From: a virus
Strand: one strand, 5' to 3'
Length of the DNA: 64,000 nt
Virus record (IMG/VR): IMGVR_UViG_3300022933_000279
Span: 86,811-150,810 of that record
This document shows positions 1-64,000 of the stretch, one piece after another. The notes under the pieces were generated by a model. That model ran no database searches, was not told the origin of the DNA, and worked only from the letters and a program-made list of their open reading frames with translations. Position 1 is the stretch's first letter, and the number at the start of each line of letters is the position of its first letter. Made by a program: the position numbers and the translations under genes.

Positions 1-1766
1 ATGCCACTGATCCAATTATGTTAGGAACATTGCCCGGTCGGCCTGATAAAGCATGTGATCCACGTGATGGTTTTAATGATCCCCGAACTTGGCAGCCCAA
101 ACCATTTCAAGTAGATGACAACGGTGCGGTTATTGAAGGATCAGTTGAATTTAAAGATGTGCCCCAATTTCCATTAAAATTGAATCGGGTTAGGGATAAG
201 GGCGTTGAAATTACAGAACGTACTGATGATCCTAATAAACATAAAGATAAAGATATTTGGGATTTTTCTTATAACTTTCCTAATATAAGATTTTTAAATG
301 AACCTACTACTCCTAGATTAGCTAGGGGTTTGCAGGATACATCAGCTAAAATTCTTAATAGAGTAAGACCAGGTCCTGGGCCTGCATCTGTAATGGTTGA
401 AGGTAATGCAGAGTCTCCTTTACAAAATAGAAGAGATGTAAAGATGGGCAAATTTGGTATTAGAGCTAGTGATTTTGCTGATAGGCCAACCTTCATGGAA
501 CCAGAGTCTGCATATGCCGCACAGTATCCTTATAATCATGTTCATCAGACTGAAAGTGGACATGTTATAGAAATGGATGATACTCCAACTGCGGAAAGAT
601 TGTCTTGGACACATAGATCAGGTGCCTACCGAGAAATGGGACCAGCAGGTGATGTTGTAGATAAAGCAACCAGAGATGCGTGGTCCTGTGTTTTGAGAAA
701 CTCATATGAACAAATAAGTGGTAATAAATTTTCTTCGATAGATTATGGATATGAATTAGCTGTGGCCGCTACAGGAGGAAAAGAAGATTATTGGCTTAGA
801 GTATGTGGTACTGGCGATGTTCATTTAGAAGCCGAAGAAGGTAACATTGAAATGTATACTAAAAACGGCGTAACTTTTATAAATGCGAAGCGAATTGAAT
901 TTAATGCTAAAGAATATATTAGAATGTCTGCTCCGCGGATTCAACAAACAAAATTTCCACGGAACAATCCGAGTTTAAATCCATCAGAAGCAGGAGATAA
1001 ATCAGGACAGGAAGTCGAGGTAGCAGGAAATCAATCAGAAAATGTTGGCGGTGCGAAAACAGTAAATGCTGGTCAAATTGGAATGAACACAATGGGACCT
1101 TTTACTACATCATGTCAAAGTGAATCAAAGAATATTTCTCATAGTTCAGAAACAACAGTTATGGGATTAAATATTCTTTTGGGTCAAGGTGCAGCCGGCT
1201 GGAGTACTGCAGTTCAAAATGGAATTATTAATTTAAGAAGTGCAGACGCCAAAGCTGGAACAGGTGGAATTTTACTTCATTTAAATGAATTACCAGTTTC
1301 CAGTCCGTCATCGGCAAAGTCATCAGCGGTTGGTTATTTGTCTATTATGCCTACTGATCCAATCTCGTCGGAAATTGAATTAGCTTCGACATTTGGTAAA
1401 GTTTCTATGAAAAATAAATTCGGTGAAATAGCATTAGAAGAAGCCCCAATGGGAACCGGAGGAAATCTAAAACTAGAGACAAATGGTGTAGGCGCTGAGA
1501 TGATGATGAAATCACCGATGGGAGGAATCAGTTTTGATGCAACGGGTAAGGTTAATATCTGGAATGAGGTAACTTCTTTAACGAACATAGTAAAAGTTCT
1601 CTTTAGACATCTTTTGGAACACACACACGGACATAATGATACTATTATGGGTACACCAAACCCAATGGCCGTAACATTACCAAACGCGTTGCAACCATGG
1701 TATACAGACTTACTTACAGAACAGGCTAAACTAGATGGCTTTTTTGCGCAAAACAAGGGTTTTTAA
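1..1766 (+). CDS. 5: Baseplate hub spike protein, gp5-like (5' end outside window)
   Basis: Central spike of the T4-type baseplate that punctures the outer membrane. The frame is open from the first bases (codons A-T-D-P-I precede the first ATG at 18) and that ATG has no ribosome site, so the gene begins upstream of the window. An OB-fold-type region near residues 170-215 (NHVHQTESGHVIEMDDTP, then a Tyr-rich stretch) is typical of gp5/VgrG hub proteins. A repetitive Gly/Asn/Ser-rich C-terminal half resembles the needle part, with a His-rich HLLEHTHGHND near the end. I see no lysozyme domain in the visible part, unlike T4 gp5; marine T4-like phages often lack it. It is followed by small and large baseplate genes and gp25, as in relatives. 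Confidence 0.8.
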   Translation, partial: ATDPIMLGTLPGRPDKACDPRDGFNDPRTWQPKPFQVDDNGAVIEGSVEFKDVPQFPLKLNRVRDKGVEITERTDDPNKHKDKDIWDFSYNFPNIRFLNEPTTPRLARGLQDTSAKILNRVRPGPGPASVMVEGNAESPLQNRRDVKMGKFGIRASDFADRPTFMEPESAYAAQYPYNHVHQTESGHVIEMDDTPTAERLSWTHRSGAYREMGPAGDVVDKATRDAWSCVLRNSYEQISGNKFSSIDYGYELAVAATGGKEDYWLRVCGTGDVHLEAEEGNIEMYTKNGVTFINAKRIEFNAKEYIRMSAPRIQQTKFPRNNPSLNPSEAGDKSGQEVEVAGNQSENVGGAKTVNAGQIGMNTMGPFTTSCQSESKNISHSSETTVMGLNILLGQGAAGWSTAVQNGIINLRSADAKAGTGGILLHLNELPVSSPSSAKSSAVGYLSIMPTDPISSEIELASTFGKVSMKNKFGEIALEEAPMGTGGNLKLETNGVGAEMMMKSPMGGISFDATGKVNIWNEVTSLTNIVKVLFRHLLEHTHGHNDTIMGTPNPMAVTLPNALQPWYTDLLTEQAKLDGFFAQNKGF

Positions 1767-1780
1767 ATAAAATAACTAAT

Positions 1781-1957
1781 ATGACAAATCAAACACAGTG
1801 GGAAAAAACAACACAATTAGTTCCTCATCCAAAGGTGTTAGAACTAATGAGCAAGTTAAAACAATTAAATGATCTCGAGACTAAATTGATGACAGAATTT
1901 AAAAATGCACTAGAAAAGCAAGCGCAAGAAGGGGATAATGGCGGAACAAGAAGCTGA
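1781..1957 (+). CDS. Small hypothetical protein, 58 aa
   Basis: Short open frame that fills the gap between the hub spike and the next large gene. It starts with ATG (MTNQTQWEKTTQLVPHPKVL) and ends with TGA at 1955-1957, overlapping the next gene start by 20 bases. The middle (ELMSKLKQLNDLETKLMTEF) is amphipathic and probably a short coiled coil. Tight packing between two baseplate genes suggests a real gene, perhaps a small baseplate or chaperone-like factor, but I recognise no family. Confidence 0.55.
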   Translation: MTNQTQWEKTTQLVPHPKVLELMSKLKQLNDLETKLMTEFKNALEKQAQEGDNGGTRS

Positions 1958-4900
1958 TCTAGATCAGCTTCTTTCCCGGAAAATGGTGGAACAAGAAGCT
2001 GATGAGTGGTCCTCTAGAAATTTAGGAGATATAGGTTATCTAAAGCACTTTTTTGAAGTAGCAGCAAAAGGTCTGGAACTTCATAAGGAGAACGCGGCAT
2101 TTATTAAGGAGGCTTATGAATTTAATAGGGCACTTGTATTTGCTAAGGTAGATCCATTATTTGCAGCATTAGATAAAATTTTTCAAGAAATTTTAAAACT
2201 ATTAGATGATCTCAGAGGTTTAGGTTTTTATTATCTACCTGTTCATTCAAAATCAATTGGTACATCTAATGAAGTACAAAGAAATCCTGTTACAGGTGGA
2301 CTATTGATTGGGGGTACATATTATGCAAAAGCAACCGCCAGTGGCATACCCGGAGAATACAAAAAAGCTAATGTTTTTCTAGGTGACACTCCAGCTACGG
2401 ATAAAGAAACAGGTGAACAAATATACGTAAAAGATACAGCATGGGAAGATCCATTTGATGCCGACGGCAACAGCACAGGAACAGAATTAACCTTAGAGAA
2501 TGCTTTTGTATATGCTAATGAGAAGTTAGGTTTAACGCAATTATCTCCAACTGGTATTTTACAAACAATTGATAGATCTTTTGACGATAAAAATGATGTC
2601 CCTAAAGGTAATACGGCTTTTACAACCGATACATCACAATTATTGTCAGAAGATTATTATCTATCAGGCCGGCCAATATTTTCAAATTCTGCAACGGTAG
2701 GTGGAATTATTATTATAATGGGAGCACCCTCTTTTGATAAATTTGGAGATATTTTAAAAACATTTAATAAATTTATTAATTTAGAAAGTTTTAATCAGTT
2801 AGTAGCTGATGTTAAGAAAATACTCAATCCGCCTGTCGTACATAGAATAAAGTTATCTTGGGTAAGCACCAAAACTATTGATGTGGATAGTGAGTCACCG
2901 GATTTTAATACACCGCCTTCACTTTCTGATGCTCCCGGCAAGAAAACTTATATAGAAAAAGATGATACCGTAGGTTCATTTTACAAGCACGATAAGAACG
3001 AAGATGGAACATACAAAAGCAATAGAGTTTTGAAGGCTACGGTAGGCAAATCAATAGCCCGAGTCACTAAAGTTATAACGACTGAAAACATGGTAATTGA
3101 AGATAGAGAAACGCTAGGCCATAAAGCAGATACTCATAATACCAATTTAACAGAAACAATGATTAAAAGGAATCATCAAGAAATAAAAATAGATAGAAAT
3201 TTGGTTCCTTATCAAAATCAAGAATTGGAAATTGCATATATGTCACCCGGCATGGAATTTAAAAAAGGTGATATTATTGTAGAAGCGATACCCATGACGG
3301 ACTCTGGAGGTACTCAAACCGCAACCGGAGATAAAATTGATCTTAATAAACAAAATGCGGGTGATCCAGGTAAAGACAATGATAAGGAATATGTTCAAGT
3401 CACTGAGGGTGAACTTATAGTCGGAAAAGTAGTGGATGAATTCTATGCAGATGCTTTACCTGAAAAACCAGATTGGAGAGGTAAAAGATTAGAAGAATTA
3501 ATTCCACCTTTAGGTTCAGTTTTAGATACTACTGAAGCACATGTAAGAAGTATATTCGCAACTATTAAAAACTATCAGGCCAGTCTAGATCCGATTATAA
3601 AATACTTAGATGGGAAAATGGATGAACTTACGGCATTCAGTAATGAAATTGAAGAATTATTAGAATTATTTGCTGTAGGTATTCCCGCGCTTGGTATGTA
3701 CACATTATACTTGAATCCCCAATTAGGGGGCACAGCTCGTTTCAGAGAAAGAATGATGGGTGCAGGAGGACCTGATAAGCCACCTGAAAATTTAAAATTT
3801 TGTGCCGGTGTTTGTTTTTTAGGTGGTGGACCAACAGGAGGACCATTAGTTAAATCTCTTGATTTTCTTGCGTTGATGCTAGGAATGAGAAAGCCGACAG
3901 AGGAAGAGGCAGTTGCGCAATCTAGATTGGAAGAATTGGCGACTCCGCTTTTTGATGAAACAAAAACATATATGGCCGGAGATAAAATTTATTATAAGGG
4001 CGTTAATTATATTTGTTTAGTTAATTATACAACTGGCGAAGAACCTATAATAAAAGATCTGAATGATGAAAATGTGATTAATGCAGCATATTGGGAAAGA
4101 CTAGGAGAAGCTGGAGTTAAGGATGAACAAGTTACAGTTGGAGATGCAAGAACTCCTGAAGAAATAAGAAAAGCCAAAATAGATTTTTTGAAAGATACTA
4201 AAAAGGCTTTAGGTGATATTTTAGTTAAATTAAATGGGGCTTCACCTGGTGCATCAAGTTTAAGAAAGAAGATTATGGATGTTCCTCTTTATGGAGCAAT
4301 GGATCCACTGCAATCACCACCAGCGTTTATTTCATCTGGTGCAAATGAATCCACTTTTAATGATCTTCTAAACTTAAGAGATATGGATTTAGAAGAGTTA
4401 GATTTATTGGTTTATAGAATCACAGAAATGTTGGTTTCAGTGGAAATTACAATGATTCAAGAAACACCAGATGTAGACACAGAACCTGGTAGTTTTAGAT
4501 CAAAAGGGAAATCGTTACTTATTTTAAAAGGTGAATTTATAGATGAAGTTGATGATTTTGAAGGGGGACAAAGAAAGGTTAAACCAAATACAACTATTAC
4601 TATTCTTGATCCTCTCAATCCAGGTTCTGGTTCAACAAGAACTGTAGAACGTATGTCAAATACAACAGTGGCCGTTCTTAATGAACCATTTGAACCAGAT
4701 ATAGAAACTGCACTGGCTTATGATGTAATTTTAACTGATCAAAATGAAACTGAATATAAGTATAAGTCCGAATATAGAGCAAATAATACACACTATTATC
4801 ATCCAGGATATAGATTACGTGAATTTGAAGCCAAGGCAAATACTATTTCAACTTATTCAAAAGTTGATGTAGCGGGTAATTATATAGATATACCTGAGTA

Positions 4901-5399
4901 TGAAGCCGGGAACCCGAAAGGTTCCGGGTTCGACAACAAACCGCGAAATGTTAATGAATACCCGCTTGGTACCATTATAGAAATAAATGGAACTGTACCA
5001 CAATCAGAAGGATATGTTGGTGGGGGTGGAATAGAAGTATTATTAGAAGAAGAAGAACAGGTGGCAGAGACATGGAATGCGATTGGTGTTTCACAGGATG
5101 ATGTCTTAATTGTAACTCTTGATACAGGAGTATTTACTAAGTATATTCAAGAAGTTCTTGATGATACACATATAGCAATTGATTCCGCCATTCAAGCAGG
5201 GGGAGATGCTCCGTATCAAACCTTGTTATATCATTCTGATTGGGATTTTGAATTATCAATCGGCAAAAAACAAGTAAAGGCCCAAGACGATAAGATACAG
5301 AGTAGTAAGAATAAATTTCTTGATTATTTGAATGATATTAATGCTCAGGCAGATGAGATTTATGATTACTTGGATAAATTGAATAACGAGGGTTGGTAA
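1938..5399 (+). CDS. Large baseplate-associated structural protein, 1153 aa
   Basis: Large virion protein lying between the hub spike and gp25, a position where marine T4-like phages carry a big structural gene without a T4 counterpart. The N-terminus (residues 1-100) is acidic and helical. Around residues 675-725 there is a module YMAGDKIYYKGVNYICLVNY followed about 25 residues later by AAYWERLG. This has the spacing of aromatic residues seen in CBM5/12-like (chitin-binding type) modules found in many phage fibres. The C-terminus (about 1105-1153) is a predicted coiled coil with repeated Lys/Asp and Leu. ATG at 1938 overlaps the small upstream frame. A role in the baseplate or in surface binding is inferred from position and the module. 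Confidence 0.55.
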   Translation: MAEQEADLDQLLSRKMVEQEADEWSSRNLGDIGYLKHFFEVAAKGLELHKENAAFIKEAYEFNRALVFAKVDPLFAALDKIFQEILKLLDDLRGLGFYYLPVHSKSIGTSNEVQRNPVTGGLLIGGTYYAKATASGIPGEYKKANVFLGDTPATDKETGEQIYVKDTAWEDPFDADGNSTGTELTLENAFVYANEKLGLTQLSPTGILQTIDRSFDDKNDVPKGNTAFTTDTSQLLSEDYYLSGRPIFSNSATVGGIIIIMGAPSFDKFGDILKTFNKFINLESFNQLVADVKKILNPPVVHRIKLSWVSTKTIDVDSESPDFNTPPSLSDAPGKKTYIEKDDTVGSFYKHDKNEDGTYKSNRVLKATVGKSIARVTKVITTENMVIEDRETLGHKADTHNTNLTETMIKRNHQEIKIDRNLVPYQNQELEIAYMSPGMEFKKGDIIVEAIPMTDSGGTQTATGDKIDLNKQNAGDPGKDNDKEYVQVTEGELIVGKVVDEFYADALPEKPDWRGKRLEELIPPLGSVLDTTEAHVRSIFATIKNYQASLDPIIKYLDGKMDELTAFSNEIEELLELFAVGIPALGMYTLYLNPQLGGTARFRERMMGAGGPDKPPENLKFCAGVCFLGGGPTGGPLVKSLDFLALMLGMRKPTEEEAVAQSRLEELATPLFDETKTYMAGDKIYYKGVNYICLVNYTTGEEPIIKDLNDENVINAAYWERLGEAGVKDEQVTVGDARTPEEIRKAKIDFLKDTKKALGDILVKLNGASPGASSLRKKIMDVPLYGAMDPLQSPPAFISSGANESTFNDLLNLRDMDLEELDLLVYRITEMLVSVEITMIQETPDVDTEPGSFRSKGKSLLILKGEFIDEVDDFEGGQRKVKPNTTITILDPLNPGSGSTRTVERMSNTTVAVLNEPFEPDIETALAYDVILTDQNETEYKYKSEYRANNTHYYHPGYRLREFEAKANTISTYSKVDVAGNYIDIPEYEAGNPKGSGFDNKPRNVNEYPLGTIIEINGTVPQSEGYVGGGGIEVLLEEEEQVAETWNAIGVSQDDVLIVTLDTGVFTKYIQEVLDDTHIAIDSAIQAGGDAPYQTLLYHSDWDFELSIGKKQVKAQDDKIQSSKNKFLDYLNDINAQADEIYDYLDKLNNEGW

Positions 5400-5407
5400 T
5401 ATAAATA
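5400..5407 (+). promoter_or_regulatory. Late promoter TATAAATA
   Basis: Exact box directly after the stop of the 1153-aa gene and 19 bases before the gp25 ATG. Confidence 0.75.
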
Positions 5408-5426
5408 GATTAAATAAGGAACATCT

Positions 5427-5849
5427 ATGGCACAAACACGATACACAGAAATAGAGTATGATGAAAAAACTGGCGCAACTATCTATTCTGATGTTGATAT
5501 ATCTTTTAAAGCTCATCCTGTAACAGGTGATATTATTAAAACAAAGAATGCGACTGTGATAAAACAATCTATGCGTCAGATATTACAAACAAGAGCAAAT
5601 GAAAGATTGGGTCATCCTGAAATTGGCGCAGGTGTTCAAGAATTATTATTCGAACCAATGAATCAATTAACAGAAAATAGACTCGTTAGAAAAATTGCAG
5701 ACTCTTTAAGAATGTTAGAACCTCGGGCTACAATAAGGGATATAATTGTAATGGGTGATCCAGATAAAAATGCTTATAGGATAAAAATTATTTTTACGAT
5801 GTTAGGGCAACAAACCGACGAAATTTTCGAAACTTATACGTATAGGTAA
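5427..5849 (+). CDS. 25: Baseplate wedge subunit gp25
   Basis: Small wedge protein of the GPW/gp25 family that nucleates sheath attachment at the baseplate. At 140 aa it has the family's usual length. The diagnostic block DISFKAHPVTGDI is followed by VIKQSMRQILQTRANERL and then the GHPEIGAGVQELLFEP motif. The C-terminal half has the expected beta strands (YRIKIIFTML). A TATAAATA late promoter lies 19 bases upstream of the ATG. The older name 'gp25-like lysozyme' does not imply an enzyme here. gp6 follows three bases downstream, as in T4-like genomes. Confidence 0.95.
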   Translation: MAQTRYTEIEYDEKTGATIYSDVDISFKAHPVTGDIIKTKNATVIKQSMRQILQTRANERLGHPEIGAGVQELLFEPMNQLTENRLVRKIADSLRMLEPRATIRDIIVMGDPDKNAYRIKIIFTMLGQQTDEIFETYTYR

Positions 5850-5852
5850 GTA

Positions 5853-7739
5853 ATGGCAACAGATGTAGCGAAATTAAATGTTTCAGAACTGGACATGCCG
5901 GCTATCAAATCCAACATGATAGCCTTTTTAAAAAGTCAAAGTGAATTCGCAAATTTTGACTTTGCAGGTTCAGGATTGGATGTAATAATGGATATGCTAG
6001 CATATAATACTTATTATAATTCATTTTATTTAAATATGTTAGCAAATGAAATGTTTTTAGATACTGCGGAACTTAGAAATTCTGTTGTACAGAAAGCCAA
6101 ACAGATGGGTTATACACCTCGATCTGTTCAAGGAACAAAGGCAATAGTTACATTGCAGATAACTCCTAGTGATCAAGCAACCACAATGGTTGTAGAAAAA
6201 GATAAAAGATTTTCTGCTACTATAGATCAGGACAAATATATTTTTACTACTGCGGATTCGTATAATGCTATAATTGGTTCCAATGGAAGATTCACGGTTC
6301 CCGATGTACAGTTGAATCAAGGTATAAGGTTAACTCACAAATATGCAGTTGATTATTCTAACAAAGAGCAAAAATTTCTTTTACCTAATCCACAGACTGA
6401 TGTTACAACATTAGAGGTTACTGTAAAGGCTTCACCGACTTCTACAATTATAGATACCTATACAAAGGTAACAGACACAGTTAAAGTAACAGCAACATCT
6501 AAAGTATTTTTCTTATATGAAGAATTTGATGGTAGATATGAAGTACAATTTGGAGATAATAAAGTAGGAGCGCGTCCAGCTGATGGAAGCCAAGTTATTT
6601 TAACAACAAATATTTCTGATGGCCAAGTTACAAATAAAGCCGCAACTTTTCAAGCTATTGATTTAATAGGAGGATATGCGGATGTTCAAGTAGTAACTAC
6701 AACCGCTGGTTATGGTGGTGCTGTAAGGGAATCAATAGAAGAAATAAAATACGGTGCGCCTAAATTATATGAAACTCAAAATAGAGCAGTTACATTAAAT
6801 GATTATAAAAGAATTGTAGAAAATGAATGGGTTAATGCAGAGTCAGTAACATGTTGGGGCGGAGAACAAAATGATCCGCCAAGATATGGAAAAGCGTATA
6901 TTGCAGTAAAACCCAAGAGTGGATTATACTTAACATCAAAAGATAAAAATGCAATTAAAACTGATATATTATTAAGAAAGAATATGGTTTCTGTAACACC
7001 AGAGATTGTTGCTCCTGATTATCTTTATCTAAAAATTACTTCAGATGTTAGATATGATCCAAATAAAACTATTCAATCTGCAGATCAAATAGGATCAAAT
7101 ATTGTTAATGTGGCTCTAAATTATAATCAAAATGAATTAGGAAAATTTGATTTGAGATTCAGGTATTCACGATTAACTACTTTAATTGATAATACAGATC
7201 CAGCCATTTTAAATAACCAAACAACTGTTCTTTTATTTAAGAGATTGGTGGTAGAATTAGCACAAGCTTTCAACTACGCACAGAATTTTTCGAATCAATT
7301 AAAATATCCATACGTTGGTTATAAAGGAACATTGACTTCTTCAAAATTTCAATATATTAATGAATCAACAGAAGTTGTAGAAACTGGATGTACATTATCT
7401 GATGCAGATGGTATTATTCAAGTTGTAAAAGAAGCAGCCGGCGAAGTTGCAGTTATTAATACTAATGTTGGGACGTTAGATTATACTACAGGTAAGATGA
7501 CTTTGGTATCATTTAAACCTATAACAGTTGAAGCTGTTGTAAATAATAATACAATTGAAATATTTGTGCAAACTAATGTATTGGATATAACACCTATAAG
7601 AGAACAAGTTATTATAGTTGAAAAGAAAGATATCCAAATTAATATGATGACCGATACTTCATTAAGTACAGGTGATTTCCAAATGGCAACATCTGATGAA
7701 ACCCCCGCGCAGGTAATTTTTGGAGCTAATACTGCATAA
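5853..7739 (+). CDS. 6: Baseplate wedge subunit gp6
   Basis: Wedge protein that forms the continuous inner ring of the T4 baseplate (gpJ-like family). The 628-aa length matches T4 gp6 (about 660). The N-terminus shows the conserved pattern of an isolated helix followed by SGLDVIMDMLAYNTYYNSFY and LNMLANEMFLDTAELRNSV, then MGYTPRS. Mid-protein GYGGAVRESIEEIKYGAPK and the NDYKRIV block are also typical. It lies directly after gp25, and its stop TAA overlaps the next gene's ATG by one base, consistent with translational coupling. Confidence 0.95.
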   Translation: MATDVAKLNVSELDMPAIKSNMIAFLKSQSEFANFDFAGSGLDVIMDMLAYNTYYNSFYLNMLANEMFLDTAELRNSVVQKAKQMGYTPRSVQGTKAIVTLQITPSDQATTMVVEKDKRFSATIDQDKYIFTTADSYNAIIGSNGRFTVPDVQLNQGIRLTHKYAVDYSNKEQKFLLPNPQTDVTTLEVTVKASPTSTIIDTYTKVTDTVKVTATSKVFFLYEEFDGRYEVQFGDNKVGARPADGSQVILTTNISDGQVTNKAATFQAIDLIGGYADVQVVTTTAGYGGAVRESIEEIKYGAPKLYETQNRAVTLNDYKRIVENEWVNAESVTCWGGEQNDPPRYGKAYIAVKPKSGLYLTSKDKNAIKTDILLRKNMVSVTPEIVAPDYLYLKITSDVRYDPNKTIQSADQIGSNIVNVALNYNQNELGKFDLRFRYSRLTTLIDNTDPAILNNQTTVLLFKRLVVELAQAFNYAQNFSNQLKYPYVGYKGTLTSSKFQYINESTEVVETGCTLSDADGIIQVVKEAAGEVAVINTNVGTLDYTTGKMTLVSFKPITVEAVVNNNTIEIFVQTNVLDITPIREQVIIVEKKDIQINMMTDTSLSTGDFQMATSDETPAQVIFGANTA

Positions 7740-10700
7740 TGGCTGATAACAGAATATCTGAAATAATACAAAATCAATTACCATCCTTCTTTACTGAAGA
7801 AGGTAGTAATCTCCCTGTCTTTATGACAAAGTATTTTGAATTTTTAGAATCCTACCAAATAGAATATACTGATTTAGAATTAGACGAATATAATATTGTC
7901 CAAGAGGATGATGACGGCGCATATTATGTTCGAGGGACTGCTATAGATCAAAGAGAACTTGTTTACGAACCTTCAGATGGTGCAGAGTCAACTGATGCCG
8001 GATTGCAATATGGACACTTTTATCCTGTTTATGGAAATAAGGCACCTGCTATAGCCGCTTCTGATGATGGTACAATTTATGAATTAGAATTAGAAGAGTT
8101 AAGGGGTAATGTATTTTATATGCCGAGAAAAGGCGGAGCAAATGGTGGTAACTATGGTATAGCAATAAAAGATCCTCCTAGCACCTCATATACTGCATAT
8201 ACAGCCGCTTCTAGAATTGTAAAGGAAGATTCACCAGAAGATGGGAAAGCTAATACAGAAATTATAGTTGAATCGGAAAGAGGAGAAGATGCTACATTTG
8301 CTATTGGTGAAGTAATTATAGGCGCTACATCTGGTGCTCAACTTATAGTAACTGGTTATCAAAGAAAAAACGAACCTGCTGGTAAATTTTTAGAAACAGC
8401 AAATACCGCATCTCCAAAATATAATTTAGATCCACATCTATTATTCGCACGTCCTATTAATGGAAGAGTATTGATACACGGAGAATCTATTAGAGGTAGA
8501 TTGACACGTGCAAAAGCTACAGTAGGTGAAACAGATAAAGATTTATTGAGAAATCCTCTTCGAGGTGCTGCCGATATAGATTTAATGACTGATGTTGATG
8601 CGGCTGACAACTACATGTTACAACAATTCAGGGAAGATTTCTTATCAAATATTCCTTTTGATGCAATTGGAGATTTAAGACAAGCGATTAAAACAGCAAG
8701 GGATATCTATAGAAGCAGAGGTACAGAAGATTCTTTTCTTTGGTTATGGAGAACAGTATATGGATCAGATCAACTAAGTTTTATATATCCAAAAGAAAGA
8801 TTATTGAGACCTTCCGATGGTACCTGGAGTTCTGCAAAATCTGTTAAATTATATACCGGTACCGCTATAAACCCAGATGAATTTAATAGTAAAGTTATTA
8901 AAGGTCAAGATTCTCAAGCTACAGCAACTGTTGATAATTCTATTGCATATATTGAAGGATCGACCGCAGTAACAGAATTATATTTAACAGATTATGTTAA
9001 AGGGTATGATGCTCGTTTTGATATCTATTCTGATTTTCAACCCGGCGAAAAAATAGCAACGATTGAAGCATTTGTTGATACTGAAGCTGGGCTTTCGGAA
9101 CTTATGAATAGTCCTGATTCTTCTGATGCTGTGAAAGCAATGGCATTTCCGGCAGGTTCTTCTAGAGGAGATTGTATTGCTGTTATTGGTGATATTACAA
9201 TTGTAAGCGCCGGTACAGGTTATAAGGTTAATGATGAATTAGTAATAAAAGGAGGTCCCGGACAAGGTGCTTCAGCACGTGTATCCGCAACCGCTAATGG
9301 CGCAATTGATGAGATTATTGTAGATGATGGCGGTAATGGATATATGGGCGGTGAAATGTTAATAGTTGATAGTGCCGGCACACTGGGCACCAATCATACT
9401 GGCGCTATTCGCGGAATTCTAGAAACAGGAACATTTAGAGATTCTAATTCAACAATTGATAAAGTTATTTCAACTGCAAATGGTGGTTCAGCTGCTTCCG
9501 CTATTTCATTAAATGCATTTTCATTTTCTGTTGATGATCCAGGCGATGTAAGATATCCCGAAAATATTAATACACATTTTAGTTCAAGTAATTCAACTAC
9601 TTGGGTTGCTGAAGTAACAAATCAAGATACTGAAGATGGCGGCGCTAATATTTTACTTGAAGAAGGTGACGGATTAATTTTAATAGATAGTACAGATGGC
9701 TCAGCAGATGCTGGTGATAATATTCTTTTTCATACAAAGAATTTTGAAGATGATATTCAATCAGGCTATTATGTATATGATTCTAAAACAGGAACTAAAG
9801 GAACAATTGCTGGGCCATCAGTAAACACTACATGTTTTGTTTATGTAATTGAGAGTGAATCGGCGGCTAACTTTGTTGAAAATAGTTATGGTGATTTATA
9901 CTATAGTGCAAACGCTACAGCAGTTCCTGGGAAATCCCAAATGTTTCAAATTGCTTCAATTAAACCAGCAAGTTATTATGAAACAAATCAATTAGGAGAT
10001 AATACTTATTCTATTGATAGCTATTACGGAGCAACAAAATATACCTATACTTCTTTTGGTGCAATTGCGAATGTACAGGTTATAACTACTGGAATTGATT
10101 ATTTAAAAGGCCCAAGTTATGAAGCATCTAATCAAACTATATTAGGAAAGAAGGCATATGAGTTTGAAGATCCTATTACTGGAAAAAATACTGCTGAATT
10201 ATCATATTTAAATTTTGCAGAAAATGTTCAGGGGAAATATAGATTTGGTGAATATGTTATCGGACAGACTTCAGGTAAAAAAGCTCAAGTAGTACAGCCA
10301 TATGTTAATTCATCGGCGAATTCTACTGCTAGTTCAATGAAAGTGAAAGAAGTAGATACAACATTTTCTCTTGAAGACGAAAGTGTTATTTTAAGCGGAT
10401 TAGGAACATTTGAGAATAATACTTCTGCTCTTTATTCTTTTTCTACTAAGGGTGTAGGTGGTGCTGTTGTTATAGCATCAAATGGAAATGAAACTTGGGA
10501 TAATCAAACAGGTGATACTGGTAATAATACTCTTTCTATTGAATCTTCAAATACAATATATGGATCATATAGTGGTAAGATTGCTGTTAATGATCAATTG
10601 GAAACATATGTTGGACTTAAGGGTTTAAATAATAGTACAGGTGCTGACTATGAGAATTTATTAAATGCCGGTAATGAATATATTGGAAGAATAAGTTTTA

Positions 10701-13700
10701 GAGCTAGTACTGTTTTATCTAGTGTTGTTCTTAGATATGGACATTCTAAAACAGATGTAAACTTTGTAAGCGACGGTGCAATAGGCGGATTAACAAATGT
10801 AGATTTGTATAGTCAAGTAGGCACTAATAATGCTGATCAAATTTATACTTATGAAGGCAAATTTACAGTTGATCCTACAAATAATTATCATGCGATATAT
10901 TTGTATATAAAAATGAATACATCTACAACATATACATTACATGTAGATAAAATTGAAATGATAGATGTTACAACTCGTGGTAAGCTTGAATATGAAGGAT
11001 TCAATACAGCAGATGAACCAGAATCATTTATGATTATGGAACCATCGGAATTTACTGCTGGAGAAACTGTTGTATCTTTAGTTGGTGCTAGAACAGCTGT
11101 ATTAGCAAGTGCAAATGTTCAATCAGTTGAATCAACTGAGAATTATGGTAATAATGCTGTATTAAAATCCGGTGCTTTAAAAACTGGAGCTATTAAAGCT
11201 CTTACAATTGCACAGGCAGGTATAAACTATACTACAGTTCCTACAGTTACGGCCCCAACAGGTGATAACAACGCGACATTTACAGCTAACCGTACAACTA
11301 TAACTAATTATCCTGGAACGTTTAAAAGTAAATTAGGAATGATTAGTGATATTATCAGGGTACAGGATTCTTACTATTATCAAGATTTTTCATATGTTTT
11401 GAGATCTGATATTCAGATTGGTACCTTTAGAGATATGGTAAGGTCTTTTGTTCATCCAGCAGGATGGGCAGTATTTGGTGAGATAGGTATTGAATTTTTG
11501 ATTAGTATGTCCATTGAGGCAGAATCAGTCACTAATAAAAAGCTTGAATTGTTCGTTGATAGAACACCAGCATATGTTACACAATACGGCCCAATTGATA
11601 AAGATATGAGAATGGGTTATAATAGAACAATGATGCCGTTTGATAGTGAATATGGCCAAATTGATTTTGATTGGGGTATTATTCATAATTATCATATTGA
11701 ATTCTTAGATCCAAGATGTATTGGTTTTGGCGCAACGACAGATGATAAACATTTTGCATTTCACTTAGGAAGGCAAGACAGTACTACTTGGTTAAATGGA
11801 CTCGGATGGGACTATGAAAAAGATTATGCTGGTAATTTAGCTGGGCAATTTGGTGTAGCTACACCTTACAATAGTAGTGATGCCGGCAGAGTAGAAATAA
11901 CACATTGGTTCATAGAACATGATCAAACTAATGCTTTGAACGAAAGTACTAAAATTGCACCTTGGTATCCGAATGTAATCGCAGAATATGTTATTCCAGG
12001 TCACTATGAAGGAAATGAATGTACAGGACATAGCGCCGGCGGTGGAGTTTCCCTACACGGTAAGGATTCACACTATAATACAGAAAATAGATGGAACCCT
12101 CAAACTTCGACTAATGCAGCTGGGACATATGCGGGCGCACAAAGACCACCGGAAACTTTCTGGGGTCTAGGTGGAGACGGTAATCCAAGTCTAGTACGTA
12201 AAGGTGGATTTGAATATTGGCCAGAAATAGGTATATTAGGAAAATATACTTCACCGGATGGTAATGAAACAATGCCATTAGTTACCACTCATGTAAGTTA
12301 TGGTGAAGAAGAAGTTGAATTAATCGGTGATGCTACTATAACTGTAATAAGTTGGAAAGAGCCTACACTGCCTATAAGAATGGCAACCGCGTCATTACCA
12401 AATTTAACTAGTGTTGATACATATGTTAAATTAGATGAGAGTAGGGTAAAAATACAACCATTTGATAATATGTCCATTGATAGACAAACTGTACATTGGC
12501 CAAATGCTGCAGATCGTTTAATCGCGGTAACAGTTTCAAGCACTGATTTTCTTTTTGATGGCGTAAACATTAATGATAGTGCATGGTCAAGAAAACTTAT
12601 CAAGGGTGTAACATATCGTTTTAATCAAGAAGATAGTACTAATTTAGGACACCCATTAAGATTTGCAAATCTTCTTGACGGTAAACATGCTGCAGGATAT
12701 GTAGAAGCAACAAATCAATATCCTTATACTGCAGTTGGCACACCAGGAAGTGGTGGATCATATGTTGATTTTAAAATTCCAGATTTTGATGTAGCACATG
12801 TTGATGGTTCTGGTAGCTGGAGTAAAAATGATACAGTATGGGCTTATTGTCATAATCATTCAAATATGGGCGGCCCAGTAAAAATAGAAGAGAAGATAGT
12901 AGTTAATGGTTCTGAATGGATGCATGTTAAAAAATCTCTGGGTGTTAATACTCCAGATACTACTGCTTCCGGAATTTATAGAGATCCAACTTATGAATAT
13001 GGACAGTCATATGCTAGACCAAAAGATAAGAGATTAAATAATCCATTAAGAACTGATAATAAGTTTGAAGTCGCAGTTGCAAATATTAAAGCTGGACATG
13101 TTGTAGGATTAAGAACGGATGGGACAATACAACAGGTATATCAAACAGGGAATGTTTGTTTCCCAAGAATCAATTATGTTCATTCATTATTAGGAATAGT
13201 TCAATCAGATGGCGCTGTTGGGGAATTTGTTGAAGTTCATGATACTGATTCAACAGAAGAAAAAGTTTGGGATCTAGTACCTGGTGCTGAATATTATCCT
13301 AATTATAGTGCAAATTCTGCGAATCTTCAGGAAGAGGCATATGTTACAACTACTCCTCCTACAATAACTTCTGCAGATGCTCTTGATAGAATTAAATTAG
13401 GAAAAGCAGACACAAAGGATTCATTAAATTTATCTTTTCCTAGATGGGAGATATATACTTATCAAGCACATGAAAATTTAGTAGAAGGAAATGTAGTAGG
13501 TTTAATGTCTAATGGTAAGGTACAAAAAGTTTTCTGTGAAGTAGATGGAACGGCTAAACCTCAATTAGATGGCGTTCACTCATTACTTGGTATAGTAAAA
13601 GCGGATTGTTTACTAGGAGATTGGGCTGAAATAATAACAAAAGATCAAACTCACGAGATGGCAGCATTCTTTCAAGGTGCAGACACAAACTTTACATGGG

Positions 13701-14371
13701 CAACAGATACAGATCTTTATGTTGATTATAGAGATGCTTCTATAAAGCTAAATGTAGCTTATAGCAACCATCCACTTAATAAGATTGGAAAGTCACTTGC
13801 TGGACAACAAGGTACGGAACAGACGGTATTAGTGACATGCGATATACCGACACATGGAACATATTCGCCTACATGGGATAAAACGAAAGCTAGTTGGCCA
13901 TGGAATACTTATTGTAGAGTATCCACAGTTCCACATTTAGATGATATAGTAGGCGATAGCACAATAGAAGAATACGCAGGACTTGGTATAGAATTAACTA
14001 TGCCACAGAATGATCACCCAGTAGAAAATCTTGAATCTGGGCAGAGCATATTATTTGATGATATAAATATTATACTAGAAGAAGCAGATGGGATGCTTCT
14101 CGAAGATGGTGATGAAGTATTAGTAGAAGATGGTACAACTGATGCAACATCTGCCATGGGTAAATTAAAAATCGAGAATGATTATCTCTTATATGAAGAC
14201 CTTATAAATACAGGTAGTGACTATAAACGTATTAATATATATAGTAGGTTTGATGCTAAATATATTGTAGGTAATTATACCACAAGTAGTTTTAATGTAC
14301 ATGAGCGCGCGAATAAATACTTCCCGGAAGGACGTAGTGATCACGCAGCTCAACATGCAGTTTTAGAGTAA
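7739..14371 (+). CDS. Giant baseplate wedge-type protein, 2210 aa, with amicyanin-like copper-site domain
   Basis: Very large virion protein between gp6 and gp8, the place of gp7 in T4; call it gp7-positioned. The N-terminal 350 residues (SEIIQNQLPSFFTEEG start; AIKTARDIYRSRGTEDSFLW around 320-340) resemble baseplate proteins of marine T4-like phages. The rest is a chain of small beta modules: GE-I-G-TSGA units near residues 190 and 840, GxGY units (GTGYKVNDELVI, about 500), an acidic LLEEGDGLILID unit, and from about 1620 to 1720 a cupredoxin-like domain. That domain has GHPLRF (H1638) and C1704-H-N-H1707-S-N-M1710, the Cys-x2-His-x2-Met spacing of amicyanin. Two tandem DUF2190-like units follow (about 1775-1830 and 1905-1965). 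Host contact and copper binding are inferences. Confidence 0.65.
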   Translation: MADNRISEIIQNQLPSFFTEEGSNLPVFMTKYFEFLESYQIEYTDLELDEYNIVQEDDDGAYYVRGTAIDQRELVYEPSDGAESTDAGLQYGHFYPVYGNKAPAIAASDDGTIYELELEELRGNVFYMPRKGGANGGNYGIAIKDPPSTSYTAYTAASRIVKEDSPEDGKANTEIIVESERGEDATFAIGEVIIGATSGAQLIVTGYQRKNEPAGKFLETANTASPKYNLDPHLLFARPINGRVLIHGESIRGRLTRAKATVGETDKDLLRNPLRGAADIDLMTDVDAADNYMLQQFREDFLSNIPFDAIGDLRQAIKTARDIYRSRGTEDSFLWLWRTVYGSDQLSFIYPKERLLRPSDGTWSSAKSVKLYTGTAINPDEFNSKVIKGQDSQATATVDNSIAYIEGSTAVTELYLTDYVKGYDARFDIYSDFQPGEKIATIEAFVDTEAGLSELMNSPDSSDAVKAMAFPAGSSRGDCIAVIGDITIVSAGTGYKVNDELVIKGGPGQGASARVSATANGAIDEIIVDDGGNGYMGGEMLIVDSAGTLGTNHTGAIRGILETGTFRDSNSTIDKVISTANGGSAASAISLNAFSFSVDDPGDVRYPENINTHFSSSNSTTWVAEVTNQDTEDGGANILLEEGDGLILIDSTDGSADAGDNILFHTKNFEDDIQSGYYVYDSKTGTKGTIAGPSVNTTCFVYVIESESAANFVENSYGDLYYSANATAVPGKSQMFQIASIKPASYYETNQLGDNTYSIDSYYGATKYTYTSFGAIANVQVITTGIDYLKGPSYEASNQTILGKKAYEFEDPITGKNTAELSYLNFAENVQGKYRFGEYVIGQTSGKKAQVVQPYVNSSANSTASSMKVKEVDTTFSLEDESVILSGLGTFENNTSALYSFSTKGVGGAVVIASNGNETWDNQTGDTGNNTLSIESSNTIYGSYSGKIAVNDQLETYVGLKGLNNSTGADYENLLNAGNEYIGRISFRASTVLSSVVLRYGHSKTDVNFVSDGAIGGLTNVDLYSQVGTNNADQIYTYEGKFTVDPTNNYHAIYLYIKMNTSTTYTLHVDKIEMIDVTTRGKLEYEGFNTADEPESFMIMEPSEFTAGETVVSLVGARTAVLASANVQSVESTENYGNNAVLKSGALKTGAIKALTIAQAGINYTTVPTVTAPTGDNNATFTANRTTITNYPGTFKSKLGMISDIIRVQDSYYYQDFSYVLRSDIQIGTFRDMVRSFVHPAGWAVFGEIGIEFLISMSIEAESVTNKKLELFVDRTPAYVTQYGPIDKDMRMGYNRTMMPFDSEYGQIDFDWGIIHNYHIEFLDPRCIGFGATTDDKHFAFHLGRQDSTTWLNGLGWDYEKDYAGNLAGQFGVATPYNSSDAGRVEITHWFIEHDQTNALNESTKIAPWYPNVIAEYVIPGHYEGNECTGHSAGGGVSLHGKDSHYNTENRWNPQTSTNAAGTYAGAQRPPETFWGLGGDGNPSLVRKGGFEYWPEIGILGKYTSPDGNETMPLVTTHVSYGEEEVELIGDATITVISWKEPTLPIRMATASLPNLTSVDTYVKLDESRVKIQPFDNMSIDRQTVHWPNAADRLIAVTVSSTDFLFDGVNINDSAWSRKLIKGVTYRFNQEDSTNLGHPLRFANLLDGKHAAGYVEATNQYPYTAVGTPGSGGSYVDFKIPDFDVAHVDGSGSWSKNDTVWAYCHNHSNMGGPVKIEEKIVVNGSEWMHVKKSLGVNTPDTTASGIYRDPTYEYGQSYARPKDKRLNNPLRTDNKFEVAVANIKAGHVVGLRTDGTIQQVYQTGNVCFPRINYVHSLLGIVQSDGAVGEFVEVHDTDSTEEKVWDLVPGAEYYPNYSANSANLQEEAYVTTTPPTITSADALDRIKLGKADTKDSLNLSFPRWEIYTYQAHENLVEGNVVGLMSNGKVQKVFCEVDGTAKPQLDGVHSLLGIVKADCLLGDWAEIITKDQTHEMAAFFQGADTNFTWATDTDLYVDYRDASIKLNVAYSNHPLNKIGKSLAGQQGTEQTVLVTCDIPTHGTYSPTWDKTKASWPWNTYCRVSTVPHLDDIVGDSTIEEYAGLGIELTMPQNDHPVENLESGQSILFDDINIILEEADGMLLEDGDEVLVEDGTTDATSAMGKLKIENDYLLYEDLINTGSDYKRINIYSRFDAKYIVGNYTTSSFNVHERANKYFPEGRSDHAAQHAVLE

Positions 14372-14399
14372 TTAATTAATAACGATTGGAGTTATCGAA

Positions 14400-16127
14400 A
14401 TGCCGGCTTTAGTAACAAATAAATTTAGAATGTTCAATGCAAAGCAGTTTCGAGAGTCTTTTGACGAAGATTCCGGAATGACAACATTTGCGAACACAGT
14501 CGCGGGCGATACATACTTAGAATCTAATATGTATCTTTTCATCGGTGGTGTCCAGAACTGGGCTAATGTAGCAGGAGCCGCGGCAGCAGACAACGACACA
14601 ACACCCCCTACACCCACCGATTCAGTATCAAATACTTATTATAATCATTGGAAAGATATGATCGCAGCTAAAAAGGTTGTATCTACTGATGTGACACATT
14701 GTATTCCTAGATATAATTGGGCTAACAATACATCTTATTTTGCTTATGATAATACGCAAAATGCTATGCTTGCCAATACCTTTTATGTCATGACAGATGA
14801 ATATAATGTATATAAGTGTTTAGCAAACAATAACACTGGTGGAACAAGTGTTGCAAAACCAACAGGTCAAGCAGCAACTATTGTTACACCTGGATCAGAT
14901 GGATATAAGTGGAAGTATATGTTCACAATTTCGGCCGCATCGGCTTTGAAATTTGTAACCACTAATTATATTCCTGTACAACAAGTACGTTATCAGAATA
15001 CTGTTATGGCATCGGCCACACAGGAAAACACCTTACAACGTGCTGTTGAAAATGCAGCTGTTGATGGTGCTATCAATATCTATAGAAAAACAGCTAACGG
15101 AACAGTTGGTGGAGCTGAATATTTAATTTTTGAAACCAACACATTGGATAACGGTTTTGGTAGTGCATATTCACATACTACTACTTCCGTACGTATTCAT
15201 AGTACCGCAAGTGCTGCTGATGATGTTTATGTCGGTTCAGATATATTCTTTACATCAGGAAATGCAGAAGGACAAGGTGGAACTATTACAGATTATAATG
15301 GTACTACAAAAGTAGTTACCTTCGCGCCAGCAGTTTCATCTGCGGCCGCACAAAGTGATAGTTTTCAAATTGCACCTAGATTACAAATATTAGGTGATGG
15401 AAGCGGAGCAAATTGTAGATCAAACGGAACTAATACTTCTGGTTTAACTGATGTTATAACAATTGCCGCAGGTTCTGGATATACAAATGCAGCTGTTAGT
15501 GTTTTAGCTAATAGTTCTTGGAATACAGATGATGCCACAGTTCAAGCTGTTATCGAACCAAAAGGCGGTCATGGATTTGATGCCACAGAAGAATTAGGTG
15601 GATATAACGTTATGGTTAACGTTAGACTTGAAAATGATGAGTCCGGAGAATTTACAGTAGCCAATGATTTTAGAAAAATTGGTTTAATTTCACATCCGAA
15701 CGCAGCTAATACAACTAATGATAATGATCTTGCTATACCAGCAACTATTTCATTGGCTGACCAGGCACTTAGAGTTACAGTGCAATCTTTTTCAGGTTCT
15801 GCATATTCATCAGACCAATTAGTAACAGGTTCAGTATCAGGTGCAACAGGAAGAGTAGTTGACTGGACTTCAGGAACAAGTAAATTGAGAATGTCTCAAG
15901 TTACAAAAGGTTCAAATACTTCAAACGGATGGGATGGAACACCAGGTTCTTTTCAAGCTAACGAAGCGTTGACGGTTTCTGGAGGTGGAACAACCGCTAA
16001 TACAAGTGCTATTGAAGGACCTGACTTGAAACAATATACTGGTGATATTCTATATGTTGAAAATAGATCACCAATTTCAAGAGCTAGTGACCAAATCGAA
16101 GATGTTAAGTTAATAATTAACTTCTAA
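14400..16127 (+). CDS. 8: Baseplate wedge subunit gp8
   Basis: Wedge protein that joins the T4 baseplate periphery. It aligns by eye with T4 gp8 over the first 200 residues: PPTPTDSVSN, then HWKDMIAAKKV, IPRYNW, a variable loop, YKCLANNNTGG, and DGYKWKYMFTI followed by TTNYIPV. T4 gp8 is 334 aa; this one is 575 aa. The extra C-terminal part carries a GSGYTNAAVSV unit and a TSGA-type unit (SSDQLVTGSVSGATGRVV) shared with other virion proteins of this phage. The C-terminus ends RASDQIEDVKLIINF. ATG at 14400 follows a TTGGAGTT ribosome site. Confidence 0.85.
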   Translation: MPALVTNKFRMFNAKQFRESFDEDSGMTTFANTVAGDTYLESNMYLFIGGVQNWANVAGAAAADNDTTPPTPTDSVSNTYYNHWKDMIAAKKVVSTDVTHCIPRYNWANNTSYFAYDNTQNAMLANTFYVMTDEYNVYKCLANNNTGGTSVAKPTGQAATIVTPGSDGYKWKYMFTISAASALKFVTTNYIPVQQVRYQNTVMASATQENTLQRAVENAAVDGAINIYRKTANGTVGGAEYLIFETNTLDNGFGSAYSHTTTSVRIHSTASAADDVYVGSDIFFTSGNAEGQGGTITDYNGTTKVVTFAPAVSSAAAQSDSFQIAPRLQILGDGSGANCRSNGTNTSGLTDVITIAAGSGYTNAAVSVLANSSWNTDDATVQAVIEPKGGHGFDATEELGGYNVMVNVRLENDESGEFTVANDFRKIGLISHPNAANTTNDNDLAIPATISLADQALRVTVQSFSGSAYSSDQLVTGSVSGATGRVVDWTSGTSKLRMSQVTKGSNTSNGWDGTPGSFQANEALTVSGGGTTANTSAIEGPDLKQYTGDILYVENRSPISRASDQIEDVKLIINF

Positions 16128-16148
16128 TATTTTACAATAAGGTAATAA

Positions 16149-19100
16149 GTGTCAGGCGTAAAAACAAATTTTAACATTGCACCATACTATGATGATTTTG
16201 ATAAAGATAAAAACTTTCATAGGATCTTATTCAGACCTGGTTTCGCAGTTCAGGCAAGGGAACTTACCCAGATGCAAACCATCTTGCAAGAGCAAGTTAC
16301 CAGGTTCGGTGATCATATCCTTAAAGAAGGCAGCAAAGTTTTTGGTGGAGATGTAACACTCAATACACAAGTTAATTCTTTAAAGTTAGAATCGGCTTTT
16401 GATAGTGCTACTGTAACAGTTAGTTCTTTTGAAGGTAAAACTATTACTGGCGGCTCCTCAGGTGCCAAAGGTTTAGTTATTAGAGCAGAAGCTCTTACTG
16501 TATCAGATCAACCTACTTTAATTTTTTCTAAATTAGGTGGTGGAAATTTTTTAGATGGCGAAACAATTTCTACTTTAGAAACAACACCATATCAAGCTAA
16601 TACTGTTAGTTTAAGTGGTGCCTCTGGAGTGCAGTATGCTCAGAATACGGCATCTGTCGCAAGTATTACAGAAGGGTGTTTTTATATAAGTGGATTTTTT
16701 GTTTTAAACCCCGCGCAAACTATTGCCTTAGATAAGTATAGCGGTTTACCAACAAAAAGAATTGGTTTAACAGTTACTGAATCTATTGTTCAAACAGATG
16801 ATGATTCATCTATTTTAGATAATGCACAAGGTACTGCTAACTATGCGGCACCGGGTGCTGATAGATTTAAAATGGCATTGACTTTAACATCTTTAGATAT
16901 AGCAACAACAACTACTGCTACAGATGGAACTGTCACAACTACTTCTAGTACTTTTACAGAATATGCTGGTGAAAAATTTATAGAATTAGTTAGAATGGAA
17001 TCTGGTGTTAAAGTTTCAGAAACCAAGTTTCCAATTTATGGGGAACTTGAAAAAACATTAGCTAGAAGAACATTTGATGAATCAGGTTCATATACTGTAA
17101 GACCATTTGGAATACAATTAAGAAATCATAAAGATGGAAATACTGCTTTAATCTCTGCCGGATTAGAAGCAGGTAAAGCTTATGTAAAAGGCTATGAATA
17201 TGAAAATATTGCAACACAATATATTGATGTAGAAAGAGGTCGTGATACAGCAAATGTATCAGATTATATTGTTGCATCAGATTATGGCAATTCTTTGTAT
17301 CTTAAAAATGTTTTAGGTACTTTCGATATATCCAAACATGAATTGGTGGATTTGCATTGTTGTCCTTCCGCTTCTGTTAATGCTATGTCAAATGATACTA
17401 ATGCGTTAACAAAATACAATCAAACGAAGATGGGAACAGCGAGAATAAGATCGTTTGATTGGGAACAAGCAGATCTAACTGCATCTAATACTACACACTT
17501 TCATTCAGTATATTCATCTCGAATATATGACATACGTTTAGATAAAACTATCGCCGGTGAAGTAACTGGTGAAGGTGATGATTTAACAACTCTTGGTGTC
17601 CCAGCAGGAATTACATCATATGCAAATGGAGCATATAAGGGCGCAGTGGTAACTGTTAATACCACGAACGGCTCTACTGTTTCAAGTGATACAGTTTCGA
17701 TTGCTGAATATATTGCTATAGGTTCACAACACACAATTAAAGCTAATACTGCTTTATCACAAAAAGTATTATCAAATTCAACATTTACTATTTCTTTTAA
17801 ATTTCAAGATTTAGGTTGTTTGATTGTAAAGCATGCAGCTGTAGATCAATTAACTGCTGCAAACACAACTTATGTTGTAAAAACAACATCTGCAGATATT
17901 GATAAACTATCAAAATTTAATAATGATCCTGAAGGAATAGCCCAATTATCAGGTGTAAGTAAAAATACATTATTATATCAATTACCATTTTCACCTTTGG
18001 CAACTATACCTGATGGGGTTACTTATACATATAAAACATTTCAATCGATTTCTGTACCAATGGCAGGTGTGACAACTGTATCGACAGCTTCCGGTGCTTT
18101 TATAGGAACAGGCGCTCAGTCCGCATCAACTGCGAAAGAATTGTTTTCAGTAGCTGTTAAAACAATTGATAATGCCGCCAGCCCACCGGTTGATAATGTA
18201 ACAGGAGAAGCATTAACTGAAGGGCAGTTATTAAATTTTGATGCATCTACAGGTAGAACAGCAACTATTGATAGTCCTACTCAAACAACATTAAATTTAA
18301 ATACAAAAAGTGGTGCATATCAAGTAGAAGTACTTTCAACTATTAGAACAGCTAATGCAACGCCAAGATCAAAAACGTTAACGGTTGGAAATACAACTGT
18401 CATAGCTTCAAATACAACTATTTCTAAAGGTCAAGTTCATATTGCTGAGCCTAATAAAAAGTCCGGTAAAAAAGATAACTTGATGATATCTGATGTTGTT
18501 AATATAGCTTATATAATTGATTCTGGTGACCCTGCTCAACCGGTAGGTCAACCGATGATAACAGCACTCAAAGATGCTGCATCAACAACTGCCGTAGACG
18601 CTACTTCCAGATATGATTTAGATAACGGACAACGAGATAATTATTATGATTGGGCTTCTATTACATTAAAGCCTGGTCAACCAGCCCCTGCTGGACAACT
18701 ATTAATAATTTGTGATCATTTTAGTAATCCTGCTTTAACACCACCAATTCAAGATGCGCTTGCTGGATATTTTTCAATTACATCATATGCCGACGTAAGT
18801 TCAAATACAGGATATCATTATGACCTACAAGGTGTTAAAAGAAAAGGATTTAATTTCTCTGCTGTTCCAAAATATACAAGTCCTACAACAGGTGAAGAAA
18901 TTGAATTAAGAGATTGTATAGATTTTAGACCCACACGTTATTCTGCTAATAATGATAAAGGTTCTAATACTACAAATGATATGACATCTAATAATGCAGC
19001 GATTCCTTCTTCACAGTTGGGATCTGCCGGTGGAACACCAGACCCTGAATATACATTTCAATTTAATATTCAATACTATTTGGGCCGGAAAGATAAATTA

Positions 19101-22100
19101 ACTCTTTCTAAAGATAGGAAGTTTAATGTAATTAAAGGTGTACCTGCATTAGAACCAGTTGCTCCTCCGGATGACGACGATTCTATGACATTGTATACAT
19201 TAACTATTCCTCCATATACTTTTAATACTCAAGATATTAAAACAAAGTATATTGATAATAGACGTTATACAATGAGAGATATTGGTAAACTAGAAAAGAG
19301 GATTGAAAATTTAGAATATTATACTGCATTATCAATGTTAGAAAAAGAAGCTGCAGCTTCATCTATTTCTGGCGGATCAACACAAGACTCACTCTTTAAT
19401 CCTGCCGGTGATAGATTTAAAAATGGTATTTTAGTAGATGGTTTTAAAGGTCATGGAATAGGTGACGTTATAAACAATGATTATAGATGTTCAATTGATA
19501 TTGAAAAGAATGAATTAAGACCTCCATTTAAGACAGATAACTATACATTTCAAATGACGGATATTGGAGGTTCTAGTAATAATGTTCAATGGCATTATCC
19601 AGCACAAGAACTAATAACATTACCTTATACAACTGCTAATTTAGTAAATCAACCATTAGCAAGTACTTATAAAGGAGTTAATCCATTTGGTTTAGCTCAA
19701 TTTACTGGTGGTATTAAAACATATCCTGATTCAGATACATGGTATGATACTGAATTCCGACCTGAGGTATTAGTTAATATTGAAGGTGTTAATGATAATT
19801 GGCAGTTTGGAAATTATCGTGCCGGACATGGATCACAATGGGATAATTGGACTAAAAATTGGCATGGCGAACAAATTAACCCAGAACCAGAAATAAGTGT
19901 TAAGGATGCCGGTGCAACTTCTATTGGTATAAGAAAAGCAAATCTTATTAACAAAGGACAAACACGAAAAGGTATAACTTCAAAAAATATTCCAGACTCA
20001 ATTAAACGATCATTAGGAAATAAAGTAGCAGATATTTCTATGACATTCTGGATGAAGGCACACTTGCTAGGTTCTCAATATACACCAGATGATAATAGAA
20101 TATATTTTGTAGCAAGAGGATTAAAGCCAACAACAAATGTATATGTATTTTTTGATGGAGATAATGTATCCGCAAACGTTTATCCAATGCCTTTCTTAAC
20201 AATTAATGGTGTTGATACAGATAAACATCTAATGTTGGGTGAAACAATATCTGAGGGTTCGAATGTTGCGCAAATTATACTTCCACAATTAACTACTTCA
20301 GGTGGAACCGCAACTGCGTATATTAAAGTAGTTAAGGCATTAGATCTTAATGGTGATAATGCTGATCTAGATCAAGCTTTTTCACCAGGTTCAACAACTA
20401 TTCTTACATCTAATAGTGGTGTTTCCGGAGTCATATCAAATAGAACTGTGCCTACAAGAGGACAAGCAGATTATATGTCAACTAATCAAGCCGGTGAATT
20501 TGCAGGTATTCTTTCTATACCAGCAGGAGCTCACAAATCAGGTGAAAGATTATTAAGAGTTACTGATCAAGAAATAAATTCTGTTCCAGATTCAACTATG
20601 GCAGCAGAATGTACTTACACCGTAAGAGGTTTAGTAGATGGTAGAGAACCAACTTCGATTTCAACTAGGCCCTCTGTTTCACGAAGAGAAGATGTCACTA
20701 ATGAAAATGTAATAACAAGTCCTACTAGTAGAATTGAAGGTTCATCTCAGTGGATGGATCCAATGGCTCAAACATTTATTGTTAATAAGAGTAATTATCC
20801 TGAAGGGGCTTTTATTAAATCAGTAGATTTGTGGTTTAGACAAAAAGCAACAGCTAATAGTTCAACGCCGCAATTACCTATAACGGTTCAGATTAGACCA
20901 CTGATTAATGGATATCCAAGTTCAGGAACTATTATTCCACATAGTGAAGCAGTAAAAAGACCAGAAGAAATTAATACTATAGTAACTGCTCCGGATGCTT
21001 CAAATACATCTCATTATACAACATTTGAATTTCCTGCACCAGTATATTTAACAGGTGATGAATATGCATTGGTTGTTCTTTCAAATAGTTCTGAGTATCA
21101 ATTATGGACAGCTATACAAGGATTAAGTCCTTTAACTGATACATCCATCAGTCCTAATATTAGAATACCTAAGCAACCAAATATTGAAACAATGTATTTA
21201 CCAACCAATGCGGGCATGCCACAAATGTCTCCAGGTGAATCATTGATGATGAGAGTTAATAGGTGTCATTTTACAACACAAAATCAAGGCAACATAATTT
21301 TGATGTCTAATACACATAGTCAAAATATGGCCACATCTAATGTTTATATAGATGCATATAAATTTAATACATCAGTAATGAATTTTGATAGTACAACAAT
21401 TAATATGGCATTTAAGACTACTAATACATCTGGTGGATATTCATCAACGAATTACGTAACAGCCGAGAAAGATAAAAACGTTAATCTTGAAGAACGAATG
21501 ATGATGCAGTCTAATACAGCAAATAGTTTTAGTACACATATTACTATGAGATCTACTTCAAAATTTGTTTCACCATTGATTGATACTTCAAGATTTAGTT
21601 TAACTACAGTTGAAAATGATGTTGATAATGCAGCTCTAGCAAATTCAAATATATACATTATTAATGCTGGCGCAGCTTATACATCTACAGCAGTAGCTAC
21701 AGTTTCTGGTGGAAATGGAACAGGTGCAGAAATTGCATTAACACTTTCAGCTGGTGGAATTTCGGGTGCAACAGTTACTAACGGTGGTTCGGGTTATACA
21801 GAAACTCCAACAATAACAATATCAGATACAGGACATACTGGAACCAATTTCGCAAATGTTGTTGTAAGTAGTGAATTAGATGCACAAGGTGGACCAATCA
21901 ATGCTAAATATATTACAAGGAAAGTTAACCTTGAGGATGGTTTTGAAGCAGAAGATATTAAAGTTATCGTTCAGGCTTATAAACCAGAAAGTGCTAAAAT
22001 ATATGCATACGCAAAAGTTTTAAGTCCTGATGATTCCTCTGCATTTGATGATAGAGATTATATCCTATTATCACAAGAAACAGCTGCTTCTGTACATTCT

Positions 22101-22286
22101 TTAAATGAAGATGATTATAAAGAATTTTTATTTAAATCACCAAATGATACAATTGATTATACTGATGATTCAGGAACCAATTATAAGAAGTTTAAAACAT
22201 TTTCAATTAAGTTATGTATAACTTCTACTAGTACTTTAAAAGTTCCTAAAGTGAAAGATTTAAGAGCAATAGCATTAGATGAATAA
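16149..22286 (+). CDS. DUF4815-type large virion protein, 2045 aa
   Basis: Giant structural protein that begins with the DUF4815 signature: NIAPYYDDFDKDKNFHRILF followed by RPGFAVQARELTQMQTILQE and QVTRFGDHILKEGSKVFGG. The start codon is GTG at 16149 after an AAGGT ribosome site. Proteins of this family occur in the wedge/fibre region of marine T4-like phages, where they probably connect the baseplate to fibres. A TSGA-type unit (TGGSSGAKGLVI) lies near residue 100, a long mixed beta region follows, and near 1840-1900 there is a GxGY unit (GGSGYTETPTITIS). The C-terminus (LKVPKVKDLRAIALDE) overlaps the next gene by eight bases. Family assignment is firm; the exact mechanical role is inferred. 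Confidence 0.75.
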   Translation: MSGVKTNFNIAPYYDDFDKDKNFHRILFRPGFAVQARELTQMQTILQEQVTRFGDHILKEGSKVFGGDVTLNTQVNSLKLESAFDSATVTVSSFEGKTITGGSSGAKGLVIRAEALTVSDQPTLIFSKLGGGNFLDGETISTLETTPYQANTVSLSGASGVQYAQNTASVASITEGCFYISGFFVLNPAQTIALDKYSGLPTKRIGLTVTESIVQTDDDSSILDNAQGTANYAAPGADRFKMALTLTSLDIATTTTATDGTVTTTSSTFTEYAGEKFIELVRMESGVKVSETKFPIYGELEKTLARRTFDESGSYTVRPFGIQLRNHKDGNTALISAGLEAGKAYVKGYEYENIATQYIDVERGRDTANVSDYIVASDYGNSLYLKNVLGTFDISKHELVDLHCCPSASVNAMSNDTNALTKYNQTKMGTARIRSFDWEQADLTASNTTHFHSVYSSRIYDIRLDKTIAGEVTGEGDDLTTLGVPAGITSYANGAYKGAVVTVNTTNGSTVSSDTVSIAEYIAIGSQHTIKANTALSQKVLSNSTFTISFKFQDLGCLIVKHAAVDQLTAANTTYVVKTTSADIDKLSKFNNDPEGIAQLSGVSKNTLLYQLPFSPLATIPDGVTYTYKTFQSISVPMAGVTTVSTASGAFIGTGAQSASTAKELFSVAVKTIDNAASPPVDNVTGEALTEGQLLNFDASTGRTATIDSPTQTTLNLNTKSGAYQVEVLSTIRTANATPRSKTLTVGNTTVIASNTTISKGQVHIAEPNKKSGKKDNLMISDVVNIAYIIDSGDPAQPVGQPMITALKDAASTTAVDATSRYDLDNGQRDNYYDWASITLKPGQPAPAGQLLIICDHFSNPALTPPIQDALAGYFSITSYADVSSNTGYHYDLQGVKRKGFNFSAVPKYTSPTTGEEIELRDCIDFRPTRYSANNDKGSNTTNDMTSNNAAIPSSQLGSAGGTPDPEYTFQFNIQYYLGRKDKLTLSKDRKFNVIKGVPALEPVAPPDDDDSMTLYTLTIPPYTFNTQDIKTKYIDNRRYTMRDIGKLEKRIENLEYYTALSMLEKEAAASSISGGSTQDSLFNPAGDRFKNGILVDGFKGHGIGDVINNDYRCSIDIEKNELRPPFKTDNYTFQMTDIGGSSNNVQWHYPAQELITLPYTTANLVNQPLASTYKGVNPFGLAQFTGGIKTYPDSDTWYDTEFRPEVLVNIEGVNDNWQFGNYRAGHGSQWDNWTKNWHGEQINPEPEISVKDAGATSIGIRKANLINKGQTRKGITSKNIPDSIKRSLGNKVADISMTFWMKAHLLGSQYTPDDNRIYFVARGLKPTTNVYVFFDGDNVSANVYPMPFLTINGVDTDKHLMLGETISEGSNVAQIILPQLTTSGGTATAYIKVVKALDLNGDNADLDQAFSPGSTTILTSNSGVSGVISNRTVPTRGQADYMSTNQAGEFAGILSIPAGAHKSGERLLRVTDQEINSVPDSTMAAECTYTVRGLVDGREPTSISTRPSVSRREDVTNENVITSPTSRIEGSSQWMDPMAQTFIVNKSNYPEGAFIKSVDLWFRQKATANSSTPQLPITVQIRPLINGYPSSGTIIPHSEAVKRPEEINTIVTAPDASNTSHYTTFEFPAPVYLTGDEYALVVLSNSSEYQLWTAIQGLSPLTDTSISPNIRIPKQPNIETMYLPTNAGMPQMSPGESLMMRVNRCHFTTQNQGNIILMSNTHSQNMATSNVYIDAYKFNTSVMNFDSTTINMAFKTTNTSGGYSSTNYVTAEKDKNVNLEERMMMQSNTANSFSTHITMRSTSKFVSPLIDTSRFSLTTVENDVDNAALANSNIYIINAGAAYTSTAVATVSGGNGTGAEIALTLSAGGISGATVTNGGSGYTETPTITISDTGHTGTNFANVVVSSELDAQGGPINAKYITRKVNLEDGFEAEDIKVIVQAYKPESAKIYAYAKVLSPDDSSAFDDRDYILLSQETAASVHSLNEDDYKEFLFKSPNDTIDYTDDSGTNYKKFKTFSIKLCITSTSTLKVPKVKDLRAIALDE

Positions 22287-22512
22287 GATACAAACCGAAG
22301 ACCCTCGTTTTGTTAGGGACATACACTCAAAGGCACTTTTAGCCACAGATAAAACTGCCCTAAATAGACACAGATCACAACGGCTAGCTGTTGAGGCCGC
22401 TCGTAAAGAAAGAGCTGAGCATCGAGCAGAGCTTGATAGATTAAGTAATACTGTGGATAAGATAGAAAAATTATTAATGAATGTTTTAGAAAAGGATAAA
22501 GATGGCAGCTAA
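22279..22512 (+). CDS. Small coiled-coil protein, 77 aa
   Basis: Short charged protein overlapping both neighbours (eight bases upstream, eleven downstream), a strong sign of a real, translationally coupled gene. It begins MNKIQTEDPRFVRDIHSKAL, and residues 35-72 (AVEAARKERAEHRAELDRLS, then NTVDKIEKLLMNVLEK) form a heptad-patterned coiled coil. Small genes like this sit between the DUF4815 protein and fibre genes in related phages. A fibre-assembly or linker function is possible but unproven. Confidence 0.7.
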   Translation: MNKIQTEDPRFVRDIHSKALLATDKTALNRHRSQRLAVEAARKERAEHRAELDRLSNTVDKIEKLLMNVLEKDKDGS

Positions 22513-24037
22513 TGTAGCGTTATCAGATACGTTTGATTTATGGAGAACACGTACAAATCAACTATTGATGTACACTCAAACACAGGGTGGAAAAGACGTA
22601 TTACACATTTCTAATACTACCAATTCAACATCTAATACAACAGGTGCAATTACTTCAAATGGTGGTATAGGAATTAAGTCGTCAGCAGTCATCGGTGGTG
22701 ATTTACTCACACATTCAGGCTTAACTGTAACAAAAGTTTCAAGTTTACAAGGTAATACCGATATTGGTGACACGAACGCAGATACTTTAACAATTACTGC
22801 GAGAATTGATTCTGATACGATACCTTATACCGATGCCGATAAGAATTTCGGTAATAGTACATGGAGATGGGGAACAGTACACGTTAGTGGTATTGTAGGT
22901 TCAAACTCGTCTGCCTCTATATTAATTCCAACAGGCACTTCCGCTGAAAGAGCAGGTACTACAGGTGCAATTAGATGGAATACAACACTAGAAAGATTCG
23001 AAGGTAATACAGGAACATTATTTTATCCATTCGGAGGAAATCCTGAAGATCAAGATGGTGATACACAAATTACTACAGACAACGCAAGTGACGAAGATAT
23101 AATTAGATTCTTTACTGGTAATTCTTCAACGCAATCAACCGAACGAATGAATCTAGGTACATCAGGTAACCTAGCAATCGGAACTGGCTCAACTCTTGGT
23201 GATGCGATGTTACACGTTGAGGGTACAGCTAACGTCACCGGCACCGTAAACTTCACAAATAGGACTAATTTAAAGGGTAATACGCACGTTACAGGAGGAG
23301 CCTGGGCAAACGTTTCTGTATCTGATTATGTTAACTTTGCAACAGAATCTATGACGTTAGATTCTAATACAGTAATTGTAACCGGTAATTTAGTTGTTCA
23401 AGGAACCAGAACATATAACGATACTACTATTATGGTTTCCGAAGATAAAACAATGGTCTTTGGATTAGCAAGTAATATCTATAGTCAATCAGATGCTAGT
23501 TCTGGAACAGTTACCTCCCAGAGAAATAATTCAACTGAGACACACGGATTATCGGTCACTGATAAAGTCTTTATTACTGATGCTGGAACTTCTGGTTTAA
23601 CAGCAGAAGCAATATATACAGTTGCTACAGTACCGACAACCACTACATTTACGTTAACAGGTTATTCAGGGTCCGGATCGTTTGATTTCGCGAAATGTCA
23701 TACAGATGCTTCAGCAACCGGCGGTGGTATGATAATACCTGGTGCCACTGTACACAGTGTATTATATAATAGTACAGTTGGAGGATGGGTTGTTTCTGAT
23801 GGATTAAAGAGTAACGGCGCTGCCCATTTTACAAGTACAATAAATATGGATGGTGATTTAGATATCGATGCCGCAGTTGTCCATGATGGGGCTTTCACCC
23901 ATGATGGGGCATTCAAAACAACAGCAGGTGGAACCGCTGCCGCTAATTATATTTTAAAAAGTGGAGGCGCAACCGGAGAAAGTTCATGGGTAGCTTTTGG
24001 GATATATGATTCATCCGGAACGAGACTTGGACCATAA
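22502..24037 (+). CDS. Tail-fibre-like structural protein, 511 aa
   Basis: Fibre-type protein rich in Thr, Ser, Asn and Gly. The N-terminus (ALSDTFDLWRTRTNQLLMYT) is the attachment-type start common to marine myovirus fibres. It has the repeating unit NTTNSTSNTTGAITSNGGIG followed by IKSSAVIGGDLLTHSGL, which also occurs in the gene at 62404. A second shared unit is GNLVVQGTRTYNDTTIMVSE. RAGTTGAIRWNT is a motif typical of beta-structured phage fibre segments. The C-terminus is GESSWVAFGIYDSS. It overlaps the coiled-coil gene by eleven bases. It is likely a trimeric fibre with a beta-helical shaft; receptor specificity cannot be read. Confidence 0.7.
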   Translation: MAANVALSDTFDLWRTRTNQLLMYTQTQGGKDVLHISNTTNSTSNTTGAITSNGGIGIKSSAVIGGDLLTHSGLTVTKVSSLQGNTDIGDTNADTLTITARIDSDTIPYTDADKNFGNSTWRWGTVHVSGIVGSNSSASILIPTGTSAERAGTTGAIRWNTTLERFEGNTGTLFYPFGGNPEDQDGDTQITTDNASDEDIIRFFTGNSSTQSTERMNLGTSGNLAIGTGSTLGDAMLHVEGTANVTGTVNFTNRTNLKGNTHVTGGAWANVSVSDYVNFATESMTLDSNTVIVTGNLVVQGTRTYNDTTIMVSEDKTMVFGLASNIYSQSDASSGTVTSQRNNSTETHGLSVTDKVFITDAGTSGLTAEAIYTVATVPTTTTFTLTGYSGSGSFDFAKCHTDASATGGGMIIPGATVHSVLYNSTVGGWVVSDGLKSNGAAHFTSTINMDGDLDIDAAVVHDGAFTHDGAFKTTAGGTAAANYILKSGGATGESSWVAFGIYDSSGTRLGP

Positions 24038-24057
24038 TATAAAGACGATGAAAACAA

Positions 24058-25527
24058 ATGGCATCACCGTTAAAGGTTATAAATTCTGGATCGGATCTTC
24101 AACAAATGACCGATGCAGAAATAGACAATATGATAGTTCCTCTTGTTTTGCAGGAGTTCGCCTCTAATCAAACATACAATGTTCGAGGTAACGTAACTGC
24201 ATATGCAAACAACTCTGGGAACGCCGGCGGATTTGATAATAGACTCCGAAATGATGATGTAGGAGATCATCCTATTTCAGCTGGCAATTTCACTACAACT
24301 TCCTGGTCTATTCAACAAGAGCAGTCCAACGCTGCTGGAACTACAAATGTAATTTATCCCACTAAGTGGGTTACATCTGGTGGTAAGTTGCAGCGAATGA
24401 CTACTGCTGAATTACAAACTACTATTTTAGCTAGAGTTGCTAATCATTGGAAAACAACTACCTATCCCGTTGGTGGTTATTATTTTGGTACTGCTGCACC
24501 CGATGCAGATACATGGATTTATTGTGGTGATGTTCTAACAGAAACTTATAGACAAACCGGTACAGATAGTTCAACTGATTTTAAGTTATGGAGAAAAACA
24601 GGGCCAACCTCCACTTCTGGTTCAAGACCTGTTTATAATAGAACAGGTAATGATGGCGTCCAGGAATTGTCCGATAATGATATGAAATCGTTAGCGGCAG
24701 AATGGAGAAACTATCTATTTAATGTTGAATCTATTGGTCATTATGAAATGGTTTCCGGTTCATCAGCACCAGGAACAGGTACTTGGACACAAGTAGGAAG
24801 TTATGTAGATTATTTAACGGATACAGGTAATGTAATATATTCTCAAGGATACGAAGGAATATATTCAGCTGGTTATGAAGGAATATATTCTAATCAATAT
24901 GAGGGATTGTATTCCGGACAATTTACAGGAATGTATTCAGGACAATTTACTGGTATATATTCAGGGCAGTTTGCAGGTATATATTCGCGAGGTTATGAAG
25001 GATTCTATTCACAAGGATATTCCGGTGGTTATGGAGGTGGTTACCAGGGACCATATGTAGGTTCTTATCGATCAGGATTTATGGGTGATTATCGTGGTGA
25101 CTATGAAGGAAGTTATATAATGACCTATGGATCAGGTAGTGAAGAAGGATTAAACCCTAGAGCTTCATCTGAAGGTCCTGCATATACTGGCACATATTCA
25201 GGTACATTTTCAGGAATTTATTCCGGTACATTTTCAGGAATTTATTCTGGGGTATATTCAGGAATTTATTCAGGACAATATTCAAATCAATATGCCGGCT
25301 TTTTTTCAAATCAATATGAAGGCATTTATTCACAAGGTTACCAAGGAATATATTCTGGAGGATTTGAAGGCATTTATTCATCAGGTTTTGAAGGTTTTTA
25401 TAGTATGTTTTATGTTGGAATTTATAGTAATCAATATACTGGAATTTATAGTAATCAATATACAGGTTTAACAGTGCTATCATCATTAGGTTCTGCAACG
25501 TACACATTTTGGAAGAGGGTTGCGTAA
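24058..25527 (+). CDS. Repeat-rich fibre/adhesin protein A, 489 aa
   Basis: Probable receptor-contact fibre. The N-terminal 260 residues hold three diverged copies of one unit: each starts like LQQMTDAEIDNMIVP and ends with a G-x-Y...GTW...G-x-V block (MTDAEIDN, MTTAELQT, LSDNDMKS). From residue 260 to about 470 runs an octapeptide repeat, consensus I-Y-S-x-x-[YF]-x-G, more than twenty copies (YSGQFTGIYSGQF is an example). It is interrupted near residues 355-380 by a linker NPRASSEGPAYTGTYSGT that the next gene also has. The C-terminus is ATYTFWKRVA. It is paralogous to the next gene. The repeats have no proline, so they are not collagen-like. No enzymatic domain is visible. Confidence 0.65.
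   Translation: MASPLKVINSGSDLQQMTDAEIDNMIVPLVLQEFASNQTYNVRGNVTAYANNSGNAGGFDNRLRNDDVGDHPISAGNFTTTSWSIQQEQSNAAGTTNVIYPTKWVTSGGKLQRMTTAELQTTILARVANHWKTTTYPVGGYYFGTAAPDADTWIYCGDVLTETYRQTGTDSSTDFKLWRKTGPTSTSGSRPVYNRTGNDGVQELSDNDMKSLAAEWRNYLFNVESIGHYEMVSGSSAPGTGTWTQVGSYVDYLTDTGNVIYSQGYEGIYSAGYEGIYSNQYEGLYSGQFTGMYSGQFTGIYSGQFAGIYSRGYEGFYSQGYSGGYGGGYQGPYVGSYRSGFMGDYRGDYEGSYIMTYGSGSEEGLNPRASSEGPAYTGTYSGTFSGIYSGTFSGIYSGVYSGIYSGQYSNQYAGFFSNQYEGIYSQGYQGIYSGGFEGIYSSGFEGFYSMFYVGIYSNQYTGIYSNQYTGLTVLSSLGSATYTFWKRVA
24835..25466 (+). repeat. Octapeptide-coding repeats in fibre A
   Basis: Degenerate 24-base units coding for I-Y-S-x-x-[YF]-x-G, in frame with the fibre gene, in two blocks either side of a non-repetitive linker at about 25120-25190. 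Codon use drifts between copies, so the repeat is conserved at protein rather than DNA level. Confidence 0.85.
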
Positions 25528-27362
25528 TGGCTACTGACGGAAGGGTAATGAGAATCTATCCACTGGGTAGTAACACAGAATTAGCCGCAACAGAAAGTGG
25601 AAAATTATATATAGGGTCAGTAACTGAAACCGGTTCCGGAGCTTCTGCTAATATTGGTAAAATTACAACTATTACATCTACACCGGGAGCTGGAGTATAT
25701 GATAATGTATTTTCAGCCGGCGATTATCTTGTTATTAGACATCAACAATATGGAATGTTAGGTGTTGGTCAATGGATTAAAGTTCAATCTGTTTCAAGTA
25801 CGGGAGCCAGTACAGAATTAACTTTAGAAGATGGTACTGCAGAATTTTACAAATATTTAAATTCATCCGGAGCAAGTTATACAGGACAAACTAGCGTAGG
25901 TATTACATTTGAAAAGGTAATGGGTTGGGGTATTAGACAAATGACCAACGACCAAATTGATGATTCCATAGTTCCAGAAGTTTTTAATAGATGGGGATCC
26001 TATACAAAAGGAACTGCAACACATGATGATTGGAAAAGTCATATAAGACCTTTAGCTGGTACTTCTAATACATCTGGTTATGATTTATGTGGAACTGTTG
26101 GTGAAAGATATAGAAGCCCAGATGTTGTAGGCGATCATCCAGTAGCAAATAATGTAACTATAACTAATTATTCATTAGAACAATGTGTTGGAACAAAGCC
26201 TTTTAACGGCGCATCAAATGCAACACATGTTGATGATTTAGATAGCACTGTAGAATTTTTAGGTGCTAATACAGGTGGATCTCACGGCGATAAAGTATAC
26301 GAAATGTCAGACGCAGACATTGCGGCCGGCCCTGTTATTGCTAGGTGTAATGCATATTTTACTTCAGCATCAAATACTGTTGGTTCTTATCATATTGGAA
26401 CTGCTGTGGGAGATTCAGATACTGGTTCTTGGCATGATGAAACATGGTATACAGATACAGTAATAACATCGTCAGGTTCAGCAAACGTTGCATATCATCT
26501 TTATAGAAAAGAATCAGGAGCGGTTAGAGGATGGTCAACTTCAAGATCTTTATCAAATGCTAATACAGAAGCAAGAGCCTCAAATTCTGTTACACATTGG
26601 ACTGGTGCTAATGCTGACTATATTGCTGTAGGAAATTATCCACGTGCAGCAACGGATGAGGTAATATACTTACCAATTTATAATCAAGGTAATAATCAAG
26701 CTAAAGAATCAAATACTGTTCAAGCCTATGGACATTCTGCAACTTTACAAAATACTGCAGATGATGCTGGTATACATTTGCATTGGATTAAACATTTATT
26801 GATATCAAATGCTGGTGAATATAGTTTAGTAACAGGTAATACAGCTCCTGGAATTGGTACATGGTCATTTTGTGGTAATGTATATGATAAAGTTACAACA
26901 GTTGGGGATGTAATATATTCTCAAGGATATGAAGGAATTTATTCTGCAGCATATGAAGGCATTTATTCATTAGGATATGAAGGCATTTATTCATCCGGAT
27001 TTCAAGGTGGATATGCTGGTGGATATGCTGGTGGATATGCTGGTGGATATGCTGGTGGTTACGCCGGTGGATACACTCAAACTTATGGATCTATGGCTGA
27101 GTCTCCAAACCCACGGACTTCCTCAGAAGGTCCTACATACTCTGGAACTTATTCAGGCACTTATTCTGGAACGTATTCAGGCACTTATTCTGGAACGTAT
27201 TCAGGCATATTTTCGGCTGGCTTTATTGGAATTTATAGTAATCAATATGGTGGAATATATTCTGGACAATATGCTGGATTCTATAGTAATCAATATACTG
27301 GAGTAACGGTATTTTCTACTTTAGAAACACAAAATTATAGTCTTTGGAAAAGACACGCCTAA
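25527..27362 (+). CDS. Repeat-rich fibre/adhesin protein B, 611 aa
   Basis: Paralogue of the preceding gene. The ATG at 25527 overlaps its stop by one base (TAATG) and is preferred over a TTG 18 bases upstream. The N-terminal 130 residues (MATDGRVMRIYPLGSNTELA) form an extra head. Three copies of the MTNDQIDDSIVP-type unit follow (near residues 140, 255 and 415). The C-terminal repeats comprise IYS-x-x-Y-E-G units, then five GGYA units, then the linker NPRTSSEGPTYSGTYSGT, then GTYS and IYS units, ending NYSLWKRHA. A paired or alternative receptor-binding role with fibre A is an inference from the shared architecture and adjacency. Confidence 0.65.
   Translation: MATDGRVMRIYPLGSNTELAATESGKLYIGSVTETGSGASANIGKITTITSTPGAGVYDNVFSAGDYLVIRHQQYGMLGVGQWIKVQSVSSTGASTELTLEDGTAEFYKYLNSSGASYTGQTSVGITFEKVMGWGIRQMTNDQIDDSIVPEVFNRWGSYTKGTATHDDWKSHIRPLAGTSNTSGYDLCGTVGERYRSPDVVGDHPVANNVTITNYSLEQCVGTKPFNGASNATHVDDLDSTVEFLGANTGGSHGDKVYEMSDADIAAGPVIARCNAYFTSASNTVGSYHIGTAVGDSDTGSWHDETWYTDTVITSSGSANVAYHLYRKESGAVRGWSTSRSLSNANTEARASNSVTHWTGANADYIAVGNYPRAATDEVIYLPIYNQGNNQAKESNTVQAYGHSATLQNTADDAGIHLHWIKHLLISNAGEYSLVTGNTAPGIGTWSFCGNVYDKVTTVGDVIYSQGYEGIYSAAYEGIYSLGYEGIYSSGFQGGYAGGYAGGYAGGYAGGYAGGYTQTYGSMAESPNPRTSSEGPTYSGTYSGTYSGTYSGTYSGTYSGIFSAGFIGIYSNQYGGIYSGQYAGFYSNQYTGVTVFSTLETQNYSLWKRHA
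27006..27070 (+). repeat. 12-bp tandem repeat GGTGGATATGCT
   Basis: Four exact copies of GGTGGATATGCT (27006-27053) followed by a diverged fifth (27054-27065) and a partial sixth. It codes G-G-Y-A in the fibre B tip region. Exact identity at the DNA level suggests recent slippage. Confidence 0.95.
27141..27206 (+). repeat. 24-bp tandem repeat in fibre B
   Basis: Nearly identical 24-base units (starting TCTGGAACGTATTCAGGCAC) at 27141, 27165 and, partly, 27189. They differ by only a few bases. They code S-G-T-Y-S-G-T-Y in frame. Confidence 0.9.
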
Positions 27363-27394
27363 ATATAACTAATAACATATTATGAAGAGGAATT

Positions 27395-27976
27395 ATGGCA
27401 GAAACTGCAGAAGTCGCTGAATCCACCGAGTGGAGTCACGATACAATGATTGAAGGACTATGGCGCTCTGGTGATAAACAAGAAGTTTCCATTTTATATG
27501 AACGAGAAGATAAATCTCGATATTCCGGACAAGCAGAAGAAGGAACAAAAGAATGGAAAGATTTCTTTTTTAAATTCACTACCGAACAAGTAGACTCTTT
27601 TACAGATGCACATCGTGCTCAAAGAGAAGCCCACGGGCCAAGGCCTGATCATCAAAAACAAATTCAAAAAAGAGAAGACAAACAAGCAGTTGAAAGGAAA
27701 AAAGCAGCTGATGAATTAGAATCTCTTTTTCGTGCAAAATTAGAAGCTTTTGAAATACCAGAAGTTAGAGACAGTGAAAATCGAGATTTAAGATCTCGTA
27801 TTAGAAAATCTAAATCATTAACAGAAATTTCTGCGTTAGTTGCTTCACTCATTACTCTATCTATTATCAGGGTAACCTTAAAAGCAGAAGACCTTTTAGA
27901 TGAAACACCAGAAGTAAAAGAAACTTCTGGAACAATTGAAGAAGTTGCTAATGAGGTTCCTAAGGATGAGAACTGA
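27395..27976 (+). CDS. Hypothetical protein, 193 aa, charged and helical
   Basis: Not recognised. It is rich in Glu, Lys and Arg, with a central predicted long helix (residues about 85-125, QKREDKQAVERKKAADELES) and one moderately hydrophobic stretch (ISALVASLITLSIIRVTL, about 147-164) that could be a membrane or core helix. The N-terminus (STEWSHDTMIEGLWRSGD) looks globular. A good AGAGG ribosome site precedes the ATG. It sits between the repeat fibres and the glycosyltransferase, whose start overlaps its end by eleven bases, so the two are probably co-translated. A fibre chaperone or fibre-associated role is possible from position only. Confidence 0.6.
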   Translation: MAETAEVAESTEWSHDTMIEGLWRSGDKQEVSILYEREDKSRYSGQAEEGTKEWKDFFFKFTTEQVDSFTDAHRAQREAHGPRPDHQKQIQKREDKQAVERKKAADELESLFRAKLEAFEIPEVRDSENRDLRSRIRKSKSLTEISALVASLITLSIIRVTLKAEDLLDETPEVKETSGTIEEVANEVPKDEN

Positions 27977-28769
27977 TGAAGGTTTTTTATTAGTAGCTAC
28001 TAACCATAAACCGTATCACACTGCTGCACAACAGTTAGCTGATAGTTTAAAAGAATTTGCACCTGAACATCCGGTAATACTTTTCACAGAAGATAAATGG
28101 GTAGATTGTCCTGGAAATCATATTTTTGATGAAGTCCATGGAGGTATGCCTAGTTCTAATCGCGCTAAATTACTAGCATTAAAAGATACTCCTTTCGATA
28201 TTACATGTTATTTAGATTCTGATATGGTATGTGTTCATCCGGATGCACCTTTAATTTTTAAAGGTTTAAAAGATGGATATGATATGGCGTGGACTAAAAT
28301 TAGAACATATGCCGCAGCTATGGTTTGGTGGGATAAAAAACAATTAAAAGTCCCACATGGTGGAATGTGCTTATATAGAAAATCAGATAAAATGATTTCT
28401 TTTATGGAACAATGGTGGGAAAATTGGTGTTGGAAAAAGAATCAAGTAGCAGAATGGGACGAAAGATGGAATGGCAAATATCCTTATTGGGAAACCAGAG
28501 GATGGGATCAGTTTCCTTTACATTTAATGATGGGCGCTATTAGACAAGATGATCCATGGTATAGACCTGATATAAAATGGCATTGGGTTTATGGCGGCGA
28601 TCCACCCTGTACACCTGAAACAGATGATTGGAATGATGGAAGTGATTCAAGGTGGAATTGGATTATTGGATACCATCATGATAGGGAAAATATGAAACCA
28701 GAAGATATAGTATTTCGCGATTATTCGTGTTTATTATTTAAAAGTCAATATCAAAATGGAAGAGTATGA
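27966..28769 (+). CDS. GT-A type glycosyltransferase-like protein
   Basis: Likely transfers a sugar from a nucleotide-sugar donor. The N-terminus FLLVATNHKPYHTAAQQLAD starts a Rossmann-like fold, SSNRAKLLAL follows, and residues 81-87 give CYLDSDM, the metal-binding D-x-D motif (D84, D86) of GT-A enzymes. Later blocks VPHGGMCLYRKSD and WETRGWDQFPLHLM fit the acceptor half. It is rich in Trp. ATG at 27966 is preferred to the TTG 30 bases earlier. It lies directly after the fibre genes and before two oxygenase-type genes, which suggests modification of virion proteins; modification of host surface glycans is the alternative. Confidence 0.7.
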   Translation: MRTDEGFLLVATNHKPYHTAAQQLADSLKEFAPEHPVILFTEDKWVDCPGNHIFDEVHGGMPSSNRAKLLALKDTPFDITCYLDSDMVCVHPDAPLIFKGLKDGYDMAWTKIRTYAAAMVWWDKKQLKVPHGGMCLYRKSDKMISFMEQWWENWCWKKNQVAEWDERWNGKYPYWETRGWDQFPLHLMMGAIRQDDPWYRPDIKWHWVYGGDPPCTPETDDWNDGSDSRWNWIIGYHHDRENMKPEDIVFRDYSCLLFKSQYQNGRV

Positions 28770-29566
28770 AACATACAGAACATATTACTAATTTTTGTAA
28801 TGATCCAGATATTTTAAATATTTTAGAAGAACTTGGTGAATATTTAGACGGTTTAGATTTAGATGCAATGAAACTTCGACCAGGGCGTCAAAATAAACCT
28901 GAAATGAATGCTGTCATTTCAGATAATTATTTAAGTACATTTAGAAAAACAGTTAGGCCAGGACCTCCTTGGCATCAAAAAATAGTAGATCTTCTATTAG
29001 ATTTAAAACAAAGAAAACGTAATACAAAAGTAGCAGACCTGGCAACTGCTTTAGGAAAAAGAATAGGAGCAAGAAAACAGGCTCTCAGTGCAATATATCC
29101 TCCAGGTGGCTATGTTGGGTGGCATACTAATGCAGATGTTCCGGGTAGAAATTTATTATTTACTTGGTCTCAAAAAGGTGAAGGTGTTTTAAGATATAAG
29201 AATCATACAAAAGGATTCTCTTTTGATATACCTGATCACAAAGGTTGGAATATAAAATCATTTGATTGGTTTAGTCATGGTCAATCTGAAAAGGAAGGAT
29301 ATACATGGCATGCTGCAGGATCAAATTGTTTAAGAGCAACCCTTGCTTTTGTTATTCATAATAATCCAATGTCCAACGAAATGTTAGAGGATGACTTCAA
29401 TTTAACATCTTGGAGTCCGGGTTGCTTTATAAGTGATACTGATTTAAAATATGAATCTAAGTGGTGGGAGAATACTAAAGATAGTATTATCAATTATGAA
29501 TTAAGTGATGAATTAATAAGTGAACTTGAAACAAGCCCTTCAGGTGTAAAATATGGTCCTCGATAA
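28766..29566 (+). CDS. 2-oxoglutarate/Fe(II) oxygenase-like protein, atypical site
   Basis: Shows a double-stranded beta-helix oxygenase pattern: AIYPPGGYVGWHTNADVPGR (H120) followed by NLLFTWS, then after about 45 residues YTWHAAGSNCLRATLAFVIH with H182 and R190. The classic H-x-D is not clean: after H120 comes T-N-A-D, so the acidic ligand would be D124 or an Asn at 122. The enzyme may therefore be altered or non-catalytic. The start overlaps the glycosyltransferase stop (ATGA type) and its end overlaps the PKHD gene by 14 bases, forming a three-gene cassette. Substrate unknown. Confidence 0.55.
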   Translation: MKHTEHITNFCNDPDILNILEELGEYLDGLDLDAMKLRPGRQNKPEMNAVISDNYLSTFRKTVRPGPPWHQKIVDLLLDLKQRKRNTKVADLATALGKRIGARKQALSAIYPPGGYVGWHTNADVPGRNLLFTWSQKGEGVLRYKNHTKGFSFDIPDHKGWNIKSFDWFSHGQSEKEGYTWHAAGSNCLRATLAFVIHNNPMSNEMLEDDFNLTSWSPGCFISDTDLKYESKWWENTKDSIINYELSDELISELETSPSGVKYGPR

Positions 29567-30140
29567 GAAATCCCCTTATATAAGAATTCAAAGTGGATGG
29601 TTTAAAAAGAATAAAGATAAGATTATTAAAGAATTTGAACCTTTAGTTGAAGAAGGAACGACTGTAGGTGGAAATAAAAACGAAAAAAGAAAATCAGATG
29701 TTCATCTTTTTGATATTTGGAGATTAGAATTAACTGATTTTAAAAAAGTTATTATTTTTAAAGTTAAAGAGATATTTACTACAGAAAATAAAAATTATGG
29801 ATTTGATTTAGATTATTCTACTGTAAATATTCAATTTACTAGATATCAAAAAGATGATTTTTATGAATGGCATGCAGATGATGATTTACTGAATACACAT
29901 ATAAAAACACATAGTATAAGAAAATTAAGTATGGCAATGCCTTTAAATATTGGTGAATTTGAAGGTGGTGAATTTGAAATTAAATTATCCCCAAGTGAAA
30001 ATGCAAAAACAAGAAAAATACCTATAGAGCCTGGAAATATAATAGTATTTCCTAGTTTCTTAGAGCATAGAGTCCTCCCAATAACCTCAAATACACGTTA
30101 TTCTTTAGTGGCGTGGATCTCAGGACCTCCATGGAGATAA
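29553..30140 (+). CDS. PKHD-type hydroxylase (2OG-Fe(II) oxygenase)
   Basis: Iron- and 2-oxoglutarate-dependent hydroxylase of the prolyl-4-hydroxylase-like superfamily. The iron triad is clear: WHADDD gives H107 and D109, and LEHRVLPI gives H172. R182 in TRYSLVAWISGPPWR is the 2-oxoglutarate-binding arginine. The spacing (about 63 residues between D109 and H172) and C-terminal GPPW are as in PiuC/PKHD enzymes and in the hydroxylases of marine T4-like phages. At 195 aa it lacks the longer C-terminal tail of bacterial PiuC. Its substrate is unknown; the neighbouring fibre genes and glycosyltransferase suggest a virion protein. Confidence 0.85.
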   Translation: MVLDKKSPYIRIQSGWFKKNKDKIIKEFEPLVEEGTTVGGNKNEKRKSDVHLFDIWRLELTDFKKVIIFKVKEIFTTENKNYGFDLDYSTVNIQFTRYQKDDFYEWHADDDLLNTHIKTHSIRKLSMAMPLNIGEFEGGEFEIKLSPSENAKTRKIPIEPGNIIVFPSFLEHRVLPITSNTRYSLVAWISGPPWR

Positions 30141-30143
30141 ATA
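30136..30143 (+). promoter_or_regulatory. Possible variant late promoter GATAAATA for gp13
   Basis: One mismatch to the late consensus, 40 bases before the gp13 ATG and overlapping the PKHD stop. Spacing is in the range of the exact boxes in this window. Confidence 0.4.
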
Positions 30144-30183
30144 CAATATATGTAGACAGAAAATGTATTGTAGGATATGAACC

Positions 30184-30927
30184 ATGGCAAAACCGCAAAC
30201 TCGCGAACAATTAAAACAATACTGCCTCAGAAGTTTAGGTCACCCAGTTATAGAAGTTAATGTTGATGACGATCAATTAGAAGATCGCATTGACGAAGCT
30301 TTACAAGTCTGGAATGACTATCATTATGATGGGTCGGAAAAAATTTATTTAAAACATCAAGTTACATCAGATGATATTACTAACGAATATATTACCGTTG
30401 GGGAATCAACTATAAGTATAATCAAAGTACATCCTATTGATTCAACAACAGGAAACATTAATATGTTTGATGTGAGATATCAATTAAGATTAAATGATAT
30501 ATTTGATTTGAGTAAACAGCAGCTTTCAGGATATACTATGGCTATGCAACACTTGAGTTTAATAGAAAATTTATTTAATCAATCTCCTTCTTTCAGATTT
30601 AATAGACATACAGATAAAGTTTATCTTGATGTTGATTGGGATAAAGAATTGGTTGTTGGAAAATACTTATTATTTGAATGTTATAAATCCGTAGACCCAG
30701 AAGAATTGACCGATGCATATAATGATCTTTGGCTAAAAAAATATATATCTTCATTATTTAAAAGACAATGGGGATCTAATCTATTAAAATATGAAGGTAT
30801 GCAATTACCCGGTGGCACTACATTAAATGGTAGACAAATTTTTGATGATGCAACAACTGAATTACAAATGTTGGATGATGAAATCTTTACGAAGTATCAA
30901 TTACCTGACGACTTTATGGTAGGATAA
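30184..30927 (+). CDS. 13: Neck protein gp13
   Basis: Head-completion/neck protein that closes the portal after packaging. The start AKPQTREQLKQYCLRSLGHP, then VIEVNVDDDQLEDRIDEALQ and VWNDYHYDG, is the characteristic N-terminus of gp13 in marine T4-like phages. At 247 aa it is somewhat shorter than T4 gp13 (309). A GATAAATA box at 30136-30143, one base off the late consensus, may give it a promoter. The gp14 gene follows after two small genes, as expected. Confidence 0.85.
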   Translation: MAKPQTREQLKQYCLRSLGHPVIEVNVDDDQLEDRIDEALQVWNDYHYDGSEKIYLKHQVTSDDITNEYITVGESTISIIKVHPIDSTTGNINMFDVRYQLRLNDIFDLSKQQLSGYTMAMQHLSLIENLFNQSPSFRFNRHTDKVYLDVDWDKELVVGKYLLFECYKSVDPEELTDAYNDLWLKKYISSLFKRQWGSNLLKYEGMQLPGGTTLNGRQIFDDATTELQMLDDEIFTKYQLPDDFMVG

Positions 30928-30928
30928 A

Positions 30929-31174
30929 ATGAAAAAATTTAAAACTTTTATAGAAAAACCTGAATTCTGTAATGTGCCCGGCGGAGTTAAAAGTCCAGCT
31001 CTTGCAGCGAAGTGTGCGGAACCAGAAAAGAAAAAACCGGCACCTCAACAAGCTGATATTAGATCAAAAGCTTTGAAGGATAAAAAAGATAAGTGGAAAA
31101 AATTAGGTTTATCTACTCAAGAACAAGCTGAATTAATTGCAAAATATACCAAACATTCGGAAATTGCTGGATGA
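30929..31174 (+). CDS. Small basic protein, 81 aa
   Basis: Not recognised. It is Lys/Pro/Ala-rich, with an N-terminal KKFKTFIEKPEF segment and a helical C-terminal half (KALKDKKDKWKKLGLSTQEQ). It starts one base after the gp13 stop and overlaps the next gene by four bases (ATGA), so it is part of the neck operon. Such small genes between gp13 and gp14 are common in marine T4-like phages. Confidence 0.6.
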   Translation: MKKFKTFIEKPEFCNVPGGVKSPALAAKCAEPEKKKPAPQQADIRSKALKDKKDKWKKLGLSTQEQAELIAKYTKHSEIAG

Positions 31175-31374
31175 AAACGTTTCAAGAATATATTGATGAA
31201 GATATCAATTTGCCCATAGAAGTTGGAGATATTGTTCTCGGTGGGAAATTTAAAAATAGAAGAATAGAAGTAAAAGATATCGGAAAAAATGAAAAGGGTG
31301 ATATTACTATTAATGGAAAATCAATTCTCAGGATCAGAATAACAGACGAAAAGGCTGACGATGCCGACGAGTAA
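31171..31374 (+). CDS. Small hypothetical protein, 67 aa
   Basis: Begins MKTFQEYIDEDINLP, a start style shared by many small proteins of marine T4-like phages. Residues 15-60 (VGDIVLGGKFKNRRIEVKDI, then DITINGKSILRIRI) look like a small SH3-like beta barrel. It overlaps its upstream neighbour by four bases and gp14 by 14. Function unknown. Confidence 0.65.
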   Translation: MKTFQEYIDEDINLPIEVGDIVLGGKFKNRRIEVKDIGKNEKGDITINGKSILRIRITDEKADDADE

Positions 31375-32203
31375 TTATTTTCAAAAATTTGATCATAATA
31401 ATGAACAAAATCTTCTTCAAGATTTAATGGTGGAGTCTATTCAAATTTTTGGACATGATGTATCTTATTTGCCCAGAACAAAAAATAACGTAGATAACAT
31501 ATATGGTGAAGATCCAACTTCATCTTTTGAATCAGCTTATCCTATAGAAATGTATATTAAGAATACTGATGGATTTGAAGGCGAAGGTGCATTTGTTGGT
31601 AGATTTGGATTAGAAATCAGAGAACAAATAACATTTACTGTTGCAAGACGTACTTGGGATGGACAAGGAATATCTGATAGACCTTTAGAAGGCGATTTAA
31701 TTTGGATGCCTCTAACAAGTAAGTTATTTGAAATACAATTTGTTGAGCACCAGGCTGTCTTTTATCAAATGGGAAAACTTCCTGTTTATGATTTATCTTG
31801 TGAATTGTTTGAGTATAGTGATGAAGATATTGATACAGGTATAGCAGCAATAGATAAAGTAGAAGTTGAAAATGCTTATTCAGTAGAATATGTATATTCC
31901 GCTAATTCGGGTGTTTTTACAACTGATGAAACTGTTACAGGAACTCTTTCAGGAGCAACGGCAGTAGTATTACAAACATCAACTTCAGGTTCAGATAGTA
32001 TTATAAGGTTAACAAATATTGTTGGTACTTTTAGTGCAACGGAACAAATTACAGGTGGCACTTCAGGCACGACAGCTAATTTAGGTGCAACTGCAACAGA
32101 GTTTGCAGGTGACAGTACTGCTAATAATAAAACAATACAGACGACAGCAGATGGCATTATAGATTTTAGTGAAGGAAATCCATTTAGTGAAGGAAGTTTT
32201 TAA
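31361..32203 (+). CDS. 14: Neck protein gp14
   Basis: Neck component that joins the finished head to the tail. The start PTSNYFQKFDHNNEQNLLQD followed by LMVESIQIFGHDVSYLPR is the signature of gp14 in marine T4-like phages; FVGRFGLEIREQITFTVARR and the FYQMGKLPVYDLSCELFEYS block fit too. From residue 175 it carries two extra copies of a TSGA-type unit (VTGTLSGATAVVLQ and ITGGTSGTTANLGA) that T4 gp14 lacks. The C-terminus is DFSEGNPFSEGSF. Its stop overlaps the gp15 start by one base. Confidence 0.9.
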   Translation: MPTSNYFQKFDHNNEQNLLQDLMVESIQIFGHDVSYLPRTKNNVDNIYGEDPTSSFESAYPIEMYIKNTDGFEGEGAFVGRFGLEIREQITFTVARRTWDGQGISDRPLEGDLIWMPLTSKLFEIQFVEHQAVFYQMGKLPVYDLSCELFEYSDEDIDTGIAAIDKVEVENAYSVEYVYSANSGVFTTDETVTGTLSGATAVVLQTSTSGSDSIIRLTNIVGTFSATEQITGGTSGTTANLGATATEFAGDSTANNKTIQTTADGIIDFSEGNPFSEGSF

Positions 32204-33198
32204 TGTTAGGACAATATTGGTATCACGGATTAACAAGAAAATATGTTTCTATATTTGGAACCATTTTTAACGACATCTATTTAAAGCGTAAGAATGCTTC
32301 TGATGAATTTGTCGAAACATTAAAAGTTCCCTTAGCATACGGTCCGAAACAAAAATTTATGACTAGGATCTCGGGCGATGCTAATCTAGACAAAAAGGTG
32401 GGGATGCAACTGCCGAGGATGGGCTTCGAGATGACTTCCATGTCATACAGTCCCGAGAGAATGTTGCATCCCCTTAACCAACAAAAATCAATGTGGAAGG
32501 GTCAAATTGGAGTAGTTAAAAGTCCAGTACCATATGATTACGCTTTCACATTGTCAGTGTTTGTAAAAAATGCGGATGACGGAACACAAATAATTGAACA
32601 GATAGTACCGTTTTTTCAACCCGATTTTACAGTAACTATAAATGCACTTCCAACAATGGGAATCAAGTTAGATGTTCCTATTATTTTAAATGGTGTTAAT
32701 ATTGAAGATTCATATGAAGGTGATTATCAAACACGAAGAGCAATAGTTTGGACATTAGATTTTACAGTTAAGGGTTTTCTTTATCCGAATATTAAAGGTA
32801 AAGGATTTGGTGACGGTAGTGATGATCAGGCAACAGCATTAATACGCACATCAATTATCAATTTTCATATAATGCCGTATAGAGATCCAGGCTCGGTAGA
32901 CGCCGAAAGAATTTTATTAGAATCAGATACAGGGTTTGGAAAAGGTAGGGATGAAATATTAAATGAAGATGATTCCAAAATGTTATTAGAAACAACTAGA
33001 ACAGATATTAATGCAACATTAGTAAAATCAAGATTTACATCTAAAGTACCTATAGATGTACCAGCTGGCGATGATTATTATGAACCAACAGAAACAAGAG
33101 ATTTCTTTGCAGAAGGTCTTGAATGGGATCCAGCTACAGGTACTGATACAATGGGTGGTACATTAGATATAAACGCATTCGGTAATTCAAACAAATGA
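32203..33198 (+). CDS. 15: Tail sheath stabiliser / tail terminator gp15
   Basis: Terminator hexamer at the head-proximal tail end. It matches T4 gp15 by eye: GQYWYHGLTRKYVSIFGTIF, then VPLAYGPKQKFMTRI, LPRMGFEMTSMSYSPER, VFVKNADDGTQIIEQIVPFF-QP and RRAIVWTLDFTVKGFLYPN. At 331 aa it is about 60 residues longer than T4 gp15, the excess being an acidic C-terminal tail (AERILLESDTGFG, SKMLLETTRTD) of a type recurring in this phage's virion proteins. It lies between gp14 and gp16, as in T4. Confidence 0.92.
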   Translation: MLGQYWYHGLTRKYVSIFGTIFNDIYLKRKNASDEFVETLKVPLAYGPKQKFMTRISGDANLDKKVGMQLPRMGFEMTSMSYSPERMLHPLNQQKSMWKGQIGVVKSPVPYDYAFTLSVFVKNADDGTQIIEQIVPFFQPDFTVTINALPTMGIKLDVPIILNGVNIEDSYEGDYQTRRAIVWTLDFTVKGFLYPNIKGKGFGDGSDDQATALIRTSIINFHIMPYRDPGSVDAERILLESDTGFGKGRDEILNEDDSKMLLETTRTDINATLVKSRFTSKVPIDVPAGDDYYEPTETRDFFAEGLEWDPATGTDTMGGTLDINAFGNSNK

Positions 33199-33650
33199 TT
33201 AAAGATAAAATGGAAACTATTGAAAATATTGATAAGCAGGTTGACCCTAAAACGGTTGATACAAAATTAGATGAGGTATTTGAGATTACACCAACATCTA
33301 AAAATGAACCTGTTGTATATAAAAAACCAGAAGTGAATGATGATGGAATGGATACTGATTTTCAGTATGCACGAGAAAATATATATAATGTGATAGAGAG
33401 AGGGTCTGACGCCATGGAGGGCTTACTTGAAGTAGCTAGGGAAACAGAACACCCGAGAGCATACGAAGTAGTAGGTCAGTTAGTTGATAAGTTAACAAAT
33501 GCAAATAAAGAGTTAATGGGATTACATAAAACAAAAAAAAGCATGTCAGATGAAGTCGTAAGGTCACCTCAAAATGTTACTAACGCACTATTTGTAGGGA
33601 GTACAGCTGATCTTCAGAAGATGCTGAAACAGAAATCTAAGGAGGCGTAA
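33195..33650 (+). CDS. 16: Terminase small subunit gp16
   Basis: Regulator of DNA packaging that forms rings and activates gp17. The conserved block is DTDFQYARENIYNVIERGSD followed by AMEGLLEVARETEHPRAYEV and VGQLVDKLTNANKELMGLHK. The 151-aa length is close to T4 gp16 (164). The start overlaps gp15 by four bases. In T4 gp17 follows at once; here about 5.6 kb of accessory genes are inserted before gp17. Confidence 0.93.
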   Translation: MIKDKMETIENIDKQVDPKTVDTKLDEVFEITPTSKNEPVVYKKPEVNDDGMDTDFQYARENIYNVIERGSDAMEGLLEVARETEHPRAYEVVGQLVDKLTNANKELMGLHKTKKSMSDEVVRSPQNVTNALFVGSTADLQKMLKQKSKEA

Positions 33651-33652
33651 GC

Positions 33653-34003
33653 GTGGAATCGCTATTCAGTGCGGTAAATATAACAATGTTTGGGATTATA
33701 TTATTTTCCTCATTGTTCATATTTCTATTCAACTACAGACACGATAATAAAGACAAGTATCAGGGCAAGTATTCTCTAATTGTATTTGATCTTTTCATTA
33801 ACATGGGTATGTCAATTACTGGTTATATTTTAGTATGGCTAGTATTTGAAAACGTTCCACAATTAGCTCCATTTAACACTTATAGATTTCCAGTAGGATA
33901 TATGTTTGGTTTGACTTCTAATATAAGCATTCCAATTGTTTTGAAGTGGTTTACATCACAAATCACTAAAAAGTTAAATGAAGCAGTGAAGAAAGGAGTA
34001 TAA
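33653..34003 (+). CDS. Small integral membrane protein, 116 aa
   Basis: First gene of the gp16-gp17 island. It starts with GTG after a GGAGGCG ribosome site in the gp16 end. Hydrophobic segments fall at residues about 8-28 (NITMFGIILFSSLFIFLFNY), 43-67 (VFDLFINMGMSITGYILVWL) and, weaker, 82-100 (GYMFGLTSNISIPIVLKWF), separated by charged loops, and the tail is basic. No family recognised; a holin-like role or partnership with the cytochrome gene that starts on its last base are both possible. The one-base overlap points to coupled translation with the cytochrome. Confidence 0.65.
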   Translation: MESLFSAVNITMFGIILFSSLFIFLFNYRHDNKDKYQGKYSLIVFDLFINMGMSITGYILVWLVFENVPQLAPFNTYRFPVGYMFGLTSNISIPIVLKWFTSQITKKLNEAVKKGV

Positions 34004-34461
34004 TGGCGGTAAAACCTAAACAAACTACTGCTCCTGAAGAAGTTGCGGACGAACATGTCGAGGTAATGGAATTAGAACCAGTAAAAGCCATTGAAATAGA
34101 AACTAAAAATCTAGTAGCATCAAGTAGAATATTCATATACACTATAATAGGATTACTGGCATATTTAATTTTCTTAGTAATACCAGATATTTCCGAGAAG
34201 GTTACATGGGTGGAAAAGGATCTTAATTCTGTATTAGTACAATCAGAAAGATTCAAAAAATCCACCAGAGTATTTGCAAGAGATAATCAATGTGCATCTT
34301 GTCACTTAGAGCCTGATTATCTTCTTCATAATCTCTTAACGAAGTATCCTAGTTTTTCAGATATTAAATCATTTATGTCTGTAGGACATCAACGATATTA
34401 TACAATGACTCAACCTATATCAGATGCTGAACTCTTAGCAATTTATAGGACTTTACAATGA
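34003..34461 (+). CDS. Membrane-anchored monohaem cytochrome c
   Basis: Short cytosolic acidic N-terminus, one transmembrane helix at residues 43-61 (IFIYTIIGLLAYLIFLVIP), then a periplasmic domain. The domain has C97-A-S-C100-H101, the haem-attachment motif, and M135 in TMTQPISDAELLAIYRTLQ. The pattern Met-x-x-Pro-x-Ser-Asp-Ala-Glu near the end is the distal-ligand region of class I cytochromes c. The domain is short (about 70 residues). Haem attachment would need the host cytochrome c maturation machinery. The start overlaps the upstream membrane gene by one base and the end overlaps the binding-protein gene by four, so the three form a unit. An electron-transfer role in the infected cell is inferred. 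Confidence 0.75.
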   Translation: MAVKPKQTTAPEEVADEHVEVMELEPVKAIEIETKNLVASSRIFIYTIIGLLAYLIFLVIPDISEKVTWVEKDLNSVLVQSERFKKSTRVFARDNQCASCHLEPDYLLHNLLTKYPSFSDIKSFMSVGHQRYYTMTQPISDAELLAIYRTLQ

Positions 34462-35579
34462 TCATGGTTGGCAAACTTCTTGCATTTTTAATATTTTTAG
34501 TTATATCAGCATATCCCGGTAAAGCCAAAGATTCTCCTCATGATCGTACTGGCGCAGTAGTTAGCAAAATAAAACAAATAGAATACATTCCAACATATGG
34601 ATCAACGTTTAAAAGAGTAAAAGAACGTGGTCATATAATATGTGGTGCCAAAGATTCTATGCCAGGTTTTGGAGAAGAGCTTTGGGATGCAGAAACAGGC
34701 GTATTAAAATTTCAGGGCTTTGATATAGATATTTGTAGGGCAATTGCTACTGCAGTATTCGGAGATAAGGAAAAGGTTGAATATGAAATAATAGATGGTA
34801 AAACAAGATTTAGTTATTTAATAGATGGAACGGTTGATGTGGTATCGGCTACTGTTACATACACATATACTAGAAATGTTCTTAAAAAATTAGAGTTCAT
34901 GCCCACTACATATTATGATGGACAAGGATTTATTGTTCGAAAGACTCTTGGTGTATCATCTGCAAAGCAAATGGATGGTGCAAGAATATGTTATAGTTCA
35001 ACCGGAACTGCCGCAAAAAATACTAAGGATTTTTTTACAAAACATTTTCTTAATTATGTTCCAGTTGTGGTGCCAGTTGGAGAAAAATCTAAAGATTATT
35101 ACTTAGATCGTAAATGTGATATGTATGGCACAGATCGCTCCGGTTTAGCATCTAATAGAATTGGTTTTAAAAATCCGGAACAACATGTGATCCTTCCAGA
35201 AATTATTTCAAAAGAACCTCTTGGTCCAGTAGTAAAATATGGAGATCAACAATGGTCTGATATTGTAAGGTGGACAATATATGTTCTGTTCATTGCAGAA
35301 GAAATGGGATTAAATTCAAATAATATATCTAAATTTAAAAATAATATAGATCCAAGTATACAACGATTTATGGGCGAATTAAATGGTAATGATCATCCTC
35401 ATCTAGGGGCTAAATTAGGATTAGATGCTACATGGGCATATGAAGTTATTAAACAAGTTGGAAATTATAAAGAAATATATGAAAGAAATCTTGGTGAAAA
35501 TACACCTCTAGCTCTTAAACGTGGGCTAAATAAATTGTACACTGAAGGTGGTTTATTATATGCACCTCCATTAAAATAG
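34458..35579 (+). CDS. Periplasmic amino-acid-binding protein, AapJ/BztA-like
   Basis: Substrate-binding protein of a polar-amino-acid ABC importer, normally the product of a host gene (aapJ/bztA/yhdW family). A signal peptide (KLLAFLIFLVISAYPGKA) ends near residue 24. Diagnostic blocks are RGHIICGAKDSMPGFGEELW, QGFDIDICRAIATAVFGD, TTYYDGQGFIVRKTLGVSSA, HVILPEIISKEPLGPVVKYG, LGAKLGLDATWAYEVIKQVG and the C-terminus LNKLYTEGGLLYAPPLK. At 373 aa it is slightly longer than the usual 340. It is complete and undamaged. The permease and ATPase genes are absent from the window, so it would have to feed the host's transporter. It overlaps the cytochrome gene by four bases. Confidence 0.92.
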   Translation: MIMVGKLLAFLIFLVISAYPGKAKDSPHDRTGAVVSKIKQIEYIPTYGSTFKRVKERGHIICGAKDSMPGFGEELWDAETGVLKFQGFDIDICRAIATAVFGDKEKVEYEIIDGKTRFSYLIDGTVDVVSATVTYTYTRNVLKKLEFMPTTYYDGQGFIVRKTLGVSSAKQMDGARICYSSTGTAAKNTKDFFTKHFLNYVPVVVPVGEKSKDYYLDRKCDMYGTDRSGLASNRIGFKNPEQHVILPEIISKEPLGPVVKYGDQQWSDIVRWTIYVLFIAEEMGLNSNNISKFKNNIDPSIQRFMGELNGNDHPHLGAKLGLDATWAYEVIKQVGNYKEIYERNLGENTPLALKRGLNKLYTEGGLLYAPPLK

Positions 35580-35586
35580 GGAAAAA

Positions 35587-35904
35587 ATGCCAGATGAATT
35601 AGTCGATAAAATGTCAAATGAAATAGCCGCAGCAGAAGATAACTTACGAATATGGACAGAAAAATATGAAATGGAAGTTAGGCGTGAAGCAGTGACTGCA
35701 CAAGCGGATGCAAAGATGGCACTTGACGCGGCAAAAATAAGATTAGAGAAGTTGACAGCACAATATAAACCAGAATATTTAACTAGGTTTGAAGCACTTC
35801 CAGTTCCACCAAAGTTTAAGCCACCATTGCCTGTAATACCAGAAGAAATTAAAAAAGAAATTCTACCAAAGGTAACCAGAAGTAAGAAGAAAAAGAAAAA
35901 GTGA
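35587..35904 (+). CDS. Small coiled-coil protein with Pro-rich, Lys-rich tail, 105 aa
   Basis: Residues 1-60 form a heptad-patterned helix (SNEIAAAEDNLRIWTEKYEM, then ALDAAKIRLEKLTAQY). A Pro-rich stretch follows (LPVPPKFKPPLPVIPEEI) and the protein ends in a run of Lys. It has no signal peptide. It starts seven bases after the binding-protein stop, so it is in the same transcript. No family recognised. Confidence 0.6.
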   Translation: MPDELVDKMSNEIAAAEDNLRIWTEKYEMEVRREAVTAQADAKMALDAAKIRLEKLTAQYKPEYLTRFEALPVPPKFKPPLPVIPEEIKKEILPKVTRSKKKKKK

Positions 35905-35943
35905 GTTAATAAAATATAAACATTATAATTAAAAAAGGATGAT

Positions 35944-36168
35944 ATGTCTTGGATTGGGAATATAATTAAAAAAGTTTTTAAAAATGAAGGTTTAAAACAA
36001 CCAGAACCTGAACCTAAAAAAGCTGAGAAAAAAGTAAAAAAGAAAAATTTGAAAAGTATGACAAAAAAACAATTAGAGTCATACGGTAGAGAATTAGGTG
36101 TCGAATTGGATAGACGACATAATAAAGCTAAATTAATTGCACGACTGGAAGAGGCGGTTGCAAATTAA
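35944..36168 (+). CDS. Small HeH/SAP-like domain protein, 74 aa
   Basis: Lys-rich N-terminal linker, then a compact helix-extension-helix domain at residues 38-72: LKSMTKKQLESYGRELGVEL followed by DRRHNKAKLIARLEEAV. The pattern of Lys-x-x-Leu...Gly-Val...Lys...Leu-Ile matches HeH/LEM or SAP-type folds, often nucleic-acid-binding. A TATAAACA box at 35915, one base off the late consensus, precedes it. Role unknown. Confidence 0.6.
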   Translation: MSWIGNIIKKVFKNEGLKQPEPEPKKAEKKVKKKNLKSMTKKQLESYGRELGVELDRRHNKAKLIARLEEAVAN

Positions 36169-36442
36169 TAATACAATAAAAGAGTATTGGCGCGATTGGG
36201 CTGCACTCGTTTATTTGTTTATCTGCTTAGTAGATTTTTTTGTAGCGCCTTTGATATGGAACTTAATGATGGCGGAATATTGTGACACACATGATTGTAT
36301 AAAAGAAGGTGTAACACGATGGATTCCTTTGACACTTGAAAGTGGCGCCATGTTTCATCTTTCATTCGGAGCAATCCTTGGTGCAACGTCATTTAATAAA
36401 CATAAAGAGATTCACGCTAGCACTAAGTCTACTGATACTTAG
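36158..36442 (+). CDS. Holin-like small membrane protein, 94 aa
   Basis: Two hydrophobic segments: WAALVYLFICLVDFFVAPLI (about 14-33) and LTLESGAMFHLSFGAILGAT (about 62-81), with a charged hydrophilic tail. The pattern of a Trp-Asp...APLIW helix and a second FHLSFGAILG helix resembles small holins of marine podoviruses and myoviruses. There is no in-frame ATG upstream of the first helix; TTG at 36158 is chosen because GGAAGAGG lies at 36147-36154. The frame is open further upstream, to another TTG at 36137. It overlaps the lipase gene by about 60 bases. A pore-forming lysis role is inferred. Confidence 0.55.
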   Translation: MQINNTIKEYWRDWAALVYLFICLVDFFVAPLIWNLMMAEYCDTHDCIKEGVTRWIPLTLESGAMFHLSFGAILGATSFNKHKEIHASTKSTDT

Positions 36443-37124
36443 TGGATGTGCTGAAAATAAAACTGATTCAAATAATGATCTTGATAGTGGAGATAAATCA
36501 AATCTACCAGTCACAATATCATCTCTGATTGAACACGCAGAGTATTGTAAAGTAATTTACGATAGTGGTGGTAATCAAAAAGATGAAGTTGCATTTGATG
36601 TAAAACAAGATAGTGGAATAACAATAATTATTATTAGGGGCACTGCCAATGCAGAAAATGTCCAATCTGATATTGATGTAAGATTAGTAGATGATGCAGT
36701 CACAGGAATCAAACTTCATAAAGGATTCAGAGATGCGTCTTTAGGTGTTATGGAGATTATTGATAGAGATCATACAGTTGAACATACTGTACATATTACA
36801 GGTCACAGTTTAGGTGGAGCTATTTCACAAATAATAGGAATGTGGCTTCATAAAAGAGGTCACAATGTTCAAATCTATTCTTACGGATCACCAAAAGTTA
36901 CTTATCAAATTATGTCTGGAGGACAGCCCACTCATTGGCGTGTGGTTCGTCTTAGCGATCCTATCCCTTTTACTCCTCCCTGGCCTTATGCTCATACCGG
37001 TCTTTTTATAGATAGTCAGACTTTAGATTGGGGTCCAGATAATGATAATGGATTAATTTCTCAAACAGATGGCTTGACTCACGCCATAGCAAAATATGTG
37101 GAAACATTGAAAGCCGCTCAATGA
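36381..37124 (+). CDS. Lipoprotein class-3 lipase
   Basis: Alpha/beta-hydrolase of the lipase class 3 family, predicted to be tethered to a membrane. The lipoprotein signal (INIKRFTLALSLLILSGC) puts the lipidated Cys at residue 23. GTG at 36381, with GGAG nine bases upstream, gives a normal signal length; a longer TTG start at 36336 does not. The nucleophile elbow is HITGHSLGGA with S143; D193 in RLSDPIPFTPP and H234 in GLTHAIAKY complete a plausible triad. IIIIRGTAN supplies the oxyanion strand. It is complete. It overlaps the holin-like gene and is followed at once (four-base overlap) by the Pycsar-like gene. Membrane-lipid attack during lysis is inferred. Confidence 0.8.
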   Translation: MQRHLINIKRFTLALSLLILSGCAENKTDSNNDLDSGDKSNLPVTISSLIEHAEYCKVIYDSGGNQKDEVAFDVKQDSGITIIIIRGTANAENVQSDIDVRLVDDAVTGIKLHKGFRDASLGVMEIIDRDHTVEHTVHITGHSLGGAISQIIGMWLHKRGHNVQIYSYGSPKVTYQIMSGGQPTHWRVVRLSDPIPFTPPWPYAHTGLFIDSQTLDWGPDNDNGLISQTDGLTHAIAKYVETLKAAQ

Positions 37125-37843
37125 AGGGTGAAGAAAGACCTTACTTAAAAAAATATGGAATAGAAGAAAAGGTTAACCCATTTGAAAACATTCCAGAAGA
37201 TAGAACAGCCGTAGATAACATTTTAAGAGTGAATCACGGTAATCAAATGAGATTAAACTTGATGGCTGATGCTAAAGCTAATATTATGATTACTGTTTCT
37301 TCTATTGTTTTTTCAGTCACTATAGCTAATTTAGATAATGAAATAATGAAATGGCCTTTAATAACATTTGCAGTTGGAAACTTTTTTACATTATTATTTG
37401 CCATATTTGCAATTATTCCAAAAACAGCTTATCCTAAGCTACCACATTCCAATGAAATTGATAGAAAATCGCCTTGGTTTAATCCTTTATTTTTCGGACA
37501 TTTTGCACATATTGATATTGATGAATATAAAAAAGATTACGCAGAAAAATTGTTGACTGATGATAAAATATATGATACTATGGTAGGAGATATATATGGC
37601 CAAGGAAAAGTACTTGCACTTAGTAAATATAAGTATCTCAAATGGTCATATAATTGTTTTCTTGGAGGGATGGCATCAGCAATGGCAGTTTTTGCATTAC
37701 AAGGGGCTGCAGCAGATTTTATATTAGAGTATGGATTATGGTTAAAAGATATTATATTTGAGGAAATATCATTTACTTTTGATGGACTGAGAGAAGTAGC
37801 CTGTCAAATAAGTACTCCATGTCGACAGAAATATAACTTATAA
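37121..37843 (+). CDS. Pycsar-effector-like transmembrane protein, 240 aa
   Basis: Matches the Pycsar effector family (PF18967, formerly DUF5706) over most of its length. VDNILRVNHGNQMRLNLMAD and AKANIMITVSSIVFSVTIAN give the conserved N38...D50-x-K-A-N signature, two hydrophobic helices follow (about 55-73 and 79-100), then FNPLFFGHFAHIDIDEYKKD, then DTMVGDIYGQGKVLALSKYK and a third helix near 175-197. In bacterial defence these proteins are membrane effectors opened by cyclic CMP or UMP made by a partner cyclase. No cyclase is visible in the window. Start overlaps the lipase by four bases. A lysis, superinfection-exclusion or decoy role are alternatives. Confidence 0.72.
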   Translation: MKGEERPYLKKYGIEEKVNPFENIPEDRTAVDNILRVNHGNQMRLNLMADAKANIMITVSSIVFSVTIANLDNEIMKWPLITFAVGNFFTLLFAIFAIIPKTAYPKLPHSNEIDRKSPWFNPLFFGHFAHIDIDEYKKDYAEKLLTDDKIYDTMVGDIYGQGKVLALSKYKYLKWSYNCFLGGMASAMAVFALQGAAADFILEYGLWLKDIIFEEISFTFDGLREVACQISTPCRQKYNL

Positions 37844-37846
37844 ATA
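37839..37846 (+). promoter_or_regulatory. Late promoter TATAAATA
   Basis: Exact T4 late-promoter box, 31 bases before the ATG of the small membrane protein gene at 37878. It probably gives late expression of the second half of the island. Confidence 0.65.
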
Positions 37847-37877
37847 TGATATACAGATAACTTTATGGAACGTATAA

Positions 37878-38258
37878 ATGAGTATATTGAATAGAAGTAA
37901 ACGTCAAGGTGACGATAAAATAAATACTGTTAAGGAATTGATTATTACATCAGAAGATAAATTATGGGAAAGTGATCCAATGAAAGCATTGACATTTGAA
38001 GGTACGGAACGTCGCAAAAAATTGAACTGGTGGACAAGAACATTTTTATCCATTGTTATAGTTCTTACTTTTTTATTCTTAGTGTGGTTACTCTTTATGG
38101 AGGACCTGCCTGATGCATCTCGCGATTTAATAAATATAATGACCGGGGCGTATGTGGCGGTACTCGCCAAAGCAACGGACTACTGGTTCAAAGATAAAGA
38201 TGATCCAGAACACAAAGAAACAGAACGAGAATTAGCAAAAGATGCTAGCGTAAGCTAA
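37878..38258 (+). CDS. Small membrane protein, holin-like topology, 126 aa
   Basis: Charged N-terminal 50 residues, a strong hydrophobic helix at about 57-75 (FLSIVIVLTFLFLVWLLFM), a short loop, then a second weaker segment LINIMTGAYVAVLAKATDYW ending in a charged tail (FKDKDDPEHKETERELAKD). This two-helix plan with a charged C-terminus is common in holins and holin-like phage proteins. It has an exact late promoter upstream. Family not recognised; a second lysis membrane protein or a structural anchor are both possible. Confidence 0.55.
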   Translation: MSILNRSKRQGDDKINTVKELIITSEDKLWESDPMKALTFEGTERRKKLNWWTRTFLSIVIVLTFLFLVWLLFMEDLPDASRDLINIMTGAYVAVLAKATDYWFKDKDDPEHKETERELAKDASVS

Positions 38259-38286
38259 TAAATTAAAATCTAAAAAAAGTAAAGCT

Positions 38287-38562
38287 ATGTCTTTAGAAAA
38301 AGAAAATTTAGAGGCCCATGTTGACTTATGTGCGGAGAGGTACCAGCGCTTGGAAGAAAAGTATCAACTGCTGAAAGATACTATTGATAAAAGTAATACG
38401 GTTATTCACGAAAGAATTTCCAAAATGAAAGATAGTATGGACGAAATGAAAGCATTATCAATAGAACAACATTTTAAACTAAATAGAATAATAATAACTA
38501 CTGCTGTTGCTGTTATAGGTACTATTGTTGCCGCAGTTATTCAACAGTTGATCCATAATTAG
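38287..38562 (+). CDS. Coiled-coil protein with C-terminal membrane anchor, 91 aa
   Basis: Residues 1-65 are a heptad coiled coil (ENLEAHVDLCAERYQRLEEK, KMKDSMDEMKALSIEQHF), and residues 68-88 are a single membrane helix (IITTAVAVIGTIVAAVIQQL). The plan matches small tail-anchored phage proteins of XhlA type that accompany holins, and similar genes occur near packaging genes in marine T4-like phages. No signal peptide. Lysis accessory role is inferred. Confidence 0.6.
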   Translation: MSLEKENLEAHVDLCAERYQRLEEKYQLLKDTIDKSNTVIHERISKMKDSMDEMKALSIEQHFKLNRIIITTAVAVIGTIVAAVIQQLIHN

Positions 38563-38568
38563 GTTAAT

Positions 38569-39036
38569 ATGTTAACATTGATTGATATAATAGAAGAAGA
38601 ACTAGATGAATTATTAGAGCTTGAAGAAGATCTTGCTGAAGATGGTTTAACTTTAGAAGATTTCTATGAGTGGACTGATCAATTAGATGAAAAAGAATCC
38701 CAAGCAAATTATATTAATAGAATGAAAAAATTGGGTAGAAAAGCCAGACGTATAAACAAGTTATCTTCAACGAAAAGAAAAAAGAAAAGATCTCAATTAA
38801 GACGAAAGACTGCTGCTAAGATTCAAAAATCAGCCCTACGTAAGGCCCAAGGTGATGTAATACCAAAAGCAGTAATGAAGGCTACAGGTACTGGTGGAAT
38901 GATTAAAAGAAAAAGATGGAAAGAAATGAAAAAGAAAATGGTTGATAGAAAGAAAGTAGTAAAAGCCCGTGAAGTTAAAAGAGGCGAACCCGCAAGGATG
39001 AAAGCAGCCCGTAGATCAATGGCCAAACGAGGATAA
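38569..39036 (+). CDS. Acidic-then-basic hypothetical protein, 155 aa
   Basis: The first 55 residues are strongly acidic (DIIEEELDELLELEEDLAED) and the remainder is extremely basic (STKRKKKRSQLRRKTAAKIQ, then RKRWKEMKKKMVDRKKVVKA). Such charge asymmetry is seen in phage core or DNA-condensing proteins. It starts six bases after its upstream neighbour. No family recognised; DNA binding is inferred from charge. Confidence 0.6.
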   Translation: MLTLIDIIEEELDELLELEEDLAEDGLTLEDFYEWTDQLDEKESQANYINRMKKLGRKARRINKLSSTKRKKKRSQLRRKTAAKIQKSALRKAQGDVIPKAVMKATGTGGMIKRKRWKEMKKKMVDRKKVVKAREVKRGEPARMKAARRSMAKRG

Positions 39037-39038
39037 AT

Positions 39039-39242
39039 ATGCATCATATTTCAGTAAAAGAAAAAATTGAACATACAAAGTCATACAGTTCTGATGGTGG
39101 AAGAAATGTTCGTAAAGTTATAAAAAAAAGAATTGTTTCCCGAAGAAGGACCGCAGTCACAGAATCAGGTGCTGAATTATTGAAAACCGCTCCAAAAGAT
39201 GAAAACGGTCAAACCAATTGGAAAAAAATAATGAATAGCTAA
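39039..39242 (+). CDS. Small basic protein, 67 aa
   Basis: Basic middle (NVRKVIKKRIVSRRRTAVTE) and hydrophilic ends, ending NGQTNWKKIMNS. It lies two bases after the preceding gene and directly abuts gp17, so it belongs to the packaging transcript. Conserved small genes occupy this place just before gp17 in related phages. Function unknown. Confidence 0.6.
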   Translation: MHHISVKEKIEHTKSYSSDGGRNVRKVIKKRIVSRRRTAVTESGAELLKTAPKDENGQTNWKKIMNS

Positions 39243-40895
39243 ATGCCAAGTACACATTATCTCGGAAATCCAAAATTAAAATCTGCTAATGTTCCAGTAG
39301 AATTTGCTGAAGAAGAATTAGCTGAGTATATAAAATGTCAAAGTGATCCTGTATATTTTATTAAAAAATATGTAAAGATTATTCATGTTGATAAAGGCTT
39401 AGTGCCTTTTGATCTATATTCTTTTCAAGAGAATATGGTAGAGACATTTCACGACAATAGATTCGTGATTTGTAAGATGCCACGACAGTCTGGTAAGTCA
39501 ACCACTATTATTGCATTCTTTTTACATTACATACTTTTTAATGAAAATGTACAAGTAGGTATTCTTGCTAATAAAGGTTCACTCGCTAGAGAATTATTAG
39601 ATAGATTAAAACTATCTTATGAAAATTTACCCATGTGGTTACAGCAGGGTATTTTAGCATGGAATAAAGGTAATATAGAATTAGAGAATGGTTCAAAAGT
39701 ATTAGCGGCTGCTACATCATCATCCGCGGTACGGGGATCATCATTTAATATAATCTTCCTAGACGAGTTCGCCCACGTTCCAAAAGAATTAGCAGAAGAA
39801 TTTTTTACTTCAGTATATCCAACTATTTCTTCTGGGCAAACTACCAAAGTCTTTATTGTATCTACACCTTTAGGGTTAAATCAATTCTATAAGATGTGGG
39901 TTGATGCAGAAGAAAAAAGAAGTAATTATATACCTATAGATGTTCATTGGTCTGAAATTCCAGGTAGAGATTCAAAATGGAAAGAAGAGACCATTCGAAA
40001 TACCAGTGAAAGACAATTTTCACAAGAATTCGAAACTGAATTTGTTGGTAGTACACAGACACTTATAGCAGGTTCTAAATTAAGACAATTGCCGTTTAAG
40101 ACACCAATACATTCGCAAGAAAATATTGATATATTTGAAAATCCAATAGAAAAACATTCGTATACTATATGTGTTGATACGGCAAGAGGACAGGGATTAG
40201 ATTATTCCGCACTTACAGTTATAGATTCAACTGAAGTCCCTTATAAACTTGTAGCGAAATATAGATGTGATACTATATCACCTTTACTATATCCTAACAT
40301 AATTTATAAAATAGCTAAACATTATAATGAGGCATATGTATTAGTTGAAGTAAATGATATAGGCGAACAGGTAGCAGTTACCTTACACCAAGATTTAGAA
40401 TATGAAAATATGATGATGATGACTTGGAAAGGCAGAGGCGGACAACAGCTGGGCGGTGGGTTTGGTAAAAATGCTCAGTGGGGTGTAAGAACTACTAAAC
40501 AAGTTAAACGTTTAGGATGTGCTACATTAAAGAGTTTAATCGAAGAAGATAAGTTAGTTATTACAGATTATGATGTAATATATGAACTTACTTCATTTTC
40601 AGCAAGAAAAGATTCATACGAAGCTGAAGAAGGTCATCATGATGACTTAGTAATCACGTTAGTCATCTTTGCGTGGTTAACTAATCAAGAATATTATAAA
40701 GAATTAACAGATGTAGATTTACGTGAAAAGATGTACTCAGAAAAAATGAAAGAAATTGAAGAAAGCTATTTACCGTTTGGAATTATAGATGATGGATTGG
40801 AAGAAGAAGAAATCGTCGATAATGAAGGAAATAGGTGGCAAGTTGACCGAACCAATAGAGTTTTAGAAGATACAGGTCATCATACTTTTTTCTGA
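39243..40895 (+). CDS. 17: Terminase large subunit gp17
   Basis: Packaging motor: ATPase plus headful nuclease. Walker A is CKMPRQSGKSTTIIAFF (residues 78-94, K85), Walker B is NIIFLDEFAHVP (D174, E175) and the coupling motif is VFIVSTPLG. The C-terminal nuclease starts at YTICVDTARGQGLDYSALTV with a catalytic Asp, and further acidic residues lie at VLVEVNDIGEQ and GHHDDLVITLVIFAW. The 550-aa length is slightly under T4 gp17 (610). The gene starts directly after a small basic gene and is separated from gp16 by the accessory island. Confidence 0.96.
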   Translation: MPSTHYLGNPKLKSANVPVEFAEEELAEYIKCQSDPVYFIKKYVKIIHVDKGLVPFDLYSFQENMVETFHDNRFVICKMPRQSGKSTTIIAFFLHYILFNENVQVGILANKGSLARELLDRLKLSYENLPMWLQQGILAWNKGNIELENGSKVLAAATSSSAVRGSSFNIIFLDEFAHVPKELAEEFFTSVYPTISSGQTTKVFIVSTPLGLNQFYKMWVDAEEKRSNYIPIDVHWSEIPGRDSKWKEETIRNTSERQFSQEFETEFVGSTQTLIAGSKLRQLPFKTPIHSQENIDIFENPIEKHSYTICVDTARGQGLDYSALTVIDSTEVPYKLVAKYRCDTISPLLYPNIIYKIAKHYNEAYVLVEVNDIGEQVAVTLHQDLEYENMMMMTWKGRGGQQLGGGFGKNAQWGVRTTKQVKRLGCATLKSLIEEDKLVITDYDVIYELTSFSARKDSYEAEEGHHDDLVITLVIFAWLTNQEYYKELTDVDLREKMYSEKMKEIEESYLPFGIIDDGLEEEEIVDNEGNRWQVDRTNRVLEDTGHHTFF

Positions 40896-40907
40896 AACCG
40901 GTTTGTT

Positions 40908-40915
40908 TATAAATA
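40908..40915 (+). promoter_or_regulatory. Late promoter TATAAATA
   Basis: Exact box 49 bases before the gp18 ATG, in the 69-base gap after gp17. Position and strand fit gp55-dependent transcription of tail sheath. Confidence 0.75.
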
Positions 40916-40964
40916 ATCTTAGTAACTAATAATACATGAACTTAATGAATCATAGGAGAAGAAG

Positions 40965-43160
40965 ATGGCATTTACAGTAAGTCCAGGAGTAGTTACTCGT
41001 GAGATTGATTTAACTACAATTGTGCCTGAGACTGGAACAACTGCAGGTGCTTTTGCTGGGGCTTTTCGCTGGGGACCCTTAGAAGAGGTTGTCAATGTTA
41101 GCAGTGAAGATCTACTCGTAGAAAATTTCCAGAAGCCTGACTCTTCAACATATCTATCTTTTTTCACAGCGGCGAACTTCTTAGCCTACGGTCAAAATTT
41201 AAATGTTGTTCGAGTAGCAAATTCACAAGCATATAACGCAACGACAGATGCGGCAAATACTGTCTTAATTAAAAGTGACACAGCCTATTACAATACATAT
41301 TACACCGAATTTGGAGGCTCAGGAGCTTCTGATAATTACGGTGAATTTGCAGCGAAATATGCAGGGGAACTAGGTAACTCACTTAAAGTCGGATTATGTG
41401 GTGCTGACATACCAGAGCTAATTTTGACAGGAGCTGTAGCTATTGCCTTTTCAGGAAATGAAGGTACTGTTACAGGAACGTCAACTCTTTTTACAATGGA
41501 ATTACAAGTCAATGACGTTATTAAAAATAACGATGCTAGCACATATTTCATAGTAACAGCAATAGCGTCCGATACATCAGCAACAGTTCAGTCTTCAAGT
41601 AATACTGCTGTGACTGGTTCAAATTTATTTACTAGAATGAAATCATCACATTACGAATCACCATCAACAAGTGTAATGGGAACAGTTCAAGTTTCCGATA
41701 CCGCACGAAAAGTAATGACTGGAACAGGAACATATTTTGATATCAACTTGATAGCCGGTGACAAAGTAACACTTAATGGTGAAACACATTCAGTAGCTTC
41801 TATTACAAGTAATACAAGCGCAACCTTAGAAACAGCAATTTCACCAAGTTCGACAGCAATTTCAGGTTCAATTGCATGGTCCAGAGAATGGGAGTTCGCA
41901 GGTAATTTTGATTATGCGCCTACCACTTCAGACTTTGGAACACGAAGAGGTGTAACACGAGATGAAGTTCATGTAGTTGTAGTAGATGAGGACGGAGAAT
42001 GGACAGGTGTTAAGGGAACAGTATTAGAAACTTTTCCAGCACTGTCCGTTGCCTCAGATGCTAAATCAGAAGATGGTCAAGCACTTTATTATAAAGAAGC
42101 TATTAATAGACGGTCTAAATACATTTGGTGGATGAAACACCCTTCAGGAACGGCTGCGAGTACAGCACCTAATACTGCACTATGGGGAACTTCCGCTAAT
42201 TCAGCTTCCAAGCCTGCATTTACACAGAATAGAATAACTGTTAATGCAAGCATGACAGGTGGAGCAGATGGTCAAACGTTAACTGATGCTATTACAATTA
42301 CAGGATTCGATAAATTTAAGTCTTCAGAAGACATAGACATTTCATTAATGATTGCTGGATCTTGTTCTTCAACAGTTGCCAGTTATTTAATTAGTAATAT
42401 TGCTGAAGTTCGAAAAGATTGTATGGTATTCATCAGTCCAGAACAAAGCGATGTTGTTAATAATGACGGCGGAGAAGTTACAGCAATTAATGATTTTAGA
42501 AATAATTTACCTAGCACATCATATGCGGTTATTGATTCTGGATGGAAATATCAGTATGATAAATACAATGATACGTTCAGATATGTTCCGTTAAATCCAG
42601 ATGTCGCCGGACTCGTTGTACGAACAACATTGGAAAGAGATTTTTTCTTCTCACCAGCAGGCTTTAATAGAGGCCAGGTTAAAAATGTTGCTCGCCTCGC
42701 ATGGAATCCTAATAAAACGGAAAGAGACAATCTTTATAAAAATGGTGTAAACCCAGTTGTTTCGTTTTCAGGTCAAGGTACATTATTATTCGGTGACAAA
42801 ACATTGTTGGCTAAGCCTTCGGCATTTGACCGTATTAATGTACGTAGATTGTTTATTACTTTAGAAAAATCAATTGCTATCTTCGCACAATTTTCAATGT
42901 TTGAATTTAACGATGATTTTACGCGTTCATCATTTGTTTCGGCAGTAGAACCTTTCCTTAGAGATATTCAAGGAAGAGGTGGAATTACAGATTTTGCTGT
43001 AATTTGTGACGAATCAAATAATACACAGGAAGTTATAGATAGAAATGAGTTCATCGGAAGTATATTCGTGAAACCAACCAAATCTATTAACTTCATCTTA
43101 CTCAACTTTGTTGCTGTTAGAAGCGGTGTAGAGTTTGAAGAAGTTGTGAATGCTGTATAA
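40965..43160 (+). CDS. 18: Tail sheath protein gp18
   Basis: Contractile sheath subunit. The N-terminus FTVSPGVVTREIDLTTIVPE, with TTAGAFAGAFRWGPLEEVV, is the handshake-arm and domain start seen in all gp18 homologues. The C-terminal core (FNRGQVKNVARLAWNPNKTE, then VNVRRLFITLEKSIAIFAQF and the final LNFVAVRSGVEFEEVVNA) is highly conserved. At 731 aa it is longer than T4 gp18 (659). Residues about 165-310 hold two tandem copies of a surface-type beta unit (GTSTLFTMELQVNDVI...TSATV and GTGTYFDINLIAGDKV...TSATL). A GGAGAAGAAG ribosome site precedes the ATG. Confidence 0.97.
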   Translation: MAFTVSPGVVTREIDLTTIVPETGTTAGAFAGAFRWGPLEEVVNVSSEDLLVENFQKPDSSTYLSFFTAANFLAYGQNLNVVRVANSQAYNATTDAANTVLIKSDTAYYNTYYTEFGGSGASDNYGEFAAKYAGELGNSLKVGLCGADIPELILTGAVAIAFSGNEGTVTGTSTLFTMELQVNDVIKNNDASTYFIVTAIASDTSATVQSSSNTAVTGSNLFTRMKSSHYESPSTSVMGTVQVSDTARKVMTGTGTYFDINLIAGDKVTLNGETHSVASITSNTSATLETAISPSSTAISGSIAWSREWEFAGNFDYAPTTSDFGTRRGVTRDEVHVVVVDEDGEWTGVKGTVLETFPALSVASDAKSEDGQALYYKEAINRRSKYIWWMKHPSGTAASTAPNTALWGTSANSASKPAFTQNRITVNASMTGGADGQTLTDAITITGFDKFKSSEDIDISLMIAGSCSSTVASYLISNIAEVRKDCMVFISPEQSDVVNNDGGEVTAINDFRNNLPSTSYAVIDSGWKYQYDKYNDTFRYVPLNPDVAGLVVRTTLERDFFFSPAGFNRGQVKNVARLAWNPNKTERDNLYKNGVNPVVSFSGQGTLLFGDKTLLAKPSAFDRINVRRLFITLEKSIAIFAQFSMFEFNDDFTRSSFVSAVEPFLRDIQGRGGITDFAVICDESNNTQEVIDRNEFIGSIFVKPTKSINFILLNFVAVRSGVEFEEVVNAV

Positions 43161-43163
43161 ATA
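43156..43163 (+). promoter_or_regulatory. Late promoter TATAAATA
   Basis: Exact box overlapping the gp18 stop, 34 bases before the gp19 ATG. It would give the tube protein its own late transcript. Confidence 0.75.
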
Positions 43164-43197
43164 AAGATAATTATACAACAATATTAGGGGAATTTAA

Positions 43198-43764
43198 ATG
43201 AGTTTTCAAGTTGATGGACAGAATAGTTTCATTTCGAAACTAGCTAAAGGAGGCGCGAGAGCTTCCCTTTTTGATGTAAATATTTCACTCAAAGGGGATG
43301 CGTCAACTACTGGTACCAATCCAAACTTCAAATTTATGTGTAAAGGTGTGCAAATCCCTGCTAACGCATTAGGTATAACTACTGTTAATTATTTTGGTCG
43401 TGCGGTTAAGATTCCAGGCAATAGAACGTTTGAGGATTTAACAACAACTGTTATAAATGATGAGGGATATTTCATCAGAAACCAATTGGAAAGTTGGATG
43501 CATAAATTGAATTCGCACCAAGGTAATGTACGTGATGCAACCATGGTAAAAAAGTTAGATGGTTACACTGCGGATATGACAGTATGGACCTATGCGAAAA
43601 CAGGGGATTTTGATCAAGGATATAAATTTGAAAATTGTTTTCCAACTGCACTAGATCAAATTGATGTAAATTGGGATCCAAATGATGCAGTAATGGAATA
43701 TACAGTTACCTGGTCTTACGATTATTGGGAGCACATAGGTATAACCGCTGATTTTGACGGATAA
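43198..43764 (+). CDS. 19: Tail tube protein gp19
   Basis: Inner tube subunit of the contractile tail. The 188-aa length is near T4 gp19 (163). Recognised by FISKLAKGGARASLFDVNIS, FKFMCKGVQIPANALGITTV, NYFGRAVKIPGNRTFEDLTT and the end YTVTWSYDYWEHIGITAD. A GGGG ribosome site and an exact late promoter precede it. A second gp19-like gene follows 27 bases downstream. Confidence 0.95.
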   Translation: MSFQVDGQNSFISKLAKGGARASLFDVNISLKGDASTTGTNPNFKFMCKGVQIPANALGITTVNYFGRAVKIPGNRTFEDLTTTVINDEGYFIRNQLESWMHKLNSHQGNVRDATMVKKLDGYTADMTVWTYAKTGDFDQGYKFENCFPTALDQIDVNWDPNDAVMEYTVTWSYDYWEHIGITADFDG

Positions 43765-43791
43765 ACGAGATAATTTTTAAGGATAGAAAAA

Positions 43792-44340
43792 ATGCCAGAT
43801 TTTAGAATAAGCTCTTTTACGAGCAAGTTACAAGGTGGTGGAGCAAGATCCAATCTCATGGAAATGACATTGGGGACAGTCCCAGGAGGCGGCACTGCTA
43901 CAGATTGGAAATATTTGTGTAAGGGTTCTCAAATACCACCATCAAATATTACACCAATTGAGGTACCTTATTTTGGCCGCCAAGTGAAAGTTGCTGGGGA
44001 AAGTAGAGAATTTCCTGCCTTATCTACCATAGTCGTTAATGATGAAATGCATACCCTGAAAAGCGCACTTGAGAAGTGGATGGCGATTCTTAACGGCCAC
44101 AAATCAAATAAGGCCAAAGAAGGCATATTCGCGACCAGAAGTAGTTATACTACTCAAATGACATTAAAAATGTTTAAAAAAGATGGTGAAAAAGATCAAG
44201 AGTGGAAGTTTATCGGCGCTTGGCCATCAAATGTATCAGCTATTGATTTAAGTTGGGATTCAGGGAACACAATTCAAGAATTCACCGTAGATTGGCAGTA
44301 TGACTACTACACACATGAGCAAGCAAACGTTACGTCATAA
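43792..44340 (+). CDS. Second tail-tube-like protein (gp19 paralogue)
   Basis: Clear paralogue of the preceding gene: ISSFTSKLQGGGARSNLMEM, KYLCKGSQIPPSNITPIEVP, YFGRQVKVAGESREFPALST, VVNDEMHTLKSALEKWM and IQEFTVDWQYDYYTHE match gp19 position by position, at perhaps one-third identity. At 182 aa it is the same size. T4 has one gp19; marine T4-like phages can have two. It may be a minor tube ring, a tube initiator or terminator, or a second major tube subunit. No promoter is seen in the 27-base gap. Confidence 0.85.
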   Translation: MPDFRISSFTSKLQGGGARSNLMEMTLGTVPGGGTATDWKYLCKGSQIPPSNITPIEVPYFGRQVKVAGESREFPALSTIVVNDEMHTLKSALEKWMAILNGHKSNKAKEGIFATRSSYTTQMTLKMFKKDGEKDQEWKFIGAWPSNVSAIDLSWDSGNTIQEFTVDWQYDYYTHEQANVTS

Positions 44341-44379
44341 TAACCCGTTTGCTTTAATACTTATAGATAGAAATATATT

Positions 44380-46068
44380 ATGAAATTATTTGGATTTAAT
44401 ATTGAGAGAGATCGTAAACCCGACTTACCTGCACTAAGTTTCCCGGAAAATCAGGAAGGTGCTATCGAAGCCACTTCGGCTGGTGGTGCCTTTGCTTCTT
44501 ATCTTGATTTAGAGGCATCTGCTAAAACTGACGCTGATTTAATAATGAAATATAGGGAAATGGCAGAGCATCCCGAATGTGATATGGCAATTGAAAATAT
44601 TATTCAGGAAGCCATTGTTACCAACCAAGCAAGAAATCCCGTTGATTTAGACTTAACTCATACAGATTTATCAAAAAATCTTCAAGATAGAATTTCGGAT
44701 GAATTTGAAATTATCTTGAAATTACTTGATTTTAATAATCAAGCATATGATATTTTTAAGCGTTGGTATATTGAAGGTAGAATCTTTTATCATGCAATGA
44801 TAGATCCAAAAGAAATTGAAAAAGGAATTCAAGAATTAAGATTAATTGATTCTTTTAAAATTAAAAAAGTTAGACAAATAATCCCAGATCAAAAACAAGC
44901 ACCTGGTGTTTTCAAATTACCTAAATTTGAAGAGTATTATTTGTTCAATGAAAAAGGATTATTAACACCAAGTCAAATGGGTGTTAAGGTAGCTCCAGAT
45001 TCTATGATAATGGCACATTCAGGAATAATGACAAGAGATAAGAAATTCGTTGTTTCTCATTTACATAAAGCCATTAAAGGATTAAATCAATTAAGAATGT
45101 TGGAAGATGCTGTCGTAATTTATAGAATAGCAAGAGCACCAGAACGAAGAATATTCTATATTGATGTAGGCAACTTGCCCAAGCAAAAAGCTGAGCAGTA
45201 TCTAAAAGATATTATGACAAGATATAAAAATAAGCTTGTATATGATGCAGCATCTGGGGAGATCAAAGACGATAGACGACATCAATCAATGTTAGAGGAT
45301 TATTGGCTTCCACGAAGAGAAGGTGGAAGAGGAACGGAAATTTCTACTTTACCTGGTGGACAAAATCTAGGTGAAATGGAAGATGTTGATTATTTCAGAA
45401 AGAAATTATATCAATCATTAAATGTTCCTTTATCCCGATTAGAAGCTGATACACCTTTTGTATTAGGTAGAGCATCTGAAATTAGTAGAGATGAATTAAA
45501 ATTTTCAAGATTTATTGATAGAATTAGAATAAGATTTTCTCATCTATTTTTTCAAATAATGGAAAAGCAATTGATTCTTAAAAACGTTATTCATACATCT
45601 GAATGGCCAAAATTAAGAGAAACTATCAGATTTAATTATGCAATGGATAATCACTTTGCTGAATTAAAAGAACAAGAATTAATGACTGATAGATTAAATA
45701 TGATGAGGGACGTAGAAGAATTAGTTGGAAATTATTATTCTAAGCAGTTTGTTAAAGATAAGATTCTTAGACTTACACCAGAAGAACAAAAGAGAATCGA
45801 AAAAGAAATTAAAAAAGAAGAAAAAGAAGCTGAAGCAGATGGTGATCAATATCCGCCACAAGCAGGAATGCCACCGGTAGTTCCACCAGTTAATAAAATT
45901 AATGTACAGCCGGGAGCTGATCCAGGTGGTGGAACCTTTACGCCGGCGGATCAGGGCCTGGCAACATCTCAAGGAATGCAACAAGCTCAAGATGAAGTAC
46001 AACCAGAATTATTAGCAGGACAAAATTTATTAACGCTAAATAAGAAAAGAATATATGGTGGAAAATAA
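44380..46068 (+). CDS. 20: Portal protein gp20
   Basis: Dodecameric portal at the packaging vertex. Recognised by YREMAEHPECDMAIENIIQE, LDFNNQAYDIFKRWYIEGRI, LRLIDSFKIKKVRQI, YRIARAPERRIFYIDVGNLP, KQKAEQYLKDIMTRYKNKLV-YD, YWLPRREGGRGTEISTLPGG and DVDYFRKKLYQSLNVPLSRL. The 562-aa length is near T4 gp20 (524). The C-terminal tail (after residue 480) is Gly/Pro/Gln-rich and variable. Its end overlaps the next small gene by 14 bases. Confidence 0.97.
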   Translation: MKLFGFNIERDRKPDLPALSFPENQEGAIEATSAGGAFASYLDLEASAKTDADLIMKYREMAEHPECDMAIENIIQEAIVTNQARNPVDLDLTHTDLSKNLQDRISDEFEIILKLLDFNNQAYDIFKRWYIEGRIFYHAMIDPKEIEKGIQELRLIDSFKIKKVRQIIPDQKQAPGVFKLPKFEEYYLFNEKGLLTPSQMGVKVAPDSMIMAHSGIMTRDKKFVVSHLHKAIKGLNQLRMLEDAVVIYRIARAPERRIFYIDVGNLPKQKAEQYLKDIMTRYKNKLVYDAASGEIKDDRRHQSMLEDYWLPRREGGRGTEISTLPGGQNLGEMEDVDYFRKKLYQSLNVPLSRLEADTPFVLGRASEISRDELKFSRFIDRIRIRFSHLFFQIMEKQLILKNVIHTSEWPKLRETIRFNYAMDNHFAELKEQELMTDRLNMMRDVEELVGNYYSKQFVKDKILRLTPEEQKRIEKEIKKEEKEAEADGDQYPPQAGMPPVVPPVNKINVQPGADPGGGTFTPADQGLATSQGMQQAQDEVQPELLAGQNLLTLNKKRIYGGK

Positions 46069-46234
46069 TGGTAGAGAAATTATAGCAACAATTATTGATG
46101 ATATTGTTGCAGGCAGAGATTATAACGCACTGACTTCAGTCCAGAATGTATTACAAAAAAATACTGCTACAAGATTAACAGATTTTAAAAAAGACCAAGC
46201 TGAAACAATGTTTAAGGAAAAACAAGATGTTTAA
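46055..46234 (+). CDS. Small prohead-core-like protein, 59 aa
   Basis: Short frame between gp20 and gp21 (MVENNGREIIATIIDDIVAG, then VLQKNTATRLTDFKKDQAET). It overlaps gp20 by 14 bases and the next gene by eight. Position equals that of the T4 prohead core genes 67 and 68, and the helical V-L-x-x-N-x-A-x-R-L...K-x-x-x-A-x-x-M-F pattern is like the small core proteins of marine T4-like phages. The assignment to the core is an inference from position and pattern. Confidence 0.6.
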   Translation: MVENNGREIIATIIDDIVAGRDYNALTSVQNVLQKNTATRLTDFKKDQAETMFKEKQDV

Positions 46235-46514
46235 ATACGATAGAAAAACCTTTTTACCAACAGATCAACGTCAGGAATTGAATGAAATTAGTGACGATCA
46301 AAATCCTGAATTTATGTTTCAAACAATGCATATGAAGCTTGTGATTGCTATAGCGAATGGAAAAATTAACGCTAAAAAAGCGGCATTAGAAGAGTTGGCT
46401 AATCGTGGTTATGATAAAAACGGTAAATGGGTCGGATGGGATGAGAATCCTGCAAAAACTGCTCGAGAAACAAAAAGACGCGCAAAATTAAAATGGCTGT
46501 ACCCTTCCGGGTAG
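46227..46514 (+). CDS. Hypothetical protein, 95 aa
   Basis: Begins MFKYDRKTFLPTDQRQEL, has a helical middle (FQTMHMKLVIAIANGKINAK) and a basic end (KTARETKRRAKLKWLYPSG). It overlaps the preceding small gene by eight bases. It is not recognised by family. A head-assembly role is suggested only by location between portal and prohead protease. The stop overlaps a small TACCC-TTCC-GGGTA hairpin at 46500-46513 without a T-run. Confidence 0.6.
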   Translation: MFKYDRKTFLPTDQRQELNEISDDQNPEFMFQTMHMKLVIAIANGKINAKKAALEELANRGYDKNGKWVGWDENPAKTARETKRRAKLKWLYPSG

Positions 46515-46550
46515 GAACGACAGAGCCAGTAAACTACGACATTAAATTAG

Positions 46551-46558
46551 TATAAATA
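46551..46558 (+). promoter_or_regulatory. Late promoter TATAAATA
   Basis: Exact box 25 bases before the ATG of the 88-aa gene at 46584, in an intergenic gap. Confidence 0.75.
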
Positions 46559-46583
46559 AAACATACACTTTAGAAAGTAGACA

Positions 46584-46850
46584 ATGAAATTAAAAGCTGC
46601 AAATACTGCTAGTACAACAACAAATTTGAGTTTAGGAAACGCTACTGCTGTAGCCGTAACTACTACCGCTGTTACATTAATTACTATTATAGATAGTGAC
46701 GGAACAGCATCGGGCACAGACGGAACTGTAGTTGGCTCAATTTCATTACCTGCTGGTTCAGTACAAATTATACAAAAAGATGCAGACCAGTTTATTAAGG
46801 CTAGTGTAACAAATGCGCAGTATACACCGGTTGCTAGGTCAAGTTATTAA
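46584..46850 (+). CDS. Small virion-type protein, 88 aa
   Basis: Thr/Ala/Ser-rich beta protein (MKLKAANTASTTTNLSLGN, then TDGTVVGSISLPAGSVQIIQ and KDADQFIKASVTNA). Similar short proteins with an L-P-A-G-S-V-x-I-x-K core occur in heads of marine T4-like phages, perhaps as capsid decoration. It has its own exact late promoter and ends nine bases before gp21, both consistent with a late abundant head protein. Confidence 0.65.
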   Translation: MKLKAANTASTTTNLSLGNATAVAVTTTAVTLITIIDSDGTASGTDGTVVGSISLPAGSVQIIQKDADQFIKASVTNAQYTPVARSSY

Positions 46851-46859
46851 GGAAAACAA

Positions 46860-47510
46860 ATGAAACTAATTTGCGAAGTAAATGAAGAAATAGAAACTCT
46901 GGTTGAATCAGAGGGAGACAAAAAAGGTTATTTCATTAAAGGTGTTTTCCTTCAAGCAGAACAGAAAAACAGAAATGGTCGCATATACCCTATGGAGACT
47001 ATGGCGAAAGAAGTTGATCGTTATAGTAACCAATACATTAAAACAAATAGGGCTTTTGGCGAACTAGGTCATCCAGATGGACCCACGATTAATCTGGAAA
47101 GGGTATCGCACATGATTAAAGAGTTGAAGCAGGATGGACCCAATTTTACGGGTAAGGCGAAAATCATGGAAACTCCCTACGGGAAAATTGTTAAGAACCT
47201 AATTGACGAAGGTGCGAAGTTAGGTGTAAGTTCCAGAGGAATGGGTTCTCTGAAAACTACAGGTGGAGCACAAATTGTGCAAAACGATTTTCATCTTGCA
47301 ACGGCTGGTGATATTGTTGCAGATCCTTCCGCCCCCATGGCTTTCGTAGAAGGCATCATGGAAGGTAGGGAATGGGTTTGGGATAACGGTATTTTAAAAG
47401 AAGCTGAAGTACAAGAAATTAAAAACGTTATAGTTAAAGAATTTGCTAAGAAAACGAGGGACGAATCGGTTTACGCTGAGTCTTTTGAAAAGTTTTTATC
47501 AAAGCTTTAA
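46860..47510 (+). CDS. 21: Prohead core protease gp21
   Basis: Serine protease (family S77) that matures the prohead by cleaving scaffold and capsid proteins after Glu. Catalytic H71 is in AFGELGHPDGP and S124/S125 in LGVSSRGMGSL; both blocks are invariant in the family. RNGRIYPMETM near residue 40 and FHLATAGDIVADPSAP near 145-160 are also conserved. The 216-aa length equals T4 gp21 (212). It is followed by its substrates, the scaffold and capsid genes. Confidence 0.95.
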   Translation: MKLICEVNEEIETLVESEGDKKGYFIKGVFLQAEQKNRNGRIYPMETMAKEVDRYSNQYIKTNRAFGELGHPDGPTINLERVSHMIKELKQDGPNFTGKAKIMETPYGKIVKNLIDEGAKLGVSSRGMGSLKTTGGAQIVQNDFHLATAGDIVADPSAPMAFVEGIMEGREWVWDNGILKEAEVQEIKNVIVKEFAKKTRDESVYAESFEKFLSKL

Positions 47511-47513
47511 TTT

Positions 47514-47521
47514 TATAAATA
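47514..47521 (+). promoter_or_regulatory. Late promoter TATAAATA
   Basis: Exact box four bases after the gp21 stop and 34 bases before the gp22 ATG. Confidence 0.78.
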
Positions 47522-47555
47522 TATACAGTAACTAAAAATTCATAGGAGATTGTAA

Positions 47556-48848
47556 ATGTCTGAACAAGAAACTGTCCAAAAACAGCAGTCTCTTGCCAAT
47601 AGTGTGAACGAACTAGAGACTTTAGCTCAACAAGCATTGGAATTAGATGGCGAGGCAAGGGAAGAGCTCGTTGAACAGATTAAAACACGATGCGAAGAAG
47701 AGGGTCTGTCTTCCCAAGAAACTGATGAGCTATTGGAAGAGATAGGTCTTGTTCAGGAAGCACGAGTGGTACAAGAGGCTGATAATAAACCTAAAGCTGG
47801 CAAGGGCGAATCTGCTGAAAAAGTAGATGGCGACCATGGTAAAGAACAACCTGATCCAAATCAAGTAAAAGGATCTGGTACAGCTATGGGCAACCCAGTT
47901 AAGGGAAAAGCAAAATGGAGCGATAAGGGTGAATCAATGGAAAAGGTAAAAGAAGATTCCTTACCTAAAACAAAAGCCGGTATGATGGCTGCTGTTTATG
48001 AGAGATTAGGAAAACTGAAGAAAGATCAGATTTCTTCTAATTACGAATCCATTCTAAAATCCTTAGATGTAGTAACAGAAGGCACAGAAGAGTCTACTGA
48101 TACAAAACCAATTGATGTCGCTGATGATATCAACGCATTAACCGAAGGCGAAGAGCTTTCTGATACATTCAAAGAAAAAGCAAGTACTATCTTTGAAGCC
48201 GCGGTGCAAGCTAAAGTAAATTCAGTAATAATTGAAAGAGAGCAAGAACTTGAAGAACAAATGACAGTTCAGCTTTCTGAAGAGATTGACGAATATAAAG
48301 AAGAGCTAGTTAATAAGGTAGATAGCTATCTTAACTATGTTTCTGAAGAATGGGTCAAGGAAAATAAACTTGCCATTGAAAAAGGAATCCGCACAGAATT
48401 AACAGAAGGATTCTTAGTTGGTCTTAAAAATCTATTTACTGAACATTACATTACAATCCCGGAAGAGAAAGTTGATGTTGTGGACGATCTATTTACAAAA
48501 GTAGAAGGTCTTGAAGAGCAACTCAACGGTCAAATTCAGAAAAATGTAGAAGTTCAATCAGAACTTACTAAGTTTAAAAAAGAAAAGGTCTTAGGCACTA
48601 TTACAAAAGACTTGACGGAAACCCAAAAAGAAAAAGTAGCAGATTTAGCTGAAAATGTTGATGCTGAAGACGCAGAGGACTTTGAACAGAAGGTTGAAGT
48701 ACTGAAGGAAAATTATTTTCCATCGGAAGACAAAAAAGTCGCAATGGTCGAAGACATAGAATCATCAAATGATGATGAATCCACTCCCACTCATTTACAA
48801 GAGGGAATGGATAAATACATGTCGGCTATTTCACGACAAGTTAGATAA
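47556..48848 (+). CDS. 22: Prohead core scaffold protein gp22
   Basis: Main internal scaffold, degraded by gp21 during maturation. Acidic, nearly all helix, with conserved regions GMMAAVYERLGKLKKDQISS, FKEKASTIFEAAVQAKVNSV and YLNYVSEEWVKENKLAIEKG. The C-terminal HLQEGMDKYMSAISRQVR is characteristic. At 430 aa it is longer than T4 gp22 (269), as in other marine T4-like phages, the excess being a low-complexity acidic/Gly-Lys segment near residues 70-130. GGAG ribosome site and late promoter precede it. Confidence 0.93.
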   Translation: MSEQETVQKQQSLANSVNELETLAQQALELDGEAREELVEQIKTRCEEEGLSSQETDELLEEIGLVQEARVVQEADNKPKAGKGESAEKVDGDHGKEQPDPNQVKGSGTAMGNPVKGKAKWSDKGESMEKVKEDSLPKTKAGMMAAVYERLGKLKKDQISSNYESILKSLDVVTEGTEESTDTKPIDVADDINALTEGEELSDTFKEKASTIFEAAVQAKVNSVIIEREQELEEQMTVQLSEEIDEYKEELVNKVDSYLNYVSEEWVKENKLAIEKGIRTELTEGFLVGLKNLFTEHYITIPEEKVDVVDDLFTKVEGLEEQLNGQIQKNVEVQSELTKFKKEKVLGTITKDLTETQKEKVADLAENVDAEDAEDFEQKVEVLKENYFPSEDKKVAMVEDIESSNDDESTPTHLQEGMDKYMSAISRQVR

Positions 48849-48872
48849 TAATAACAACTTTTTTTAGTAGTT

Positions 48873-48880
48873 TATAATAA
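48873..48880 (+). promoter_or_regulatory. Possible variant late promoter TATAATAA for gp23
   Basis: Near-consensus box 19 bases before the gp23 ATG, in the 51-base gap after gp22. Two bases differ from TATAAATA, so it is only a candidate. Confidence 0.4.
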
Positions 48881-48899
48881 AACATTTAGGAGATTAATA

Positions 48900-50228
48900 A
48901 TGTTTTTATCCGAAAATTTACAAGAGAAGTGGGGTCCTGTTCTTGACCATCCTGATCTTCCTCAAATCAAAGACTCTTACCGAAAAGCTGTTACAGCAGT
49001 TCTGTTAGAGAATGAGGAGAAGTCGATCCAGGAAGAAGGCGGTTCTTCACTTTTATTTGAGAGCTCTCCTACGAACGCTGTTGGTGCCGGTATAGGTAAT
49101 ACAGCTGGAAATATCAAGGGTTATGACCCAGTACTTATTTCTTTAGTTCGCAGAAGTATGCCTCTCTTAATCGCATACGATGTTTGTGGTGTTCAACCTA
49201 TGACAGGTCCGACTGGCTTAATTTTCGCCATGAAGTCCCGTTATGCAAGCCAGACTGGTTCAGAAGCACTTTTCAGTGAGTCTGATTCCGGAGTATCTGG
49301 ATTGAAAGCTGGTGGAACTTCCGCTCACACATCAAATGGTAACCCCGCGGCTGCCTCATCTAGTTCACTTGCATATCTCCCAGGTCGTGGAATGACTACG
49401 ACTACGGGTGAAGCACTTGGCGATTCAGCTTCCAATGCTTTCGCAGAAATGGCCTTCTCAATTGATAAGGTAACTGTTACAGCGAAAACACGTGCTCTCA
49501 AAGGTGAGTACACGATGGAATTGGCACAAGACTTAAAAGCAATTCATGGTCTTGATGCTGAAACTGAACTTTCAAATATTTTGAGTTCAGAGATTCTGTC
49601 GGAGATTAACCGCGAAGTTATCCGAACAATTTACGGTAACGCCAAAACTGGTGCCCAAACCAACGTAGCCTCCGCCGGTACATTCGATATGGATGTCGAT
49701 TCAAACGGTCGCTGGATGGTTGAGAAATTTAAGGGTCTCATGTTCCAGATTGAGCGCGAAGCTAATGCAATCGGGCACGACACACGTAGAGGAAAAGGGA
49801 ATATCCTTATGACTTCTTCGGATGTTGCTTCCGCACTGCAAATGGCAGGAGTGCTTGATTATCAATCTGCCGTTCCAGGTGGATCGTTGAATGTTGATGA
49901 TACACAATCAACTTTTGCTGGTACTCTTAATGGTCGTTACAAAGTATATGTTGATCCATATGCAACTATTCAAGACACAAACTGGTTTGTGATTGGATAT
50001 AAAGGTTCGTCAGCTTATGACGCAGGACTTTTCTACTGCCCATACGTTCCACTACAAATGGTACGTGCGGTTGGTGAGAATTCCTTCCAGCCAAAGATTG
50101 GATTCAAAACACGATACGGAATGGTATCGAATCCTTTCTCAACAGGAACCGCTGCATCCAGTGATGGATCACTCACATATAACACAAACGTTTATTACAG
50201 ACGATGTCTTGTTACAAACTTGATGTAA
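48900..50228 (+). CDS. 23: Major capsid protein gp23
   Basis: Main head subunit. The N-terminus ENLQEKWGPVLDHPDLPQIK, then YRKAVTAVLLENEEK, is the removable delta domain; LLFESS around residue 54 fits the gp21 cleavage rule (cut after a Leu-x-Glu). Core blocks YDPVLISLVRRSMPLLIAYD-VCGVQPMTGPTGLIFAMKS and LKGEYTMELAQDLKAIHGLD are diagnostic. The 442-aa length is typical of marine relatives, shorter than T4 (521). A TATAATAA box at 48873-48880, near the late consensus, and an AGGAG site precede it. A strong terminator follows. Confidence 0.97.
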   Translation: MFLSENLQEKWGPVLDHPDLPQIKDSYRKAVTAVLLENEEKSIQEEGGSSLLFESSPTNAVGAGIGNTAGNIKGYDPVLISLVRRSMPLLIAYDVCGVQPMTGPTGLIFAMKSRYASQTGSEALFSESDSGVSGLKAGGTSAHTSNGNPAAASSSSLAYLPGRGMTTTTGEALGDSASNAFAEMAFSIDKVTVTAKTRALKGEYTMELAQDLKAIHGLDAETELSNILSSEILSEINREVIRTIYGNAKTGAQTNVASAGTFDMDVDSNGRWMVEKFKGLMFQIEREANAIGHDTRRGKGNILMTSSDVASALQMAGVLDYQSAVPGGSLNVDDTQSTFAGTLNGRYKVYVDPYATIQDTNWFVIGYKGSSAYDAGLFYCPYVPLQMVRAVGENSFQPKIGFKTRYGMVSNPFSTGTAASSDGSLTYNTNVYYRRCLVTNLM

Positions 50229-50248
50229 TCTTGTATTAAATTAAGTGA

Positions 50249-50256
50249 TATAAATA
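50249..50256 (+). promoter_or_regulatory. Late promoter TATAAATA placed on a terminator edge
   Basis: Exact box 46 bases before the ATG at 50303. Its last base is the first base of the terminator's left arm. With T4 geometry the start site would be near 50262, inside that arm. Confidence 0.65.
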
Positions 50257-50294
50257 AGGGTAAGGGGTCTTAGATTTCCTTACCCTTTTTTTTT
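50256..50294 (+). terminator. Rho-independent terminator after gp23
   Basis: Perfect 10-bp stem (AAGGGTAAGG at 50256-50265 with CCTTACCCTT at 50278-50287), 12-base loop, and a run of nine T's ending at 50294. It should end the capsid transcript. Confidence 0.92.
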
Positions 50295-50302
50295 GAGGTT
50301 TC

Positions 50303-50818
50303 ATGGCAGCAACAAAACAACCAGACAATATAAATTATCTTTCGCCTACTGGATTCAGGTTCTCTTGTCAAGCTCTTCCTGAAACACAATTCTATTGCTC
50401 ACAGGCGGTAATACCTGGAGTATCTATCACAGAAATACCAGTAGCAACCCCCCACAGACAACATTGGGTAGCAGGTGATAATCTTGTATATGATGAATTT
50501 ACTATCACAATGATAGTAGATGAATATATGCGAAATTGGCAAGAAATTCAGGAATGGATACTTGGATTAGGTAAGCCAGAAAGTTTTCAACAATATGAAA
50601 GAGCTAAAGCTGCAGATAAAATTAAAACACAAGGCTCTTTATTTGTACTCACCGGTTCAAAAAACCCAGCATTAAGATTTGACTTTTATGACCTATGGCC
50701 AAAATCAATATCATCAATAAACTTTGATATTCAGGCCTCTGAAATTACATATGCAACAGCAGATGTAGCTTTTCAATATAACTATTATGAAATGACGAGA
50801 TTAAAACCATCAATGTAA
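50303..50818 (+). CDS. Tail-tube-like / tail completion protein (gp3 position)
   Basis: 171 aa. The start INYLSPTGFRFSCQALPETQ, then FYCSQAVIPGVSITEIPVAT and DNLVYDEFTITMIVDEYMRN, with WQEIQEWILGLGKPESFQQY, has the beta pattern of the gp19 tube superfamily. In marine T4-like genomes the gene between gp23 and uvsY is usually labelled gp3 (tail completion); the visible fold is more like gp19/gp54 tube-initiator proteins. So the tube superfamily is firm and the exact role (terminator ring or baseplate tube initiator) is not. It is separated from gp23 by a terminator and from uvsY by one base. Confidence 0.65.
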   Translation: MAATKQPDNINYLSPTGFRFSCQALPETQFYCSQAVIPGVSITEIPVATPHRQHWVAGDNLVYDEFTITMIVDEYMRNWQEIQEWILGLGKPESFQQYERAKAADKIKTQGSLFVLTGSKNPALRFDFYDLWPKSISSINFDIQASEITYATADVAFQYNYYEMTRLKPSM

Positions 50819-50819
50819 T

Positions 50820-51263
50820 ATGAAATTAAGTGAAATACAGTTGTTATGGCAAAAAGATTGTCATATCGACGATACTAAATTAGATGTTGAATTATTAAAA
50901 ATACCCAATCTTCATAGTAAATATTTGGAGTTATATAATGATGAATGTCTCCAACAAAGAAAATATTTCTACGAAAAAAAGAAGCTTCTAAAGTTAAAGA
51001 CTATTTACTATGCTGGTAAAATGAGTCAAGATGAATTAGAGGAACTCGGTTGGGAACCATTCATGTATAAAATTATTAAAGGATATGAACCTAAAATAGA
51101 AACATATCTTGCCGGTGATAATGATTTAATTAAAGCAGATGAAAAATTAGACTATATAAAACAGAAAGTAGATTTTCTAGAGTCAATTATCAAGTCCCTA
51201 AATACTAGAGGATATAATATTCGATCAGCAATTGACTTTTTAAGATTTACAATGGGATCATGA
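50820..51263 (+). CDS. uvsY: Recombination mediator UvsY
   Basis: Loads UvsX recombinase onto gp32-coated single-stranded DNA. MKLSEIQLLWQKDCHIDDTK, LDVELLKIPNLHSKYLELYN, then LGWEPFMYKIIKGYEPKIET and the ending GYNIRSAIDFLRFTMGS are the family pattern. 147 aa, near T4 UvsY (137). The stop overlaps the uvsW start by four bases, the same coupling order found in T4-like marine phages. Confidence 0.92.
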   Translation: MKLSEIQLLWQKDCHIDDTKLDVELLKIPNLHSKYLELYNDECLQQRKYFYEKKKLLKLKTIYYAGKMSQDELEELGWEPFMYKIIKGYEPKIETYLAGDNDLIKADEKLDYIKQKVDFLESIIKSLNTRGYNIRSAIDFLRFTMGS

Positions 51264-52708
51264 AGCTAAGTAAAGTAGATGATGTACATATGTTTATTGA
51301 TTGTGATGCTTCGCAGGCTGCAGAGCTAAACGACTACTTTACTTTTGAAATTCCAAATGCGAAATTTACTCCGTCATACAGAAATGGTTTCTGGGATGGA
51401 AAAATCAGATTGTTTGATGTTAGAAAAAGGCAACTGTACTATGGGTTATATGAATACGTTAAAAAGTTTTGTGAAACCGGAGACTATGAGTTACAAATTG
51501 ACGAAGGTGTTACGGTCGGGGATCATAATTTTAGTGATATTGATTGCACTAGATATAGTGAACGGCTTAATTTAAACTTAACTCCGAGAGATTATCAATT
51601 ACAAGCTGTTAGGCATTGTATTAATATGGATAGATGTTTACTTCTATCACCGACAGCATCTGGTAAATCTTTCATAATATATTTGTTACTTAGGTATTTT
51701 AATACAAGAAGTTTAATAGTGGTACCAACTGTATCACTAGTACAACAAATGTATACCGATTTTCAAGAATATAGTGATGATTGGAATGTTGAAGAACATT
51801 GTCATTTAATCACTGCTGGTACAGAAAAAGAAACCGATAAACAAGTTGTAATCTCTACATGGCAATCTATCTATGCTTTGCCTAAAGATTACTTTAAAGA
51901 GTTCCGCTTTATGGTTGGCGATGAAGCACATTTATTTAAAGCAAAATCTTTAACCTCAGTAATGAGTAAGCTAAAAAACTGTCGTTGGAAGTTTGGAACT
52001 ACTGGAACTTTAGATGATTCCCAAACTCATAAATTGATCCTTGAAGGGTTATTTGGTCCTGTTTTTCAAGTTACACAAACAAAAGATTTAATTGATGCAG
52101 GATACTTAGCTCAATTTAATATACAATGTATAGTATTCAGATATACACAAGAAGAAAAGTTATCAGCTAAAAAGTTTAATTACCAAGATGAGATTTCTTT
52201 CCTTATTAATCATGAAAAACGAAATAAATTCATTCGTAATCTTGCATGTGATCAAACAGGAAATACATTATTATTGTATCAATTCGTTGAAAAACATGGT
52301 GAAATATTATATAATATAATACAAGAAAAGGTAAATAAAGATAGAAAAGTATTTTTTGTTCATGGAGGAGTAGATGGATCAGACAGAGAAGAAATCAGAA
52401 GAATTACTGAACAAGAGCGAGATGCTATTATCATTGCAAGCTTTGGTACCTTTAGTACTGGTATTAATATTAGGAACCTTCACAATATCATTTTTGCTAG
52501 CCCTTCTAAATCTAAAATAAGGAACTTACAATCAATAGGTAGAGGGTTACGAAAAGGAAGTAAAAAAGAGGAAGCTACTTTGTATGATATTTCTGATGAT
52601 TTGTCTTATAAAACGTATACTAATTATACACTCAAACATTTTAAAGAGAGAATTTCTCAATATAATGAACAACAATTTAAATATCGTATGTTTCACATTG
52701 GAATCTAA
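51260..52708 (+). CDS. uvsW: Helicase UvsW
   Basis: Superfamily 2 RNA-DNA/branch-migrating helicase that dismantles R-loops and switches the phage from origin-dependent to recombination-dependent replication. N-terminal domain typical of T4-like UvsW (PSYRNGFWDGKIRLFDVRKR). Motif I is LLLSPTASGKSFII (K136), motif II GDEAHLFKAKS, motif III FGTTGTLDD and motif VI QSIGRGLRKG. The 482-aa length is close to T4 UvsW (503). A hairpin terminator follows the gene. Confidence 0.95.
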   Translation: MKLSKVDDVHMFIDCDASQAAELNDYFTFEIPNAKFTPSYRNGFWDGKIRLFDVRKRQLYYGLYEYVKKFCETGDYELQIDEGVTVGDHNFSDIDCTRYSERLNLNLTPRDYQLQAVRHCINMDRCLLLSPTASGKSFIIYLLLRYFNTRSLIVVPTVSLVQQMYTDFQEYSDDWNVEEHCHLITAGTEKETDKQVVISTWQSIYALPKDYFKEFRFMVGDEAHLFKAKSLTSVMSKLKNCRWKFGTTGTLDDSQTHKLILEGLFGPVFQVTQTKDLIDAGYLAQFNIQCIVFRYTQEEKLSAKKFNYQDEISFLINHEKRNKFIRNLACDQTGNTLLLYQFVEKHGEILYNIIQEKVNKDRKVFFVHGGVDGSDREEIRRITEQERDAIIIASFGTFSTGINIRNLHNIIFASPSKSKIRNLQSIGRGLRKGSKKEEATLYDISDDLSYKTYTNYTLKHFKERISQYNEQQFKYRMFHIGI

Positions 52709-52761
52709 ATTATATATTCCTCTGTGGCAACAACATATTTATTATAACATATCTAAATAAA

Positions 52762-52801
52762 AAAATCAAGGAAAAAATAAAAAAAATAAATCCTTGATTT
52801 T
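52762..52801 (+). terminator. Hairpin terminator after uvsW
   Basis: 11-bp perfect stem (AAAATCAAGGA with TCCTTGATTTT) around an 18-base A-rich loop, at the end of a 114-base gap. The T-rich tail is weak, but the A/T flanks could make it work in both directions. Confidence 0.7.
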
Positions 52802-52822
52802 ATTACAGAAATAGGGTATAAT
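52794..52822 (+). promoter_or_regulatory. Possible sigma-70 promoter upstream of the 434-aa gene
   Basis: TTGATT (52794-52799), 17-base spacer, TATAAT (52817-52822). The -10 box directly abuts the ATG at 52823, so the expected start site (about 52829) would lie inside the gene. Either the mRNA start lies upstream, or the true translation start is downstream. Confidence 0.35.
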
Positions 52823-54127
52823 ATGTCATTAAAGAAAAAATCCATCGAAGTTTTATTTGAAGATGGTAGGATATTGTTGCCTAATAATAGGTGGACACCT
52901 TATCATCAATTAGAACACGAATATATTCATGAGAATAGTATTGATTCTACATTCAGAAATACTGTTGATCTAGACTTATCTAAATGGGTCAGTGTTCTCG
53001 TAGATTATGGATATGGGGATATAGTTTGTAATTTAAATTATTGGTTATGGTTAAATGAAATAAGACCTATTAAAATAAAGATTTTAATTGACATTACCCA
53101 TGAGAAAAAAAGCTTTAATAATAAAGAATCTACAAAAGATAAAATTGAATATTTAATACACAAACAATGGCAATCAAATATTGAATATAAGTATGTTACA
53201 ATACGAAGATCTTTTGGTAATATGTTAAGGACTTATAAAAGTGCATTCCGTGGTAAGGGATTAATGAAACATACTGATAAGAATTACCGAAGAATGTGGC
53301 ATAAGTATGTACCTGTTAATTTAGAACAATATTGGTTTACTCCTCTTTCAATGCAATTAGAATGGTTTCCAACAAAATCACAATGGGAAAATCCTAAAGA
53401 AAAAAAAGCAGTATTATATAGATATTCACCTCCTAGAGATTGGGATCTAATTACAAATTATTCTTTTGCAAATATTGGTGATAAAATGATATCACAAGAT
53501 GAAAAGGAAGTTAGTAAATATTGGTCTAATTTAGAGAAAGCTTTAAAGAAAGAAAAATATAGTGTTGAATATCTTGATTATAATATGACACCGAATCAGT
53601 TATTTACAAAATTGTCTAAAGCTACAATGTTGATATCATCTAGAGGAGGCTTTTCATACTTATCGCAGCACATTGGAACCCCCACAGTTACAATTTTTCC
53701 TCCTGCGAGTATGGTTCTTAATAGAAATTATAATGGACAACATGTTCAATTTCATAATAGATCAATTAAATTATTCGAACCAGAACATATTGCAAAAGTT
53801 GAAATTGATGAATTGGCTAAAAGAAGTACATTAGAAAAATCTACAGCGTATTGGAAACAAACAGTATATAATACTCTTGAAAAAATGCAAACATTAGAAA
53901 ATGATGTTGGGTCATTTAATTCAGCTACATCAAAAGTTTACAGAGAAGCATTACGAAAAGACGCGAACGAAAAACCGAATGAAGATTTAAGTAAAATACT
54001 CCCTATTATTCAATCGAAAGAGAATGAAGATTGGGAAGGGAAAACTGTGAAATCAAGTATTAAAAAAGCTTTAACCAAAAAACCTAAAAAGAAAAAAGTG
54101 AAGAAGGCAAGTGGCAAGAAAAACTAA
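52823..54127 (+). CDS. GT-B-like glycosyltransferase candidate, 434 aa
   Basis: Not present in T4, inserted between uvsW and gp55. Best structural hint is residues 265-295: KATMLISSRGGFSYLSQHIG followed by TPTVTIFPP, which resembles the donor-binding half of GT9/heptosyltransferase-type GT-B enzymes (Ser/Arg-Gly-Gly then Gly-x-Pro). The N-terminal half (VSVLVDYGYGDIVCNLNYWL) could be the other Rossmann-like half. The C-terminus is a Lys-rich tail (KPKKKKVKKASGKKN). The ATG is preceded by AGGG six bases away. It has its own upstream terminator hairpin and a possible promoter, the usual sign of an acquired gene. Donor and acceptor are unknown. Confidence 0.45.
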   Translation: MSLKKKSIEVLFEDGRILLPNNRWTPYHQLEHEYIHENSIDSTFRNTVDLDLSKWVSVLVDYGYGDIVCNLNYWLWLNEIRPIKIKILIDITHEKKSFNNKESTKDKIEYLIHKQWQSNIEYKYVTIRRSFGNMLRTYKSAFRGKGLMKHTDKNYRRMWHKYVPVNLEQYWFTPLSMQLEWFPTKSQWENPKEKKAVLYRYSPPRDWDLITNYSFANIGDKMISQDEKEVSKYWSNLEKALKKEKYSVEYLDYNMTPNQLFTKLSKATMLISSRGGFSYLSQHIGTPTVTIFPPASMVLNRNYNGQHVQFHNRSIKLFEPEHIAKVEIDELAKRSTLEKSTAYWKQTVYNTLEKMQTLENDVGSFNSATSKVYREALRKDANEKPNEDLSKILPIIQSKENEDWEGKTVKSSIKKALTKKPKKKKVKKASGKKN

Positions 54128-54254
54128 GGGTATTATTCATAGTATAAAGAAAGGTGTGAAAAAGAGAACTAGTATTGGTAAATCTCGACGTTCAACACCT
54201 AAAAATAAATCTAAAAAAGCTAACTTTAAAAAATATAGGGGGCAAGGAAAATAG
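54111..54254 (+). CDS. Small very basic protein upstream of gp55, 47 aa
   Basis: Frame starting with GTG at 54111, overlapping the previous gene by 17 bases, AAGAAGG ribosome site upstream. Sequence begins MARKTKGIIHSIKKGVKKRT and ends KANFKKYRGQGK. Small proteins with this SIGKSR...K-Y-R-G-Q-G pattern sit next to gp55 in marine T4-like phages. High Lys/Arg content suggests nucleic-acid or RNA-polymerase contact, but that is inference. Confidence 0.65.
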   Translation: MARKTKGIIHSIKKGVKKRTSIGKSRRSTPKNKSKKANFKKYRGQGK

Positions 54255-54257
54255 ATT

Positions 54258-54848
54258 ATGGCTAGAAAGAAATCAATACATTATGTAGACAATAAAAAGT
54301 TCCATGAGGAAATGGTTGCTTATAAAACCCATTGTGCAGACGTGAAAAATGATGATCCTGAAGCATTAATTCCAATTATACCAGATTATATTGGTGATTG
54401 TTTTATGAAGATAGCGGAGAGATTGAGTTTAAGACCTAACTTCGTTAATTATGCATTCAGAGATGAAATGATATCAGATGGCATTGAAAATTGTGTTCAA
54501 TCTGCTCATAATTTCAATCCAGAAAAATCATCCAACCCTTTTTCATATTTTACACAAATCATTTACTTCGCCTTTATAAGACGTATTCAAAAAGAAAAGA
54601 AACAATTATACATAAAATATAAATCCATACATAATAATAGTATGATATCAGATAGTGTTTCAATTTCTGATCATGATAGTGAAGGAGCATATAATGTTGA
54701 AGTATTATCTGAAGAACAAAAGGCTAACATATATAAATTTGTAGGCGATTTTGAAGCTGCTAAAGCTTCTAAGAAAAAACAGACTCCTAAAACGGGGGCA
54801 AATACATTAATCCCACATATGGTAGAGGCTACTGAATCCACGTCATGA
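54258..54848 (+). CDS. 55: Late sigma factor gp55
   Basis: Sigma-like subunit that directs host RNA polymerase to TATAAATA late promoters. SIHYVDNKKFHEEMVAYKTH, then YIGDCFMKIAERLSLRPNFV and RDEMISDGIENCVQSAHNFN, with NPFSYFTQIIYFAFIRRIQK-EKKQ, is the region-2-like core shared with T4 gp55 (185 aa; here 196). The exact TATAAATA boxes in this window are its expected targets. It overlaps gp47 by four bases. Confidence 0.95.
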   Translation: MARKKSIHYVDNKKFHEEMVAYKTHCADVKNDDPEALIPIIPDYIGDCFMKIAERLSLRPNFVNYAFRDEMISDGIENCVQSAHNFNPEKSSNPFSYFTQIIYFAFIRRIQKEKKQLYIKYKSIHNNSMISDSVSISDHDSEGAYNVEVLSEEQKANIYKFVGDFEAAKASKKKQTPKTGANTLIPHMVEATESTS

Positions 54849-55888
54849 GATCAGCTATTATAACCGATACTCATTTCGGTGCCAGAAACGACAGCTTAGC
54901 ATTTAGTACATATTTTGCTAAGTTTTATAAAGATATATTTTTCCCTTATTTAAAAAATCATAATATAACACACGTTATTCATATGGGTGACGTATTTGAT
55001 AGACGAAAGTTTGTTAATTATAAGACGTTATATGATGCACGTAGATTTTTCTTCGATCCTTTAAAGGAAAATAATATTGAATGTTGGATGTTAGCGGGTA
55101 ATCACGATACCTTTTATAAAACAACAAATGAGGTAAATTCAGTAAGTTTACTATTAAAAGATTATAATAATATTCAAGTTTTTCACAATGCTACTGAAAT
55201 GGAAAATTGTGTTTTAATGCCTTGGGTATGCAATGATAATTATGAAGAAAGTATTAAGATAATAAAAAACACTAAACACGATTTAATGTTTGGTCATCTT
55301 GAGATTATTGGTTTTGAAATGATACCAGGACAATTTAGTCCAGAAGGATTAGATCGCAAATTATTTAATAAATTTGATATGGTGTTTAGTGGGCACTTTC
55401 ATCATAAAAGCGATAATGGAACTGTTTATTACACAGGAAATCCTTATCAAACTAATTGGTTAGATTATAAGGATCCGCGCGGGTTCCATATTTTCGATTT
55501 CGATTCGAGAGAATTAACGTTCATTCAAAATCCATATGAAATGTTTCATAAATTTCATTATAATGATATGGAATGGACTAATGAAGAAGTTAATCAAATG
55601 GATTTTGATGATTGGCAACAATGTTATGTAAAGATTATTGTTGAGAATAAAACAAATCCATTTCTTTTTGATATTATTTTAGACAAGATGTATAAGTCCG
55701 GAGTTGGTAATATTAGCGTGGTTGAAGCATTCGCAGAGCTTGATAACGATGTTGATATTATTGATGAAGCACAAGATACAATATCAATTTTATCCACATA
55801 TATTGAAGGGTTGGAAACAAGGGTCAATAAAAAAAGCCTTGACATTTTGATGAGAAACCTGTATAATGAATCATTAACCTTAGAGTAG
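54845..55888 (+). CDS. 47: Recombination nuclease subunit gp47 (Mre11-like)
   Basis: Metallophosphoesterase nuclease that pairs with gp46 to process ends for recombination-dependent replication. Phosphoesterase motifs are ITDTHFGARND (D8, H10), HVIHMGDVFDRR, CWMLAGNHDTFYKT, DLMFGHLEI and VFSGHFHHKSD. The 347-aa length matches T4 gp47 (339). A perfect consensus sigma-70 promoter is embedded in its last 50 bases. It starts inside gp55's stop and ends one base before the small RHH-like gene. Confidence 0.96.
   Translation: MRSAIITDTHFGARNDSLAFSTYFAKFYKDIFFPYLKNHNITHVIHMGDVFDRRKFVNYKTLYDARRFFFDPLKENNIECWMLAGNHDTFYKTTNEVNSVSLLLKDYNNIQVFHNATEMENCVLMPWVCNDNYEESIKIIKNTKHDLMFGHLEIIGFEMIPGQFSPEGLDRKLFNKFDMVFSGHFHHKSDNGTVYYTGNPYQTNWLDYKDPRGFHIFDFDSRELTFIQNPYEMFHKFHYNDMEWTNEEVNQMDFDDWQQCYVKIIVENKTNPFLFDIILDKMYKSGVGNISVVEAFAELDNDVDIIDEAQDTISILSTYIEGLETRVNKKSLDILMRNLYNESLTLE
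55839..55867 (+). promoter_or_regulatory. Perfect consensus sigma-70 promoter in the gp47 3' end
   Basis: TTGACA (55839-55844), exactly 17 bases, TATAAT (55862-55867). Expected start site is near 55874, 16 bases before the ATG at 55890. It should drive the small RHH-like gene, gp46, def and perhaps the que genes early. Confidence 0.82.
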
Positions 55889-55889
55889 T

Positions 55890-56201
55890 ATGAGTGACAA
55901 CGCATCCTGGTTTTATGGTGAGCGTTTACCTGAAATAGCCAGAGAACATAATTGTTCGTTGAAAGAAGCAGAGAGAATATTTAGAGACGAGAAAGACATG
56001 TCAACCCCCGAAGAAACAAAATATGAAGAAGTTGAAATTGAATTAGAAAAAGAAGTTTTACACAATTTAATGTTAATGGCACATGAACGTGATATTTCAT
56101 TAAATAAATTAATTGGTATAGCATTAGAAGATCAAATAAAACAATTCGAATACAAATTTGAACATGGTCCAAGCCCGCAATTTTTAGCTGAAAATAAATG
56201 A
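55890..56201 (+). CDS. Ribbon-helix-helix-like small protein, 103 aa
   Basis: Lies between gp47 and gp46, where related phages carry a small conserved gene. Residues 46-85 show a ribbon-helix-helix pattern: a beta strand EEVEIELEKEV, helix LHNLMLMAHERD, turn, and helix SLNKLIGIALEDQIKQFE. The N-terminus (EIAREHNCSLKEAERIFRDE) looks like a further helix pair. If the fold is right it may bind DNA, possibly the strong promoter just upstream (autoregulation); that is inference. It overlaps gp46 by four bases. Confidence 0.65.
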   Translation: MSDNASWFYGERLPEIAREHNCSLKEAERIFRDEKDMSTPEETKYEEVEIELEKEVLHNLMLMAHERDISLNKLIGIALEDQIKQFEYKFEHGPSPQFLAENK

Positions 56202-57910
56202 TTCTATTTAAAAATGTTCGTTACAAGAACTTTTTAAGTAGCGGAAATATATTTACAGATATACAACTGGACAGGTCTAAAACGACCTTAATTACAGGTG
56301 AGAATGGTGCTGGTAAAAGTACTATGCTGGATGCAATAACATTCAGTCTATTCGGTAGACCATTTCGTAAAGTTAATAAGCCTCAATTAGTAAATTCTAT
56401 CAACGAAAAATCAACTGTTGTTGAGGCGGAATTTATGATTGGGAAAAAACATATATTAGTTCGTAGAGGAATAAGACCCAACTTATTTGAGATTGAAGTT
56501 GATGGAGTTCAGCTACAACAAGATGCTAATATAAGAGATTTTCAAGAGTTTTTAGAAAAGAGTATTCTAAAGTTAAATTATAAGTCATTCACTCAGATTA
56601 TAATTTTAGGAAACTCTTCTTTTGTCCCCTTCATGCAATTGAGAGCTCATGATCGAAGAGCTATTATAGAGGACCTTTTAGATATTCAAATATTTTCATC
56701 CATGAGTAATGTGTTAAAGACATATGTGGCTGAAAATAAAGTAAAGTTAGATGATAATCGATCCACAAAAGATTTAGTTGAAAATAAAATTAGCTTAAAA
56801 GATGACTATATAACTCAATTAAAGAATAAAACAAAAAATTTAGTTACAAGATTTGAAAAAGAAATTAAATCCAATTTAGATCAAAAGACATCTCTTTTAA
56901 CAGAGATGGATGAAACAAATAATAAGGTCCAAGAGCTTTTAGGACAAGTAAACGATGCAAAACAGGTAAGCGAAAAACATGATAAACTTACAGAATATCA
57001 ACGTTCCATTCTCCGAAATGTTGATTCCGAACAAAAGAATATCACCTTCTTTGAGTCAAACGATGACTGTCCGACATGTAAGCAGAACATCGACCACGCC
57101 TTCAAACACAAGGAAATTGTTCAAAAGCAAGAAAAGATCAAAGAATATGAAAACGCAGTGTCAGAAATTGACGACAAATTGGATGAAGTTAGATCAAGAC
57201 TTCAAGCAATACAATCAATCCAAGAAGATATACAGTCTCACCAAACTAAAACACAAACACTCAATAATAGTATAAGTGCAATTAATCAGTATGTTGATAA
57301 AATTGAAAAACAGATACAGGAAACAGAACAGGATACTGGTGATATAAAAGAGGAGAAGAAAAAATTAAAAGAATTTCAAAAAGAATTAGATGATATTCAA
57401 GAAAAAAGAGAAACACTTATAGATGATAATGAGTTATATTCTGTGGCTAGGAATATTTTAAAAGATGAAGGTATTAAAGCAAGAATAGTTAAACAATATT
57501 TGCCAATCATGAATAAATTGATTAACAAATATTTGACTCAAATGAATTTCTTTGTATCTTTTAATTTAGATGAAAATTTCAATGAAGAAATTAAATCAAG
57601 ATATAGAGATGATTTTACGTATGATTCTTTCAGTGAAGGAGAGAAGATGCGAATTGATTTAGCATTATTGTTTACATGGAGAGCAATAGCTAAATTAAAA
57701 AACTCTGTCAATACAAATTTATTAATATTAGATGAAGTATTTGATAGTTCCTTAGATGGCGAAGGTACAGATGAATTTATGAAGATAGTAAATGAACAAG
57801 GAAGTTCTACAAATGTGTTTGTTATTAGTCATAAAGGTGATACATTATATGATAAGTTTAGAGTTCATATGAGATTTGAGAAACGTAAAAATTTTAGTGT
57901 AATAATATGA
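56198..57910 (+). CDS. 46: Recombination ATPase subunit gp46 (Rad50-like)
   Basis: SMC-like ATPase partner of gp47. Walker A is LITGENGAGKSTMLDAITFS (K40), the Q-loop region is SFTQIIILGN, the zinc-hook-like CPTC sits at residues 291-294 (SNDDCPTCKQNIDH) between two long coiled coils, the signature motif is DSFSEGEKMRIDLALLF, and Walker B is NLLILDEVFDSSLDGEG. The 570-aa length matches T4 gp46 (560). It overlaps both neighbours by four bases. Confidence 0.96.
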   Translation: MILFKNVRYKNFLSSGNIFTDIQLDRSKTTLITGENGAGKSTMLDAITFSLFGRPFRKVNKPQLVNSINEKSTVVEAEFMIGKKHILVRRGIRPNLFEIEVDGVQLQQDANIRDFQEFLEKSILKLNYKSFTQIIILGNSSFVPFMQLRAHDRRAIIEDLLDIQIFSSMSNVLKTYVAENKVKLDDNRSTKDLVENKISLKDDYITQLKNKTKNLVTRFEKEIKSNLDQKTSLLTEMDETNNKVQELLGQVNDAKQVSEKHDKLTEYQRSILRNVDSEQKNITFFESNDDCPTCKQNIDHAFKHKEIVQKQEKIKEYENAVSEIDDKLDEVRSRLQAIQSIQEDIQSHQTKTQTLNNSISAINQYVDKIEKQIQETEQDTGDIKEEKKKLKEFQKELDDIQEKRETLIDDNELYSVARNILKDEGIKARIVKQYLPIMNKLINKYLTQMNFFVSFNLDENFNEEIKSRYRDDFTYDSFSEGEKMRIDLALLFTWRAIAKLKNSVNTNLLILDEVFDSSLDGEGTDEFMKIVNEQGSSTNVFVISHKGDTLYDKFRVHMRFEKRKNFSVII

Positions 57911-58476
57911 GAGAATTAGTCCCAGAAGAACATAATTTACTTAACCAAGAAACCATTCCATTTAGCCGACTGGCTCCTCCAATGGATGCTCGTCAACTTC
58001 AAGATGAATTGATTGAAGGTATGTATCACTATAATGGTGTGGGATTATCAGCAAATCAAATAGGATACAAATATAAAGTATTTTCAATGAATCATGAAGG
58101 CCAATCAATGGCGTTATTTAATCCAGAAATAATAGAAGTATCCGATGAATTAGTTTATGAAACAGAAGGATGTTTGAGTTATCCAGGATTATATGTTAAA
58201 ATATTAAGACCGAAAAGTTTATCAGCGTCATGGGAAGATGCATCAGGTGAGAATTTTTCAGGTTATTTTTCAGATCTTTCAGCACGCATTTTCCTACATG
58301 AAATGGACCATATGGAAGGTAATATATATTATGAGAGAGCCAAAGTTGTTCATTTACAAAGTGCTAGAAGAAAACGTAGGACTAATCTTAAAGCTTTAAA
58401 ACAGCAGAGCCCCGAATTATGGCAAAGTCATATAAACAACAAAAAACTAAAGAAAAATTTAGTAAAGATATCTTAG
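57907..58476 (+). CDS. def: Peptide deformylase
   Basis: Removes the N-formyl group from new proteins; phages of marine bacteria often carry it, perhaps to speed processing of particular proteins. All three motifs are intact: GVGLSANQIG (residues 44-53), EGCLSYPG (87-94, with the metal Cys89) and HEMDHMEG (131-138, with H131, E132 and H135). The extra C-terminal tail (SARRKRRTNLKALKQQS onward) is basic and specific to this gene. It overlaps gp46 by four bases and the next small gene by 58, so it is in the early/middle transcript. Confidence 0.93.
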   Translation: MRELVPEEHNLLNQETIPFSRLAPPMDARQLQDELIEGMYHYNGVGLSANQIGYKYKVFSMNHEGQSMALFNPEIIEVSDELVYETEGCLSYPGLYVKILRPKSLSASWEDASGENFSGYFSDLSARIFLHEMDHMEGNIYYERAKVVHLQSARRKRRTNLKALKQQSPELWQSHINNKKLKKNLVKIS

Positions 58477-58595
58477 ATAAACAATCTAAGAAACAACGGC
58501 GATTCGGTAAAGAATTAGCTGATAATTATGTCATCGATTGGAAAGACGATGAACTCGAAGAAGAGGAATATGAGTACAATAACACTAGAGAATAA
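58419..58595 (+). CDS. Small charged protein, 58 aa
   Basis: Open frame bridging def and queD (MAKSYKQQKTKEKFSKDILD, then KQSKKQRRFGKELADNYVID and an acidic end WKDDELEEEEYEYNNTRE). It overlaps def by 58 bases and queD by 26, in different frames. The basic-to-acidic plan is typical of small phage proteins. The long overlaps lower confidence, but the 43-base stretch between genes that it covers contains no other frame, and it starts with ATG. Confidence 0.5.
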   Translation: MAKSYKQQKTKEKFSKDILDKQSKKQRRFGKELADNYVIDWKDDELEEEEYEYNNTRE

Positions 58596-59103
58596 TCAAC
58601 CTAGAACATATAAGTATAATAGTACGAAGGAATATGTAGATAAATTTCCAGTTGCTTATCGACAATGGAAAGCAGATAGTCATTGTAATGTCATTCATGG
58701 CTACAGTTTTAGTATGAGATTCTTTTTTGGTACAGATCATTTAGATGTTAGAAATTGGGTGGCAGATTATGGTGGCATGGGAGAACTTAAACAATTTTTA
58801 GATGAACAGTTTGATCATACGTTGTTAGTAGCAGAAGACGATCCACATATTGATTGGTATAAGGAAGCAAAGAAAAAAGGTATTGCAAATGTTATTACAT
58901 TACCTAAACTCGGATGTGAGGGTTTAGCAGATCAATTATACAAATATGTAAACGGTATATTCATTCCAGATATGTGGGGTCCAGGTGAAGCAGATAGGCT
59001 TTGGTGTTTTAGAGTAGAAGTACGAGAAACACAAACTAATATGGCTTGGCGCGAAGGACACAGAGAATGGGGTGAAGATTTATTTAACATAGATGAAGGA
59101 TAA
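58570..59103 (+). CDS. queD: 6-carboxytetrahydropterin synthase, QueD-like
   Basis: Second step of 7-deazaguanine (preQ0) synthesis, from 7,8-dihydroneopterin triphosphate to 6-carboxytetrahydropterin. ADSHCNVIHGYSFSMRFFFG gives the catalytic Cys39 and metal-site H38/H43. The usual H-G-H is H-G-Y here (Y45), a substitution seen in phage-type QueD proteins. VADYGGMGELKQFLDEQFDH (H83) is the second catalytic region. The ATG at 58570 with AGAGGA upstream is preferred to an in-frame ATG 42 bases earlier. It is 177 aa, longer than E. coli QueD (121). queE follows after one small gene. Confidence 0.88.
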   Translation: MSTITLENNQPRTYKYNSTKEYVDKFPVAYRQWKADSHCNVIHGYSFSMRFFFGTDHLDVRNWVADYGGMGELKQFLDEQFDHTLLVAEDDPHIDWYKEAKKKGIANVITLPKLGCEGLADQLYKYVNGIFIPDMWGPGEADRLWCFRVEVRETQTNMAWREGHREWGEDLFNIDEG

Positions 59104-59105
59104 CA

Positions 59106-59324
59106 ATGGAAACAAGAGTAGCAAAAGAAGATTATAGTACTTGTGGTAGTATGGAAGTTAAAGAGTGTGTAAATGAATGTGTTGAACCAATATGTTATGT
59201 GCGAGATTTACGAGAAGCGGTTTCTGGCACGGGTGTTGAATCAATGGTGGAAATGGCATTAGAGGAACATTGGTTTACAGCATATAATGTTGGAATAAAA
59301 GATTGGCCTTTACTTCAAGGATAA
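59106..59324 (+). CDS. Small Cys-containing protein, 72 aa
   Basis: Sits between queD and queE, starting two bases after queD. Four cysteines lie in the first 32 residues (DYSTCGSMEVKECVNECVEP, then ICYV), and the C-terminal half is helical (SMVEMALEEHWFTAYNVGIK). The Cys spacing (C-x8-C-x3-C-x4-C) could hold a metal but fits no family I know. A link to deazaguanine synthesis is suggested only by position. Confidence 0.55.
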   Translation: METRVAKEDYSTCGSMEVKECVNECVEPICYVRDLREAVSGTGVESMVEMALEEHWFTAYNVGIKDWPLLQG

Positions 59325-59332
59325 AAGGTAAC

Positions 59333-60184
59333 ATGTCAAAATTAAGATATTCTGAAATGTTTTATAGCGTTCAGGGTGAAGGTAAGTTTATAGGAGTACC
59401 AAGTGTCTTTTTAAGATTATATGGTTGTAATTTTGAATGTCCAGGTTTCGGTCAGGAAAGAGGTATACCTCTTCTTCCACGTGATGATATGCCTTGGAAG
59501 AATCTTGATATTAGTAAATATAAATCTGTACAAGAATTACCAGTTATGCATATTGGATGTGATAGTTCAGCTAGCTGGGCTAAAGAATATATGCATCTCT
59601 CTGTGTTTGAACAGGCTGATGTTATAGCTGAAAAATTATTAGAGTTAACACCCAATAATAGTTGGGATAATGATGGTCAAGATATTCATTTAATATTAAC
59701 CGGTGGTGAACCATTAATGTGGCAAAAACAATTACCAGATTTATTAAATGCTCCAGCTATGAAAGGGCTTAGAAATATTACATTTGAGACTAATAGTACA
59801 TTTCCACTCACCGAAGATTTTTATCAATGTTTAATGAGAAAGAGTTCTGTTGATGTAACATGGTCTTGCAGTCCTAAATTAAGTATTAGTGGAGAGGAAC
59901 ATGAAAAAGCAATTAAACCAGAGAATTGGGATCAATATAGTACAATAGCTCACAGTAATCTTTATTTAAAATTTGTTGTTCAAGATGAAGAAGATTTAAA
60001 TGAAATAGCAGATATACAACATCGAGAACAATTAAAATACGATATATATTGCATGCCTTGTGGAGGGACTAGTGAAATGCTAGCTAAAACAAAATTCAAT
60101 ATTGCTGAAAAAGCTATGGCAAGAGGGTGGAGATATTCGCCCAGATTACATGTAGATTTATTTGGTAATAGGTGGGGCACATGA
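59333..60184 (+). CDS. queE: 7-carboxy-7-deazaguanine synthase, QueE-like
   Basis: Radical-SAM enzyme of the third step to preQ0. SEMFYSVQGEGKFIGVPSVF and LRLYGCNFECPGFG open the fold. The three cluster cysteines are C32, C36 and C76: the last is in HIGCDSSASW, the equivalent of the W-C-D-S-A-F-T-W block in bacterial QueE, but with about 40 residues inserted between the second and third. DIHLILTGGEPLMW is the GGE motif. The end (SPRLHVDLFGNRWGT) is conserved. ATG at 59333 chosen over a TTG 30 bases upstream. It is longer (283 aa) than E. coli QueE (223). Confidence 0.88.
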   Translation: MSKLRYSEMFYSVQGEGKFIGVPSVFLRLYGCNFECPGFGQERGIPLLPRDDMPWKNLDISKYKSVQELPVMHIGCDSSASWAKEYMHLSVFEQADVIAEKLLELTPNNSWDNDGQDIHLILTGGEPLMWQKQLPDLLNAPAMKGLRNITFETNSTFPLTEDFYQCLMRKSSVDVTWSCSPKLSISGEEHEKAIKPENWDQYSTIAHSNLYLKFVVQDEEDLNEIADIQHREQLKYDIYCMPCGGTSEMLAKTKFNIAEKAMARGWRYSPRLHVDLFGNRWGT

Positions 60185-60928
60185 ATGAAAATTTATGTTA
60201 GTGGTCCTGGTGTTTCTATAGCGGCCAGAGGAATAGGTTTAGAACGATATACATATTGGTCTAAACGTTCTGAGATGGAAGAAAACGGATCTGGAACAGG
60301 AGAGGATTTGTTTAATTATTCTTGGAATATATCAGATCGCGATAGAATGAATGTTCCAGAAGACGTAGATTTTTTAGAAGATAAAGCATGGAATGATCCT
60401 GGAAATTGGGTTATAAATGCATGCAATTATGAATTAGCTGATATATGCATAGAAGATGGTGGTGTAGTTAATAGATATCGACCACATGATATTCCTCACG
60501 TAAAACATGTATTAGTAAAGTTTAAGCCCCAATTACGTCCGAAAGGATGGGATCTGCCCGGACAGCAAGCTGCTGCTCCTCCTCTCAATCATCATACCCA
60601 CCGTTATTTTTTCTATACAGGCTTTTCATCTGAAAGCGGTTATTGGCAACATAAACAATATAATAACTCAATACCTCTTGAAAAGTTTAGGTTACAAATA
60701 ATAGAGGTCTCAAACAGAAATTGGATCGTAGGTCTGGAAACAACACAAGAATATAGTCATGTTATATCCAAAGAAATGTGTGTAAATAGACTTCCTGTTA
60801 GAAATCGTGTATTCTTAGAAGACTGGATGAAGGCAACCAACTTACCTTTAGACTATGATATGTTTACAGGTAATCACAAGAGAGATTGTTCTAATTTTAA
60901 AATTCATAATAGATATTTTTGGGAATAG
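60185..60928 (+). CDS. Hypothetical protein of the que cluster, 247 aa
   Basis: Starts on the base after queE's stop, so it is almost certainly co-transcribed with it. The start MKIYVSGPGVSIAARGIGLE looks like a beta strand and loop. His/Arg/Trp-rich stretches follow (HDIPHVKHVLVKFKP, LNHHTHRYFFYTGFSSESGY, KRDCSNFKIHNRYFW). The Trp/Tyr/His content suggests an enzyme or nucleic-acid-binding protein. No family recognised. I can name no preQ0-inserting enzyme here; the neighbourhood makes a role in base modification conceivable but it is not shown. Confidence 0.55.
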   Translation: MKIYVSGPGVSIAARGIGLERYTYWSKRSEMEENGSGTGEDLFNYSWNISDRDRMNVPEDVDFLEDKAWNDPGNWVINACNYELADICIEDGGVVNRYRPHDIPHVKHVLVKFKPQLRPKGWDLPGQQAAAPPLNHHTHRYFFYTGFSSESGYWQHKQYNNSIPLEKFRLQIIEVSNRNWIVGLETTQEYSHVISKEMCVNRLPVRNRVFLEDWMKATNLPLDYDMFTGNHKRDCSNFKIHNRYFWE

Positions 60929-60938
60929 ATAAGGTATT

Positions 60939-60946
60939 ATAAATAG
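60939..60946 (+). promoter_or_regulatory. Late promoter TATAAATA
   Basis: Exact box 18 bases before the ATG at 60965, opening the second fibre locus as a late unit. Confidence 0.75.
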
Positions 60947-60964
60947 TACATTAGGAGAAATTAT

Positions 60965-61348
60965 ATGGCATCTATTGTAAATTTATTTGTTGATCAAGGC
61001 TCGGATTATACTTTAACATTAACTGTTAAAGATGATGATGGCAACGCAACAGATATAACGGGATATACCGTTGAATCCCATTTTCAAAAGTGGACTGGCT
61101 CAAACAAAGTATACAAATTTACCCCAACCGTAACAGACGCGACTGCCGGTAAACTACAAATAAAATTATTGGGGTCTGTATCTGATGATATTTCACCAGG
61201 ACGTTATAATTACGATGTTGTTATTAATAATTCAACATATGATATAACTAGACGCGTTATCCAAGGTCAAGTAACGTTAAATCCCGCAGCAAGTCCTAAA
61301 GGTGCAACTTTATTAGAAACCGGTAATAAATTATTACTTGAAAGTTAG
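60965..61348 (+). CDS. Virion-associated Ig-like (BppU-type) protein, 127 aa
   Basis: Beta-sandwich virion protein. NLFVDQGSDYTLTLTVKDDD, then ATDITGYTVESHFQKWTG, AGKLQIKLLGSVSDDISPGR and YNYDVVINNSTYDITRRVIQ-GQVTLNP give the alternate-strand pattern of BppU N-terminal/Ig-like baseplate modules. It ends in the short acidic TLLETGNKLLLES motif found at other virion-protein ends here. It opens the second fibre locus behind an exact late promoter and a GGAGAA ribosome site. Confidence 0.65.
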   Translation: MASIVNLFVDQGSDYTLTLTVKDDDGNATDITGYTVESHFQKWTGSNKVYKFTPTVTDATAGKLQIKLLGSVSDDISPGRYNYDVVINNSTYDITRRVIQGQVTLNPAASPKGATLLETGNKLLLES

Positions 61349-61356
61349 GAGTGTGA

Positions 61357-62382
61357 ATGGCCAATACAATAAATATAGGTGAAGTAACCGCCGTAGTGAA
61401 TTCCGGTGGCGGAGTTTCGGTACTTGTTGGGGGTTCAAATCAACCAGGTAAATCAGTCACTACCCGTATTGCTTCAGATGATACTGTAGTTCATTTAGGT
61501 ATTGTTGATTTAGAAAATCTAACAGTCAACTTAAAACCTAAGGCTCCGGAACCTGGACAAAAACCTGCCGGGCTTGGTTCTAATACTCAACCCTTTGGGG
61601 ATTTATATCTTCAAGGAAATACCTTAACATTATCTACACGATCACTTGGAATAACAGAAGTAGGCGGAGCAGAATATTTAGATTTTGGTTCTAATACTAT
61701 TATCGGCGCTACACAAATTACTGGTAATAGATTACTAGCTTTTGCAGATCAATTAAAAATATCTCAATTAACTGATGTCACGCTGTCCGGACTTCAAAAT
61801 GGATATATTTTAAAATGGAATACTAACACAGGTAAATGGCAACCGGGTGACCCCTCAACAACTGCTGCAGTTGATCTTTCTGCTAGTGAAATAGGAGATT
61901 TATCAGACGTTGCAGCATCAGACTATGCAAATAATTCTGTATGGCAATATAATGCAGGATTGGGCGCTTGGAGATCCGTTGATATAGATGTTTTATCATT
62001 TACAGACTTTCAAACAGCGGGAACTCTCACTGTTAATACCGAAGTAGTTTATTCAACAACAAGAACTATTCAAGGTGTAGCAGGTGAAGTTGTTGCGGAT
62101 ACTTTTAATATAAATACTTACAGAACTGCTAAATATCTAATAACATGTGAAGACTATACAGTCGATAATCAAGGATATTGGACGGGTGAAGTAAATTTAG
62201 CACATGATGGTACTAGTACAGCATTGACAGTTTATGGTGAAGTAGAGTTAGGTTCAATTACAATGAGTCCAACAGTTGCTTCAGATATAACAGCAAATAA
62301 TGTTCGATTAAAAGTAACTACACAGTCAGATCAACAAGTAGTTACAGTTCATCGCACAGTATGTACCAAATATACAGCGTAA
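61357..62382 (+). CDS. Fibre-like structural protein, 341 aa
   Basis: The start ANTINIGEVTAVVNSGGGVS and the block GLGSNTQPFGDLYLQGNTLT are typical fibre modules, as are YILKWNTNTGKWQPGDPST and IGDLSDVAASDYANNSVWQY-NAGLGAW. The C-terminal half is a beta domain (KYLITCEDYTVDNQGYWTGE, TVVTVHRT-type end) likely to be the tip or a trimerisation unit. It follows its neighbour by eight bases. The receptor is unknown. Confidence 0.65.
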   Translation: MANTINIGEVTAVVNSGGGVSVLVGGSNQPGKSVTTRIASDDTVVHLGIVDLENLTVNLKPKAPEPGQKPAGLGSNTQPFGDLYLQGNTLTLSTRSLGITEVGGAEYLDFGSNTIIGATQITGNRLLAFADQLKISQLTDVTLSGLQNGYILKWNTNTGKWQPGDPSTTAAVDLSASEIGDLSDVAASDYANNSVWQYNAGLGAWRSVDIDVLSFTDFQTAGTLTVNTEVVYSTTRTIQGVAGEVVADTFNINTYRTAKYLITCEDYTVDNQGYWTGEVNLAHDGTSTALTVYGEVELGSITMSPTVASDITANNVRLKVTTQSDQQVVTVHRTVCTKYTA

Positions 62383-62403
62383 AACATCTGAGGAATTTAG
62401 TCA

Positions 62404-63729
62404 ATGGCACAACAACAGTTTAGAGTAAGAGGTGGTTTAAAATCAGATGCCAATGTAACTCTGCTTAATACTCCCACCGCAGGCGCAGTAGCAACTAATG
62501 GTAAAATTTTACAAATGGACAATAATTCTAATGTCCATTCTCGCACATTTTCACAAGTAAAAGCTGATATAGATGCTGGAGAATTAAATGCAGTAGTTGC
62601 TGGTAATGGTATTACGGTTACGGCTAAACAAGCCGGAGGCGTTGGTACTGATACACAAACTGTAACATTAGGTACTCCAGACACATTAACAGCAGTAACT
62701 ACAGACGCTGTCACTACATCTTCACATACTCACGCAATAACAACATCTAATGATACAAGTGGTGCATCAGCCGCAGTAGTCCTAGCAGCTAATACAACCG
62801 GTGGTTTAAAAGTAAAGAACTTCGCAGCAGGCGGAGATGCCACATTTTCTGCTAATGTAACTATTGATGGTAGTTTATTTGTTGATGGCGCACTCACATA
62901 TGTTAATGCAACGAATTTAAGTGTTAGTGATCCTTTAATTACTTTATCTGCAAATGGTGATTCAGTTGCTCCTACACATGACCAAGGACTTATGGTCAAC
63001 AGGGGCACCTCAGCAAACGTTGCTTTTATATGGGATGAATCAGAAGATGAATTTGCATTTATTCAAACCACTTCCGGTGGATTATCAACAGGTAGCATAA
63101 ATGTTTCAGATTATGTTGATACGAATCAAGGCGCAATAACAGCACAAGATTCTATAACAGTTGAAGGTACAACAGATTCAACAAGTGGGACATCTGGTTC
63201 AATTCAAACTGATGGTGGTATAGGTGTTGCTTTATCACTTTTTGCTAATGTTGTACATGCAGATGGAACATCAAATTCTACATCTAATACAACAGGACAG
63301 TTACTATCATCCGGTGGTTTAGGAGTTGCAAAAGCTGCTGTAATTGGTGGTGATTTAACAGTCCATACAGATATCTATCATAAAGATATTTCTAGAACCC
63401 TAGTTACTTCCGCTACTATTGCACATAATGGTAATGCTTTTCTGTTTCAGATTCCTATAGCCACTTATTCTGCTGGCGAAACAATTTTAAAGATGAAAGC
63501 AGGCGCTAATGAAACAGCAATTCATAAGTACACATTCTGTGAAAGTGGAAGTGGCGCTGTGGATAATAACGAATATGCTTCGTTAGGACATGATATAACA
63601 ACAACTATAACTTTTGAAATGACAGATGGTTCTGGATCGTCCGGATCAACACATATAGGAATGAAAGTAGCTAATGCAGATGGTGTTTCCATAGTTTGTA
63701 AAGCAGAAGCGACCTTCTTTACGGTATAA
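62404..63729 (+). CDS. Fibre-like structural protein, 441 aa, sharing modules with the 22.5-kb fibre
   Basis: QQFRVRGGLKSDANVTLLNT at the N-terminus and a long Thr/Gly/Ala beta region. It shares two units with the fibre gene at 22502: TSNSTSNTTGQLLSSGGLGV followed by AKAAVIGGDLTVH, and GSLFVDGALTYVNATNLSVS. MKMKAGANETAIHK-type C-terminus with STHIGMKVANADGVSIVCKA. SHTHAITTSNDTSGASAAVV resembles collar-type fibre segments. Likely a long-tail-fibre or whisker-type component; which one cannot be decided here. Confidence 0.65.
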   Translation: MAQQQFRVRGGLKSDANVTLLNTPTAGAVATNGKILQMDNNSNVHSRTFSQVKADIDAGELNAVVAGNGITVTAKQAGGVGTDTQTVTLGTPDTLTAVTTDAVTTSSHTHAITTSNDTSGASAAVVLAANTTGGLKVKNFAAGGDATFSANVTIDGSLFVDGALTYVNATNLSVSDPLITLSANGDSVAPTHDQGLMVNRGTSANVAFIWDESEDEFAFIQTTSGGLSTGSINVSDYVDTNQGAITAQDSITVEGTTDSTSGTSGSIQTDGGIGVALSLFANVVHADGTSNSTSNTTGQLLSSGGLGVAKAAVIGGDLTVHTDIYHKDISRTLVTSATIAHNGNAFLFQIPIATYSAGETILKMKAGANETAIHKYTFCESGSGAVDNNEYASLGHDITTTITFEMTDGSGSSGSTHIGMKVANADGVSIVCKAEATFFTV

Positions 63730-63734
63730 TCAAC

Positions 63735-63944
63735 ATGGCAGTAAAAGTATTTGAAGTCGCCAACGGAATAAAAATAACAGGTGATACAGAATGCACCGGC
63801 GATGTGGATCTTGCATCCTCCAAATCATATAAAATAAATAATACACTCATAGCAAATTCATCTCAGTTAGGAACTACGATAAGAACTGAGGTTTTAAACA
63901 AAGCGGAGTCAGATGCGCTTGCTTTAGCTATTGCACTTGGATGA
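63735..63944 (+). CDS. Small fibre-associated protein, 69 aa
   Basis: KVFEVANGIKITGDTECTGD, then VDLASSKSYKINNTLIANSS, a small beta module like a single fibre repeat, with a helical tail (LNKAESDALALAIALG). It starts five bases after the preceding fibre stop. Perhaps a minor fibre segment or chaperone. Confidence 0.6.
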   Translation: MAVKVFEVANGIKITGDTECTGDVDLASSKSYKINNTLIANSSQLGTTIRTEVLNKAESDALALAIALG

Positions 63945-63955
63945 TGGAGATTAAA

Positions 63956-64000
63956 TGGCAAATACATTTAAAAATGCTTGGGTAGAGGATATAAGTAACA
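63956..64000 (+). CDS. Partial virion-type gene (3' end outside window)
   Basis: Only 15 codons remain (MANTFKNAWVEDISN), with GGAG eight bases upstream of the ATG. The start M-A-N-T-F-K-N-A is common among structural proteins of marine T4-like phages, so it most likely continues the second fibre/virion locus. Nothing more can be said. Confidence 0.6.

Follow-up and report, generated by a model that had tools for sequence, protein, structure and literature searches.

PYC, a PF18967 (PycTM)-like protein carried by a phage, is encoded by the fourth and final gene of a cassette conserved in T4-like phages and ordered TM116, heme protein, SBP3, PYC. Its gene (37121..37843, plus strand; P0001) lies in the window, by which we mean the whole stretch of DNA analyzed here, the final 64 kb of a virus record of 150,810 bases, and encodes a predicted inner-membrane protein of 240 amino acids. 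What is new here is that a known domain, PF18967, stands in a new and nearly fixed viral setting. From the sequences, we tentatively favor, at somewhat less than even confidence, a reading of PYC and its partners as an envelope cassette that would adjust the inner membrane of the infected cell rather than as a cell-suicide effector.

The original prediction had assigned PYC to the Pycsar effector family, and the profile search sustains the family match, PF18967 (PycTM; Pfam name 'Pycsar effector protein') scoring 71.7 bits (E 7.7e-20) against a Pfam gathering score of 27.2 and being recovered at 73 bits in a six-frame search of the whole record. The open reading frame is intact, with a start ATG that overlaps the stop of the lipase gene (36336..37124), and together with the profile match this makes the observation right and beyond chance. 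PADLOC adds matches to three PycTM models (53.5, 47 and 26.4 bits) and to five CBASS '2TM' effector models (20.8-32.8 bits). The three blocks pointed out in the original prediction are all present, D-x-K-A-N as DAKAN at residues 50-54, LFFGHF at 123-128, and DIYGQGKVLA at 157-166. Hydropathy gives three TM segments (53-71, 81-99, and 184-202), of which the second and third are separated by a loop of 84 residues, and hydropathy, the alignment, and positions common with bacterial relatives together place the TM helices on the flanks of a conserved soluble block. The C-terminal tail, in which 13 of 17 alignment rows show a Cys pair (by eye), is likely periplasmic provided that the loop is cytosolic. 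The predicted structure is helical and of moderate quality (pLDDT 69.5). A Foldseek search of this model against PDB gave 376 matches at E <10 and none at E <0.001; the best 50 of the 376, mostly BAR domains and rhodopsins, were taken as meaningless. Sequence searches of solved structures with PYC or with the heme protein gave no match at E 10, a PHROG search with PYC gave none below E 0.16 and thus no holin family, and NCBIfam models left PYC, TM116, and the heme protein unnamed, PYC matching none of them.

The four-gene cassette and its phage setting

The virus was called T4-like because of the gene order and the matches of its terminase, the best phage matches of which (best 20 of 2647) are T4-like cyanophages and Methylophilales phages at 58.1-59.5%; from this T4-like character, a marine origin is inferred. 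The hosts of this phage group would be bacteria, probably not cyanobacteria. With gene names taken from position, PYC presumably has neck or tail-completion genes on one side and the gene for the large terminase on the other. Relatives of PYC were collected from IMG/VR, where they are common; 115 were confirmed by a first profile (the best 80 of these 115 being used) and a motif scan added more, for a total of at least 179 loci including the window and two MAG contigs. When identical DNA was counted once, the PYC loci came down from 179 to 116 and the heme-gene loci from 81 to 67 (including the window).

The order TM116, heme gene, SBP3, PYC holds in most loci mapped. For 85 of the 116 distinct PYC copies, the upstream sequence extends to 2 kb or more; in these, SBP3 was found in 82, the heme gene in 81, and TM116 in 80, with SBP3 no more than 300 bp from PYC in 73 loci. 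Searching in the opposite direction, from the heme gene outward over the best 80 of 227 relatives (the nearest third), recovered TM116 in 66/66, SBP3 in 56/56, and PYC in 43/45 testable loci, and both PYC misses lie at contig ends, one contig (L224) stopping inside a known insert and the other (L228) 576 bases after SBP3. Nine records picked by eye showed no heme gene near PYC in the stretch fetched; six of them do carry one, about 1-6 kb from PYC by coordinates, and it is absent from the other three, one of which is 99 kb long. The genes are packed closely, with median gaps of 7, -4, and 10 bp. Terminase comes immediately after PYC in many loci, and the cassette is also found beside tail genes. 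In one locus (L126, 1582-2249), PYC is split over two overlapping ORFs; these correspond to different segments of a single gene, not to a tandem duplication.

Searches of 50,697 phage records by tblastn with PYC, the heme protein, and TM116 gave no match (E limits 0.01, 0.01, and 0.1, respectively), SBP3 gave only distant matches in six records at <28% identity, and stand-alone and cyclase-linked bacterial PF18967 proteins used as queries against phage records gave none. Because the cassette proteins are nearly absent from these 50,697 records, work on isolates probably would not have met the cassette. No publication on it was found in open-licence PMC full text, as judged by titles and the openings of abstracts. 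The genome collection yielded only two matches, both with the cassette, on contigs of a Chloroflexi MAG (L092) and a Flavobacteriales MAG (L093, where the contig end cuts PYC), which are probably phage contigs binned with bacteria; the plasmid search yielded one, from Persicobacter, at 31%. All search patterns were derived from this one viral clade, and more distant viral PycTM proteins may therefore exist elsewhere without the cassette.

The first gene of the cassette, TM116 (33653..34003, plus strand), encodes a membrane protein of 116 amino acids with two TM segments called and a third possible. It is small and hydrophobic with a basic C-terminus (hydropathy and a 17-row alignment), and has no convincing family match; the 10 weak PHROG matches obtained with its 17 members include no holin. 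A lambda-S-type holin was considered and rejected, as hhalign against lambda S gave a probability of 0.7% over 7 columns, and TM116 is therefore holin-like only in size and layout. The second gene (cytc; 34003..34461, plus strand) encodes a protein of 152 amino acids that is anchored by a single TM segment and contains CASCH; by sequence, it is probably a small c-type heme domain on the periplasmic side. Cys-97, Cys-100, His-101, Met-125, and His-129 are invariant in 19 rows, and Pfam SoxA-TsdA_cyt-c weakly matches 18 of the 19 members (best E 3.9e-5), the protein of the window scoring 15.5 bits, below the cut-off of 27. It is because of the CxxCH motif and this weak Pfam match that we infer heme binding; the structural model is poor (pLDDT 65.7, pTM 0.28). 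The third gene, SBP3 (34458..35579, plus strand), encodes an AapJ-like periplasmic amino-acid-binding protein (PF00497, 44.1 bits), of which residues 48-372 of 373 align with PDB 4z9n over 325 residues (E 1.4e-78, 267.8 bits). Its conservation was computed over 96 sequences, and residues 1-19 are hydrophobic and signal-like by hydropathy.

Purifying selection acts on each of the four genes, with median dN/dS values of 0.085 for TM116, 0.158 for the heme protein, 0.157 for SBP3, and 0.174 for PYC (pairwise, for pairs with dS 0.1-1). Protein distances of PYC correlate with those of SBP3 (r 0.73), the heme protein (0.68), and TM116 (0.60), against 0.25 for gp15 and 0.32 for gp16; the correlation with TerL (r 0.53, 28 loci) falls between the values for the cassette and those for gp15/gp16. 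For the other pairs, SBP3 and the heme protein reach 0.69, whereas the heme protein and TM116 reach 0.48, no higher than TM116 and gp15 (0.48). These correlations are in keeping, though not perfectly, with transfer of the cassette between phages as a unit.

Both neighbors named in the original prediction, a lipase gene and a holin-like gene, are present, but the conserved neighbors are others. In the window, SBP3 and PYC are separated by two small ORFs of 105 and 74 amino acids (35587..36168, plus strand), which belong to the insert found at this place in window-type phages, and by a TM101-lipase pair. TM101 (36137..36442, plus strand) is a small protein, hydrophobic by hydropathy, that we label holin-like. 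Its companion, the Lipase_3 protein (36336..37124, plus strand; PF01764, 56.5 bits), has a hydrophobic N-terminus and an LSGC sequence that we take to be a lipobox-like motif. TM101 and this lipoprotein-like lipase move as a unit around the cassette (window 36137-37124; L036, L038, L064, L108, L132, and others), and the two may form a lysis pair that would turn the lipase on the outer membrane. The pair stands 5' of PYC in the window and 3' of it in many relatives (39 maps); since so many maps place it after PYC, neither the lipase nor the holin-like gene is a constant partner, and both are neighbors by location. HOL126 (37878..38258, plus strand), presumably the 'holin-like' gene of the original prediction, is a single-TM protein and a variable neighbor that matches phrog_9990 (3e-8) and phrog_1544 (3.2e-5), both of function unknown, and a holin family (phrog_1356) only at E 0.072. 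Window-type phages also encode a protein of 91 amino acids that is weakly holin/hemolysin-like. An isolated capture beside a lipase and a holin is thus rejected, PYC being the fourth gene of a conserved cassette with TM116, the heme gene, and SBP3 as its constant neighbors.

Further features of the surroundings were observed. The octamer TATAAATA, which we take to be T4-type late-promoter-like, covers the stop codon of PYC 5' of the next gene (37839..37846, plus strand). The window has 11 such sites, all on the plus strand, a total not above the chance mean of 12.7. Several stand just ahead of structural genes, presumably the placement of T4-type late promoters. The octamer was found upstream of TM116 in 7/89 cases, of the other three cassette genes in 0/77, 0/96, and 0/104, and of gp18 in 18/21. 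Directly 3' of PYC, nine distinct sequences encode a hydrophobic, probably multi-TM protein of about 200 amino acids (e.g. L066 1140-1748), which may be a fifth member of the cassette in one lineage. Outside the window, at about 29-66 kb of the record, a long run of genes has N-termini resembling by eye radical SAM enzymes, and two N-termini in the same region resemble flavin-dependent halogenases; the motifs behind both labels are our assumption.

Place of viral PYC within the PF18967 family

The bacterial sample represents one phylum and consists of 148 Bacteroidota genomes, 55 of which have PF18967 above the cut-off; 49 distinct neighborhoods out of 50 were collected (L203 and L294 being the same place), 29 of them with 1.5-kb flanks only, and L290, read in a wrong frame, was left out of the counts. 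Nine PF18967 proteins in this sample are short, and seven of these stand beside a class III cyclase or a CD-NTase-type gene: the cyclase accompanies L278, L279 (with one ORF between), L280, L283, L285, and, below the Pfam cut-off, L287, and the CD-NTase-type gene adjoins L284. No cyclase or CD-NTase was recognized near L282 and L286. The other branch comprises 40 ORFs, 39 of them distinct. Among its 25 long ORFs, 23 have an N-terminal match to an HD profile (built from 12 ORFs of this branch, with Pfam HD checked on one fused protein, L190), and the other two are fused to a class III cyclase; 14 more are short stand-alone PF18967 proteins. Single-chain cyclase-PycTM proteins thus occur in two Bacteroidota genomes, HD/cyclase fusions being found among L190, L217, and L295. 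A separate cyclase gene lies beside L281 and L293 of this branch.

A profile built from the viral proteins scores 61-108 bits on the HD-fused, cyclase-fused, or stand-alone branch and finds none of the seven cyclase- or CD-NTase-linked short proteins at E 0.01; it weakly matches L286, which is short and without a cyclase (E 0.0058). Viral PYC has 74 conserved positions, 24 of which are also found at 80% or more in the nearer branch, and of those 24, only Lys-52, Pro-100, Phe-125, and Lys-169 are present in all seven linked proteins. The D-x-K-A-N signature had been read as a mark of Pycsar effectors, and this is not supported: Asp-50 occurs in 1/7 of the linked short proteins versus 100% of the 40 other-branch ORFs and Asn-54 in 0/7 versus 90%, and these linked proteins are the very seven that the viral profile misses. 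Viral proteins have GHF in place of GNF, the asparagine of which is found in 93% of the 40 ORFs of the nearer branch. His-127 is present in 69 of 70 distinct PYC copies, the 70th being a fragment without this region, a count made only on copies collected with other motifs, since loci picked by NPLFFGHF cannot show its conservation. In the tree, a single clade contains the 17 viral proteins (100/100), and a branch supported at 98/98 sets the nine short proteins apart from the viral and other proteins, but branches are long, and the AU test does not reject joining the viral with the short proteins (p 0.458). In similarity, the HD-fused, cyclase-fused, or stand-alone Bacteroidota proteins are the nearest to PYC among those compared. 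Because this nearer branch is fused to nucleotide enzymes, nucleotide sensing by PYC remains plausible, and the two cyclase-PF18967 fusions speak against the branch being unrelated to cyclic nucleotides.

That PYC is carried by a phage without a cyclase, as originally suggested, agrees with the absence of PF00211 from the 150.8-kb record. Searches for a cyclase or an Apyc1-type nuclease detected no PF00211 class III cyclase, SMODS CD-NTase, HD, or Lactamase_B_2 there, the latter being the MBL family used to look for Apyc1-like nucleases. PF00211 was likewise found in 0/20 virus records (this record and 19 related ones, most of them short and none known to be complete) and HD in 0/7 (this record and six related ones). 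A class III cyclase does occur in the Chloroflexi MAG to which L092 belongs, although on a different contig.

Possible roles of the cassette

The lack of a trigger enzyme in the records searched and the near-constant presence of three envelope neighbors make a viral envelope toolkit probable and not a stray defense weapon, and an envelope set is the most economical reading since two membrane proteins, a periplasmic binding protein, and a periplasmic heme protein are encoded together. In the reading that we tentatively favor, the three TM helices of PYC would carry a cytosolic domain, and since PYC keeps core residues of a branch often fused to HD phosphohydrolases and sometimes to a class III cyclase, this domain may have kept a response to a nucleotide of the host. 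SBP3 would serve amino-acid uptake through a host permease, the heme protein would carry electron flow, and TM116 and PYC would give controlled permeability, and the cassette would thereby affect uptake, respiration, or lysis timing of the infected cell. A more specific form, which we regard as rather doubtful, is an envelope signaling and energy module in which a PycTM-type domain, cut loose from its cyclase, would be wired to SBP3 and the heme protein, so that the virus could sense how the dying cell stands in nutrients, redox, or nucleotides and would set membrane permeability or the time of lysis to match; such a module would be of a kind not described before.

The strongest rival, although somewhat unlikely, is a module for lysis or its timing, in which TM116 and PYC would be holin-like or permeabilizing late in infection and SBP3 and the heme protein would act as sensors or brakes beside the TM101-lipase pair. 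This would be in agreement with the frequent position of the cassette next to that pair (39 maps) and also next to terminase and tail genes, with the small size, hydrophobicity, and basic C-terminus of TM116, and with the description of PycTM effectors as forming a membrane-spanning pore (PMC11224242). On the other hand, TM116 matches neither a holin PHROG (17 members) nor lambda S, terminase follows directly after PYC in many loci, and window-type phages have other candidates in TM101, HOL126, and the weakly holin/hemolysin-like 91-aa protein; moreover, lysis requires neither an amino-acid-binding protein nor a cytochrome. These two proteins are, conversely, the core of a purely metabolic explanation, in which SBP3 and the heme protein would feed and energize the cell and TM116 and PYC would scaffold or stabilize them, nucleotide sensing having been lost. 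The good preservation of the AapJ-like protein, the invariant candidate heme ligands, and the Cys pair in the likely periplasmic tail of PYC (13/17 rows) would all suit such a cassette, but many of the positions common to PYC and its bacterial relatives fall in the presumed cytosolic block, where a scaffold would not need them, and we consider this explanation improbable.

Retention of these cytosolic family residues together with the fixed change from GNF to GHF speaks for a counter-defense role, in which PYC, as a decoy, would sequester cyclic nucleotides of the host or trap its PycTM-family effectors in inactive hetero-oligomers. The virus records searched contain no cyclase, and phage anti-Pycsar proteins such as Apyc1 do exist (PMC9117128). 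So close a tie with three envelope genes is not what one expects of a free decoy, the cyclase-linked effectors go undetected by the viral profile, and the pairwise dN/dS of PYC is low (median 0.174); we consider the decoy quite unlikely. The least probable of these explanations, to which we give very little weight, is a weapon against co-infecting phages or the host, i.e. an effector fired by host-made nucleotides or by the cyclase of a second phage: the family resemblance of PYC to PycTM is in its favor, but the records searched hold no trigger enzyme, PYC is conserved and not a sporadic accessory, and its cassette partners do not fit. All three roles put forward in the original prediction (reuse for lysis, a dominant-negative decoy, a weapon against co-infecting phages) are retained here as rivals.

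From a broader point of view, a domain labeled as an antiphage suicide effector is here a conserved gene of a large phage group, tied to three envelope genes, and the case of PYC warns against calling every PF18967 protein a Pycsar effector. The four-gene set also provides a testable handle on how these viruses may manage the host membrane.

Comparison with known systems

PycTM effectors of Pycsar disrupt membranes (PMC11224242), and like them PYC matches PF18967 and the PADLOC PycTM models and has TM helices around a soluble block. Unlike them, it occurs in viral records without a cyclase, and its conserved core and gene partners differ; its best PADLOC PycTM score is 53.5 bits versus 79-115 for the seven linked proteins and 68-73 for three proteins of the other branch. 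PYC shares 24 conserved positions with the HD-fused, cyclase-fused, and stand-alone Bacteroidota PF18967 proteins, on which the viral profile scores as given above, whereas it differs from them in lacking an HD or cyclase domain, in having GHF for GNF and an extra C-terminal tail, and in being part of a phage cassette. A separate case is Apyc1, an MBL-fold cNMP phosphodiesterase and one of the phage nucleases that destroy Pycsar signals, as described in PMC9117128, in the main text of which the word 'PycTM' does not occur. Unlike Apyc1, PYC has no match to an MBL family in Pfam, and its model is helical.

Regarding its partners, SBP3 is like AapJ in that it aligns over 325 residues with a bacterial amino-acid-binding homolog (PDB 4z9n), and unlike AapJ in that it is phage-borne, with no permease gene among the recognized neighbors; we use the name AapJ for this likeness on the assumption that it denotes the substrate-binding protein of the general L-amino-acid permease. 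Cyanophages carry host-physiology genes such as pstS, petE, and PTOX. The phages described here resemble them as T4-like phages with a periplasmic binding protein or electron carriers, but, unlike the cyanophage gene sets, this cassette is a nearly fixed unit of four genes that includes a PycTM-like protein.
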